A stretch of 64,000 nucleotides of DNA from Siphonodentalium dalli (taxonomy: Eukaryota > Mollusca > Scaphopoda > Gadilida > Siphonodentaliidae): assembly GCA_032622095.1 (NCBI GenBank), contig CP136062.1, forward strand, positions 201,583,459-201,647,458, given 5' to 3'. The stretch's first letter is position 1. The number at the start of each line of letters is the position of its first letter. The position numbers and the translations under genes are program-made. Positions 1-64,000 of the stretch are shown here, piece after piece. Under the pieces are notes generated by a model that was not told where the DNA came from, ran no database searches, and saw only the letters and a list, made by a program, of their open reading frames with translations.

Positions 1-240
1 CTGCCCTTCTGTGTATCCCCAGCTCCCTTGTAGTACCGTCATTTGTGATAGGCTTAATGGGTTGTCCTGTCCCACCGGTTCGGTCGGTCTCACAGTTTGA
101 ACTTCCCGTCAAGTGGCGGTCATTGCCACTTGGTGGACCTCCTTGCCCCCATGTCAAGCGACTGTTATCGTCCCTGGAATTATAATTATCTTCGCCTGGC
201 ATCAGTTCGTGAGTAATGGTCCTATGATACCATCGCTCGA
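1..240. other. no gene recognised
   Basis: I see nothing supported here. Short open frames exist but resemble no known family. Confidence 0.5.
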
Positions 241-740
241 TCTTGGTTTGTTTAATTGCATTAAATCTTTAAACTACCCAAATCGCTGTTCGAGGTCAGC
301 CAATTGACTGTCCAGATTAGCCGTGGTGTGATGGTAGTTACTATCATCACATGATAAGCCGACTGCGTGGTCCTCCTGTCCATTGGTGGTTATCATCACT
401 ATCGTGGTAATTACTGTGTGGCGGCTCATATTCTCGTGGGCTTTGGCCACCCTCTGGGAATCCTTCCCTATAATGGTCACCCGCATTAGCCCTTGGTTTG
501 TTTAATCTGCTTAAACTCTCCAACAACCCAAATCGTTGTTCCAGCTCTGTCACTTTATTATTCATTTCATTTGCCGTGCGATGGTCATCGTCACTGGCCC
601 TGTGATTATCATTTGTAGTCATATTTTGTCGTTTGGGTTTCCGGTGCGTATTGGCCGTGGTCATAATTAGCAAAGGCCTGTCCCGAGTAATGATCATCAT
701 TACTCACAACCGGTCTGAGGTATGGCCGTGGGGCCATGTG
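241..740 (-). repeat. two tandem diverged copies of a segment of about 250 bp with related minus-strand frames
   Basis: Positions about 241-490 and 495-740 are related to each other. Read on the minus strand both encode a stretch ending in a short helical motif with LEQRFG, followed in one copy by LNKPR and then by Asn/His/Asp/Tyr-rich low-complexity sequence. The two frames are 274-486 and 347-700. The LEQRFG segment could form a short coiled coil, and the polar tail looks like a disordered or nucleic-acid-binding region. That would fit a gag-like or LINE ORF1-like protein, but I do not recognise the family and each copy is interrupted. The broken LINE that begins near 782 lies on the opposite strand, so the two are probably unrelated. 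Confidence 0.4.
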
Positions 741-781
741 CATATCCAGTGAGTCATTCCGGGGTTTAATATAAGGATCTT

Positions 782-2967
782 TTGGTCGTACCCCCTCTCA
801 TCACCCCTGGTCTTTCGCATTTCAGCAATCAATGTAACATCGGAATGACATTTTCCGACTATCTAACTGATCCCAATGCAAAAAACTTTTTCATGTTCCC
901 AACAGATACATATGAACTTTTGAAACTCTCGAATGACATCACTGGAAAAGGAACCACATATATCGATAACCTGTCATCAAACTTAATGAAACAGACCATA
1001 CCCGAAACGTCCCCAGCGCTAACGCATATATTCAATCTATCATTTAAACAAGGTATTTTCCCCGATAGGATGGAAATATCAAAAGTAATTCCACTTTATA
1101 AAAGTGAATCTCCCGATAAAATAACGAATTATAGGCCGATAAGCATTCTGCCCGTTTTCTCGAAGTTGTTAGAGAAACTCATGCATAAAAGGCTTTTTTT
1201 CATTTCTCGAAAAACATGAAATGTTACATAAAAATCAATATGGTTTCCGTAAGAATCACTCTACCATACATCCTTTGATGCACCTTCTAGATCATGTAGC
1301 AACAAACAACGACAAACCAACTAAGGATTCTACATTAGCGATTTTCATAGACTTATCAAAAACATTCGATACAATTAACCATGATATTTTATTGAAAAAA
1401 TTAGAACATTATGGAATTCGGGGGGTTTCCAATGAATGGTTTAAGAGTTATTTAAAGGGAAGAAAACAATACGTTGATTGTCTTGGTCAAACGTCTGATT
1501 TTGCGAAAATAACGTGTGGTGTACCCCAAGGGTCCGTTCTTGACCCGATAATTTTTCTTCTGTATGTTAACGATATGCCCAAATGTACCTCAATGAACTT
1601 ACTATCATTTGCCGATGATACCACGCTTTACTTTTCTGGTCATGATAGGAAACAGTTGAAAAAATCATCAACGGCAGAAATAAAAAACATTTTTGAATGG
1701 TGTTGTTGCAATAAACTATCTATCAACGCAACTAAAAGTAAATTCATATTGATCCACCCCAAAGGCAACGAGGACAAGTGGAGAAATTTTACACTAAAAT
1801 TGAATAATATGGAACTAATTAGAGTTGGAAATCAAATGCGAGTAAAATAAATAAATTTTTTAGGCATTTTGATCGATGAAAACTTGACTTTTAAAAACCA
1901 TATATCAATGATACAACGTAAACTGTACCACACTCTCTACTTATTGAACAAAGTTAAAAACTTTCTACCAAAAAATATCGAAAAACTCTATATCAGTCGT
2001 TAATCCATAGTTATCTTATTTATGGTCTCCCGATATGGGGACACTCGATTCACGCGGGCGTACTATCTACCTTACAAAAAAGGGCAATTCGTATTTTATG
2101 CAACACAAAATATAGGAGTCACACAGAACCTCTCTTCAAACAAGAAAACATCCTAATGTTCAAAGATATACATACAGTGAATGCATCTATGTTTATGTAC
2201 AACTGGTCTAGAAATAATCTCCCCAAATCGTTTAAGAATATGTTCACGGCATATTCCCTCGGTGTTAACACTAGGCAGGCTGATAAATTAAGAAGCAATA
2301 AGGCAAGTACATGTTTTTCAGAAGTCCTACCAAAGCATTCATTTCCTAAAGTGTGGAACTCGATAAATTCCGAAATAAAAAAAGTAAATTTATTTACACA
2401 TTCAAAAAGTTATTGTCTCTGGAACTAATAGATAAATATTCTCAAATGGTTATCTGTGAAAACAAATTATGCTTCATTTGCAGTCGGCAAAAATCCACAT
2501 GACTCAATAATCTGCCAAGGTTAACTTTTAACTCATATTGTTATGCACCCCAGTTATCACCCTGAACATCCTAGATAGCCCTGTGCCACATGCACGGTGC
2601 TGTCCGCGAATGTGACGCAGTACTGTCGCAACAACCTCACTAGTTTTGTTTCCATATCTTAAACTTGTCCAAAATCTCTATTACGGTACAGAATTGTTAA
2701 AAACTCAACACAGTCTTGATTAAAAGTCTTGATTAAAATGAATACATAAAATATTAAAGTAGGCACCAACCGGCCATCCAAATACCAAATAGTCTGTGTC
2801 AAATTGTAAATACGCCATTACGTTTATCATTCAGGGGCAGCAGTAAGACGGCCAGCTAGGTCATGCTGCTCCTGTGCAATAATATACTTTTGTTTACTAT
2901 TTTGTTAATGTATTGTATTTTAATATTATTGTGCAAATAAAGATCTATCTATCTATCTATCTATCAA
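782..2967 (+). pseudogene. 5'-truncated, frameshifted non-LTR (CR1/L2/Jockey-like) LINE with reverse transcriptase
   Basis: This is a reverse transcriptase of a non-LTR retrotransposon. The thumb/finger region NYRPISILP lies near 1126-1155, the first catalytic Asp block (FIDLSKTFDTINHDIL) near 1343-1390, GVPQGSV at 1518-1538 and the catalytic FADD box at 1608-1619. Downstream blocks LGILIDENLTFKNHI (after 1850) and the C-terminal domain to 2428 follow in other frames. Breaks are a frameshift in a T-run near 1190-1205, a stop near 1850 and another near 2000. There is no endonuclease domain, so the copy is 5' truncated, as is usual for LINEs. The tail has AATAAAG followed by (ATCT)n at 2941-2965, a 3' microsatellite end seen in CR1/L2-type elements. 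The canonical GSVLGP block has Asp in place of Gly. Dead copy; the superfamily is firm, the clade is inferred. Confidence 0.9.
2941..2966 (+). repeat. (ATCT)n 3' tail of the LINE
   Basis: A short tetranucleotide run follows AATAAAG directly and marks the 3' end of the LINE insertion. Confidence 0.85.
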
Positions 2968-3500
2968 TTTTACTCTTTCCTGAGCATTTATGGACAAGTC
3001 ATTTGTCCTAGTTGAGGGGATAGTCGATACATCTTTGCCGGGGATGGCTGACTGGATGTCACCATGTGATATAGGGGCCTCCGATTTTTCCTCATCGCTA
3101 CTGACTTCCAGTTTTGATAAAAAAAAAAATTGCCCCGGGAGAGGTGTGTATACCTGTCGCCGGATTGTGAACTATTACTGCCAATTTCCGACTTCTCTGG
3201 ATTGTAGCGTTTATTTATCAGGCCCCCCCCCCGGATGAACTATATTGCTATCCGGGCTGTTATGGCATAACCCGATTAAACCGTTGGGTCTATGTTCGGT
3301 GGAGGGAATTCTTTATACTCTGCCATTCTGTTTTCTGGATTTGATAGTCAATACAATTTTTTTTATTCACGACACTGTGTTTAGTAGCGAAACAATATGT
3401 CGGTATCCTGCAAATTACTTGCATTAGTTCATGTCGGCACACATTTTATAAGGCCTGAAATGTTCAACAACAAATTTACTGTTTCAGTATCACAACATGC
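2968..3500. other. no gene recognised
   Basis: Unique-looking AT-rich DNA with an A-run near 3118-3129 and a C-run near 3223-3232. The open frames 2990-3238 and 3245-3427 show no family resemblance and I treat them as chance. Confidence 0.4.
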
Positions 3501-3704
3501 CTACTGGTATGGGTTAGTGATCTCCACACACGTGTAATTTGCATCAGGGTCCCATATTAGCTTGAGTGATATTATCTCGCCGATGGCTAGGGTCCTAAAT
3601 CCACCCAACCACGTGCCTATCGATAGCAAACATTCATATACACTCTTAGTTGTGCAAAGAGATACAGAGTAATGGCGAGAGGAAGCACCCAATTCTCCTG
3701 ACAA
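3501..3704 (-). other. minus-strand reading frame of unknown nature
   Basis: A 67-codon frame starting in an AG-preceded context (an acceptor-like TTGTCAG is near 3705). It contains RHYSVSLCTTKS, which weakly recalls the AHYSALALSDKS segment of DDO exon 2 at 57403-57514. It lies on the strand and side expected for exon 2 of the second DDO copy. The similarity is too weak to call; the frame may be chance. Confidence 0.2.
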
Positions 3705-4486
3705 CGTTTCGTCTGTTTAAAATTTGCTGTGAAACAGATGGTTAACAGTGCGACAAATAATGGTAAAACACATAAACATGTGATTCCTTATACATTCAAA
3801 ACATTCATGTTTCTAAATAAATTGTTTGTCGGAATATTCGCGTCCGCTGTTAATCAATGTGATTTCTGAAGCGCGTCCAATGTTACATGATAACGGGTCC
3901 TCGTTACTCGTTGATAATGCTAACTATTCGAATTGCTGGAAACTGGTAAGTTGCCGATGGTTGTGATGCTTATATTTCAATGACAGGGATCCCGGCGGTA
4001 CCTAAACGTCATGAATTGTTCAGATTTGCACGTGATAACATTATTTTTTGGGTCAATTTGCGTGCAATTTTAGGGTTTTGCAAAAACTTTCCTCTTTATA
4101 CATTAATTGTGGACACGTTGACATCAATTTAGCACCCACAGATTTTGACTAATATTGTGCCAAAACACTACGCACACTAAAACATAGGTATATTAATTTT
4201 AAAGACCTTTACTCAACGTTTTTCTTGACCAGCCCGATACAATTTCTTCACACGGAAATCGCGTCCGTCGTTACTTATCCGGGTCCTCGTTACACGGATG
4301 ACCAGCGTGGAGACTGAGCAATCGATAGCTTTATCCGACATCTATCCATGTCAGATTCCGCTCTATATATGTAATATGGGTGAGAATGTAAACAACACGT
4401 GTTCCCGGTGTCGAAAAGTGCATTCTGGCGCTGTTCCGTTTTGAAGTTGACTTTCAGTCTCGGAGCTTTCTTTTACACAGGACAAA
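3705..4486. other. no gene recognised; two related short segments
   Basis: Segments near 3840-3920 and 4255-4310 share GCGTCCG...GGGTCCTCGTTAC and look like copies of a short dispersed repeat. Nothing else is supported. Confidence 0.35.
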
Positions 4487-4810
4487 ATGTCGTCCGTCAT
4501 TCATGCTTATTTTAAACATGATAAAACTGCAGGCAGTGCATGGACTTACACGTGTGATGAATGCAACATGGTGTATAAATCGCAAACATCTGGGACAACG
4601 ACCCATCTATGGAATCATCTGTTAAAGAAGCATCAACCACTACATGAAGATGCTATCCTGCGACTGTTGTTTTGCGTCTTCAAGTTTATAACAACGGGTG
4701 TTTCTGAATGCCGATTTGCAATTATGCATATAGTATACATGCAAACTGTAGAAGTTCCGCGTGATTTTAGTTCCGATAATCCGTTTAGAACTTTAGAGGT
4801 AATATATTAA
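4487..4810 (+). CDS. BED-type zinc finger reading frame, probably the first exon of a ZBED/hAT-like protein
   Basis: The frame opens at an ATG preceded by AAA (ACAAAATGT), a fair initiation context. Residues about 20-49 form a BED zinc finger: an aromatic WTYTCDECN start with Cys-x2-Cys, a polar linker with SGTTTHLWNH, and HLLKKH giving the His-x4-His pair. BED fingers are DNA-binding modules of hAT transposases and of the host ZBED genes derived from them, and they sit at the N terminus, as here. After about residue 54 the frame loses this character, so it probably reads into an intron or decayed sequence. No RNase-H-like transposase core or C-terminal dimerisation domain is visible nearby. 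It may be a decayed hAT element or the 5' exon of a larger gene; I cannot tell which. Confidence 0.55.
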   Translation: MSSVIHAYFKHDKTAGSAWTYTCDECNMVYKSQTSGTTTHLWNHLLKKHQPLHEDAILRLLFCVFKFITTGVSECRFAIMHIVYMQTVEVPRDFSSDNPFRTLEVIY

Positions 4811-5106
4811 TCGTTGTGGTGGTCGCATGGACGTTTTAATCTCTTTTGTTTTCTCGAGAATTATCAATTGAAGTTAATAGTATCTCAAACGATGGTTCAT
4901 CACCACATAAGTTGTGATGGAACTTCATGCATGTAGTTCATAGAACGTTTCACAAATGGTCTAATCGTTGACAAAACATGCCTAATCAAGAATGCAACAC
5001 ACAGATATGATTCGATTCGATATTCGATTCGATTTCGTGAATTCGATTCGATTCGAACAAAATATCCAATTCGCAGGACCTTTTTCATGTGAGCCGATAT
5101 AACACA
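4811..5106. repeat. (ATTCG)n-like microsatellite in otherwise unassigned DNA
   Basis: At 5008-5060 ATTCG/GATTCGATTCG is repeated imperfectly. The rest of the interval shows nothing I can assign. Confidence 0.6.
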
Positions 5107-5372
5107 ATGAACACTCTATTTGATAGTTGTAAACCATTAATTATGTGCCATGTCCTGTTTTGATAGTGAGAAGATTTTATTGCAATAGTTGCAAACAATT
5201 TTATCTGATTGAAACCATTGAATGTTATGGATCGTTTTAATGTAATAAAATTCGCCGAGAGAACATCTAAAAGTCCCCATGCATATTATGAACTGATGGA
5301 GTGTGATATCTATACGGGCGTAGCCTGAGTAGAAATTCATGGCATGATCTATATGTAACAAAGAAGCCATAC
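5107..5372 (-). other. intron 1 of the second DDO copy, conserved with the main gene
   Basis: This stretch matches 61994-62085 plus 63345-63495 in the main DDO gene with small differences. It begins with a GTATGG donor at 5372-5367 read on the minus strand. Conservation of intron as well as exon shows a fairly recent segmental duplication. Confidence 0.75.
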
Positions 5373-5566
5373 CTTGCTCTTTCTCTTGGCACGCCTAGCA
5401 TATCTTCCAGAGAACATCTGAACACACCCGCGGCCACGTTACTCGTTGTGTGGATGTCGAATCGATCAGATATTATCGTGACGTCAGCGCTAGGTATCTT
5501 CGTCTGTATGTTAGCTGCTGTCGAAAGACCCACAACTCCAGCGCCGATAACAGCAACCCGAACCAT
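5373..5566 (-). CDS. DDO: exon 1 of a second D-aspartate oxidase-like gene (orphan within the window)
   Basis: The exon starts at the ATG at 5566 and encodes MVRVAVIGAGVVGLSTA, the Rossmann GxGxxG dinucleotide-binding start of FAD-dependent D-amino-acid oxidases. DVTIISDRF and TTSNVAAG follow, the conserved FAD-contacting stretch of D-aspartate oxidase. The protein would oxidise D-Asp and related acidic D-amino acids to oxo acid, ammonia and hydrogen peroxide in peroxisomes. The exon ends in phase 2 at a GCAAG/GTATGG donor. It is nearly identical to exon 1 at 63496-63689, and the flanks are conserved too. No downstream exon is convincingly present at lower coordinates, so this is either the 5' end of a tandem paralogue continuing off the left edge or an isolated exon left by partial duplication. 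Confidence 0.85.
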
Positions 5567-5900
5567 CGTCTACAGCAAGTGTCGAGCCTGCAATCTTTGA
5601 AGTAAATACCGTAACTAAGTCAATTGCAATCCGTTATGTACAATGCATTGAAGTAATATTTAAAGACATATTATGGACTTGTTCGAGTTCGTGAAACTGA
5701 TAAGCTAGTATCCAGGCGTTATGCCAACCAGGAAAATGTAGCATTCTACTAACATCGCCGACAATTTCAAAGAAATCGACCATACCATGCACTCAATAGA
5801 AAACATCGTCAAAACTACGCTCAATTGTAAATATTTACATCTGCATTCGGCACTCAACAATCGGTGACAAACAAACACAAATGATTTCGCCATCCAGAGT
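5567..5900 (-). promoter_or_regulatory. conserved 5' flank of the second DDO copy
   Basis: Bases 5567-5660 match 63690-63780 upstream of the other exon 1 and so probably hold 5' UTR or proximal promoter. Bases about 5650-5890 match, in inverted orientation, 53060-53290 inside the main DDO gene. I see no clear TATA box or defined promoter motif. Confidence 0.45.
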
Positions 5901-6849
5901 CAGTGCATTTAATTATTTATATCAGAATGACGGTGTGTGTTGGCAATTTGGATTAATATTCATAAAAAGAACAACTTTGAGCAAGATTATTCTCCATTTT
6001 ATTGGATCACCCTACCGGAGTTAGTACTTTCATGACAGACCAGGGGAAAACAATATATTTTTTTACTCCGAATTGTTTAAGACCCACCCCAAATTTAACT
6101 GGTATTGGTCCGAAACTGCATACAACTCTATACTGTTTTCACTGGGAAATTATCTCATTTAGTCCAAATGACAGTTTAACCAGTTTTATTATGTTTCAGC
6201 TATGTTTTAATTGAAAAGTGAAATTTTGCAAACACTGGCTCATAGATATTTGGCTACCAAATACATGCATTCGAGATTCCAGGTCAGTGTGTGGTGATAT
6301 TATATGCAATAGTTCAACCTGTGTGGTCAAATTCCATACTGCTAAATGAAAATTCCAATGCATCGACGTAGTGGACAAATACAGTAACCCATCATAATAT
6401 GATAGCTGCGTGCATGCGCCTATACTGGCACTAATGTACACGGAAATAATTCGATACGTCCTACGATTTTAAATTAAATTTCGATGCTGCATCATAATTT
6501 CTTTGGGTATGACTGACTTGACAATAACGGTTATAATTTGTTAATACGTGTCGGTGACGTACAAAATAAAAAAGCGCGAATACGCATAATACGAAAACAA
6601 GTGTAGGATGAATCTTCAGTGTTATTATATTATAATTTACAAGTAATGAATAAAGACTCAACACAGATGTAACGGCAAAAGACAGAATGCATGGTACGAA
6701 TGCAGTGTAGAGAAAAATACGTATAAAAGATAAGTCGACCAGCTACTATACGGTGACAATTGTTACTTATCACCAGTTCCTTATTCCTTATTCGGAAACA
6801 TTCAAACTTGACCAAATAAACCGTGCTATAGCCACCCAAAGTTATGTTA
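5901..6849. other. no gene recognised
   Basis: Low-GC DNA with only short, featureless open frames. I see nothing supportable. Confidence 0.4.
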
Positions 6850-7339
6850 AAAAACCGAAAACCGCACCATTCTAACCCGTGCGGTTGCCACAGGAGGGTA
6901 CTCTGAGGTGGCAAAAAAGGGCACCCATTTCCGTTTCAGTATTTATGAACCGATTTTGCACAAATAAACGGTGCGGTAGTGTGGCCCACCACAAATTATA
7001 ATATAACACCAAAACACCAGCAACCCTCTAGCCCGTTCGGTTGCCACATTCAGGTGGTGGGAAAAGGGCACCCATTGCGTTTCGGTATTTATGGACCGAT
7101 TTTGACCAAATAAACGGTGCGATATGGTGGCCCCACCCTACCACACTGTTATTTTTGTCAAAATCAGTGCAATAAATACCTAACGGCAATAGATGCCATT
7201 TTGCCTGTGGCAACCACACGGACTAGAAGGGTGTGGTTTTCGTTCTTTCTAAGATAACTTGAGGTGGGCCACCCTATCGCACCGTTTATTTGGTCAAAAT
7301 CGGTCCATAAATTCCGAAACGGCAATGTGAGCAACCGTG
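6850..7339. repeat. cluster of a repeat of about 120-150 bp in both orientations
   Basis: Units near 6876-6985 and 7035-7130 share GGGCACCCATT...ATTTATG.ACCGATTTTG.CCAAATAAACGGTGCG. Units near 7150-7265 and 7266-7339 carry the reverse complement. The last unit is interrupted at 7339 by the giant palindromic element and resumes at 22084, which lets the empty site be reconstructed. Confidence 0.75.
7334..7339. repeat. target site duplication ACCGTG, left copy
   Basis: Six bases directly outside the left end of the giant palindromic element, identical to 22084-22089 directly outside the right end. Confidence 0.7.
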
Positions 7340-7480
7340 TGATGATAAGGCCCCCGTTTGGGGCCATTTCAGGAACGATAACTCTATTCTCTGCAGTACT
7401 CCCGTCTAGACAGTTTGACCTACATTCTCTGCAGTACTACCGTTGGTGTTTGACCTATATTCTCCGCCCACGCATTGCAT
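7340..7480 (+). repeat. left terminal region of the palindromic element with subterminal repeats
   Basis: The terminus is TGATGATAAGG, followed at once by a small hairpin GGCCCC-CGTTT-GGGGCC, then two copies of ATTCTCTGCAGTACT (near 7386 and 7424). Such subterminal hairpins and direct repeats are typical places for transposase binding. The right end 21943-22083 mirrors this. Confidence 0.65.
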
Positions 7481-7559
7481 CATGGTCTATTTGTATGCCG
7501 GTTGTGCATGTCCGGACATGACCCGTTGGTTATATCCAATGGGATAATGTTAAAGTGAC

Positions 7560-7870
7560 ACTCGCATTGAAAACTTCAAAAAATTCAAAACTTCAAAAAT
7601 TTCAAAAACTTCAAAAATTTCAAAAATTTCAAAAACTTCAAAAATTTCAAAAACTTCAAAAAATTCTAAAATTTCAAAAACTTCAAAAATCTCAAAAAAT
7701 TTCAAAAAACTTCAAAAACTTCAAAATACTCAAAAATTTCAAAAAACTTAAAAAACTTTTCAAAAAGAAACAAAAATGAAAAACAGAAAAAAATTCATAA
7801 ATTAAAAAAATATGAAAAACTTAAAAAACTTCAACTTTTTCTAAAATTCAAAAATAATTTAAAATTAAAT
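7560..7870 (+). repeat. A-rich low-complexity tract in the left arm, mirrored at 21545-21850
   Basis: Runs of CTTCAAAAA/TTTCAAAAA repeat about every 9-12 bp. A chance open frame rich in Lys, Gln and Phe runs through it. The two arms differ here by small indels, the usual behaviour of simple repeats. Confidence 0.8.
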
Positions 7871-8288
7871 TAAAATTAACTGTCTTTTAATATATCTAAC
7901 CCACTGCCACTTCTAAGGGTTCCACACTACACCTGAGGGGATATTGAGTGGTCTACACACGTCTCCTAAACCCTAGAATAAGATCCAGCCCATAAGAAAC
8001 ACTGCCTCCTGCAATGCCTGTCATTCGAATCTGACGCAATCACTACTTCTGGCGCAATGCCTGAGTCATTCGAATCTGGCGCAATCCCTACTTCCGGCGC
8101 AACGCCTGAGTCATTGGAATCTGACGCAATCCCTCGTGAAACCTACCGCCTGACTCCACACCCATCGGCTAAACGTTGTATCACATGCTTATTATTTGAT
8201 CATATCGTGGAAATTCAATGTTTTGTCATCACTCATGAGATATAACCCATATCCACTGAAAAAGGGTGGATATCCTCTATTTATTATA

Positions 8289-8957
8289 TGCTTCCCCATT
8301 AAATAGTGGGAAATTGCCGTGGCGTAGAGCGTTATATCCATCGCCTGGACCGACTCGATGGATAACACTGACCGACTCGATGGATAACACTGACCGACTC
8401 GATGGATAACACAATAGTATTACTTTTTCGGAGATTACTTCCGGTTTATAGCGGCGAATCACATTAAGTTTCAAAGCGTATCAATAACAGCCGGACTATT
8501 GTTTTAATTATTGATTTTCACGGTTCATAAACTGTTATTTAATTGTTATAATGTTAACTCATTTGTTTTAATATATTCTTATCACTAAATTACATATACA
8601 TTAATTTTCTCGCATCATTTCAGAATAAAACAATGGGGACTATTTCTTATGGCGGCTATGCTCGATATTTGTCATTCGGTGGTGAGCAAATCAATTGATG
8701 GAATGTAAACAAAATGCAAATGTCGAAGCTTTCTAACAATTTGAAGTGAACTGTAGGACAAAATTAGCAGTTTTGGTGCGGTTTATAGCGCATATAATAA
8801 AAAGAAAACCTACGGGTTTTGGTTGAATACCCGGATTATCTCATTCGTGGGTGCAAGGAAGTACAGAATTTCCACTCGCGGCTTGCAGCCGCTCGTGGAA
8901 ATTCTGTACTTCCTTGCACCCACTCATGAGATAATTCGGGTATTCAACCAAAACTCG
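8289..8957. repeat. block present only in the left arm, ending in a hairpin
   Basis: The right arm has about 17 unrelated bases (near 21123-21139) in place of this stretch of about 670 bp. The block holds three copies of GACTCGATGGATAACACT (about 8350-8412) and a near-perfect 151-bp hairpin at 8810-8960. Either the left arm gained an insertion or the right arm lost the block with filler DNA after the palindrome formed. Confidence 0.7.
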
Positions 8958-8960
8958 TAG
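8810..8960. repeat. 151-bp hairpin inside the left-arm-specific block
   Basis: CTACGGGTTTTGGTTGAATA... on the left pairs with ...TATTCAACCAAAACTCGTAG on the right, centred on GCGGCTTGCAGCCGC near 8878-8892, with few mismatches. Confidence 0.85.
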
Positions 8961-9402
8961 TATCATTTTTTTTATCCCTCTTTTTTATCTACCACTTCCT
9001 GTTTTTATTCGCTCTTCTTTTTCTTACAACTTCTAATCCCTCATAATCTTCGAATATCCACTTTCATCTCCAAGTTTTTGAAAAAATTCCTTGTTTAGTA
9101 GCACCTCCAGATGGGCTCTATAGAATTTGAACGAGGCATCCATCTTGGATATTACTCTTTCTATGACTAAATCCGTTAGCACGCTCTACAGATGTCATAT
9201 AGGTAGCACGCTCTACAGATGTCATATAGGCCTCTTCACATCTTGTTTTCCATAATTTATTCATTCCTAATCGCTCCATTGACTGTAACAAATTAAATTA
9301 CCCCCTCCCCCTGTATTTAGAATACATCCTTGATTATTAATATTTCCTCCTTTCATGGTGTGCATGTTCCTTGGGACATCTTTGCTAATGTGAAGCCACA
9401 CC

Positions 9403-9447
<45 letters not shown>
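9403..9447. repeat. (TA)n microsatellite, mirrored at 20651-20685
   Basis: An AT dinucleotide run, longer in the left arm than in the right. Confidence 0.9.
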
Positions 9448-9449
<2 letters not shown>

Positions 9450-10859
9450 ACTTTAAAAGCCCGCGAAAATATTACTCATATTATAGACTTCCCTTTGAAG
9501 ACCTTTGTATGTGACAATGATCCGTAATATTGTTTCTAAGTGACACTGGCCAGTGAAACTGATACTACGGGTATGAACTAGCCAACTTCACATCGTAACA
9601 ATAATAAAAGGGACACTTCATCTATATCAGTCTCAAAACGTGTTGGTACACATCTGTGTGGAAACTAAAACCAATCACTCTTCGTCCGTCATCCGTACAT
9701 AATTGTAATATAATTTTCTCAGAAACCACGGGATCCCTTTGGCTGAAATTTGGTCTCAACATGGGATCAGAAATTATCCATGGAAGACAACAGTGTCCGT
9801 GTGGGGAGAAGCTTCGTAGTGTTTCGCTGTCGCCATGGTGTTTGTTTGGGTATAGGCATGGGTGGTGAGTGTGGTTCTCATATGGTCTGAACTAGCCTTT
9901 ACTGACTGAGGTAATTTAGTGCACATGTCATCACTTCACTGATAACCATTATATGGTCAAATCCCTACACTATCAAACGCAATGTTTCAATAATGGGTTT
10001 TCTTAAAATTTTGACTAAATATTGGTTATATTATACGCATCAGCGATCCTTCTTAATAACGCTCTGTATATTTTCAAACGCATTGCACTAAATGGGTTTG
10101 GAATAGCCATACAGGAAAGGAGAAACTGAGGTCCTGGGTAGGTCGACTGCATATAGCAGTATATATGGGGTACAGACATGGACAGCAATGGGTTCCTCGT
10201 GGCTTCTGGTCTACACATGACATATTAAAGTTAACCACACCCATCGGCGCGCCTTTATTGGGCTATGAAGCGCCATACAGGCTCGAATCGTGGCCTTCGC
10301 CATGTGTTTCTATTTGAACCCACATTAGTAACTAATAAAATCTTTCTCTCCAGGTTGTTTCACGCCATAACCTTGATTTGGAAAGCTTGAAGGGCTAATT
10401 AAGCTTCAATTTAAATCCCAACATTATTTGAAGAACGTATCTGGTTAAACATGTCCACCATAGTAAGCTCATTTAATTCAAAGAGCTTCACACATAGTCC
10501 CACTAGTAATGATGTGTCGTTATTTACTGCAGAAATGGTCATATAGAATACAATACAACACATTTTGGTCACATACCTTAAAGGTGCACGTCACTTTCGC
10601 AAGATATCTAACTGACCATGTATAGAGTGGAATGACATGTCGTGTATCAAATGTATAATCAGTTCCAGTATTTCGTCCATAAGGCAGTTTTGGTTGTAAC
10701 ATCATTGTGTATGACGGTTCATTCATATGATACCTTAGCGGTTGCACACGATACTGTCTGTTGTATTTTATGTCTTATATCATGTATATTAATTGCTCCA
10801 TGGATGGTAGGAGTATGGCATTGGTGTCTGGTTCTTCGATGTATTCTAGTCATAGTTCA

Positions 10860-12060
10860 TTCATATTATTACTCTAAAATCTCCATTAAATGGAGAAACT
10901 AAAGAGCCCATATTATGTAGACTAGTGTATAAATACTTACTTCATGCATTATTTTCATCAACTATATGTATTATAACTCCCATCAAGATAGGCTGTTATA
11001 CAGAGGAAACAAAGCATGTACCAAGTGACAGTCTGTACCAAGTTACAGTCTCATGTCACGAAAGGCCTACTATGTGGACACATGTTCTTATCAAAACGCT
11101 CTATTATGTAGGGGGTTATCAACCATTGGTCTGGAAAAGGCATACGAGCGGAACGCGTGTATACACATTTATTCGATGTACTCTTTAATCTTCGATTTCT
11201 CTTTTTTGTCGTTAATTTATAGCATTATTAGTAGGAATCTAAACTCGCCGTTATATTGAGAAAATAATGCGTCAATACCAGTCAATACTGCTTTATTGGC
11301 GGTAAATGAAATTATTGAATCATGTATCGCAGCTAAACAAGCGAGACAACTGATCACAACACAAAAATTAGTAATATTTCTGAAGCCTTGAGTGGTTTGT
11401 AATACACAGTGTAAATTTTCATTATTGCTACCATTTAAGGAAACATGCCCCCGATAGGGCTACTATGCGAACACATGTCTATATTAATTTCACATATTCC
11501 TTACCGTTCATTCATATATACTCCAAGCTCTCTGTTAATACAGAGGCATCAAAACATTGGTCTGGAAAAGACCTACTATGTGGATGCGTGTATACATATT
11601 TACTTGATGTATTCGTTAATCGTTCATTTCTCTTTATTATCGTTCATTTATAGCATTATTAGAAGAAATTTAGTCTAAAATCTCCATTACATGGAGACAA
11701 TAAAGAGCCCATATGGTGTAGACTAATGCATAAATACTTCATGTATTCTTTTCACCAATTATATGTATTGTACATCCTATACATTTAGTCTGTTATACAG
11801 AGGAAACAAAGCATGTACTACGTGGCAGTTTCATATGACGATAAGACCTACTATGTGAACACATGTGCATATTAATTTCACATATTCTTCTCAAAACGCT
11901 CTATTTTATACGGGGGTATCAAACATTGGTCTGGAAAAGGCCTGCTATGTGGACGCGTGTATACATATTGACTTCATATATGCATTCATAGTTCATTTCT
12001 ATTAATTGTCGTTCATTTAATAGCATTATTAGTAGAAATATAGTCTAAAACCGTCGGTAT
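10860..12060. repeat. three tandem diverged units of about 400 bp in the left arm
   Basis: ATTGGTCTGGAAAAG recurs at about 11126, 11555 and 11925. AAAATCTCCATTA and TAGCATTATTAGTAG recur in step. The right arm carries the same array inverted at about 18040-19240. Confidence 0.75.
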
Positions 12061-13479
12061 ATGGATAATATATAGCGTCAATACTGTTTTATTGTTGGTA
12101 ACTCAAATTATTGCATCATGTATCGCAACTAAACAAGCGTGACAACTCATAAATTCTTAATAGTTCTGATGTCTATGGCAGTTCACAGAGTGTATATTTT
12201 CATTGTTGTTACCATTTTAGTGCATACATTACTGATTTCTGTGTAAGAACGCCGGTCTCCATTGTTGTTATGATTGTGCCTATAACTGTCCATATTCTTA
12301 AAGCAAGTACGGTACCTCTATGTGATATGATCTATACAAAATTCCATTTTCACAGGTAAATCACGTATAAACGCTCTTTAATGTATAGTTAAACTGAGTT
12401 TTCACATGCAGGGCTATGTCTTTGTGGACTATATACGTGGTATACTTCAGTATATACACGAAGTGAATGTGTTCTAAGTATGCGTATCTGATTTATGTAT
12501 ACGTCCGTGTTTCTTAAAGCAAATCCAATACATATTAGTGCGTTATATTATGATGTACATTAAGTGCCCTTTTCACTGTTAAATCAAGTAAAAAGGCCCT
12601 CTACTATAGTTAACTATTCAGTTCCACATACGCTATAAGATATATGGTGGTCCGGTGTGTCTTATCAATATGCCATTATATGCACGAATGTAATGTGTTC
12701 AAATATGTGGGTTATGATGTATACTTTAATGTTAAAGTATATAAGCACTCTTTAAGATATGCATATGCAGAATGTTGCCTCTTTACACTGACAGAAAAAA
12801 AAGGAATATATAATTTTGAGTACTACTCTTCATAAAACGTTAGAAAACCATAATCTAACAACGAATATCGAAGAACAATGTAATTACTTGATAAGCATTG
12901 TAAATATTTCGTCTGTTTTAAATAAAATGGAAATATTTCGTCTATTTGAAATACAGTTGGAAGCAACAATCAAGTATTTAAATGAAATTTGGACCAAAAT
13001 CTTATAATTTGAGAAAACGTATATAATTTCTATCGAAGTCTTATAATAAAGGAAGGCTTTGTGCGAATCCATTCGGTCTAATGTGTGAATGTGTTCATCA
13101 TCGCAAATATAATGATGCAGAAATTAATATTTCCTAGAATAATGTTAACATAGCTTGTATTTAACCGAAATAATATAGCATTTGAGTTAAAATGTTTCAT
13201 ATTAGGACCATAACGAACCAATGCATAAAAATACAATATTTTGTTTTTCATTCTCGATCAAAATAATGCAGGGTTGTCAATTATCAACAAAAAACAAATA
13301 CTTTGAAACAAAAACGATGACATAAGAAGGAATATCCAAGAGCTAGTGTGAAAATAACCCTCACATTTATAAAAAAAAACAATAAAATTAAAGTTTTCGA
13401 GTAAGTCCTTCAAATTTATTGAATGTTTTCGTCTATGTTGGATCAAATTTGACACAAAAATCAATTAGCTCACTAACAG

Positions 13480-14600
13480 TTCGCGCAATATCTCATATTT
13501 TGAGAAAACGTTTGCAATTTTAGACAACAATATTGCTAGTGAAGGTGAATATTTCATCCTGGAACTCATGAAATATGATAAAAATAGATGTAAAGACACT
13601 TCACGAGCCCTCATATATTTGAGTTATGAACATAAAGTCATCTCATAGTGCCATTGTACCCCATAATTTGGTCAGGAGAAATATGTATTTCATATTTGAC
13701 CCTTCATCTGTGGTAAAAAATGAATTAAGGGACATGGGAGTGGTGTCCCTAGACATTAACCTAGAGCATAAATTGACTCAATTATGCAATTTTAGGCAAC
13801 ATTCTTGCCAGGGAAAGTGTATATTTCATGTTGGAACTCATCCAATGTGATAAACATGCATCATAAGACACTTAATGAGCTCTGATGACTTTGAGTTATG
13901 ACAACAACGGCATCTCATACTAGATTGTAAGCCATAATTTGGTCAGGAAAAGTGTAAATTTCATATTTTATCCTACATGTGTTTTAACAATCAATGTAAT
14001 TACACCCCATCGGTCGCCTAGACACAGCGTAAAGTTCTCAAGTTTTCAATTGTAGGCCACAATGTCGGCAGTGAAGGTAAACATTTCATGTTGGAACCCA
14101 TGAAATGTGATAAAATGGATAAAAAGACACTTCCTGAGTCCTTATGACTGAGTTATGAACATAAAGGGAACTCATAGTGTATTGTAGGTCATAATTTGGT
14201 CAGGAAAATTGTAAATTTCATGTCTTAAGCTCCATGTGTTTAAAAAATATATGTAATTACAACCATTGGGTCCCTAGAGATCAATCCACAGTCCATATGT
14301 AGTCCATATGCAATTTTAGGGAACAGTTTTGCTAGTGAAGGTGAACATTCCATGCTGGAACTCATGAAATATGATAAAAATAGATGAAAAGACACTTTCT
14401 GAGGCCTTGGTCGGGAGAAATGTGTATTGTATTTTGACCCTTGATGCGTGGTAGCAATCAATGAAATTACACCCCACGGTATCCTCAGATATGAAGCAAC
14501 ATCATAAATGCACTCAGTTTTGGCAATTTAGACAACATTGTTGATAGGGAAGTTGTACATGTCATGTTGGAACTGGTGAAATGTGATAATAATTGATCAA
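13480..14600. repeat. four to five tandem diverged units of about 260 bp in the left arm
   Basis: ATAATTTGGTCAGGA recurs near 13662, 13931, 14190 and, diverged, 14407. Each unit also has CATGAAATATGATAAAA followed by AAAGACACTT. The right arm carries the inverted array at about 15500-16615. Confidence 0.75.
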
Positions 14601-15034
14601 AAGACACTCGATGAGCCCTGATGGGTTTCAATTATGGTCATAAAGGCATATGATAGTGTCATTATACAACGGGGAAATTTGTGAAGCGCTAACAAAGCGT
14701 ATCTACACGGTGTTATACGATCCAAAATGATCCTGATATAAGAAATGCAACCTAGATCATACTCAGTATCTTCGTATCGACTGAATATATCGTTATTCGA
14801 TGGTGTTCCCGACATACCTCCGTCTTTACTTTTCTTATGCCTTTGTAAATTGTAGTTCGTCGATAATATATTTCTGCACAAATGGCACCCGTGTATTGTC
14901 TCGAATCATGGGAAGAACTATCGTCCTTATACCAGCGAAAAGATGAGCGAATATGGTGTGGTATTATAAACTCGCCGCCTTCGTACCTCTATTTATCGTT
15001 TAGAGTTATTGTTCTTAGATAAAAAATTGGCGCG

Positions 15035-15062
15035 CGTGCGGCCCCCTCATCCCCACTGCCGC
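15035..15062. other. 28-bp spacer at the centre of the giant palindrome
   Basis: GC-rich, non-palindromic sequence between GATAAAAAATTGGCGCG and its reverse complement. The arms pair perfectly right up to it (symmetry sum 30097). Confidence 0.9.
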
Positions 15063-18000
15063 CGCGCCAATTTTTTATCTAAGAACAATAACTCTAAACG
15101 ATAAATAGAGGTACGAAGGCGGCGAGTTTATAATACCACACCATATTCGCTCATCTTTTCGCTGGTATAAGGACGATAGTTCTTCCCATGATTCGAGACA
15201 ATACACGGGTGCCATTTGTGCAGAAATATATTATCGACGAACTACAATTTACAAAGGCATAAGAAAAGTAAAGACGGAGGTATGTCGGGAACACCATCGA
15301 ATAACGATATATTCAGTCGATACGAAGATACTGAGTATGATCTAGGTTGCATTTCTTATATCAGGATCATTTTGGATCGTATAACACCGTGTAGATACGC
15401 TTTGTTAGCGCTTCACAAATTTCCCCGTTGTATAATGACACTATCAGATGCCTTTATGACCATAATTGAAACCCATCAGGGCTCATCGAGTGTCTTTTGA
15501 TCAATTATTATCACATTTCACCAGTTCCAACATGACATGTACAACTTCCCTATCAACAATGTTTTCTAAATTGCCAAAACTGAGTGCATTTATGATGTTG
15601 CTTCATATCTGAGGATACCGTGGGGTGTAATTTCATTGATTGCTACCACGCATCAAGGGTCAAAATACAATACACATTTCTCCCGACCAAGGCCTCAGAA
15701 AGTGTCTTTTCATCTATTTTTATCATATTTCATGAGTTCCAGCATGGAATGTTCACCTTCACTAGCAAAACTGTTCCCTAAAATTGCATATGGACTACAT
15801 ATGGACTGTGGATTGATCTCTAGGGACCCAATGGTTGTAATTACATATATTTTTTAAACACATGGAGCTTAAGACATGAAATTTACAATTTTCCTGACCA
15901 AATTATGACCTACAATACACTATGAGTTCCCTTTATGTTCATAACTCAGTCATAAGGACTCAGGAAGTGTCTTTTTATCCATTTTATCACATTTCATGGG
16001 TTCCAACATGAAATGTTTACCTTCACTGCCGACATTGTGGCCTACAATTGAAAACTTGAGAACTTTACGCTGTGTCTAGGCGACCGATGGGGTGTAATTA
16101 CATTGATTGTTAAAACACATGTAGGATAAAATATGAAATTTACACTTTTCCTGACCAAATTATGGCTTACAATCTAGTATGAGATGCCGTTGTTGTCATA
16201 ACTCAAAGTCATCAGAGCTCATTAAGTGTCTTATGATGCATGTTTATCACATTGGATGAGTTCCAACATGAAATATACACTTTCCCTGGCAAGAATGTTG
16301 CCTAAAATTGCATAATTGAGTCAATTTATGCTCTAGGTTAATGTCTAGGGACACCACTCCCATGTCCCTTAATTCATTTTTTACCACAGATGAAGGGTCA
16401 AATATGAAATACATATTTCTCCTGACCAAATTATGGGGTACAATGGCACTATGAGATGACTTTATGTTCATAACTCAAATATATGAGGGCTCGTGAAGTG
16501 TCTTTACATCTATTTTTATCATATTTCATGAGTTCCAGGATGAAATATTCACCTTCACTAGCAATATTGTTGTCTAAAATTGCAAACGTTTTCTCAAAAT
16601 ATGAGATATTGCGCGAACTGTTAGTGAGCTAATTGATTTTTGTGTCAAATTTGATCCAACATAGACGAAAACATTCAATAAATTTGAAGGACTTACTCGA
16701 AAACTTTAATTTTATTGTTTTTTTTTATAAATGTGAGGGTTATTTTCACACTAGCTCTTGGATATTCCTTCTTATGTCATCGTTTTTGTTTCAAAGTATT
16801 TGTTTTTTGTTGATAATTGACAACCCTGCATTATTTTGATCGAGAATGAAAAACAAAATATTGTATTTTTATGCATTGGTTCGTTATGGTCCTAATATGA
16901 AACATTTTAACTCAAATGCTATATTATTTCGGTTAAATACAAGCTATGTTAACATTATTCTAGGAAATATTAATTTCTGCATCATTATATTTGCGATGAT
17001 GAACACATTCACACATTAGACCGAATGGATTCGCACAAAGCCTTCCTTTATTATAAGACTTCGATAGAAATTATATACGTTTTCTCAAATTATAAGATTT
17101 TGGTCCAAATTTCATTTAAATACTTGATTGTTGCTTCCAACTGTATTTCAAATAGACGAAATATTTCCATTTTATTTAAAACAGACGAAATATTTACAAT
17201 GCTTATCAAGTAATTACATTGTTCTTCGATATTCGTTGTTAGATTATGGTTTTCTAACGTTTTATGAAGAGTAGTACTCAAAATTATATATTCCTTTTTT
17301 TTCTGTCAGTGTAAAGAGGCAACATTCTGCATATGCATATCTTAAAGAGTGCTTATATACTTTAACATTAAAGTATACATCATAACCCACATATTTGAAC
17401 ACATTACATTCGTGCATATAATGGCATATTGATAAGACACACCGGACCACCATATATCTTATAGCGTATGTGGAACTGAATAGTTAACTATAGTAGAGGG
17501 CCTTTTTACTTGATTTAACAGTGAAAAGGGCACTTAATGTACATCATAATATAACGCACTAATATGTATTGGATTTGCTTTAAGAAACACGGACGTATAC
17601 ATAAATCAGATACGCATACTTAGAACACATTCACTTCGTGTATATACTGAAGTATACCACGTATATAGTCCACAAAGACATAGCCCTGCATGTGAAAACT
17701 CAGTTTAACTATACATTAAAGAGCGTTTATACGTGATTTACCTGTGAAAATGGAATTTTGTATAGATCATATCACATAGAGGTACCGTACTTGCTTTAAG
17801 AATATGGACAGTTATAGGCACAATCATAACAACAATGGAGACCGGCGTTCTTACACAGAAATCAGTAATGTATGCACTAAAATGGTAACAACAATGAAAA
17901 TATACACTCTGTGAACTGCCATAGACATCAGAACTATTAAGAATTTATGAGTTGTCTCGCTTGTTTAGTTGCGATACATGATGCAATAATTTGAGTTACC

Positions 18001-20648
18001 AACAATAAAACAGTATTGACGCTATATATTATCCATATACCGACGGTTTTAGACTATATTTCTACTAATAATGCTATTAAATGAACGACAATTAATAGAA
18101 ATGAACTATGAATGCATATATGAAGTCAATATGTATACACGCGTCCACATAGCAGGCCTTTTCCAGACCAATGTTTGATACCCCCGTATAAAATAGAGCG
18201 TTTTGAGAAGAATATGTGAAATTAATATGCACATGTGTTCACATAGTAGGTCTTATCGTCATATGAAACTGCCACGTAGTACATGCTTTGTTTCCTCTGT
18301 ATAACAGACTAAATGTATAGGATGTACAATACATATAATTGGTGAAAAGAATACATGAAGTATTTATGCATTAGTCTACACCATATGGGCTCTTTATTGT
18401 CTCCATGTAATGGAGATTTTAGACTAAATTTCTTCTAATAATGCTATAAATGAACGATAATAAAGAGAAATGAACGATTAACGAATACATCAAGTAAATA
18501 TGTATACACGCATCCACATAGTAGGTCTTTTCCAGACCAATGTTTTGATGCCTCTGTATTAACAGAGAGCTTGGAGTATATATGAATGAACGGTAAGGAA
18601 TATGTGAAATTAATATAGACATGTGTTCGCATAGTAGCCCTATCGGGGGCATGTTTCCTTAAATGGTAGCAATAATGAAAATTTACACTGTGTATTACAA
18701 ACCACTCAAGGCTTCAGAAATATTACTAATTTTTGTGTTGTGATCAGTTGTCTCGCTTGTTTAGCTGCGATACATGATTCAATAATTTCATTTACCGCCA
18801 ATAAAGCAGTATTGACTGGTATTGACGCATTATTTTCTCAATATAACGGCGAGTTTAGATTCCTACTAATAATGCTATAAATTAACGACAATAAAGAGAA
18901 ATCGAAGATTAAAGAGTACATCGAATAAATGTGTATACACGCGTTCCGCTCGTATGCCTTTTCCAGACCAATGGTTGATAACCCCCTACATAATAGAGCG
19001 TTTTGATAAGAACATGTGTCCACATAGTAGGCCTTTCGTGACATGAGACTGTAACTTGGTACAGACTGTCACTTGGTACATGCTTTGTTTCCTCTGTATA
19101 ACAGCCTATCTTGATGGGAGTTATAATACATATAGTTGATGAAAATAATGCATGAAGTAAGTATTTATACACTAGTCTACATAATATGGGCTCTTTAGTT
19201 TCTCCATTTAATGGAGATTTTAGAGTAATAATATGAATGAACTATGACTAGAATACATCGAAGAACCAGACACCAATGCCATACTCCTACCATCCATGGA
19301 GCAATTAATATACATGATATAAGACATAAAATACAACAGACAGTATCGTGTGCAACCGCTAAGGTATCATATGAATGAACCGTCATACACAATGATGTTA
19401 CAACCAAAACTGCCTTATGGACGAAATACTGGAACTGATTATACATTTGATACACGACATGTCATTCCACTCTATACATGGTCAGTTAGATATCTTGCGA
19501 AAGTGACGTGCACCTTTAATGTATGTGACCAAAATGTGTTGTATTGTATTCTATATGACCATTTCTGCAGTAAATAACGACACATCATTACTAGTGGGAC
19601 TATGTGTGAAGCTCTTTGAATTAAATGAGCTTACTATGGTGGACATGTTTAACCAGATACGTTCTTCAAATAATGTTGGGATTTAAATTGAAGCTTAATT
19701 AGCCCTTCAAGCTTTCCAAATCAAGGTTATGGCGTGAAACAACCTGGAGAGAAAGATTTTATTTAGTTACTAATGTGGGTTCAAATAGAAACACATGGCG
19801 AAGGCCACGATTCGAGCCTGTATGGCGCTTCATAGCCCAATAAAGGCGCGCCGATGGGTGTGGTTAACTTTAATATGTCATGTGTAGACCAGAAGCCACG
19901 AGGAACCCATTGCTGTCCATGTCTGTACCCCATATATACTGCTATATGCAGTCGACCTACCCAGGACCTCAGTTTCTCCTTTCCTGTATGGCTATTCCAA
20001 ACCCATTTAGTGCAATGCGTTTGAAAATATACAGAGCGTTATTAAGAAGGATCGCTGATGCGTATAATATAACCAATATTTAGTCAAAATTTTAAGAAAA
20101 CCCATTATTGAAACATTGCGTTTGATAGTGTAGGGATTTGACCATATAATGGTTATCAGTGAAGTGATGACATGTGCACTAAATTACCTCAGTCAGTAAA
20201 GGCTAGTTCAGACCATATGAGAACCACACTCACCACCCATGCCTATACCCAAACAAACACCATGGCGACAGCGAAACACTACGAAGCTTCTCCCCACACG
20301 GACACTGTTGTCTTCCATGGATAATTTCTGATCCCATGTTGAGACCAAATTTCAGCCAAAGGGATCCCGTGGTTTCTGAGAAAATTATATTACAATTATG
20401 TACGGATGACGGACGAAGAGTGATTGGTTTTAGTTTCCACACAGATGTGTACCAACACGTTTTGAGACTGATATAGATGAAGTGTCCCTTTTATTATTGT
20501 TACGATGTGAAGTTGGCTAGTTCATACCCGTAGTATCAGTTTCACTGGCCAGTGTCACTTAGAAACAATATTACGGATCATTGTCACATACAAAGGTCTT
20601 CAAAGGGAAGTCTATAATATGAGTAATATTTTCGCGGGCTTTTAAAGT

Positions 20649-20687
<39 letters not shown>

Positions 20688-22083
20688 GGTGTGGCTTCAC
20701 ATTAGCAAAGATGTCCCAAGGAACATGCACACCATGAAAGGAGGAAATATTAATAATCAAGGATGTATTCTAAATACAGGGGGAGGGGGTAATTTAATTT
20801 GTTACAGTCAATGGAGCGATTAGGAATGAATAAATTATGGAAAACAAGATGTGAAGAGGCCTATATGACATCTGTAGAGCGTGCTACCTATATGACATCT
20901 GTAGAGCGTGCTAACGGATTTAGTCATAGAAAGAGTAATATCCAAGATGGATGCCTCGTTCAAATTCTATAGAGCCCATCTGGAGGTGCTACTAAACAAG
21001 GAATTTTTTCAAAAACTTGGAGATGAAAGTGGATATTCGAAGATTATGAGGGATTAGAAGTTGTAAGAAAAAGAAGAGCGAATAAAAACAGGAAGTGGTA
21101 GATAAAAAAGAGGGATAAAAAAAATGATAACAAAGAAAAAATTATAAATAAATAGAGGATATCCACCCTTTTTCAGTGGATATGGGTTATATCTCATGAG
21201 TGATGACAAAACATTGAATTTCCACGATATGATCAAATAATAAGCATGTGATACAACGTTTAGCCGATGGGTGTGGAGTCAGCCGGTAGGTTTCACGAGG
21301 GATTGCGTCAGATTCCAATGACTCAGGCGTTGCGCCGGAAGTAGGGATTGCGCCAGATTCGAATGACTCAGGCATTGCGCCAGAAGTAGTGATTGCGTCA
21401 GATTCGAATGACAGGCATTGCAGGAGGCAGTGTTTCTTATGGGCTGGATCTTATTCTAGGGTTTAGGAGACGTGTGTAGACCACTCAATATCCCCTCAGG
21501 TGTAGTGTGGAACCCTTAGAAGTGGCAGTGGGTTAGATATATTAAAAGACAGTTAATTTTAATTTAATTTTAAATTATTTTTGAATTTTAGAAAAAGTTG
21601 AAGTTTTTTAAGTTTTTCATATTTTTTTAATTTATGAATTTTTTTCTGTTTTTCATTTTTGTTTCTTTTTGAAAAGTTTTTTAAGTTTTTTGAAATTTTT
21701 GAGTATTTTGAAGTTTTTGAACTTTTTTGAAATTTTTTGAGATTTTTGAAGTTTTTGAAATTTTAGAAATTTTTGAAGTTTTTGAAATTTTTGAAGTTTT
21801 TGAAATTTTTGAAGTTTTTGAAATTTTTGAAGTTTTGAATTTTTTGAAGTTTTCAATGCGAGTGTCACTTTAACATTATCCCATTGGATATAACCAACGG
21901 GTCATGTCCGGACATGCACAACCGGCATACAAATAGACCATGATGCAATGCGTGGGCGGAGAATATAGGTCAAACACCAACGGTAGTACTGCAGAGAATG
22001 TAGGTCAAACTGTCTAGACGGGAGTACTGCAGAGAATAGAGTTATCGTTCCTGAAATGGCCCCAAACGGGGGCCTTATCATCA
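15063..22083 (-). repeat. right arm of the giant palindrome
   Basis: Reverse complement of 7340-15034 without the block of about 670 bp at 8289-8957. The short frames here (for example 15216-15500, 19880-20083, 20230-20442) duplicate those of the left arm and I consider none of them genes. Confidence 0.9.
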
Positions 22084-22180
22084 ACCGTGGCAATGCGTGC
22101 AACCACGCAGGGCTAGAAGGGTGTGATGTTCGGGTTTTCTAACATAACTTGGGGTGGGCCTCCCTACCAAAATGACCGCT
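22084..22180. repeat. target duplication ACCGTG (22084-22089) and resumed flanking repeat unit
   Basis: After ACCGTG the sequence GCAACCACGCAGGGCTAGAAGGGTGTG matches the unit at about 7208-7235 in direct orientation and continues to AACTTGGGGTGGGCC, matching about 7256-7272. The repeat unit broken at 7339 therefore continues here. Confidence 0.75.
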
Positions 22181-22318
22181 CGAAGATAAATGGTTGTTCT
22201 GTTGTACTCGCACAAGGCAGGCCAAGATCCACTTTTGGTTAACATGATATTGCTGAGTCTGGCCACGAAATATTTTTAGTATATAATCAGCTATAGCTTG
22301 ATATATAGGACGTTTACT

Positions 22319-22806
22319 GTAAGCACACATGTATGATGGTATCACCCCCCCCCCCCCATTTTTGGTACGCGGGATTCAGGGTGTTTTGAAGCCGTACGCG
22401 GGATTCATACCCCGGAATTAACTGGTATTCGGGTTCAAGCAAAACATCTTGGACGCAGGTTTTTATGGCGCAAAATAATATTTTGTGCTAGTTATCTGTA
22501 TGAATAGTGGGTAGAATAGCTTCTTGGGCATATTCGACCACCATGGCATCATAAAGTATCATTAATCGTAGCATAACGGCCTCATAACGCCCATAATACT
22601 CTACTCCAATATCATGTCAGGTATAATGGATCATAATGTGTCTATGTAACTTCTGCTTGTATCCGTCTGATATTAAAACAGTAAATTTGTATGTTATTTA
22701 TCACATATTATTTCTTTAATAACATGTATTCAGGATTCACTCCCCAAAATTAACTGGTATTCAGGATTCAGGGGGGAGGGGGTGATACCCTCATGTATCG
22801 CTAGTC
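22319..22806. mobile_element. MITE-like element with inverted ends
   Basis: The left end CATGTATGATGGTATCACCCCC and right end GGGGGTGATACCCTCATG are inverted repeats. Inside, GGGATTCA...CCGGAATTAACTGGTATTC recurs near both ends. It holds a C-run at 22345-22357. No coding capacity. Confidence 0.6.
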
Positions 22807-24566
22807 CTATATAATAACTGCGGAATGTCAGTAATGACTGTGCCAACCGAACTGCAAGAAAATTACCCGATTAGTCAGCTCAGATGTGCGAGGTTGGCGC
22901 GGTTTCGAACCCTGACATCCATGGCGATAATAGGGACTGATTTTCAAGCTTGATCTGAGTTGAGTGACATTTCAATGTGCCGTTCCGATCGATACATGAA
23001 TGGCCATTTCGATACAAGAAATGAAAAAAAATTCACGCTCACTAAAGCACATTTGAAGCTATTAACACATACTGAATCCGTGCCTCCATAGATCTGATAT
23101 ATATGACAAAGTCCATGGACGTTCAAAATCCGATGCATGCTGTATAATTTCTACCCTTCCGTAAATATATAGTTCTATACTTTGATATACATGCATGTAT
23201 ATATAACGAAAGCGCGATACGTGCAAATAACCTTCCTTTGCAAATAATACTCACCTTCAAAGAATGTCGATATAGATTCTATAATGCACTTGTATAGAAG
23301 CGGTGGGCGCGTGCACGTCTCTCACTGGCAGTGGCTGGATCCGAAGTATATATAAGACGACTACAGGGTCAATATTGATATTCGCGGGGCTAATAAAATA
23401 CACGCGTGTTCAGCTAGGGACGTAGCAACAATGGGTATTGGGCGGGGTTCTAACCCCGTCTACCCCCCCCCCACAGATATGTCAATAGTTGTAAATTTCA
23501 TGCCTGACAACACATTAGTTGGAAATTTCATACCAAATATAAGTTTAAATTGTTTTGATATATTGTTTTATTTTCCAACCAGAATAGACCATTTTACGGA
23601 TAGGGAGAATGTTGCATCATAGGATGTATCGTATCCAAACATTACCACGTGTGTGGAAGCAGCATGCATGCATGCATTATACTATGGGAGATTTAAAGTG
23701 GGTCGATAAAACTTATTATAACTTTGTTGTTTTTAACAGTTTTTGCGTGAAATGTTGTATACATCAGTGACATATACTTCTCTCATAATTTTGTTGTTGT
23801 AACTATATATACTCATCGTAATTTTATTGATTTTATGGGACGAAAATCACAAATAGCGCAGTTTTGTGAATTTTTGGACTAACTATATTCAAATCCTCAT
23901 AAAAATAGTTTTATCGTGAATTTTTACACCAATTTCTCAGATAAAATAGGGTACACACACCCTACCCTATCGGGCCATCTTAAATGATTTCCTTTTGTTT
24001 GGGATAATTAACTCTCAGACAACTGAGCGACGATAATAAATTAACTCTTCGTATATATCAATGTCTATGTCGTCGCGTCCGACGAAAATGAAACTTATCC
24101 GTTTGAATGTCCCATTTTCGGAAATAAAATATATTCTCTTGAAGTAAAATCGTCAACAAACAGATAACTATATATATATTTTGATTTATTAGTTCCATTT
24201 TAAATAAAAGAATCAACGGACCTCACGAAATCTTATCAAATGGATGCATTTTACTTCTGGGTTTGTTTTACTGGACATTACATGAGTATACCCTGGAACG
24301 TAAGCTTATACTTCCTGACAAACTTCAATATCGGGATAGATCTAATCCATGCAAATAGAATGTTTTTCTGCAGAAAATGAATAAACATGCGTGTACTATT
24401 ATCTGGATCGTCATGTAGTACCAGAATATGTAATATAAGGAGCAGCATTTCTGTGAAAATGAAATTAAATACTTCTATATACTTTCGTTCCTGGGTTTCG
24501 TCGGTCATATTGCAACCAAGCACTATACACACTGATTACAATAAGAATTTTCCACCAGAACTACAC
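22807..24566. other. no gene recognised
   Basis: Around 23415-23560 there is sequence of the family GGGACGTAGC...GGGGTTCTAACCCCGTC...GTTGGAAATTTCAT that also occurs near 30310 and 60245-60930, so it is probably a repeat remnant. Otherwise I see only AT-rich DNA. Confidence 0.4.
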
Positions 24567-25316
24567 TAATACCGCGTCGTTAAACCACCAGAACTACACC
24601 TATACCGCGTCTTTAAACCACCAGAACTACACCTATACCGCGTCTTTAAACCACCAGAACTACACCTATACCGCGTCTTTAAACCACCAGAACTACACCT
24701 ATACCGCGTCTTTAAACCACCAGAACGACACCAATACCGCGTCTTTAAACCACCAGAACTACACCTATACCGCGTCTTTAAACCACCAGAACTACACCAA
24801 TACCGCGTCTTTAAACCACCAGAACGACACCAATACCGCGTCTTTAAACCACCAGAACTACACATATACCGCGTCTTTAAACCATCAGAACTACACCTAT
24901 ACCGCGTCTTTAAACCACCAGAACGACACCAATACCGCGTCTTTAAACCACCAGAACTACACCTATACCGCGTCTTTAAACCACCAGAACGACACCAATA
25001 CCGCGTCTTTAAACCACCAGAACTACACATATACCGCGTCTTTAAACCACCAGAACTACACCTATACCGCGTCTTTAAACCACCAGAACGACACCAATAC
25101 CGCGTCTTTAAACCACCAGAACTACACCAATACCGCGTCTTTAAACCACCAGAACTACACCAATACCGCGTCTTTAAACCACCAGAACGACACCAATACC
25201 GCGTCTTTAAACCACCAGAACGACACCAATACCGCGTCTTTAAACCACCAGAACTACACCTATACCGCGTCTTTAAACCACCAGAACTACACCTATACCG
25301 CGTCGTTAAACCACAC
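24567..25316. repeat. 33-bp minisatellite, about 22 units
   Basis: The unit reads ACCGCGTCTTTAAACCACC followed by AGAACTACACCTAT. Variable positions fall in a few linked forms (CTACACCTAT, CGACACCAAT, CTACACATAT, CTACACCAAT). Because 33 is divisible by three, the minus strand stays open for 250 codons as an 11-residue repeat (GLKTRYRCSSG). The frame begins and ends with the array and no splice or initiation signals stand out, so I treat it as DNA repeat rather than gene. Confidence 0.9.
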
Positions 25317-25740
25317 AATTAGATTCCTCGTATATATATATCATGGAGAATATTCCGGGAGCTGATATGTACACATATGCACCACATGACTTTATTAACT
25401 TCACCCATTAATTTTATTCCTTAAAGATGAATCATCCGAACTTTGAAGAAATTTTGTTGTTTGATCTTGATGACCGTCTGATCAGATTGAGAACATTTAA
25501 AGCATATATATGGTGAAAATCGGCGACAATAAATGTCAATGATTTTGTTTCCCCTTCCATTATTCTGTTATACTCCTTTGGAATCACCCAGATCATGCCC
25601 CTCGTTAATTTCTATAGAAAGACTGACAGACATTCGCAAATGTGAATATATAGATGCATTTCATTTAACTGGACACATAATACTAATTCTCGGAATTCAC
25701 GGGGTTATCATTCCAGTTAGCAAAAATAACAAGGTATTTT
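25317..25740. other. no gene recognised
   Basis: Nothing supportable between the minisatellite and the long repeat. Confidence 0.4.
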
Positions 25741-27480
25741 TCAAAATAAACTGAAAAATGAACAAGACAGTCAATGACTCTGGGGTCGCTCACCAGACTG
25801 CAAAGACTAATACGACTGGGACTCTGGAGACCACAACAGTCAACACTTTTCATAATCACTTTAAAAGAAGTAGATCTAAACAGGATATATGGCTAGAGAG
25901 ATTTCACGTATGTAGATTGGTGAAAATCCACCTTGAAATTACCAACTGTACACTACTGATCACCCCCCTCCTCCAGCTCAACAAGTCCCCTCCCGAACGG
26001 GCTCCAGACTCCCAAGTCTTAGGTTGGAATTTCACAACCGACACCTCAAACTTTCTCAATTGTTGGAAATTTCCAATCTCACAGGCGCCTTTTCTAGAAC
26101 CATTTAGACATGTTTGAAGCCCAATTATCAATGGACCCAAAACACAATACATGTATATCAGATTAATGAGTCAGGTGGTTCCAAGGTAGATGTTTTAATG
26201 AATTTGGTATTTCAATGATTTTATTAGACACAAAAGTGTTCACTCCCCATAGCCCCGCCATTTCTTGACAGGTTGACCCCATTTTAACAAATCTGAATCT
26301 CAGTCACTAAAGGATCCTCCATACTATATGTAAGCTAAATAGTCCAACCTCTCTTGAGAAGACATTTTAAGAATTACTATAGAGACATATAGTTATGTCC
26401 CTGGTCCCACCCTATTTAACCTGGTGACCCCATCTGAATAAATGTGAATCACGGACACCAAAGAACCCTTCATACATATCATAAATATCAGTAAAATAGA
26501 CCTGATGGTCCTTGTGAAGGAAGCATATTAAGAGGGAAACTGTCCTTCGCTTGGTCCCTAATTGACCAGATGACTCCATTAAAAAAAATCTGAATTGCAG
26601 TCAAGGAAGAACATTCCATGCTAAATAAGTCAACTAGTTCTTGCAAACATATTTTAAGAATTACTATGTAGTGAAATAGTTAAGTCTCTGGCTCTACCCT
26701 TATTTGACTTTGTGATCCCATTTTCACATATCTGTCACCCAAGGTAATTGCATACCAAATATAAACAAAATAGGCCATTTGATTCTTGCATAGAAGACAT
26801 ATCATGAATTACTATGGAGAAAAAGAGTAATATACCTGACCTTGCACCTACTTGACCTGGTGACCTTGATTGAACAAATCTGAATCACAATCACCAAAGG
26901 AGCAAGCCTGCAAATAGCAATCACCAAAGGAGCAAGGTTGCAAATAGCGTGTCTGTTCCTACATTGCACGTGCCTGGCCTCAAGCAACACAATGTATTAT
27001 ACAATCAAGCCTTGGAATAGTGTGATAGTGTGTCTGTCATTTGCAGAATGAGGTCCCCAGAGGGCGAATTTAGTGATGCTATCCGGCACAGTGGGCTAGC
27101 ATTACTAAATTCACCCTCTGGGGACCTAATTCTGCTAGGGCCCCCAACTGCTATGGCAGACCTAGGATAAGATTGAAGTTCCCCAGTTGAAGTTGGTGAT
27201 GTTCACCCATTGGGCACCTCAATTATGAATTTTATCTTCTGCAAATTAGGGGATATAGAAACTTTATAGAAGGGAAATGTAACTAACAACAATGTTAATT
27301 TGATACTATAGATACTTCCCAGAAGATGAGGCCTAAGCAGAATGAGGTCTCCGGAGGGTGAATTTGGTTATGCTAGCCCGCTGTGTGTGATAGCATCACT
27401 AAATTCACCCTCTGGTGACCTCATTCTGCAAAAGACAGGCAGGCTATTTGCCCTGTTGAAAGATTTGAACAATACATGAC
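25741..27480. repeat. long dispersed repeat, copy 1
   Basis: Landmarks in order are GACAGTCAATGACT (25764), stretches near 26220-26980 of the type TTGACC..GTGACCCCATTT, two hairpins with AGAATGAGGTCCCC...GGGGACC (27045-27130 and 27340-27430), and CACCTCAATTATG.ATTTTATCTTCTGCAAATTAGG (27205-27250). The same landmarks recur in the same order at 38195-39750. The open frame 25758-26117 lies in it but shows no family resemblance. Confidence 0.7.
27045..27135. repeat. hairpin within the long repeat
   Basis: AGAATGAGGTCCCCAGAGGG pairs with CCCTCTGGGGACCTAATTCT around a loop near 27085-27100. A related hairpin lies at 27338-27431, and half-sites lie in copy 2 at 39361-39384 and 39590-39680. Confidence 0.75.
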
Positions 27481-27939
27481 AAATTGTTGTTGTAATTGGG
27501 AATTAATGACTTCTATCAGATCTCCAGGGAATGTTTATCAAAAATGTCAGATTTCACTTTGTACACAACGAATCAATAGGTTAGTTTCAACATATATTTA
27601 GTTGTCTGATTTTATACAGGCAATGTGATTGGAGTATAAGTGCTGTCTCACTTATTGATACCTCTCCTCTCCCATTTGTTATTAAATTGAAAAATAAATA
27701 AAGAGTAAATTAATAATGTCAAAGCAAAGAAGCATGACTTCCAAAAACAAGTTTAATACATATACAGATCATCGGTGGCCCATCACCTGAGTCAATCGTG
27801 AGTTTTTGTTGTTGAAGTCGTTTGCTGGCTTATACATATATTTGCAAGAGTTAGCACAGAGGCCACACCAGCTCCATGCATTCCGTTACTATATAGTTCC
27901 CAGTTCCTAGTTCCCAGTTCTCAAAATATAATAATAATC

Positions 27940-28980
27940 GTTACTAAATCGCCTATGTATACATAACCACAGCAGCTACAGGACAACCCTTTCGGATTCT
28001 TCTTATGCCACCACTAGTCCATCTATAAATCACAAAACAGGTCACATACGCCCGCCCAGATGTTCAAAATTTGGGCGTAAGTCGTGCGTGGGGTCAAAAT
28101 AACGGGAAAAATGTCATTTTTCGTTGCTAAATCGCCTGCGTAGGCATAACCATAGCTATCCTTGTGGATTCTTATTGTGCCACCACTAGTCCATCTAGAA
28201 ATCACAAACTGGTTCACATACGCCCGTCCAGCTGTTCATAAATTGGGCGTGGGGTAAAAATAGGACATTTTTTGTTGCTAAATTCCTTATGTATTCATAA
28301 CCACAACAGCCATGTGGCTATCCTTGTGGATTCTTCTTGTGCCACCTAGTCAATCTAGAAATTACAAATCAAGTCACATACGCCCGTCCAGCTGTTCAAA
28401 AAATGGGCGTAAGTCGTACGTGGGGTAAAAATAGAACATTTTTCGTTGCTAAATTCCTTATGTATTCATAACCACAACAGCCACGGGGCTATCCTTGTGG
28501 ATTCTTCTTGTGCCACCACTAGTCCATCCAGAAGTCACAAATCAAGTAACATGCGCCGTCCAGCTGTTTAAAAACTGGGCGTAAGTGGTGCGCGGTGTCA
28601 AAATAATGAAAAAAAGTCATTTTTCGTTGCTAAATCGCCTGCATAGGCTTAACCATAGCAGCCACGAGGCTATCCTTGTGTATTCTTCTTGTGTCACCAC
28701 TAGACCATTTAGAAATCACAAACCAAGTCACATACGCCCGCCCAGCTATTCAAAAATTGGGCGAAAGTCGTGCGTGGGGTAACAATAGGACATTTTTCGT
28801 TGCTAAATTCCTTATATATTCATAACCACAACAGCCACGGGGCTATCCTTGTGGATTCTTCTTGTGCCACCACTAGACCATTTAGAAATCACAAACTAGG
28901 TCACATACACCCGTCCAGCTGTTCCAAAATTCGGCGTAAGTCGTGCGTGGGGTCAAAATAAGGTTATTTTTCGTTGCTAA
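27940..28980. repeat. satellite array of about 173 bp, six units
   Basis: TTTTCGTTGCTAAAT recurs at about 28118, 28268, 28440, 28622, 28795 and 28968, giving a period of about 150-180 bp. Each unit contains CCACGGGGCTATCCTTGTGG, GCCACCACTAG, AAATCACAAA and GTAAGTCGTGCGTGGGGT. Open frames in it are by-products. Confidence 0.85.
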
Positions 28981-29026
28981 ATCCAGCCTGCTCTCCTGAA
29001 AACAAGCACATTATTTGCTTTATTAA

Positions 29027-29381
29027 CCCTTTACCCAACAGAAGAGCCCTGTGCCAATGCATTCTCTTATATATGCGAGTCGACCATAGGTCGCCTCGCA
29101 TATATAAGAGAATGCATTGGCTTAACACATTAAAAATTATAAAATTAAAAAGATTTTTTTTAGGCCAATGCATTCTCTTATATATGCGAGGCGACCTATG
29201 GTCGACTCGCATATATAAGAGAATGCATTGGCACAGGGCATAACTGTAACTATCACAATGTGGTCAAGGAGCCGGTTCCAATGATATCCATATTTGTATG
29301 GTTCTATTGAGACAGACCGAAGATATTTTAGGCTGTTGAAGCTTTATTTGACCGGATTTGGCCGGTTTGTTGGGTAAAGGG
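29027..29381. mobile_element. piggyBac-type MITE with nested palindromes
   Basis: The element is flanked by TTAA on both sides (29023-29026 and 29382-29385), with termini CCCTTTACCCAACA and TGTTGGGTAAAGGG. TTAA targets with CCC..GGG ends are the hallmark of piggyBac elements. Inside are two perfect-stem palindromes, 29053-29121 and 29164-29232, which are themselves inverted copies of each other. The 27-bp arm starting GCCAATGCATTCTC therefore occurs four times. There is no coding capacity. It sits between two blocks of the satellite of about 173 bp. Confidence 0.85.
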
Positions 29382-29385
29382 TTAA

Positions 29386-29700
29386 CATAACTATGTTTTA
29401 GATATATATTATGCTTAGTATCGCCTCAATTTGAGTAGATAATGTGCTGAAAAGGATACCAATTTAGTCACATTATCGACTCATAATATGAGGCGTTTCG
29501 AAGCAGATTATGCGCGGAGAATGACACAAATAAGCCAACCCACGACTATTCAGGTGTACGCTTATTAACATGTGATTTCACGGTGGCTCGCGCCATAACA
29601 GGAAATGACGACTATAACTCCATTATTTGCTTATTTCAGAATCAAATAATCACTTTATGTACCTATTTAAAATTATAGATCGATTATATGCGTATGTGTG
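29386..29700. other. no gene recognised
   Basis: Unassigned DNA between the MITE and the resumed satellite. Confidence 0.4.
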
Positions 29701-29704
29701 CGAG

Positions 29705-30045
29705 GATATGTTGCTAAATCGCATGCGTTGGCATAACCATATAGCAGTCATGCACGATGCTGTCCTTGTGGATTTGATTTATACCGCCACTAATCCATCT
29801 GAAAATCACAAAACAGGTCACATAGACCTGTCCAGCTGCTTAAAAACTGGGCGTAAGTTGTGCGTGGGGTAAAAATAGGACATAATTCGTTGCTAAATTC
29901 ATTATGTATGCATAACCCAGCAGACAACGGAGCTATCCTTATGGATTCTTCTTGTGCCACCACTAGATTTAGCAACGAAAAATTACTCTTTTTTTCATTG
30001 TATTGACCCCACGCACGCACGACTGAACAGCTGGATGGACGTAGG
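29705..30045. repeat. satellite array of about 173 bp resumed, last unit inverted
   Basis: Units start near 29710 and 29887. From about 29967 the sequence GATTTAGCAACGAAAAAT and CCCCACGCACG runs as the reverse complement of the unit, so the array ends in an inverted half unit. Confidence 0.75.
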
Positions 30046-31729
30046 TGACAGCGTGTTGTTAAGGTATAGACGCACGCCTTGCCCAACATTTCCTGGTATT
30101 TCAAAATGGATTTTCTAAAACTCTGCCTGGAATTTTTGTTGTAAATTAGTTACAAGCGATTTTTGTGACAATATGTAAGAAGCATCAACTATAGTTGGGA
30201 ATTATAACCCCATGTACTATACTTTTATGTCATGAACAATATGGAAAACATTTGCTGTTTCCCGGTACCAAGAACTTCTGTAAGATAGAAGTACCATAGA
30301 ACGTCACCGTGGCAGGCACGTACCGACAGGGGTGTGGGAGTGTCTCACCCCCAATAAGGACCATCATTTACAATAGTTGGATATTTCATGACTCAAATTC
30401 CAATAGTTGGAAATTAAAAGTAACAAGTAAATCGAATGATCTAAGTGTTTCAATCAGAGTTCGCGATTTTCCGACTCCGAATTTGTGCCGGTTGTTTATT
30501 TTCCGACTCGGAATTCCAATTCTAAATAAATTAATTCTCGTCACCGATTTTCCAATTCTGGAATTGTTAAAAAACTCCGAATTCCGAACCAGGACTCTGT
30601 TATTTTTTACATTTGAGATTTTCAAATCATGTGGTGCATTTCACTCAATATATTGTTAACATGTTGATATGAATATATGTTAAACATGTGTGTTTTTTCA
30701 CTATTATTTTAAATGTTCAAGGGGACATTGCTCTTGTACATTAAGTTCCTCCCATAGCAGTATATTAATCAGTTTATTTAAAGTTGTCCTGCAAGCTATG
30801 TAGCAACGTAATGTTAATGTTGCAAGTTAATGCACAGTCACTTGAGTAAATACATTCCAGTATACTGCTCATTACCTGAACACATATATGAAATTGAAGG
30901 CAAAGCATTTCCTCTATTGTGCTCTCTTATACTGTGATTTAGAAAATGCTATATTTTTTATTTAATTGGTACTCATTAAGCGCCAGATTACCCATATTAC
31001 CACTATCCACATGTATACATGGTGAATTATTTTTCAGATACCAAATACACCTGTGGAAAATTTCATAAACGATCGATCCCATATATTTGGATAAAAAACA
31101 ACGAATTAGGGGAACTTACTTTTGTGAGGTGTTATACATGTCCAATGTAATCACATGCAATCAGTATTTATTGACCTGATATGAGACAATATAGATGAGG
31201 CAACTATAATAACAGTCTAGTGACAACCATGTTGTAAATTCGTATTTATTTAATTGACGCTTCAATGCAAAATGCTTAGAGAAATGTCGCTTATAGTCTG
31301 TTTGGTGAGAAAAGGCGGTCCGGTTCCATTTACTGTAGAAAAGACTGCGCGGTTTAAAATATAACTGAACATTCCAGTTGAAATATGACAGGTACTATGT
31401 GATGGTCCCTATATATTTGATATGTTTCATCAACACTTTAAGTTTTTAACCAGGTTACTTAACATGACAAATGCAACGAAATGATATACATTAACCCTTT
31501 CTTAATAAATACTCATTGATGAGTAGTTCCCCCTGGGAGTCTTACAACTAATAAGTTCAACAAACGTTTATTAACTTATTATCTCCGTTGTCCACTAACA
31601 GATATGAATCATTCTTCACTTATCGCGTCATCTACTTTTATATCATGAACATGCCTCCAGGTGAATAGTAGGACATTCCAATGAATACTTTTATAACGAG
31701 ATGAGAGAGTACATTCAGTAAAGAAATTG
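30046..31729. other. no gene recognised
   Basis: Around 30305-30380 lies a remnant of the GGGTGT..CACCCC family also seen at 23415 and 60245. Around 30390-30600 lies low-complexity AATTCCGA/TTCCAATT sequence. The two opposite open frames 30309-30659 and 30386-30625 are shadows of this simple sequence. Confidence 0.4.
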
Positions 31730-31733
31730 TTAA

Positions 31734-32204
31734 AGATGCATAATCCGAATTAACGCTCGAAAATTACTATTTCTTTGTTTCGGGGGGGGGGGGGGGGGGG
31801 CAAAAAATATTTTATTCGAGTGGAGGAATTTACCCACCCATCAAAGCTCAGAGTGATCAGATATAGATTTTTGAAATCTATTATTTTTCACCGCCAATAC
31901 TTTTTGGTGACCTAGTAAAAAGTCGACGAGAAGACGGTCTCGGACCAATTTGTGGATGAAGATGGATAACTCTTAATCAAGTGGCTTTTTTTGTGTCAGA
32001 TAGTAGACAAACTGGCAAAATTTTGTTGAACAAAATGTTGATAAATAACAGGATTTGGGCAATTTTATACTATAGTTGACTGTGGTTAGCATTATTTTTG
32101 GGCAATTGATCGATTCCGATAACTGAAGCGGCATTTCAAAATTTTTGTTGTTGTTGTTGTTGGAATCTGATAACATGGGGACCATCGAATCGGATTGAGT
32201 ACCA
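31734..32204. mobile_element. MITE of the GGTACTCAATCC family (TTAA target), copy 1
   Basis: The left end follows TTAA at 31730-31733 and reads AGATGCATAATCCGA. The right end GGATTGAGTACC precedes ATTAA at 32201-32207. It shares the internal CATCAAAGCTCAGAGTGAT and TTGTTGTTGTTGTTGGAATCTGATAAC landmarks of the better-preserved copies. A run of about 18 G lies near 31783-31800. Confidence 0.65.
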
Positions 32205-32626
32205 TTAAACTAGAAATAGAGACCTCGGATCTAACATGCTGCATCGATACCGATGATTCCGAAATTTCCAACTTTGATAGCTCAAATGTCATTTTGTCCT
32301 TTTGTACTCTTGAAGGTAGTACACAGCTACGGTTATGGATCTAACGGGATTGGTTTGAGTTGGGACACAGCTATTGAGGCTTCCAAACTCGTGAAGGAAA
32401 TCATAAGTGCATCGAAATTATGATTTTGGAAAATAAAGCTGATAAAAGTAATATAAGAGAGCATGTGTAGTTTATATTTTAACGGCAACATACAATACTA
32501 GCTAGGTTCAATTACAAATACCTGTCACGTCAAATGATCTAACAATTGCTGTTCTGGCAAGACTGTCAGAGGTTAACTGGTCTTGATTGGGTAGACTAAG
32601 CCATGAATCTACTTGTGCTACGCACA

Positions 32627-32880
32627 TTGTGATAGTTACAGTTATGCCCTGTGCCAATGCATTCTCTTATATATGCGAGTCGACAATAGGTCGCCTCGCA
32701 TATATAAGAGAATGCATTGGCCTAAAAAATCTTTTTACCATTTTTTCTTACATTCTTTAACAATTTTATAATTTTTAATGTGTTAAGCCAATGCATTCTC
32801 TTATATATGCGAGGCGACCTATGGTCGACTCGCATATATAAGAGAATGCATTGGCACAGGGCCCTTCTGTTGGTAAATGG
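32627..32880. mobile_element. second, truncated copy of the piggyBac-type MITE, inverted
   Basis: Contains both nested palindromes (32653-32721 and 32787-32855) and one terminus, CTGTTGGTAAATGG followed by TTAA at 32881-32884. The other terminus is missing: similarity stops near CACATTGTGATAG at 32627. Its orientation is opposite to the copy at 29027-29381. Confidence 0.8.
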
Positions 32881-32884
32881 TTAA

Positions 32885-33425
32885 CTAATAAATTGGTTGG
32901 GTAGATCATGACATGCATCTCTACTCTGGCTACGCCCGTAGAGATCATATTCCACCCATTCAAAATATGGGAACTAATTGTTGATGTTTTGACCGGGAAC
33001 TTTACAAGATTGAACAAACAACGCAGGGAATATGTTTCTTTGTCAATACTAGTCTTATTCTTTAGTAATCTATTTCACAGTAGCGGGTGGTCCCAGCTCG
33101 GAATTGCATGATTTTTTTGTCATTAATTTTATGAGTCGATATCGCAAAAAACATTGAATTATTTCCGGGAGAAATTCCATTATTGTAGGCGCAAATCAAA
33201 ATCGGCTCAACGGTCTCATAAATCATGCGATCTCGAGCTGGGTCCTTCCCCTACTTAGACATACATTAAAGAACATGTATTAAATAAGAAATATATTTCT
33301 TGCACTGTTTTAAACTTCCCTGTCAGAACAAAAATTTTCCAAGATTTTGAATTGGTGGATCGAGTATGATCTCTACTGGCATAGTCAGAGTAGAGCTTCA
33401 TGACATGATCCATTGGTTGGGCTCT
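32885..33425. repeat. inverted segments flanking a small MITE
   Basis: TAGATCATGACATGCATCTCTACTCTGGCTACGC near 32901-32934 pairs imperfectly with GCATAGTCAGAGTAGAGCTTCATGACATGATC near 33378-33410. A related direct segment lies at 32572-32630. Confidence 0.55.
33072..33252. mobile_element. MITE of about 181 bp with 35-bp inverted ends
   Basis: GTAGCGGGTGGTCCCAGCTC and AAATCATGCGATCTCGAGCTGGGTCCTTCCCCTAC are imperfect inverted repeats. A solitary end of the same family (AAATCATGCAATCTCGAGCTGTGACC) lies at about 57623-57650 in the DDO gene. Confidence 0.65.
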
Positions 33426-34300
33426 CGTGATATCAACTGCTCTCGCAAACGCTCAACCGCTGAAGAAAATACCGGTCACACCAACTGAATATTAATTTGT
33501 CATGTAATCTTAATATTTATTTGACCCAAACATTATAATGTCATTGCAAATTCTGTCCCCACCATACCAGTCTTCTTTTGAACACAACATGCAGAGTGCA
33601 GATTAACTGACCTACTTTGGTTACAATACCAGGAGTTCAGAAAAACTCTCATATCTAATCCTTGCTGTCTCCACGATCAAGCCATGTATAGTCCGCACTC
33701 ATTCCTAATAATTTACACATGTATTTGACCTCGGCAGTGTCTATGCGTGCATACACAGTAATCAGATACTGTTTAAAGATTCGAATCACGCAGTGCATAC
33801 TGCATAGCTTATCTTGTGGACAATCGTTTTTATCAATTCAGACGGATGAGTCGTGGTTATATAGTATACAAAGTGTGTTTTGTAATCGCACACTTTGTGT
33901 TTAAACAATTGGTTGGTATGAACACCTTTAACTTGAAACAACAGACAGTCTTAGATTGTGAACTATATATAGTTAGGAGTTCACCATCTGAGAATGTCTA
34001 TTGTTTAAAAAACAGTATTATTTGACATTAGTTTGGCAGCAAGTTGACGGTTTGTGATGCCCATGTCACAGGTCAGACCCACATTGTGTGTCAGTTTGAT
34101 TCAGGGCTTGGACCACATGGACTTGTATCAATTTTTCCAAAACCAGAACAAGTGAACGAATCTCTTAAACAAAATTACTATCCCAATATGAGATATCCTA
34201 AACTTCTCAAGTTTAGTATATTTTATACTCATTTTTGTTTTCAAATTAATTATTTTCACAATTTCTAGTTTTGGGCCAATTGCATGATACAAGTGCATGT
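33426..34300. other. no gene recognised
   Basis: Only short featureless open frames. Confidence 0.4.
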
Positions 34301-34319
34301 TTTCAAATCCCTGAACCAA

Positions 34320-34640
34320 ACCGACACTTTTGCCACCAAGGTGGGGGGGGGGGGTCATATGACACACATTCTGAGGACAAATTGGCCGACCCGTTTGGAT
34401 AATTTTTGGTGTGTTATTTGACACACCTAGAAAAACGCCTGTGTCGGCCCAAATGTGTTATCTGACACACATGCACACATTCTGAGGATAAACTCGCTGA
34501 CACGTTTGGATAATTTTTTCATAATTATATGTGTCAGATGACCTATTTGACCGACACGGGCTTTTCTGCAGGTGTGTCATTTGACCTGGTTATATGACTA
34601 TAGATGTGTCAGATGCCCTGGATTCTGATTTTTGTTTTCA
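34320..34640. repeat. short tandem segments with TGACACAC motifs
   Basis: ACACATTCTGAGGA..AA.T and CCGTTTGGATAATTTTT recur at about 34365-34410 and 34473-34520, with several GTGTCA.ATGAC motifs between them. A degenerate two-unit repeat. Confidence 0.5.
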
Positions 34641-34861
34641 GTATACAATTACCAGGCACTACATGTATCAGCAACCTAAGTTTGAAGTTATCGATCTAAA
34701 CCTGTCTATTGCCAACCTCTTGGATGCAAAAGAAGAGAAAATTCAGCTCGATACATATACGTTCATACTATAGTTGTTAAGGGTTGGAATATTGACATTA
34801 AATATTAATAGCCGAAGCTTGATTAAAGTGTCTTACTCTACTTCTGCTAGTTTCCTTCGAC

Positions 34862-35100
34862 GCAAAGCAGGTCGTGATATCGGTTGTTCTTGATTCTGGT
34901 TTGCCCCCCCCCCCCCACAGCAAACCGGCTCGTGGTATCGGTCGTTCTTTATGCTGATATAGCCCCCCCCCCCAACAGCTCGTGATATCGGTTTATCTAG
35001 ATGCTGATTAGGCGCCCACTCCCACAAACCAACTCGTGGTATCGGTCGTTCTTTATGCTGATATAGTCCCCCCACATCTCGTGATATCGGTCGTTCTATA
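34862..35100. repeat. minisatellite of about 60 bp, four units
   Basis: TCGTGATATCGGTCGTTCTT..ATGCTGATATAGCCCCCCC recurs, with the C-run varying in length. Confidence 0.75.
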
Positions 35101-35907
35101 TCGGTGCTGGTTCAGTCAACAGTTATACTCCCAAACGGAAAACCTTTATAGCCACGTCCCTCGTGACACTATCTTTACGTTCGAATGGAGCTAATTTCAA
35201 CATAAAACGGTTTTATTCAATTTTGTTTTTATGTCACAATTTTGTTTTTATGTTTTTATATAACAGTGGAACGAGCAAAACGTATATAAATGTATATGCA
35301 TTATACACAAATTGGGAATCATGTTCAGTCATCATTGAACATCAGGTATACATATATACACGCATTGTATAACAATTTAATAATAAACGATATACTTGAC
35401 TATGTGTACTATCACACGCGCATGTGTTCATATGTAGTCGGGGGTGACAGGAAGACAGCAAATCATGATTATGCCACTCACTCACAATAATTGCACCAGA
35501 ATTTTGAATTATATGATTGATGCTTCGCTGTAATTTAATTATTGTGTGAATAAAACATCTAAATCTAGTCTTCAGCCATAACATAACTCAGAAATCTTGT
35601 TTTACACTTAAATGTATATACAGGATATAGCGCACACTTGTGGGCAGGGGTGTGATGACAGGTGTTGGAGTTTTGTATGTCTTGATCCCCTCCAATCGTA
35701 AAACAATTCAGCATACATGTCATGTGATTTATCATGACGTAGCCCTATCATTGCTCTGGAATCACAATATCCGAGATGAGTTGTTGGGATAGCTAGTTGG
35801 AATAAAAACTTGCTCCTATCTTTGAAATTGAAAGCGTGGCATCATTCTGGCCGCCATTTTCGAGCAAGAATGAGTTGGCTCAAACACGTCTACGTCATTT
35901 TGGCGGT
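35101..35907. other. 3' flank of the DDO gene
   Basis: Downstream (minus strand) of the DDO stop at 35908. I see no minus-strand AATAAA within about 500 bp of the stop; the nearest clear one reads as TTTATT near 35211. The 3' UTR end is undetermined. Confidence 0.3.
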
Positions 35908-36030
35908 TTATAGTTTGGACTTCATCACGGCCGCATCTTGTATAGTCTCTTCAACGAGACCTGCAGCATAAACTGCTGTTCCCCAACTCAACGCTATTCC
36001 ATTTGCTCCGTGCCCGTAATTGTGGACGAC
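35908..36030 (-). CDS. DDO: DDO last exon with DAO signature and SKL peroxisomal signal
   Basis: The exon follows a TTTTTCACAG acceptor and encodes VVHNYGHGANGIALSWGTA, which fits the DAO family signature (two aliphatics, HNYG, small residues, Gly, then GxA). This segment binds FAD and helps form the active site. The frame runs 40 codons to TAA at 35910-35908 and ends in SKL, the canonical type 1 peroxisomal targeting tripeptide, matching where D-aspartate oxidase works. It starts in phase 0. A MITE begins only about 24 bp upstream of the acceptor, so the branch site must be very close or lie in transposon DNA. I am confident in this exon. Confidence 0.92.
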   Translation of the reverse strand, partial: VVHNYGHGANGIALSWGTAVYAAGLVEETIQDAAVMKSKL

Positions 36031-36057
36031 CTGTGAAAAATAAATGCTATACATTAA

Positions 36058-36511
36058 AGGTACTCAATCCAATCAGACGCTCCTAAATGACTATTTCTTT
36101 GGCTTCGGGGGTAAAAAATATTTGATTCGAGTCGAGGAACCCACCCATCAAGACTAGAGTGATCGATTTTTGAAGTTGGTTATTTTTCGAGATGTGTAAT
36201 AATATGTGACCCAGAAACGCGTGGTAAAACGGAGGGTCTCGGACAAAATTGCGGATGAAGATGGATAACTCTAAAATAAAGTGGTAATACGGTCAAATTT
36301 CGTGATACTTTAGTGATAATACGGCCATATTGTGTTGAACAAAATGTTGATAATTAATAAGTTTTGGGATATCCGATACCATAGTTGACAGTGGTTAGCA
36401 TTATCTTGTTGCAATAAATCGATTCTGATAACTAAAGTGTATTTTGAAGAAATGTTGTTGTTGTTGTTGTATCTTGATGGTATGGGGACCGTCTGATCGG
36501 ATTGAGTACCT
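36058..36511. mobile_element. MITE of the GGTACTCAATCC family, copy 2, intact ends
   Basis: The termini AGGTACTCAATCC and GGATTGAGTACCT are flanked by TTAA on both sides (36054-36057 and 36512-36515). TTAA duplication suggests a Kolobok- or piggyBac-type source. At 454 bp it has no coding capacity. It lies in the last DDO intron. Confidence 0.8.
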
Positions 36512-36658
36512 TTAACCAGACCTTGCTCTTCGGTGTATACATGTATATATATATAGTGTCAATATGCACTCACAAGTAGGCATTATATATAAGACACCAC
36601 ACACAATGTTCCCAACACCGATGATGTTGCTTGGCGGAGACGAACACAAATGGGTTAA

Positions 36659-37764
36659 AGATGCAGAAGCAGATTAAACGCCCCTAAATTACTATCTAAT
36701 TGGCTTCGGTGGTAAAATATCTGATTGAGCGGAGGAACCCACCATCAAAGCTCAGAGTCATTAAATATCGATTTTTGAAATCTATTCACCAACGGTAATA
36801 TTAGGCCGCCTGGCAAAAATCAGCTGACATATTATAGAAATAGTACAGACATGCGTGCACGCCGTTACGAGAGGTCACTAAGGTCGCTGCTCCATATGCG
36901 ATCAGTGGCGACCAATTGATTTCGGAAATTAACCGGAATAGAATTCAATGAAAAGTATCGCTATCAACAAGAATACGATATGTTGTGATAGTTGACGTGG
37001 GGATACATGCATTATACTTAGTTATGAATCGGTAATAATGTTTATCCATGCAAATCACAGGGGCCTGTAACGCGCTCCGTTGTCCGCCCCCCCCCCTTTG
37101 CGCTGCCCATATACGCCGCTTCTATATACGCGCCTGCTTCACGTTAATGGTAGTATTATAGAGACAAGGGGAACTGTGGAAATTCACCTTTTTACCATCG
37201 CTCGGCAATCGGACAAATTTAGCCCATTCACCCCAGTAATGCTAACGATATAGCACGGATGTATCGGCGAAGGTTTCATCTTTCAATCAATACCACAAAC
37301 TCCAATCAGAACCATTCATATACATAGCATTTGATAAATTTTTAACCACCGAATATTGTCTCCGAAGAGCCTAGATTTTCGGATTGATCCGGCTAAAAAA
37401 AACAATGGACGATATGTTCCTCTAACTTCACCCCCGCACGGCTTACTATAATTAAAAATCGGTCAAACGATTAACTAAACATCTAGCGCTAAGGGATTTA
37501 TTGTCGGCTAATAATTTATTTACTCATACAAATCAACACATCGTCAGTAAACAATTTCTATAGAGGAGAAATATGTCGATAATTCCAACTTTTTTTTCAG
37601 AAAAACCGTTATTGTATAGCTTTTACGACAAATGTGATATCGCCGTTGGTACTGTTGTGAGTATTTATTGGTAATAAACTAATTTGGATAGATAAATCGC
37701 TTTTGGTGAAATTCCGTTGTTGCAACTGGAAGATACGGGGGTCATCGAATTGGATTATGTACCT
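36659..37764. mobile_element. MITE of the GGTACTCAATCC family, copy 3, enlarged
   Basis: The left end after TTAA (36655-36658) and the right end ATTGGATTATGTACCT before TTAA (37765-37768) are of the same family. The first 170 bp match the family (CATCAAAGCTCAGAGTCATTAAATATCGATTTTTG), and the last 200 bp match its right part. The middle, about 36830-37590, is unrelated and probably a later insertion or internal expansion. Confidence 0.65.
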
Positions 37765-37784
37765 TTAAGCGTTACAGTCATTAC

Positions 37785-37865
37785 GTACCTTCGCAAATCG
37801 TACTCTACCGACTCGAAACCGATTTGGTCATATCGTAACCTCTGACGCATGTCAGTTCCTACCCT
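37785..37865 (-). CDS. DDO: probable penultimate DDO exon, degraded
   Basis: Read on the minus strand the frame gives VGTDMRQRLRYDQIGFES..., in which RQRLRYD corresponds to the R-x-x-V-R-L-E substrate-binding stretch of the family. The expected GLRP just before it is replaced by GTDM. With a donor at GTAATG the exon ends in phase 0 and joins directly to VVHNYGHG; the better consensus donor GTACGT four bases earlier would end in phase 2 and break the frame. Upstream an in-frame TAA precedes the likely acceptor, so the 5' border is unclear. The identification rests on position and weak similarity. Confidence 0.4.
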
Positions 37866-37868
37866 TGC

Positions 37869-38190
37869 GAGTTATGTGTTACCCCACTTTTGAAGACAAG
37901 AAGACAAGCAGTACATCCGAACACCCTGCTATTCATGCAAACCAGTAAATAGAACATTTGTCTACATCGATTAGACCCAAGCATAAACTATGATAAGTGT
38001 TGGTCCCAGCGCGTGGTATTAATGAACTAAACAATCGAGTTACGCTTCTTGAATTTGTGTATGGAAACAAGAATCCGCATATACAAAACAAATTGCTGCT
38101 GATTAGTTCAACGCCTGTGAAGGGAAGACAATCATACCATACGGATATATACAAGGGGATAAATACCATACGGATATATACAAGACAGTC
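37869..38190. other. DDO intron; start of CCATACGGATATATAC units
   Basis: Two units of the minisatellite seen at 40489-40853 lie at about 38136-38185, directly before the long repeat. Confidence 0.5.
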
Positions 38191-38194
38191 AATG

Positions 38195-39780
38195 ACTGTG
38201 GGTTGCTCACCAGACTGTAAAGACCGAGAAGACGGGGACTCTGAAGACTACAAGAGTCAGCACTTGACAAAATCACTCAAGACAAGTAGTTTTAAACATG
38301 GACATCCGACATAGCTGGAAGTTCTCAGATGAGCAGGGCTCTTCACCTTGAAATTTCTAATTGCACACCACTGACAAATCTCCAACCTCTTACCTTTTAA
38401 AGAAGACAACCATACCACAGTACTAAGTTCACAAAAATCCTTTTGTACACCCCTCTTAGGTTGAATTTTACGACTGGTACCATTACTTCAAACTCTGAAA
38501 CGTTTGAAAATTACCAACCTGACACCCCCATAAAGTTAAAATTTGTGGCCAATTCGGTCCAACAGTTTAACCTGAAGTAGAAACATATGGACTGATGGTT
38601 TAAAAATATACATGTTGGAAAATCAAACCAAACTATGAGAACAATTCTAACCTATTTTTGGTGTGATCATCTAATCTACAACTAATGTAGTATCAGGCAT
38701 GAAATTTTCAACTGTTTAAATGTTGATCAAAGTAGGGGGTCAATTAACCACCCAAATATTTCACCTGGATAAGTGGTGGTTAAGAAAATAATATTGGAAC
38801 AGCCAAGTCTGTATTTAATGTGTCTGACCTTTGCAGGTGAATTTAATGAAACTATTCCACAAGGTGGACTAGCATCTCACAATTCACCCTCTGGGGACCT
38901 CATTTCCTAAAAATGACCCCATTTGAACAAATCTGAACCCCGGTCACCCAAGGCCCCTCCATACCAAATATAAGCTATATAGGCCCAATGGTTCTTGAGA
39001 AAAAATTGTTTTAAGAATTACAATGGAGGGAAAGAGTTATGGCCCTGGCTTCGCACCTATTTGATCTGATGAACTTATTTGAACAAATCTGATTGTGAGA
39101 CACCTAGGGAACATGCACACTGAAATATATAAACACATTCGGTCTTCAATATGGAGAAGAAAACAATTGTTCATAGACGGATGGATAGACATCCCAACAG
39201 GCAGACGGATGGAAGCATGACAGACAGAAGACAAATTCAATCCAATATATACCGCCCAATTTTTCTTTGAAAAATCAGGGTATGATTTCATCTGGATAAG
39301 TGGTGGTTAAGAAAATAATATGAAACTGCCAAGCCTGAATTTAGTGTGTCTGACATTTGCAGAATGAGGTCCCCAAAAGGTGAACGGCCAATAAAAACCT
39401 AGGAACAGATTGAAGTTCTACGGTTGAAGTTGGTGATGCACACCCATTGAGCACCTCAATTATGCATTTTATCTTCTGCAAATTAGGGGGACATTGAAAC
39501 TGAACAGGTGTGAAAAAGTCAAAAAGTAACTAAAACAAAATTTCAATTTGATACTTAGGATACTTCCCAGAAGATGAGGCCTAAGCAGAATTAGGTCCCT
39601 GGAGGGTGTATTTGGTGCTAAACTGTTGTACGGAGTAGCAACACTAAATTCACCCCCTGGGGACCTCATTCTGCAAATGTCAGACACACTATTTCCAGGC
39701 TTGAAGAAATCTAAGCTATTCACAGTATCATTGTATGGCAGGGAAATCAATTCCCATCAGCCATCACCAAACCTTGGGAA
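38195..39780. repeat. long dispersed repeat, copy 2
   Basis: Same order of landmarks as 25764-27430: GACAGTCAATGACTGTG, GGTCACCC..GGCCC.TCCATACCAAATATAAG, CACCTCAATTATGCATTTTATC and the CCCCTGGGGACCTCATTCTGCAAATGTCAGAC half-hairpin. The copies are clearly diverged. Confidence 0.7.
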
Positions 39781-40488
39781 CAGCAGTTTGTTTTTAATTT
39801 GCTAGCAGTTATGTTTATACAAGCCTGTCAGATGACATCTATTATTCTAATCTAAATTAATAACCTGTGTCTTTGTAAAGATATATCTGCTTCTGTGGTG
39901 AGAAGAGGTATAAAATTGGGAGATGAAATGGGTTGGAAGGGATGTTGGTTGATGGCAGGGTGGGGGTGGGTCTGGGCCATGTGGGAGGGGGGATGGGAAA
40001 TGGAATGTTTCCATAATTTCATTAAAGAGTAAAGTTTCATAACTCTGCAGATGTTATAATGGTGTTACTTTTTTCAAATTTGATAACATGTTTAAAAAAT
40101 AATTATTTTTTTTGTTAAATTGAGCAAGGTCGCCCTGAAAATTCAAAAAACTGAATTTAAAAAAAAAAAAATCTGAATCACAGTTCCCCAAGGACCCTTT
40201 GTACCAAATATGAACCCATTCGGCCCAATGAAATTCGAGAAGAAGTCACTGTAAGATTTACTATGGTGGAAGAGAGTTATGGTCCTAGCTTCGCAACTAT
40301 TTGACCGGGTAACCTCATTTGAACAAATCTGAATGTAATTCAGCTAGGGAACATCCACACCAAATATGAACCCATTCGGTCTTACGGTTCTGGGGGGGGA
40401 GAAGATGATTCTTGACGGACGGACGGACGACGGACGAGGAGTGATGACTATAGCTCCACCGGAGACTTCGTCTCAGGTGAACTAACAG
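39781..40488. other. DDO intron with remnants of the long repeat
   Basis: At 40170-40400 the AATCTGAA..CA.TTCCCCAAGGACCC..TACCAAATATGAACCCATTCGG pattern of the long repeat recurs, ending with GACGGACGGACGACGGACG and GGAGACTTCGTCTCAGG (40415-40478). No gene seen. Confidence 0.45.
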
Positions 40489-40853
40489 GGGGATGAATAC
40501 CATACGGATCTATACAATGGATAAATACCATACGGATATATACATGGGGATAAATACCATACGGATATATACAAGGGGATAAATACCATACGGATATATA
40601 CAAGGGTATCAATACCATACGGATATATACAAGGGGACCAATGCCATACGGATATATACAAGGGGATAAATCATACCATACGATTATATACAAGGGGATC
40701 AATACTATACGGATATATACAAGGGGACCAATACCATACGGATATATACAAGGGGATAAATCATACCATACGATTATATACAAGGGGATCAATACCATAC
40801 GGATATATACAAGGGGACCAATACCATACGGATATATACAAGGGGATCAATTT
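40489..40853. repeat. minisatellite of about 30 bp, about 12 units
   Basis: The unit ATACCATACGGATATATACAAGGGGATAA repeats with small variants, open on both strands by chance. Confidence 0.85.
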
Positions 40854-40869
40854 ATAAAAATGAACAGGA

Positions 40870-40955
40870 AGAGTCAGGTCGTGTCCCGAAATAGTGAAAG
40901 GGGACTGGGTGTTATTAAGTGTCAGGTCGTGTCCCAAAATAGTGAAAGGGGACTG
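40870..40955. repeat. short direct repeat, two units
   Basis: GTCAGGTCGTGTCCCGAAAT and AGTGAAAGGGGACTG occur at about 40875 and 40921. Confidence 0.7.
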
Positions 40956-41268
40956 TGTATTATTAAGCTGTTGAGTGTTCTTGTTAAAATGTTCGGTAGT
41001 TGTGAGAATTTTGAAACAATATCTTTATAACTCCATAATGCGTGCTGTCGTGTCACATAATGGTTCATCGGACGATGTTCAAAGATAAAATTGACAATTT
41101 GAATAATTCAACCCATCGCTGATGTTAACACTATCGCCTATGGGCAAGTAATTTAGTTGCTAGTAACATGTGGCTCATGTGATAGTTTAGGTGTCAGTAT
41201 TGGAACATCAAGATAGCATCATAATTATCGTACTCCACATAATTATGTGGAGATACGCAATATCTTAA

Positions 41269-41747
41269 AGGTACTCAATCCGAACAGAGGGTCCCCATCT
41301 CAACAGATTCCAACAACAACAATCCGATCAGAGGGTCCTATATTACTATTTTTTGGCTTTGGGGGTAAAACATATTTGATTCGAGTCGAGGAACCCATCA
41401 AACAAAGCTCAGAGTTATTAGATATTGATTTTTGAAATTTGTTATATTCTCGAGTTGAGTACTAATAATTGCCGTCAATTTCGTATCCTGCTCGAGATGT
41501 GTACACCAAAACTCTATTCAAACAGACAAGGATGGATACCTCTAAAATCAAGTGGTAATAATAACACAATTTTGACTGAGTTCTGGGCCAGAAAGTATTC
41601 CCGATAATGAAAAATAATAGATTTCTAAAATCGATATCTAACAAATCTGAGCTTTGATGGGTGACTTCCTCGACTCGAATCAAATATTTTTGACCCCCGA
41701 AGCCATTGAAATAGTAATTGAGAGGAGTTTTATCGGATTGAGTACCT
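41269..41747. mobile_element. MITE of the GGTACTCAATCC family, foldback form
   Basis: AGGTACTCAATCC...GGATTGAGTACCT flanked by TTAA (41265-41268 and 41748-41751). Unlike copy 2, both halves carry the family's left end in inverted orientation (TTTGATTCGAGTCGAGGAAC on the left, CTCGACTCGAATCAAA on the right), so the element folds back on itself. Confidence 0.75.
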
Positions 41748-41751
41748 TTAA

Positions 41752-42076
41752 GTGATTAATGAGTGAACGTACATGTAATGGTCCATTTGCCAGATGCATG
41801 GTTTCTTTCTCCACTCGAATCGTAGACCGAGCTGGTCTTAATCCTACCCAAACAGACTGCATTTCATAACCCTTAAAATAAAATAAAATACAAGCTATAT
41901 CTCTATATCACAACAAAACCCTTGCACTTCAGATGGTAACCTAATTCCAGAAATCTAAACTAATGACTCCAAACGCTGAACAAAAAACTTAAAATGTTAA
42001 TACTTTGAAAACTAGAGTTTACACATTACAGACGTGACTTCGGTCGATAAGACTAGTGCAGTAGCATAAATACACA
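41752..42076. other. DDO intron, no gene recognised
   Basis: Nothing supportable. Confidence 0.4.
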
Positions 42077-43168
42077 TAGATAGATAGATAGTTTAATGAC
42101 ATAAAACGTCCACAATAGACCGATGTCAAAATAACAAATATATATAACAATGTCAACAATGATTCAAACATAATACATATACTGCAGTAACTATTTCATT
42201 ATTATATCAGCAGAATCTGACCTTTCTTTGAAAAATGTCCGGACCATGTTGCAGATTATGTTGCATGTATGAGGCTCGTTATTTTGCATTATTTATTGGA
42301 ATTTTTGGCCTTCATTCAATCCAATAAATTTATCACTCATCATCCCTATCTCATAAAAGAAGTGTTTACGCATCTTATCATATGTGTTGCATCGCATAAG
42401 GAAGTGTTCTTCATTCTCAACCTCCATGTTTCATTTCCTACAAATTCTTTCATCAAGTGACACTTTTGGCTGTTTATGGCGACCCTTTTCAATTTCCAAG
42501 TTATGATTACTAATTCTTAGTTTACAAAACATAATTTTTGTGTCGATATTCTGGACAATATTAAGATAAGGTTCTTGTGTATAATGTTGTTTGACTACAC
42601 GGTACGTCCTTAACTTATTCGCGCCCGAACATTTGTCATCGTTGAAAATATCAGTTTTATAATTCTCTATGTGGCTTTCTTTCAATTTGATTTTAATGTC
42701 ATTTATCTGTTTGTGAATTGAGGCATTGATAACAATTTCATTTAATTTTGGAATACCGAGTCTCACTGATTCATGTTCAGGGATGACAAATTCATCACTG
42801 GACATAGCTGTGGTATAGATGAGTGAATGTGGATCTGATTCAGAAATTCGCTTTGTGTATTTGATAGCTCTGGATAGAGCATCGATCACTATCGGGTATC
42901 TCCCGAGCTCGGCCCTAACTGCATGGTTTGACGCCTGTTTGCTAACTCCGAGTACAGACTTAAGGTTGTTCCACACCGGGCGCGAGCGAGCGATTATAAC
43001 GGCCGTTTTCTAACGTCCGTAGCAGTTCAAAGCGCGCGATTTTGATGTCCACACCGCAAGCGACTGAAACGCTTCGTCGCGCGCGATAGTCAGGTTATTA
43101 TTCTGTGTGTACGCTAATTTCAGGGGAGTCAGGTGGCTGCATGGGGGATACCCCACCCCACACACTTA

Positions 43169-43910
43169 TGACTAATGTGTAGGGTTTCTACAAACAACGT
43201 GTAGCCCTGCTACACAACCATTATTCATTTTTTATCTTAAACATATTTTACACAATAAATGGGTCAATTTATACACATGTATACACACTGGTGTGCATAA
43301 AATCAACACATATGCCTTACACATGTTGTGTAAATTCTTACACATATATATCGTAGACAAGAATGTAAAGTTCAGTATTCCGAACTGTGGGTATATAGTA
43401 TTCATGGCAAATGGAGATTTATATGTTAAAACTTTCAATTACGTACAATGGTACGTAATATTTTGCTCTGTCATGTGTGAGTTTTCGTTTTAAATGAACA
43501 AACCATCGTATTACAACAATCATATAAACAAGAGTAAGAGCAGTATTCTTCATGAAAGTTTTAACAAATATATCCTCATATATCATTAATACAATACTCA
43601 CAAGTCGGAATTCTGAACTTACATTCCTTGTCTACAATTTGTTTATTCTCGGCACTCAAAATTACATGGGTATTGAGACAGTAGTAAATTGTATTCCAAA
43701 ACATATACTCAAACACTATCGTCGTCATGTAGCAGACTGTGAAACTGAATGCAGGCAATGCGCACGATTTACATTCTTACACAAGTGTGTGTAATAAAAT
43801 GTACACATTATGTGTAGAACGGCACTTGGTCAATGTAAAACTACACATTGCTATATGTGTATTAACCGGGTTTACACATTTGATGTGTAATCGTTTCTAC
43901 ACATTAGTTA
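43169..43910. mobile_element. inner foldback element nested in the TIR element
   Basis: Ends TGACTAATGTGTAG and CTACACATTAGTTA are inverted repeats next to TA dinucleotides. A second inverted pair (43352-43440 with 43551-43640) lies inside. The outer portions are unusually dense in TACACA/TGTGTA. Confidence 0.55.
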
Positions 43911-44189
43911 TAATACGCGATTATTATTAGTTGATGAATGCATTGTCTCATGTTTACCACAACGTCTTTTGGAATGAACTAGCCTCGTTGTATACTTTAT
44001 CATTTCCCCTGATTATACCAAAATATAATTCACCAGCCAATGGAGCAGATTATACGGTCCATGATATTAGTTCTTTACAAGGAATAAACTGAATATAGTA
44101 ATCTAAGGTGGAATTTCAGTTACGAAAAATAACAAAAATAGATGGTTTAATTATTTGGTCATAGAGACATACAGTCATACAGACACACA

Positions 44190-44300
44190 TGGCATACATG
44201 CATACATACATACATACATACATACATACAGTCATACATACACACACAGTCATACAGACACACATGTGCCACACATGTGCCACACAGACACACATGCGTT
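44190..44300. repeat. (CATA)n and CACACATGTGCC simple repeats
   Basis: Tetranucleotide run near 44196-44230 followed by CA-rich tandem units. Confidence 0.85.
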
Positions 44301-45212
44301 GTACTTCGATTATTAGCCTCTCGCTAAAGTCCTCCATCATCGCGGCGACAAATCAGTGTGTCGTCATCAAATAGAAAAATAACGGTCGTATAAACACCTA
44401 TTTGAGAGCCGTCCAATTATCTCGCTGGTTTGCAACAAAGCTGAACAAAGCGACAATTCGACGAAGCATAAAATCACTGCTATAATCGCCTCGTGGTCAG
44501 CGAGTCGGTCGCTTGCGGTGTGAACATAAAAATCGCGCGCTTTGAACTGCTACGGACTTTAGAAAACGGCCGTTATAATCGCCCACTCGCGCCCGGTGTG
44601 GAACAACCTTTACAAAACTTTATGTGAGTAATTTCACACGGTATTGTGTTTAATCTGTTCAAATTTATATCTGAAGCCCATATCTCACATCCGTAAAGAA
44701 TAATTGGCTTGATGAGTTTATCAAAGAGTTTAACCCACAAATCAACAGAGAACAGAGAATGTTATCGAAGAGACTTTCTCAACGAGAATACTGCCTTCAT
44801 ACCTTTAAGTTGCATTTCAGCCTGTGCCTTCTTAAATGATCCATTGGCACAAAATTGTATACCTAGGTAGTTATACTCGTTTACGACATCTACTATAGCC
44901 CCATTTATGTAAAAATTTGGCACATTTCGGGTGTATCCTTTTCGGAATACAATACATTTTGTTTTCTCAGTATTGACACTTAGACAATTAACGCGCGTAT
45001 ATGCATCTAGTTTATTTAGACATTTTTGGAGACCATCTTTTGTGTCAGAGAACAAAACCAAATCGTCCGCAAAAAGTAGATGACTTATCAGTTGATCTCC
45101 TAACCGGATCTACACTGTTGGTTTGCTTTCGACAAGCAATTATGTCAAAATAAAAAAAACTCCCCCTAATGGGTTTGAACCCTCTATTACAATAATGGTA
45201 AGAGAGACGGAC

Positions 45213-45330
45213 CTTAATACTCGGCAGGAAATCTCCAACCCGTTTTTCTATGTCCACTGTGTCTTCGTGATCCACCGCAGTAGAAAAGTTGTTATCTTGA
45301 AACGTTCCGCCTATCACAACCGAATCTGAG
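45213..45330 (-). CDS. DDO: DDO exon 8
   Basis: The acceptor is CTTATTTTAG and the donor AAG/GTCCGT. The 118 bp start with one base of a split codon and end in phase 0. The product begins SDSVVIGGTFQDNNFST, matching the conserved segment of D-aspartate oxidase in which a YxxP..V.LGGT loop leads to the NW.LS region, and continues with DHEDTVDIEKRVGDFLPSIK, a helix pattern expected there. Phase and length agree with the preceding exon candidate ending at 47061. The identification is good. Confidence 0.8.
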
Positions 45331-45449
45331 CTAAAATAAGACAATTATGTACGTCAGCATGTGATGGTTTTCCAGTGCCGCTATGTCTAATTATATTAAT
45401 GCACACATTTTGGAGGCTAATAAATGGACAAAAATAAAGCGAGAAGCCT

Positions 45450-45610
45450 GGCTCTGGAAGCCTTCCAATGGTAAAACATTACTTTTGAAAGTAATGGCAA
45501 TGCATTAGTTCTCATTTTAAGAGTAATTGTAATGGTAATTGTAAAGAAAATGACAAATAATGGTAACGGTAATGCTAATTGATTACTTTGCAAAGTAATG
45601 GACCCATCCC
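45450..45610. repeat. GTAATGGTAATT-type low-complexity sequence
   Basis: Imperfect repeats of TAATGGTAA and GTAATTG in the DDO intron. Confidence 0.65.
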
Positions 45611-47060
45611 TGCTATGTTTAACACTTTTTTAAATTCAAATTTTTATATTTTGATCACGCCTACATATCTGAGCTGTCGATTACCTCTACTGTGTATTTT
45701 ACACATAATTAGATCATCAAAACACACGTTCACGCACTGGGCAGTTTGCCGGGTATTTTTATTGCAGGAATTTCGCCATAGAAAGCCAGTTATTTACAGG
45801 CAAATTTAGGTAGCATCGCTACAGGCGGAACTATAGCTTTACTTGTTCCGTATTGTTAACTCAACTTAACTGTGATACAGATGCATTTTATAATAATTAT
45901 TGCGTTGAGTTTATGGCACGTTATGGCTTTCTGTACAAAAATGCCTGCAAACCAATTTCCAGGCACATTTGGTGAGTGTGTAATCGCGGCATAAAGAGGT
46001 GAAGGAAATATAGATATGCCAGGACTGGGGCAAATAGCGATTTAGTCAAAAATATTTTGCAACTGCAAGAATGTGTGTAAGAAATGACAACTTAGTGTAT
46101 TGATATTGTGTTAGTCGAGCACCAATTGTCATAAGGCAATCTAAATGTCATCCATGTCGATCATGGGAAACCAATATAGGTCAATGGTTAGTTAGCAATA
46201 GAAAAACAATCAGTTGTCGTTCTCCTTAATTTATACGTGCATGTGCGACATTAAATTGACATTATACCAATAACATACCTGATCACGACAGACTTTCTAA
46301 AGAATTTATTTTCTTTACTTAAATCTTCTGAATATTTAAAACAGACCTGAACAACGGACTTTATAAATAACGGATTTCTTAGTACTATATACGGCAACTT
46401 TGCCGATATCAGACGCCTGAACGTATTCTCATTAGTTTGTACAATGCGCGTTTAAAAATATACGTGCATGGTGTAAAAGAATACCCCTAAAATATATATT
46501 TTGCCAATTGTACGAAATTCCAATTCGAAATCCATCCAATGAATCTGTGTGTCCGTCGATATTGGTTCACGTGACCAATAGCTGGTTGGACAAACAAGTT
46601 GAAATCCTGGCTAGAATTTGCATAAATTATTCCTTCGTACGAAAGTTTTCAATCCGCGGTGAATCCTCAAATGGCATGTTTTCGTATCAGTACGTTCCTG
46701 GTAGAAATGGCTACCAGCATCCGCATTGTGAGAGTATTTACCTAAGGATCGTCTACGAGTAAATGACTGCATACTAGCGAATGACACGGGTATCTGGAAT
46801 GTGGGCGCGGATAATGCATTCCCAAGATTTGCACCTATATCTCAACCGAAGAAGATCATATATACATGCACCTGGTATATTTGTCTCCATGTATTAACTG
46901 AACAGTATATACAATGTATACATGTATATACAGCTACATGGGAACTAGACATGCAGGATTGTTACACGCGTATTTTGAACTCACTTTGGGTAGATATATG
47001 TTGACTTGCCATCGAACGAATAGTATTTGATCCAGGGTGCCGTCACCTACAATGAGGAAC
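45611..47060. other. DDO intron 7, no gene recognised
   Basis: Open frames 45579-45809 and 46508-46762 on the plus strand do not resemble known proteins. Nothing else is supported. Confidence 0.4.
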
Positions 47061-47139
47061 ACATGTGTTATATATAAATCCCCCGTTCTGTGGTTATTTG
47101 TAGAAAAGTTCCTCCACATACGTGACAGGTGGGCAAGTT
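47061..47139 (-). CDS. DDO: probable DDO exon 7, internal frame break
   Basis: On the minus strand the 3' part reads HRTGDLYITHV and ends at a GT donor (GTTCCT) in phase 2. Joined to exon 8 this gives a Y-I-x-x-x-x-x-x-V-x-x-G-G-T spacing identical in length to the family. The 5' part fits a different frame (CPPVTYVEELFYK, resembling the family's APWV..F region) and meets a stop, so a one- or two-base frame break lies near 47105-47115. Either the exon is decayed or the assembly has an indel. The 5' border is uncertain. Confidence 0.45.
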
Positions 47140-47508
47140 ACAAATCTTATATTGATGCATGAATGCCATCAGGGTGTGGCTCCATATCTCGCTTGGGGAC
47201 ACACAAAGATATAGAACATCTCATGTATACAATACGCTATATATCAACGAGAGGCTATATATTATCTAATGGATGAAACATTTATGACGCAAAATGGGAA
47301 ACCGACTAGTTTGAATCCGACCTAACTCGGAATGATAAGGTAGCAGTATATCATTTCCAAAATTTCGCCAACTTTTTAGATACTTTGAGCGTATTCAAGT
47401 CTGCTTTCTTGAAACTCCACGAATGGCGGTGTATCAAGATGTGATCTGGACTAAATGATTCCAACAACCAGTGCATACCAATAACAGACCGCAAACACTA
47501 TACGACGT

Positions 47509-50500
47509 CATGCTGTTACGCCGAGTTATGTAGTAACTGACGAGTTTTGTGGTAGCTCACGAGTTATGTACTAACAATCGGCGAGTTTTGTGGTAGCTCA
47601 CGAGTTTTGTAGTAGAATCGACGAGTTATGTAGTAATTTCAGGTTACGAGTTTTGTAGTAAAATATCGACGAGTTTTGTAGTAAAAAACAAGCTAACGAG
47701 TTTTGTAGTAATACTCGTCGAGTTTTGTAGCAACAAGTTTTAGTCAGTTTCAAAGGCGGGTTTGGACTTCATAAAATCTTATATAGTAAATGCAATGTTT
47801 TTTGTGTAATTGTTTGGGTGGTGGACGTTAATGACACTGTAGCTCAACTTGATGTTGGTCCCTCGTCACTGCTTGCGCCGTTTCTCGGCAGATCTGAGCT
47901 AAACTTCGTACCTAGAAGTACTATGGCCATGCTATTAACTTGGTCCTATTCCCCATTACGTCAGATGTCGCGTTCTGACGTTAATGACGTTGTAGCTCAA
48001 CTCGATGATGGTCCCTCGTCACTCCTCCGCTGTTTATCGGCAGATCAGTCGGAAACTTGGTACATAGACGTATTGTGGCCATGTTATCGATGTGGACCAG
48101 GTCCCGATTACGTTAGCCGTCGCGTCCTGGCACAATGGCGTTGTAGCTCAACCGGATGGTGATCCATCGTCACTCATCCGCTGTTTCTCGGCAGATCGAG
48201 GCGAAACTTCGTACCTAGAAGTACTATGGCCATGTTATTAACCCGATTACCTCAGACGTCGCGTTCTGACGTTAATGACGTTGTAGCTCAACTTGATATT
48301 GGTCCCTCGTCACTGCTGTGCCGTTTTTCGGCAGATATGAGCGAAACTTCGTACCTAGAAGTACTATGGCCATGCTATTAACTTGAACCTGGCCCCCATT
48401 ACGTCAAACGTCGCGTCCTGACGTTAATGACACTGTAGCTCAATCTGATGGTGGTCCATCGTCATTCATCAACTGTTTATCGGCAGATCGGGACGAAACT
48501 TGGTACATAGACATATTGTGGCCATGTTATTGATGTGGATCCGGTCCCGATTACGTTAGCCGTCGCGTCCTGGCGGCAATAACGTTGTAGCTCAACATGA
48601 TGGTGATCCATCGTCACTCATCCGCTATTTATCGGCAGATCGAGGCGAAACTTCGCACCTAGAAGTACTATGGCCCTGTTATTAACTTGGACCTGGACCC
48701 CATTACACCAGACGTCGCGTTCTGACGTTAATGACGTTATAGCTCAACTCGATGATGGTCCCTCGTCACTCCTCCGCAGTGTATCGGCAGATCAGTTCGA
48801 AACTTGGTACATAGACGTATTGTGGCCATGTTATTTATGTGGACCTGGTCCCGATTACCTCATGCGTCCCGTTCTGACGATAATGACGCTGTAGCTCAAC
48901 TTGATATTGGTCCATCGTCACTGCTGTACCGTTTTTCGGCAGATATGATCGAAACTTCGTACCTAGAAGTACTATGGCCATGTTATTAACTTTAACCTGG
49001 CCCCCATCACATCAAACGTCGCGTCCTGACGTTAATGGCGTTGTAGCTCAATCTAATGGTGGTCCGTCGGCACTCATCCGTCGCGGTTTCTCGACATATC
49101 GGGGCGAAACTTCGGAACTAGAGGAATTATGACTATGTTATTAACTTGGACCTGGTCGCGATTACCTCGGACGTCGCGTTCTGAAGTAATTACGTTGTAA
49201 CTCAACTTGACGTTGACTTGACGAGTTTTGTGGTTAAATGTACGAGTTTTATAGTAACAATCGACCAGTTTTGTAGTAACATCGACGAGTTTTGTGGTAA
49301 AATTGACGAGTTTTGTAGTAGAAATTTTTTAATTCAATTGTGTATGCCTGTGTGGACTTAATATGGGCGATATTCTTAGTAGTCAGCTAAGTGGCTTTCT
49401 TATATGATCTCAATGAAGGAATATTGGGCATATAACTCACAATCGTATGGGCGGGTCGAACATATTTTTTTCATGTGAGGTCTTAGAGGCACTCGGTATA
49501 TATTAAATCACGTCAAACATACCATCGCGCTGCGAATGGGCGATTGAATGTTCTAATAGCTATATAAGAGTGTACATTCTGACGTAATACAAAATGACTG
49601 CACATTTTTGCTTTTTGTCAAAGTGGCAGTGTCCAGTGTATAATGAAACTATAATGAAACCACAAAAACGCCTACCGGGCCCGGGTTTCCCAACATGCTG
49701 AATTCATTACCTGCAATGAAACTGACACATATATATTTTCGAAAGCATGTAGACAATGCCACTTTAAACAAGCCGTTAATTTGTTTTTGTTATGATACGT
49801 GCCTGATTTGAAAATCATGATCGCTCTCTAGATTATCCATAAACCATTGTCGAGGTTCGCGGAAAACAAAAATGTCGACGAAGCGCCTCTTTGAAATAAA
49901 GCATGTTTCGGCAAAACTTGAAAGCGAAATCAACACGCTGTAACTGATTTTTATCGGGACGAATCGCGCCATCTTTCTATTTCCAATTTGAGACGCAAAA
50001 TACCCATCGGTTATGTCCCGATTTATAGATGGAGTGCAGATGAACAACATAGTTCAGCTACAAAGCCATTAACGTCAGAGCCCGACGTGTGGGGCAATCG
50101 CTACCAAGACCACCCAATTAACCTGACCGAAGTACCTTTAGATACAAGATTTTGTCCCGATCTGTCGGGAGACGGTGGAACAACCACAAGTTGAGCTACA
50201 ATGTTATTAACATCAGAACGAGACGTCCGACGTAATCGCGACTAGGTCCGTGTTACTAACGTGACCATGCTACTGCTAGATACGACGTTTCTCCCCGGTC
50301 TGTCAAGTTGATGCGCAATGTCATTAACGTCAGAACGCGACATCCGATGTTATCGCGACCAGGCCCAAGTTACTAACATGGCCACAGCACTTCTATGTGC
50401 CAAGTTTCGCTCATATCTGCCGAAAAACAGCAGTGACGAGGGACCAATATCAAGTTGAGCTACAACGTCATTAACGTCAGAACGCGACGTCTGAGGTAAT

Positions 50501-51852
50501 CGGATTAATAACATGGCCATAGTACTTCTAGGTACGAAGTTTCGCCTCGATCTGCCGAGAAATAGCGGATGAGTGACGATGGATCACCATCCGGTTGAGC
50601 TACAACGACATTGTGCCAGGACGCGACGGCTAACGTAATCGGGACCTGGTCCACATCGATAACATGGCCACAATACGTCTATGTACCAAGTTTCGTCCCG
50701 ATCTGCCGATACACAGCGGATGAGTGACGATGGACCACCATCAGGTTGAGCTACAACGTAATTAACGTCAGAACGCGACATCTGACGTACTGGGGACCAG
50801 GTCCAAGTTAATAACATGGCCATAGTACTTCTAGGTACGAAGTTTCGCTCATATCTGCCGAAAAACGGCCCAGCAGTGACGAGGGACCATTATCAAGTTG
50901 AGCTACAACGTCATTAAGGTCAGAACGCGACGTCTGAGGTAATCGGGACCAGGTCCACATAAATCACATGGCCACAATACGTCTATGTACCAAGTTTCGA
51001 ACTGATCTGCCGATAAACTGCGGAGGAGTGATGAGGGACCATCATCGAGTTGAGCTACAACGTCATTAACGTCAGAACGCGACGTCTGGTGTAATGGGGA
51101 CCAGGTCGAAGTTAATAACATGGCCATAGTACTTCTAGGTACGAAGTTTAGCTCAGATCTGCCGAGAAACAGCGGATGAGTGACGATGGATCACCATCCG
51201 GTTGAGCTACAACGTCATTGCGCCAGGACGCGACGGCTAACGTAATCGGGACCTTGTCCATATCAATAACATGGCCACAATACCAAGTTTCGTCCCGATC
51301 TGCAGATAAACAGCGGATGAGTGACAATGGACCACCGCCAGGTTGAGCTACAACGGCATTAACGTCAGAATGCGACATTTGACGTAATGGGGACCAGGTC
51401 CAAGTTAATAACATGGCCATAGTACTTCTAGGTACGAAGTTTTGCTCAGATCTGATGAGAAACGACGCAGCGGTGACGAGGGACCAACATCAAGTTGAGC
51501 TACAACGTCATTAACGTCCACCACACAAACACTTACACAAAAAAACATTGCATTTACTATATATACGATTTTATTAAGTCCAAACCCGCCTTTGAAACTG
51601 ACTAAAAATTGTTGCTACAAAATTCGACGAGTATTACTACAAAACTCGATAGCTTGTTTTTAACAACAAAACTTGTCGATATTTTACTACAAAACTCGTA
51701 ACCCAAATTACTACAAAACTCGTGAGCTACCACAAAACTCGTCGATTGTTACTACATAACTCGTGAGCTACCACAAAACTCGTCAGTTACTACATAACTC
51801 GTGAGCTACCACAAAACTCGTCAGTTACTACATAACTCGGCGTAACACATGC
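47509..51852. mobile_element. 4.3-kb foldback element with arms of tandem repeats and 5-bp target duplication
   Basis: The element proper is 47514-51847, flanked by CATGC on both sides (47509-47513 and 51848-51852). Its ends TGTTACGCCGAGTTATGTAG and the reverse complement begin TG and end CA. The outer part of each arm is a run of units such as ACGAGTTTTGTAGTAA (47520-47740 and 51590-51845). The inner part is a series of diverged units of about 160 bp with GTAGCTCAACTTGAT, GGTCCCTCGTCACT, TCGGCAGATC and TACTATGGCCATG (47820-49200, inverted at 50160-51510). The middle, 49330-50110, is single copy. No transposase is visible. It lies in the DDO intron between exons 6 and 7. The architecture recalls Drosophila FB elements, but relationship is not shown. 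Confidence 0.8.
49330..50110. other. single-copy core of the foldback element
   Basis: The short minus-strand frame 50050-49790 shows no family resemblance. No other coding potential. Confidence 0.45.
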
Positions 51853-51997
51853 ACATTCGCTTGTTGAAATTCCAATCGGCGCACGTTGTTCAAATTGCCC
51901 AGTGCTGATATGTTTTGGTAGCCGGCCATCGCGAACATTAAAAGGTCTGCACGATGTTTAATATATATGACCGAACAGAAAGACATGGATTACTCAC

Positions 51998-52099
51998 CCT
52001 CATAACCTGACCCCTGACAGGGTATACTTTTTCATCATTCAGTAGTTCTCGACTGCCAATCCCCGAGCAGTTCACCACAATATCATATCTGCCAACTAA
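51998..52099 (-). CDS. DDO: DDO exon 6
   Basis: The exon has acceptor AACATTCCAG and a perfect GTGAGT donor. It encodes LVGRYDIVVNCSGIGSREL and then VYPVRGQVMR. YDIVVNCSGIGSREL is the conserved FAD-contacting strand and loop of D-aspartate oxidase, and PVRGQ is the hallmark that follows. Length is 102 bp, phase 0 at both ends. The preceding exon candidate (52419-52369) ends in phase 2, so the two do not join in frame; two extra bases near its donor (TCTTT/GTAG) would account for this. This is one of the best-supported exons. Confidence 0.9.
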
Positions 52100-52368
52100 C
52101 TGGAATGTTTGTACATTGGCATTATTGACATTGTTACAATTGTTCACAAGTTTCACAATGTATATATATACATGTCTGCGTGTGTCTTGTATCTGACAAC
52201 ATAGTGAGGTTGACACGACGCAACGAGAAAGAAAGACAGGGCCATATTGCTCCTTTGCAACCAACGGGTGAAATTAACACTATCTTAAAGTATTGTTATG
52301 TTATATTATGCTATAGCCGCGGTTGTATCTCATAAATATTTTTGGCGAGCTTTGCCGACATCAACTAC

Positions 52369-52419
52369 AAAGACTGTAGAGAGATTATCGAACCACAAAG
52401 TAGCCCACCACTAAGGCCG
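52369..52419 (-). CDS. DDO: short DDO exon 5
   Basis: The acceptor is CCGTGTAG and the donor GTAGTT. Its 51 bp start with one base of a split codon and read GLSGGLLCGSIISLQSL, aligning with the family's glycine-rich turn and following strand (GSGG....I..L.EL) right after YLPWL. The start phase fits exon 4 exactly. The donor leaves phase 2, while exon 6 needs phase 0. Confidence 0.6.
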
Positions 52420-53050
52420 CTACACGGAGTAGACGAGCTATGATTATCGAGAAAATAAACCAATATAATAGGGAGTAGTTCCATGCGATGCTGGACTACC
52501 AGTATGTCCTGGAATATGGAGCACCCTGAGAGTTGGGGAGTGAAACAAGTTTTAAGGGAGTTGTATACTAACCTCATTCATGTCTTCCACCTTCTTATTG
52601 ACCACGTGACCCCCTTTGGATTTGAATCTATAAAATGTCACAATGATATAGTCATTTTACCTTGCCCTAATACACACACGCGATTATAAAATTAGTTTAT
52701 GTTGCTGTCTTAATCAGATTTATTTCTAACGTGCGCATATTATGGCCCGAAGCCGACCTGAGGCATAATTTCTCCAACAAATTGAAGACATTTTACAGAA
52801 CGCTCAGTTTATAACATCTGGAAATTCAAAACATTTGAAGCAACTGAACTGCATCCATATAATAAACTAGACATCTTTTCTGCTCTATAGGCACTGTAGC
52901 AATTCATAAAAAAAACTAAAGTGATGCGAAACACTTCGGTAGGGATATGAAATAGAAATGTAGAATACTCTTGCTCAAAGTAATTATTTTTACGAATATA
53001 AATCAAAATTTACAACACACACAGTCATTCTTATATATCAATTAAATTCA
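52420..53050. other. DDO intron 4, no gene recognised
   Basis: Nothing supportable. Confidence 0.4.
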
Positions 53051-53059
53051 ATGACTCTC

Positions 53060-53290
53060 GGTGATGAAATCATTTGCATTGGTTTATCGCCGTCTATTGC
53101 GTCCCGAAACGAGAAGTAAATATTTACAATTGCGCGTTGTTCAGGCGATGTTTTCTATAGAGTGGTGTGGTCGATTTCGCTGAGATTTTCGGCGGTGTTA
53201 GTAGAATTCTCCATTCATCCAGTTGGCACAGTGCATGAGAACTAACTTATCAGTTTCACGCACACGAACAAGTCCATAATATGTCTTTTT
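53060..53290 (+). repeat. inverted copy of the 5' flank of the second DDO copy
   Basis: The reverse complement matches about 5655-5890, sharing ACATATTATGGACTTGTTCG, GTGAAACTGATAAG, ATTCTACTAACA and GAAATCGACCA. No exon 1 follows it. It is either a displaced promoter fragment or a dispersed repeat that also sits upstream of exon 1. Confidence 0.7.
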
Positions 53291-53527
53291 AAAGATGCAT
53301 ATTTATTTACGGAAGTTTAGATTTTTGAAAACAACATTGCATGGTTATCAATGCTGAAACCAGCAAAATTTCTGCGTCATTTTGGTTTATCTCTTTTTAT
53401 ATTAATTCCAGGATATAGAATAATGGATATGAATCGAGGACAAAGCTTCTATGAAATAATATACATTTTATTTCGTGGAACAGTTTAGGGACTATTTTTT
53501 TTAGAACCAATTACCAAAAGCGTACCA

Positions 53528-54312
53528 AGATAGAGCACTCCATCTCGTTAGCATCCTCAATCAAGATAGAGCACTCCATCTCGTTAGCATCCTCAATCAA
53601 GATAGAGCACTCCATCTCGTTAGCATCCTCAATCAAGATAGAGCACTCCATCTCGTTAGCATCCTCAATCAAGATAGAGCACTCCATCTCGTTAGCATCC
53701 TCAATCAAGATAGAGCACTCCATCTCGTTAGCATCCTCAATCAAGATAGAGCACTCCATCTCGTTAGCATCCTCAATCAAGATAGAGCACTCCATCGCGT
53801 TAGCATCCTCAATCAAGATAGAGCACTCCATCTCGTTAGCATCCTCAATGAAGATAGAGCACTCCATCTCGTTAGCATCCTCAATGAAGATAGAGCACTC
53901 CATCTCGTTAGCATCCTCAATGAAGATAGAGCACTCCATCTCGTTAGCATCCTCAATCAAGGTAGAGCACTCCATCTCGTTAGCATCATCAATCAAGATA
54001 GAGCACTCCATCTCGTTAGCATCCTCAATCAAGGTAGAGCACTCCATCTCGTTAGCATCATCAATCAAGATAGAGCACTCCATCTCGTTAGCATCCTTAA
54101 TCAATATAGAGCACTCCATCTCGTTAGCATCCTCAATGAAGATAGAGCACTCCATCTCGTTAGCATCCTCAATCAAGATAGAGCACTCCATCTCGTTAGC
54201 ATCCTCAATCAAGATAGAGCACTCCATCTTGTTAGCATCATCAATCAAGATAGAGCACTCCATCTCGTTAGCATCCTCAATCAAGATAGAGCACTCCATC
54301 TCGTAGCATCCT
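53528..54312. repeat. 36-bp minisatellite, about 22 units
   Basis: The unit is GATAGAGCACTCCATCTCG followed by TTAGCATCCTCAATCAA. Variants (AATGAAG, AAGGTAG, CATCATC) recur in clusters. Being divisible by three, it is open on the minus strand for 262 codons (12-residue unit MECSILIEDANE) and on the plus strand for 152 codons (MKIEHSISLASS). Both are by-products of the repeat as far as I can see. Confidence 0.9.
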
Positions 54313-54570
54313 CAATCAAGGAAATTGCAGACCAGCGTAGAGATTTACGGCGAATTATGATAAAAATAAACCACTTTATTATGGATTTATAGACAAATAA
54401 TAAACTTTATCATCAGTTTAATCTCTATTTTTCACAAAATAGCTATTTGTAGTCTTAACATAGGGATTTATAAAAAATGATGTTGTTGCTGCAATTGTGG
54501 CCCGGAAGAGATATAATATCTTTAAATTTTAGAAAACAAAATTAACCTCAGCGCCACCTTAACAACATAC

Positions 54571-54636
54571 CTGAGCATTAACCACGGGAGATACTTTCGA
54601 CATTCTGTCAAGCATGTTGCCATCAGGTACCCGTGT
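54571..54636 (-). CDS. DDO: DDO exon 4
   Basis: The acceptor is AATACTTTTCAG and the donor GTATGT. Its 66 bp read, in phase, HGYLMATCLTECRKYLPWLML, matching the family segment that ends in Y-L-P-W-L before the glycine-rich turn. The exon starts with one base and ends with two bases of split codons, fitting exon 5 downstream. Confidence 0.75.
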
Positions 54637-54837
54637 CTGAAAAGTATTGCATATACTATAATGTAACATACTGAAATGGCACATCCAGCGTATACCGGTA
54701 TGTGATCGCTTATGTGTAATGTGTAGTGTGTATGAGGCGCCCTAAAAGAAAATCTCAATTTCAAACAATTAATTGAAGGAAAAAATCAATCCTTTATAAC
54801 CAATGTAGTCTATAGTATTATAACAACACGAGTTTAC

Positions 54838-55510
54838 CTTCACAATATGAGAGATATGTTTGAATTTGTAAAAAAAAAAAAAAAAAAAAGAAGAAGAAAG
54901 AAACAAAAAATAAAACAACAATTTCTTCATATAGGTCGATAGACAGTTTGATAGGAAATATTAGAAAACACACTGCATTATATAGACTATGAACCCAACT
55001 AGGGTATGCGCTCAGTCTGCCTTCTAAAATCATGACTGTCTGCGAAAAAATAAATAAAACATTTTTCAATGCATATTTTAGTTTTGTTTTGGAAGCCATT
55101 TGCAGAACAAAAATAACAATAAGACTGCATAAATTAATGTCTGAAAAGATGAATCGGTAAAAGTATTGAGTATTTGTATCTATCAAATTATTGAAAACGT
55201 GGTCGAATAACATTTATGTTGTTTTATGTTGTTTTGGTCCTTTACCCGATACAAAATATTATAGTCCTGCAAATGGCTGCAAGAAAAAATTAAATATGCA
55301 ATTAAAAATGTTTATTTATTTTCTCGCAGACAGTTATGATTTCCGATGGTAAACTGAACGCATACCCTATAGTTAGGTTCATAATCTAGATAATGCAGTG
55401 GGTATTAAAAACCAAAATATTTATCTGTATATCGTCCTACACGAAAACAAAATTGTTTACATAATTCAAACATATCTCTCATATTGTGAGAGTATACACA
55501 TGCTGTTATA
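54838..55510. repeat. inverted duplication carrying DDO exon 3
   Basis: 54838-55100 (minus) and about 55262-55500 (plus) are inverted copies around a unique centre near 55110-55260. Shared landmarks are CAAACATATCTCTCATATTGTGA, the exon-3-like segment and its CTCGCAG/TTCGCAG acceptor, and GCAAATGGCT. The minus copy keeps an open frame; the plus copy has stops and is a decayed duplicate. An A-run lies at 54870-54888 in the minus copy. Confidence 0.7.
54974..55039 (-). CDS. DDO: probable DDO exon 3
   Basis: After a TTTTTTCGCAG acceptor the frame reads VMILEGRLSAYPSWVHSLYN in phase 0, continuing exon 2 in frame. P-x-W-x-x-x-V/L-Y fits the family segment after the short linker (P.W...V.GFR). The donor is uncertain (GCA/GTGTGT or GCAGT/GTGTTT). 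About 18 residues expected before exon 4 are not found, so a small exon may be missing or lost. Confidence 0.5.
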
Positions 55511-56640
55511 ATACTATAGATAGTATACATTGTTTATAAATTATAATTATTTTTACCTCCAAATTGATTGTTTGAAATTGAGATATTTTTAAATATGGGT
55601 GGTCGTTGTATTTTAGTAACAAATGTTGTACATTCTTCCGAATTCCAACTTTCCAATCATAATCATACATTTGGGAAGAACAATTCTCTAGCGTTGAAAA
55701 TTAGAAATAAAGAGAGAACATTAAATAGTTTGTGATATAACGATCATTATTTTTGTTTTTATTAAATATTTATAGAAGATCTCTTCAACTATATTCCGAC
55801 GATTTTTTTAGTATCCTTAGTGCTTTCAAATGAAAATAAAATCATGGTTTAGGTGGTCATATAACCAAACTTCTTAATTGGTGAGTTATCTTTAGTTTGA
55901 TGAAACCCAAACCAATTGACATTATATTTATAGTGCATACTCACTTGCAATTTTGGTTGAATTTTCTCGTCTGTTCTCTCGTTAATACATGACAACTAAA
56001 AATGCAGTCATTCAAAGTCGAGTCCTGGAAGTACAAGGAGCAAGGTCAGTCGTATGTCCGCACTACCTAAACGATTCACGGCCTCTCGGGAGAAGTGGGG
56101 GCCTCTCGGTGTTCTACATATATTCCTTTCAATGCAATTTGGCTTTTTATTTCTGGACGAATATATAAAGGACCTTGCTTTTGTTTTTTGTAATAAGATT
56201 TTAAATGAATTGCAAATGGAAACGGAGACACTGTATTGCAACGTCCCCGCGAACACCATTACACTTAACAAAAATATGCATGGCAAAAATAATAGCCCTG
56301 CTGAAACGAATTCGGACAAACGAACAACGCCTGCTTTAAAATGTGGCGTGTATATACATATGCTGATTTCGTTACGGTTCAGTTGTGATATTTTCCTCCG
56401 TGATTTCCTGTTAATTGGAACCGTAACACACGAGCAGATATAGCTATATAATAGAACACCGAACTTCCTGGAAGATGAAATAGTTGCATAAATACCACAT
56501 CCGAATGCTGAGTTTTACAGTTTTATTATAGTTGTTTTCAAAAATGGCAGACTCATGCCCATGTAGATTTCCTGTTGGTATATAACCGAAAAGCGAAATG
56601 TTGAGTTTGAATTACCGCTTTACTTGTTTAGTTTTACAAT
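55511..56640. other. DDO intron 2, no gene recognised
   Basis: The opposite overlapping frames 56054-56443 and 56319-56008 look like chance; neither resembles a protein family. Confidence 0.35.
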
Positions 56641-56647
56641 ATCTGGA

Positions 56648-57342
56648 GGAGCTGGAGTACTGAATTGGTCTCATTAGAATACCAGGCATGAAAATGAGGG
56701 GCTGGAGTACTGATTTCGTCTCATTAGAATACTAGGTATGAAAAGGAGGGCCTGGAGTACTCAATTGGTCTCATTAGAATACCAGGCATGAAATGAGGGG
56801 CTGGGGTATTGATTTGGTCTCATTAGAATACCAGGCATGAAAATGAGGCGATGGAGTACTGAATTGGTCTCATTGGAATACCAGGCATGAAATGAGGGGC
56901 TGGGGTATTGAATTGGTCTCATTAGAATACCAGGCATGAAAATGAGGCGATGGAGTACTGAATTGGTCTCATTAGAATACCAGGCATGAAAATTAGGGGC
57001 TGGAGTACTGAATTGGTCTCATTAGAATACCAGGCATGAAAATTAGGGGCTGGAGTACTGAATTGGTCTCATTAGAATACCAGGCATGAAAATGAGGGGC
57101 CGGAGTACTGAATTGGTCTCATTACAATACCAGGCATGAAAATGAGGTGCTGGAGTACTGAATTGGTCTCATTAGAATACCAGGCACGAACATGAAGGGT
57201 GGATGACTGAATTGGTCTCATTAGAATACCAGGCATGAAAATGAGGGGCTCGAGTACCGAATTCGTCTCATTAGAATACTAGGCATGAAAATGAGGGGCT
57301 GTAGTACTGAATTGGTCTCATTAGAATACCAGGCATGAACAT
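56648..57342. repeat. 50-bp minisatellite, about 14 units
   Basis: The unit is GGAGTACTGAATTGGTCTC, ATTAGAATACCAGGCATGAA and AATGAGGGGCT, with point variants and small indels. It ends about 60 bp downstream of DDO exon 2. Confidence 0.9.
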
Positions 57343-57402
57343 GACAAAATTTATTTTCAGTTATATAGCTTAATATGTCGAGTCTTTGTCGACCCAACTT
57401 AC

Positions 57403-57514
57403 AATAGGTTCATCACAAAAAACATATCCATGCAGAACGTAACATCCAGATTCCCCGGATTTGTCCGACAATGCCAACGCCGAATAGTGTGCGAACGAAT
57501 CATCTCTCCAGCGA
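57403..57514 (-). CDS. DDO: DDO exon 2
   Basis: The acceptor is TTTTCATTTCAG and the donor a consensus GTAAGT. The 112 bp start with one base that completes the codon split by exon 1 and end in phase 0. The product RWRDDSFAHYSALALSDKSG is followed by ESGCYVLHGYVF, matching the family's W...TF.H....A.S..AG..GV.L..G segment. Phase, signals and similarity all agree. Confidence 0.88.
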
Positions 57515-57940
57515 CTGAAATGAAAACGAAACATGAGTGTATTACAGAGTCATCTTTCCTGCATGAGTATGTGTAGGTACGGGGTGACTTTCGTCTTCTT
57601 TCCCCCGCTTTTAATATCACCTAAATCATGCAATCTCGAGCTGTGACCTTCCCCGACTGTGAAATACAGATAACGAACGGGTATTACCTAAGTAATATAT
57701 TACTTGCATCGTTTTTGTGTACCGTGAGTCGTTATTTGGTGGGAGAATCTGGATTCAGAATCCTAAACCAATTACGGGGCGGGGCTAAATCGAGATTACA
57801 CGGATTCTAGGTCAGATTTTGAAATCTCCTATACTATGTTTAATGTTCTCCCAGCGTCAAACACGGCTCATGTATTTTACATAAGTATCATTTGTATCTT
57901 ATATTTATAAAGTTCATGTTTGTTGTGAAAGTCATGCTTT
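57515..57940. other. DDO intron 1 (proximal part) with a MITE end remnant
   Basis: 57623-57650 matches one end of the MITE of about 181 bp at 33072-33252. Nothing else is assigned. Confidence 0.45.
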
Positions 57941-58586
57941 GGTGACACTCCACAGTTTCTGCAGGGATTGGTGCAAAAATAAGGGGGCATCAATTCAATG
58001 AAAAATAACAGAAATGTGATCCCACAACACATATACAATGTATATATACCTGGGTTGAGCACATACTAGGCTTAAAGATTTTGGTACAGAATTGTCATTT
58101 TAATGGGGGTAGCAAGAGTTATGCCCCTTGATTGTGTGCCTGAAAAATGAAATTTTGATGCAAAAATGACCAAAATAAGCGATTTTCAGGCTCGTGGGAC
58201 ACAAAAACCAGAAGATCTATGGTATAGCGGCCTATGTTGTCTGGAAGAACACTGTTTCCTCACAAAAATATCAAAAAATTTCAAACTTCTCACCACTGTA
58301 AGATTTTTAAAAATATTTTTCATGCAGATGACAAATTTTAGGTGCTAAAATGTCACGCTGGTGTCTGGAGCCACTGTTTCGCAGAAATCGCTACTACTTC
58401 ATACTGGTGGGGTCAAGGTCACCTGAAACAATATTTTTCAAAACTCAAAGACATCCTCTAAAAATCCACAAATTCATAACTAACCTTCTCTCAATAAACA
58501 TACCACACCCATGGTGACAGAAAACACTGGTACTCTATTCTAAGAAATTTACCCCTACTGATAATTCGAAACTGTGGAGTGTTACC
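57941..58586 (+). repeat. 646-bp repeat, copy 1
   Basis: Begins GGTGACACTCCACAGTTTC and ends GAAACTGTGGAGTGTTACC, so each copy has 19-bp inverted ends. Compared with copy 2 at 59425-60070 the length is the same and the sequence is almost identical; I noticed one difference, T/C in the last bases. Together they bracket 838 bp (58587-59424). Confidence 0.85.
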
Positions 58587-59424
58587 TTAAGGGAAATGCA
58601 ATTTTATTAATCTTTAATAGGGACCACACCTCCATATTCTCTGCATTATACCGCTTAAAATGATATATTACACCCCATGCGTTATTGCAATCACAGGCAG
58701 CAAGATTGGGTGGGGATTTGCATGCACCCCCATGATTTCACCCCTTTTGGGTCTTTCAGAACCCAATGACGTTATGCTTGACGTAGTGAAAAAATGGATA
58801 TATTCAACCATCATCTATAGCTTGAAAAAGGTCGGAAATGCTAAAATGTTGTATAAATATATTATGAGATGCATATTTTCCTCAGATATCAAAATAAAAC
58901 ATAATATTTCATACAACAACTATCTTTAATACTCTCCCAAAACTATGGGTTAAAAAATTCCAAGTCTTATTTAGCATTAAGGGAAAGCTTTACAAGGTGA
59001 TGACATCACATGAACAATATGTTGTCAAGTGAAATATGACCAAGGAAACCTGTATTATTATATTTCACACTTGTGAATAAGAAAGACTGAATATCTAATC
59101 TTGTTGTATACTGTGTAATGTCACAATATCAGCCTTTTCAGCTAAGATTCAAGGAGCATATGATGTCATGAAAAAGTACCATCATCTGAAAAATCACCAA
59201 TAACCATATACATGAACCACCACCACCCCCCCCCCCTGCTCCAAGACTCCATATCCCCACCAATTTATATGATTAAAGACAACCTGTATTGGAATATGCA
59301 TAGAAGAATGGTGTATCTACCATAAAATGTTCCTTCTAACTGAACAGGTTTGCTAAAAAATGATTTTCAGTAACAATATTTGTCAAGTTGACAGATGAAA
59401 ATGGTGCTATTTGCTGGTCTTGAA
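58587..59424. other. segment between the two 646-bp repeats
   Basis: Contains one frame, 58660-58929, without family resemblance. A short C-run lies near 59228. No reverse transcriptase, integrase or transposase motif is visible. Confidence 0.5.
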
Positions 59425-60070
59425 GGTGACACTCCACAGTTTCTGCAGGGATTGGTGCAAAAATAAGGGGGCATCAATTCAATGAAAAATAACAGAAATG
59501 TGATCCCACAACACATATACAATGTATATATACCTGGGTTGAGCACATACTAGGCTTAAAGATTTTGGTACAGAATTGTCATTTTAATGGGGGTAGCAAG
59601 AGTTATGCCCCTTGATTGTGTGCCTGAAAAATGAAATTTTGATGCAAAAATGACCAAAATAAGCGATTTTCAGGCTCGTGGGACACAAAAACCAGAAGAT
59701 CTATGGTATAGCGGCCTATGTTGTCTGGAAGAACACTGTTTCCTCACAAAAATATCAAAAAATTTCAAACTTCTCACCACTGTAAGATTTTTAAAAATAT
59801 TTTTCATGCAGATGACAAATTTTAGGTGCTAAAATGTCACGCTGGTGTCTGGAGCCACTGTTTCGCAGAAATCGCTACTACTTCATACTGGTGGGGTCAA
59901 GGTCACCTGAAACAATATTTTTCAAAACTCAAAGACATCCTCTAAAAATCCACAAATTCATAACTAACCTTCTCTCAATAAACATACCACACCCATGGTG
60001 ACAGAAAACACTGGTACTCTATTCTAAGAAATTTACCCCTACTGATAATTCGAAACTGTGGAGTGTCACC
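59425..60070 (+). repeat. 646-bp repeat, copy 2
   Basis: Direct, near-identical copy of 57941-58586, ending GGAGTGTCACC, a perfect complement of the start. The shared frame of 60 codons (59650-59832) is identical in both copies. Confidence 0.85.
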
Positions 60071-60244
60071 TTTGCTTCTATGTGTATATACATGGCACCT
60101 AATTAGCTGCCAATCCGACTTAATCGCATCTTTTTTCAAGTTAATGTGTGTTTATTGTTGGGGGCAAGCATTTCTAACAGCTCTAGGTCTCCTGAATCAA
60201 ATTCTGAAGACGTTGTGGAGAACACACGAAACTTGTCAGTGTAC

Positions 60245-60928
60245 AGGGACGTGGCGACAGAGGTTGGTTGGGGTGTCTCGACCCCCCCCCCCCGAACTTT
60301 GGTACAATTTTCGTAGCTGTACAGTCATTCATACGTCAGGCAAATCAGATTCTTTTGACTAACTGTTACAAATAATGATACGTACAAGCCAGCAAACGCA
60401 ACAAACAAACCCGATTTTAAATAAATACGTATACAAACTTATGACTAACTCGGGGGAGGGGTGACCGGTGATATGTATGTATGTTCAACTTGTTTTGGTA
60501 GTCATGTTGCTTTGCCATTACTAATTATTTATTTTTCAGTGTAATAACCTATTGGAGAGGGGATACCCTTAAGTGAGTCAGCACTTGTCCTCCAATCCCA
60601 TTGTCTGTATAAACACATGTATGTGTTATATATCATGTGTTATCTAAATTTGACAAATATTTGAAATAAACTTTGGTACATTTCCAGCAGTTGGAAATTT
60701 CATGCATGACACAACATTAGTTGGATATTAATTTGACACCATATATAGGTTGGAATTGTTCTAATTTTTTCAACCAGTAAAAGTTGTTAATATTCCAATC
60801 TTAGGGTGCGTCAGGTTGGATATTTCCAAGAGGGTGCAAATGGAATTCTGCGAACCTGTGAGATTGATGTTTGCTTCAAGGGGGATGCAGTTGGCCGGAA
60901 ATTTGAGGAAACCTCTAGCCACGTCCCT
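60245..60928. mobile_element. MITE-like element with AGGGACGTGGC ends
   Basis: AGGGACGTGGCGACAGAGGTT at the left and AACCTCTAGCCACGTCCCT at the right are imperfect inverted repeats. Internal GGGGTGTC..GACCCCCCC and GTTGGAAATTTCATGCATGAC match remnants near 23415-23560 and 30305-30380. No clear target duplication. Confidence 0.6.
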
Positions 60929-61993
60929 AGAATTTGTACGTGTGGATACTTCATCAATAAATTGACTGACATTTCCACTATATAGTCCCGATATCCTAGA
61001 ATAAGCTTTACATTTGTGTTTGTGCGAATTCGTTCAATGGTGACGTATCCGCCGAATTTGAAATCGACATGCGTTCGGGCGGTATTTTATGGATGGAATT
61101 ATGAACTTAACATTATGAAAGTGACAATGAAATTGACAATGATTTGCTTCAAGTTCGCCATCAACCGAAGTGCTCCCCAGCGTTACTATCAATAACATAA
61201 TTATTTGGATAATTTCAGTAATATTCTCCAAGTTTACACTCGATAGCACAAATTTTTCTCCGCATTTAAAATTCTTTGATATAGATCGTCGGAATCAGAA
61301 TCTGAATTTGGATTACGACGAAATAACGATTACGGTCTCTTCGTTTACTGATTCTGGTCTGTTCGTTTACCGAACCACGTCGTACCGGGTCTAATCCGTA
61401 ATCTGAATCCAGATTCTACCACCAAATAACGAATCAGGTCCCATTCCACGTATGGTACACATACTTCCGACGTCCGAATCAACCATCCGTCGTTTGGCCG
61501 ACCGTCTGGCTGTCTGTCCGTCCGTCGGGACGTCTGTCCGTAGACACTTGCTATCTGTCGCGATAACTTAAGTATTCTTGTTATCGGATCGTTTTCAAAT
61601 TTCATGTGCATGTTTATGATGATTCCCCCCTCAATTGGTATCGATAGGTTGATCGGTTTAGAAATGATTAACACTTTCCATCCATACATGATCATGTTCT
61701 ATCCGATACCATAACTCAAGTATTTGTTGTCCGATTGTGTTCATATTTTATATGCAGGTTTATAATGACACATGCGGCGACATGCCTCACCTGTGTATTT
61801 TTTTAGTATCGATTGGTTGATCAGTTTAGAAATAATTAACCCTTGCACACACATGCCATCCAATGCAATAAGTTACATACTTTTCTTCTGATTGACCTCA
61901 TATTTCTTACCTTGGTTTTCCTTAACACACTCTTCATATGTATGGATTTTGGTTTTGATTAATTAATCCGTATATTCTTGAACCGGGGTTATT
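60929..61993. repeat. DDO intron 1 with a CCGTCCGTC-containing repeat
   Basis: 61440-61640 (ACGTATGGTACACATAC, CCGTCTGGCTGTCTGTCCGT, CGATAACTTAAGTATT) is related to 63050-63230 in the same intron, which has ACCATAGTATGGCACAC, GTCCGTCCGTCTG and GCGATAACTC. Dispersed repeat, two diverged copies. No gene seen. Confidence 0.55.
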
Positions 61994-63495
61994 AATGAAC
62001 ACTCTATTTGATAGTTGCAAACCATTAATTAGGTGAGATGTCCAGTTCTGAAATTCTGAAGATTTTATTGCAATAGTTGCATGTAATATAATGATATCAA
62101 TAAATGATCATTCAATACGCAGAGTTGAGAGTACATTATACATATAGGAATCACTGAACTAAATGGTTTCCCATAGGCGACAGTGTTAACGTTTCGGCCA
62201 AATTCACTGAATTGAAGCCTGCAGGCCATATCAGTGATGTTTACCCAGCTAGATTGATCACGAAAATGCAAGAAAAATCATAGGTCATGTGTTTACTTTT
62301 TAAAATAAATCCCCAAGTCTACGACAGGGCTATCTCACAGCCAAATTTGATCTGGAAAAACCCAGAACTACAGCAGCCAGTTAAATAAATTTCCCGCTCA
62401 CAAACATCCATTCCCCCATTCATTCACCAGTTTAAATTATTTAGATATTATGTACAAATCAAATAAACGCGATGTCATCCTTTAATAACGTGTCGCATGT
62501 ATCAGGTGAAGGTCATTCTTCAGTTACCGACTCTGGAACACATTTAGCTCCCTGATTCCTATAAGTCCAATGCCACCTTAAAAGCTATACAGTGGAGTGG
62601 TGGACAACTCTATTAGAATTGTATAATAACATTCTCTCTTGGTGTCATTTCACATGCAAATCATTGACAAGTGGTAGGTGGAGGCAAAGACAAACAACAT
62701 TGGGGATAATTGTTTATCAAATATGTCAGAAAGTGATTAACGGAGCTTGATGTATTCAGAGATATGTACTGCATTGAAGCATATGTCAGAATGTATCTGG
62801 GTTGTATGTAGTCTTTTTTTTTTTTTTTTTATAAATGTTCACTACTGTGCTGTATCAAAGAAATATTACAACCTGATACAGTCCTATGATTTGTTGTGCT
62901 ATTAATCCGATGCTCACAACTCACTGTATTGCATAAATGAGCCAGCTGTTATTTCCATGGTATGTGGACAATGCTGGCACCGAGTTTATCAACTCCCACA
63001 TAGGTAATTTAAAATTAGTAACCCTGGTCATCAATGTTATGCTTTTTATGTGTACCCATACCATAGTATGGCACACATAATGTCGACGTCTGGAATGACC
63101 ACACGTCATTCGTCCGTCCGTCTGTTAAGACTCTGTTTGTATGGCCGTCTGTCAGTAGACAATTTACGTATGGTGCGATAACTCAAAAAAAATATTATCC
63201 TATCAGAATCAAATTTTGTTTATGTGTTTCTCAGCCAACAATACAGATCAAGTTCGAATATGGGTTTGATCTAAAAAATATTTTACGGAGATATGGCCCT
63301 TTTTCAACTCAGAATTCACGCATGGGGCAATTGCTAAACAAAATGTTATCTGATCGAAAGCATTGAATGTTATGGATCGTTCTAATGTTATAAAATTCCA
63401 TGAGAGAACATCTAAAAGTTCTCATGCAAATTATGAACTGGTGGATTGTCAGTAGAAATTCATGGCATGATCTAGATTTAACAAAGAAGCTCTAC
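61994..63495 (-). other. DDO intron 1, part shared with the second copy, broken by an insertion of about 1.26 kb
   Basis: 61994-62085 matches 5107-5200, and 63345-63495 matches 5205-5372. The intervening 62086-63344 has no counterpart in the second copy and contains one of the CCGTCCGTC repeat copies and a T-run at 62814-62830. Confidence 0.7.
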
Positions 63496-63689
63496 CTTGC
63501 TCTTTCTCTTGGCACGCCTAAAATATTTTCCATATAACATCTGAACACACCCGCGGCCACGTTACTCGTAGTGTGGATGTCGAATCGATCAGATATTATC
63601 GTGACGTCAGCGCTGGGTACCTTCGTCTGTATGTTAGCTGCTGTCGAAAGACCCACAACTCCAGCGCCGATCACAGCAACCCGAACCAT
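63496..63689 (-). CDS. DDO: DDO exon 1
   Basis: Starts at the ATG at 63689 with VRVAVIGAGVVGLSTA, the FAD-binding GxGxxG Rossmann motif, then DVTIISDRF and TTSNVAAG. The donor is GCAAG/GTAGAG, leaving phase 2, which exon 2 completes. It is the only upstream ATG-initiated exon on this strand, and there is no N-terminal signal peptide, as expected for a cytosolic precursor imported into peroxisomes by its C terminus. It differs from the exon at 5373-5566 by a few residues, mostly near the 3' end (CYMENILG here, CSLEDMLG there). Confidence 0.92.
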
Positions 63690-63785
63690 CGTTTACGTCC
63701 AGTGTCGAGCCTGCAATCTTTGAAGTAAGCAACGTAACTAAATCAATTGCAATCCATTATGTACAATGCATCGAAAATTGTTTGG
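63690..63785 (-). promoter_or_regulatory. conserved 5' flank of DDO exon 1
   Basis: Matches 5567-5660 upstream of the second exon 1, including GTGTCGAGCCTGCAATCTTT, so it probably holds 5' UTR or proximal promoter. No defined motif. Confidence 0.45.
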
Positions 63786-63789
63786 GCCC

Positions 63790-64000
63790 GAATTATTTTT
63801 ATTTTTTACTGAGTATGTTCCCGTGCTCATTTGCCACATTTTGCCCAAAAAAATCGGACTCGACCCAAAAACGTTTCGGCCCAAAATTTCTCACCCAGCT
63901 GGCCACTTGCGAATTTTGTGTCATTTGCCACATTTTCCCCAAAAATTGGACCGAGCACAGGTTTGACACTTTTTCGGACCACTTTTACGAACTCGACCCA
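63790..64000. repeat. degenerate tandem units with CATTTGCCACATTTT.CCCAAAAA
   Basis: The motif recurs near 63830 and 63928 with ACTCGACCCA between and after; truncated by the window edge. Confidence 0.55.

Follow-up and report, generated by a model that had tools for sequence, protein, structure and literature searches.

A geneless 14.7-kb palindrome in Siphonodentalium dalli belongs to a dispersed family with Maverick-like ends, a shared hinge and arms that change in concert

Long palindromes are usually viewed as unstable accidents. Foldback elements (Drosophila FB, MULE-type elements and Galileo) carry long inverted repeats with internal tandem repeats and are flanked by target site duplications (TSDs) of 7–11 bp; we know of no conserved hinge in them, nor of arms that are renewed at each insertion. 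In snap-back or hairpin products, such as defective adenovirus and phi29 genomes, rolling-hairpin parvoviruses and foldback inversions, one arm templates the other past a hairpin turn. For the Polinton/Maverick elements (adintoviruses), one source gives a doubled trinucleotide as the commonest end motif of vertebrate Mavericks, reports (AGT)2, (AG)3 and (AC)3A among their ends, and places their inverted repeats at 46–1,447 bp (PMC8097293). Bidnaviruses and the Drosophila Vesanto virus are described as segmented relatives with PolB, the Vesanto virus having free segments of 3.3–5.8 kb with inverted ends (PMC8363768, PMC11071296). No title on palindromic Polintons was found among titles and starts of abstracts, mostly the top 10–20 of longer lists, which makes this a weak negative.

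The window, the whole stretch of 64,000 nucleotides analysed here, contains a near-perfect palindrome of 14,744 bp (7340–22083). The first-pass annotation had placed the element at 7334–22089, a range that describes the same structure and takes in both copies of the TSD, ACCGTG, which is read directly in the sequence on the left (7334–7339) and on the right (22084–22089). The palindrome, its ends, its 28-bp spacer and its duplication are all present as that annotation described them, and the arms, which it gave as 7.7 and 7.0 kb, measure 7,695 bp on the left (7340–15034, plus strand) and 7,021 bp on the right (15063–22083, minus strand). The right arm is the mirror copy of the left and ends in ...TATCATCA. 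The spacer (15035–15062) is the non-palindromic centre and occurs in both orientations among other copies. Aligned with each other, the arms show 20 mismatches over 7,020 columns, roughly half of which border a single length difference, a segment of ~658 bp (8300–8957, plus strand) that stands in the left arm only, in place of ~20 bp, and contains part of an imperfect palindrome (8794–8975). Among 10 other copies compared, 9 have both arms within 6.94–7.06 kb, with one end of C5_208 placed approximately.

The left end (7340–7365, plus strand) reads (TGA)2, a doubled trinucleotide, then TA, and continues into a small GC-rich stem-loop (7349–7365) whose predicted fold of -7.6 kcal/mol is equalled by 2 of 200 shuffles. 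Relatives carry the same ends. A subterminal simple repeat of ~9 bp units resembling AAAAATTCA (7570–7834, plus strand) is also found in same-ended relatives. When the flanks (80 and 81 bp) are joined with one TSD kept, the product aligns across the junction with two neighbouring repeat units, at 75.9% identity over 162 columns (6975–7133) and 75.2% over 149 columns (7133–7276), and the empty site proposed earlier is therefore supported at ~75% identity.

The arms had been described as lacking coding sequence, and this holds: the window element has no ORF of at least 100 aa, the longest stop-to-stop frame of the left arm is 110 aa, and six of that arm's frames match nothing in Pfam at E 0.01. 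Neither a packaging ATPase, a protein-primed PolB nor an rve integrase is found in it by these searches; the PolB loci of the genome lie elsewhere. The window has no Rfam match, and phage records contain nothing that matches one 1,101-bp piece of the element.

The window element is one copy of a family dispersed through a genome of 2.2 billion bases. A 26-base end pattern occurs 253 times (127+126), compared with none (0+0) for the control, and (TGA)2 forms both ends of family elements. All 17 elements of which both ends were read, representing 16 distinct insertions, have a perfect 6-bp TSD, so that the other copies with 6-bp duplications looked for on the strength of the first-pass annotation do exist. 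The structure is found again at many places, between 6-bp duplications that differ, and the palindrome in the window is therefore not a chance arrangement. L036 and L038, neither of them a full palindrome, also have the family's ends, an observation that counts against the explanation we favour below.

At the symmetry axis lies a hinge (15016–15081), a predicted stem-loop with a fold of -25.3 kcal/mol (z -8.9; equalled by none of 200 shuffles). The hinge pattern has 123+90 matches genome-wide and none for the control. L042 and the first of the two fused palindromes that make up the 22.3-kb locus x22 have the same hinge at their axis between different arms, quite different ones in L042. Of 43 end pairs, 20 hold an exact hinge; in 14 of these it falls no more than 150 bp from the midpoint, and in 9 no more than 3 bp. 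It is not at the centre of L037, L035 or the second x22 palindrome, and it is off-centre in L036; these placements also speak against the favoured explanation. L036 looks like L042 minus 3.4 kb and is therefore not clearly a one-arm ancestor.

L042 contains an open 590-aa ORF for a Polinton-type packaging ATPase, one per arm, and the ORFs of the same-ended L036 and L042 score above the Pox_A32 cut-off. At least 24 divergent mirror pairs of this ATPase are present in the genome, and no neighbours in other orientations appear among the matches listed. The ATPase frames are stop-free at 66 of 74 scored places. Relatives of the protein come mainly from bivalves and metagenomes; among the best 120 of 212, those with names are bivalves, except for one bacterial bin. 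Comparison with solved structures gave nothing useful (best E 0.11). Protein-primed PolB genes are present in the genome and in none of 14 control genomes. None of 69 PolB lies within 40 kb of an ATPase among the ATPase matches listed, so that a helper, an integrase and any segmentation stay putative. Only 1 of 35 comparable PolB loci lies within 40 kb of a family end or hinge, and that one is outside the element.

The first-pass annotation had suggested looking for an autonomous copy in which these ends enclose a transposase. None was found: the copies seen include ATPase-bearing and other ORF-bearing ones, but in them no transposase, integrase or polymerase was met between the ends. For the 225-aa ORF of L037, the searches gave neither a relative at E 0.001 nor a Pfam match. 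C9_184, whose end matches are 39 kb apart, was considered as such a copy and rejected, being a family palindrome with a 25.3-kb insertion near its centre; parts of that insertion lie in L029 and L032, and the two inner 10-kb pieces (L030 and L031), to which the frame scan was confined, have no stop-to-stop frame of 150 aa.

Compared with the described systems, the family resembles Polinton/Maverick elements in its 6-bp TSD, in inverted ends with a short repeated motif, of the same kind as in the vertebrate work but in different letters, and in the packaging ATPase of L036 and L042. Unlike the vertebrate Mavericks covered there, it has (TGA)2 rather than (AGT)2, (AG)3 or (AC)3A, and its whole arm, 7.0–7.7 kb as opposed to 46–1,447 bp, is the inverted repeat; unlike Polintons, the window element is geneless and nearly perfectly palindromic around a conserved axis. 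Like the bidnaviruses and Vesanto virus, it would consist of several molecules with differing genes and similar terminal repeats; ends and hinge are common to elements of differing ORF content. In contrast to their free segments, the family units are integrated, larger, mostly palindromic and only hypothetically parts of one divided genome, and no PolB was found with these ends. The turn at a hairpin with one arm as template, proposed here, recalls snap-back products, which are known as free replication products or chromosomal accidents, whereas the palindromes here are integrated at dispersed sites and keep a conserved hinge. Long inverted repeats and internal tandem repeats are shared with foldback elements; a Foldback, MULE or Galileo identity is set aside, as the TSD is 6 bp in 17 of 17 elements versus 7–11 bp. 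An LTR retrotransposon is likewise set aside, the terminal repeats being inverted, not direct, with no ORF of at least 100 aa. Of the first-pass reading as a foldback element of no known family, the mobile palindromic nature, 6-bp TSDs and empty site stand, but the class is too narrow for same-ended elements with a Polinton-type ATPase, Maverick-like doubled-trinucleotide ends and concerted arms.

The two arms change in concert between insertions. Of the variable arm sites in 10 distinct insertions, 136 are symmetric in all copies, 110 are asymmetric in a single copy, and just 2 have an asymmetry that two or more copies share. C5_208 and C6_590 differ from each other by 16 concerted differences, and their 4 and 8 asymmetries have none in common; differences number 6 and 10 within these copies and 21–25 between them. 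A host-made duplicate pair, the duplicated C7 insertion, has 11 arm asymmetries in common and only 1–3 site differences per arm since the duplication, which indicates that asymmetries survive copying by the host but are lost on the way to a new insertion. Of the two shared asymmetries, one lies in the hinge stem, at the seventh pair counted from the spacer, the place that a hairpin turn would leave unrepaired; it alone is clearly carried over from one insertion to another. The other, at position 362 within the simple repeat, tells against the favoured explanation.

We consider it probable that the window element, a palindrome sharing (TGA)2 ends, 6-bp TSDs and hinge with ATPase-bearing palindromes, is a non-coding satellite of a Polinton/Maverick-type system, with arms remade as mirror copies in each round by synthesis predicted to turn at the hinge. 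A protein-primed polymerase and an integrase would act in trans to copy and insert the element. Copying around the hinge would act on a displaced single strand or on a molecule of one arm that the hinge closes, one arm templating the other; the symmetric product would have the same end twice and be inserted with a 6-bp stagger, after which each arm would gather its own mutations. The lack of a gene in the window element and of any PolB or integrase found between family ends stands against this explanation. Tentatively, the family may even be a multipartite Polinton-like virus-transposon, whose chromosomal segments are near-perfect palindromes (with the packaging ATPase, other small genes or, as in the window, none), each one arm closed by the hinge hairpin, copied around it and inserted in mirror-dimer form with a single kind of end, both arms being rewritten at every jump. 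In this dispersed family palindromy is the rule, the axis is conserved, and the sequence records arms changing together. If the reading holds, it becomes testable how elements of Polinton type replicate and integrate, whether replication of an integrated element can routinely include a hairpin turn, and whether such a genome can be split over several molecules; annotation by gene content only would class the window element as a foldback element of unknown kind.

It is unlikely that the element is an ordinary transposon with very long terminal inverted repeats in which gene conversion between the arms maintains their likeness after insertion. Sex-chromosome palindromes are known to behave in this way (PMC7023750), and C4_272, whose arms differ at 34 sites and do not pair in the tree, contrary to the satellite explanation, has a cluster of differences at 3929–5316 that resembles a conversion or recombination tract. 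Yet none of the 11 common asymmetries of the duplicated C7 insertion is seen converted, over a time span that may be short, and 110 single-copy asymmetries stand in the 10 insertions. We give slightly less credence to a conventional cut-and-paste DNA transposon, not of Polinton type, that makes 6-bp TSDs and has relatives in which a Polinton ATPase was captured. It would fit the lack of PolB or integrase found with family ends and the absent or unknown ORFs of the window element and several relatives, but doubled trinucleotide ends with a 6-bp TSD fit Mavericks, the ATPase frames are largely stop-free, and concerted arms require a copying step that cut-and-paste does not supply.

A break near a short inverted repeat, leaving a hairpin-capped end, is the route to the Tetrahymena rDNA palindrome. 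That the family palindrome formed once, for example in this way, and has been copied whole and faithfully since is improbable. Such copying accounts for the spacer and hinge-stem asymmetry common to C5_82, C6_31 and C7_658, copies that differ from one another no more than their arms do within a copy, which weighs against the satellite explanation, and in which A and B arms group weakly apart. It predicts, however, greater divergence of arms within than between copies, the reverse of C5_208 and C6_590, and the 136 jointly changed sites likewise disfavour whole-palindrome copying without arm renewal. That the palindromes are artefacts, produced by the assembly or by palindromic reads, is very improbable: at C1_28 at least 500 bp of the left flank do recur in mirror image beside an inner right end, but the 16 distinct sites have differing flanks joined by perfect TSDs, and private differences are found in both arms.

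The palindromic element occupies window positions 7340-22083 (14,744 bp) and carries ACCGTG at either side. The arm alignment divides it into a left arm (7340-15034), a spacer (15035-15062) and a right arm (15063-22083), which bears out the palindrome and target-site duplication (TSD) described in the first-pass annotation. The arms differ by 20 mismatches over 7,020 aligned columns, about half of them at the edges of a single length difference, and ~658 bp (8300-8957) are private to the left arm. In the window copy only, this segment replaces ~20 bp of the left arm; an imperfect palindrome at 8794-8975 has most of its length inside it. The proposed empty site can indeed be reconstructed, as an alignment of the joined flanks to neighbouring repeat units crosses the junction at ~75% identity. 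In line with the noted lack of coding sequence, the element contains no ORF of 100 aa or more, and six of its stop-to-stop frames are without a Pfam match. Outside the element, window 1221-1850 is a reverse transcriptase ORF (RVT_1, E 1.4e-27) of a separate retroelement.

The element belongs to a dispersed family in the host assembly (2.227 Gb, nine contigs). A search with the terminal sequence (40 of 1,317 candidates scored) found 45 matches, spread over eight contigs and mostly arranged as inverted pairs ~14 kb apart. A search with the axis, for which 40 of 332 candidates were scored, yielded 40 full matches; 39 of these are adjoined by a mirror-image partial match. Matches to the end pattern TGATGATANNNNNCCYGTTTGGKGSC number 127+126, against 0+0 in the control; allowing up to three mismatches raises this to 606+622, versus 57+85 in the control. 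Of 100 places listed for this pattern, 14 stand alone and the other 86 make up 43 inverted pairs; the pairs span 13.5-15.3 kb (22), 3.7-8.8 kb (18), and 12.9, 13.45 and 22.3 kb (one each). Beyond the window, we read ten terminal-query loci, the copies C9_184 and C1_28, the genome pieces L035-L038 and L042, and a 22.3-kb locus (L039+L040+L041). The TSD count leaves out C5_208, which is without a right end, and C9_184, whose right end is outside the fetched sequence. All 17 elements with both ends, the window element included, have a perfect 6-bp TSD, so the search for further copies with such duplications was successful; they represent 16 distinct insertions, since C7_909928 and C7_909140 are one insertion copied by segmental duplication. 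The 18 bases after TGATGATA are identical between both ends in 39 of the 43 pairs, versus a mean of 2.9 and a maximum of 10 identical pairs in 20,000 random re-pairings. End matching alone is no proof of a hairpin turn, because it is also seen in L036 and L038, neither of which is fully palindromic.

In C1_28 (L033+L034, G000:C1:2858172-2874654), the 6-bp duplication flanks the outer ends. Beyond an inner right end, at least 500 bp of the element's left flank recur in mirrored form, and a second right end comes after them; the cause is either local foldback or faulty assembly. C9_184 (L029-L032, G000:C9:184695597-184735596), whose arms differ at 3 of 6,414 sites, is interrupted cleanly, close to its centre, by a 25.3-kb insertion (~8252-33586 of the joined piece).

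The window element has a stem-loop, the hinge, at its axis (-25.3 kcal/mol as DNA, z -8.9); none of 200 shuffles equalled it. The hinge pattern occurs 123+90 times in the host genome (control 0). Its exact sequence is inside 20 of the 43 end pairs, no more than 150 bp from the midpoint in 14 and no more than 3 bp in nine. L042 and the first palindrome of the 22.3-kb locus have the same type of loop and the same inner stem at their axes, with different arms outside; in L036 this structure is off-centre. The hinge is the axis of some types and not of all, because L037, L035 and the second palindrome of the 22.3-kb locus are centred on other sequences.

A joint alignment covers both arms (A and B) of 11 copies, 22 arms in all, over 6,798 ungapped columns. 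Within a copy, the two arms are separated by 5-34 differing sites. Between copies, the figure is 7-17 in two close groups, 21-25 for C5_208 versus C6_590, 1-17 for the C7 duplicates and 38-132 for the remaining comparisons. Arms of the same copy are sisters in C5_208 and C6_590 (support 100), the window (98) and C9_157 (76), beside which C6_443 is placed without resolution. The C7 duplicates group together (support 100), A with A and B with B, while C5_82, C6_31 and C7_658 form one clade with weak A-arm and B-arm groups (69, 68). The two arms of C4_272 (L009+L010, G000:C4:272860028-272876142) do not pair; they differ at 34 sites, many at arm positions 3929-5316, a cluster resembling a recombination or conversion tract.

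Among variable sites outside the loop in 10 distinct insertions, 136 are symmetric in every copy and 110 are asymmetric in a single copy (or in several copies with different letters). An identical asymmetry recurs in different copies at two positions. Position 362, shared by C6_590 and the window, falls within a simple repeat; position 7015, shared by C5_82, C6_31 and C7_658, is stem pair seven counted from the spacer. The C7 copies in L017-L020 (G000:C7:90913037-91007804) have identical flanks and TSD and lie 79 kb apart; this is a segmental duplication carrying the element, usable as a clock. Because these host-made duplicates share 11 arm asymmetries outside the loop and the distinct insertions share two, host copying keeps asymmetries and passage between insertions hardly does, the hinge excepted.

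Protein-primed polymerases, as in adenovirus and phi29, displace a single strand. In such a strand, the hinge could fold and prime copying of the arm, so that one arm would be the template of the other; the hinge stem and loop would be the place where old asymmetry outlives copying, which matches the observation at position 7015. Insertion of the product, which has the same end twice, would fall to an rve integrase acting with a 6-bp stagger, and the window element would borrow both polymerase and integrase. Its doubled trinucleotide ends fit this scheme: (AGT)2 is the commonest end motif of vertebrate Mavericks (PMC8097293). We favour, as the probable explanation, a non-coding satellite of a Polinton/Maverick-type system whose arms are remade around the hinge. 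Defining features of a Polinton include its own PolB, integrase and ATPase, and the window element has none of the three; accordingly, it is likely a satellite that works like a Polinton rather than a member.

Several relatives carry genes. L036 (4,437 bp) has a 561-aa ORF matching Pox_A32 (E 4.7e-6, 26.7 bits, cut-off 22.8), the type of the Polinton packaging ATPase. It has 212 relatives; among the 120 listed, those named to an organism are bivalve except for one bacterial bin, and PF00665 and PF00770 each occur in one gene model. L042 (7,830 bp), a complete palindrome, carries an ORF of this ATPase, 590 aa long, in both arms; the right-arm ORF matches Pox_A32 above the cut-off. Besides matching one L042 arm at ~97%, L036 has the hinge and a short right end. 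Genome-wide, 74 places were scored for the ATPase (8,455 candidates), and 66 of them lack an internal stop. Forty-eight make up 24 pairs, all inverted and divergent, with partners no more than 12 kb apart. Neighbours in any other orientation at that range are absent among the 74; partners of the 26 unpaired places may be among the unscored candidates.

Several palindromes encode a second protein, of 208-233 aa, in each of their arms (L037:3656-4330 and its mirror; L039:1019-1717 and 4093-4791; L040:2224-2847). This protein has no Pfam match, and its L037 version found no relatives in a large protein search. In the palindrome L037 (6,751 bp), it is a 225-aa ORF without assigned function in both arms; the mostly palindromic L035 (6,301 bp) has a 182-aa frame of it. 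In the 22.3-kb locus (G000:C2:234246101-234268582), a ~5.4-kb palindrome with a 233-aa ORF is fused to a ~17-kb palindrome; the 7,477-bp arms of the latter have two differing sites and a 208-aa ORF resembling the 233-aa one. These two different palindromes are joined head to head, with a single pair of ends and a single 6-bp duplication.

Protein-primed PolB is present at no fewer than 69 scored loci in the host genome (1,596 candidates) and in none of 14 control genomes. At most scored loci the open frame is close to 952 or 1,312 aa long, and many loci have nearly equal scores, which suggests recent spread. The scored PolB locus nearest to a listed ATPase is 435,598 bp away, so none of the 69 comes within 40 kb. 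Among the 35 on contig stretches with listed ends, a single locus, 8.7 kb outside L036, has an end or hinge within 40 kb. Either PolB elements with other ends act in trans, or the genes are split over several elements, or the helper is a different one. A multipartite Polinton-like virus-transposon with palindromic segments in chromosomes is a possible but distinctly less probable reading than the satellite. Among the titles and abstract openings surveyed, no integrated palindromic relatives of PolB viruses turned up; segmented relatives have already been described, such as Vesanto virus (PMC8363768).
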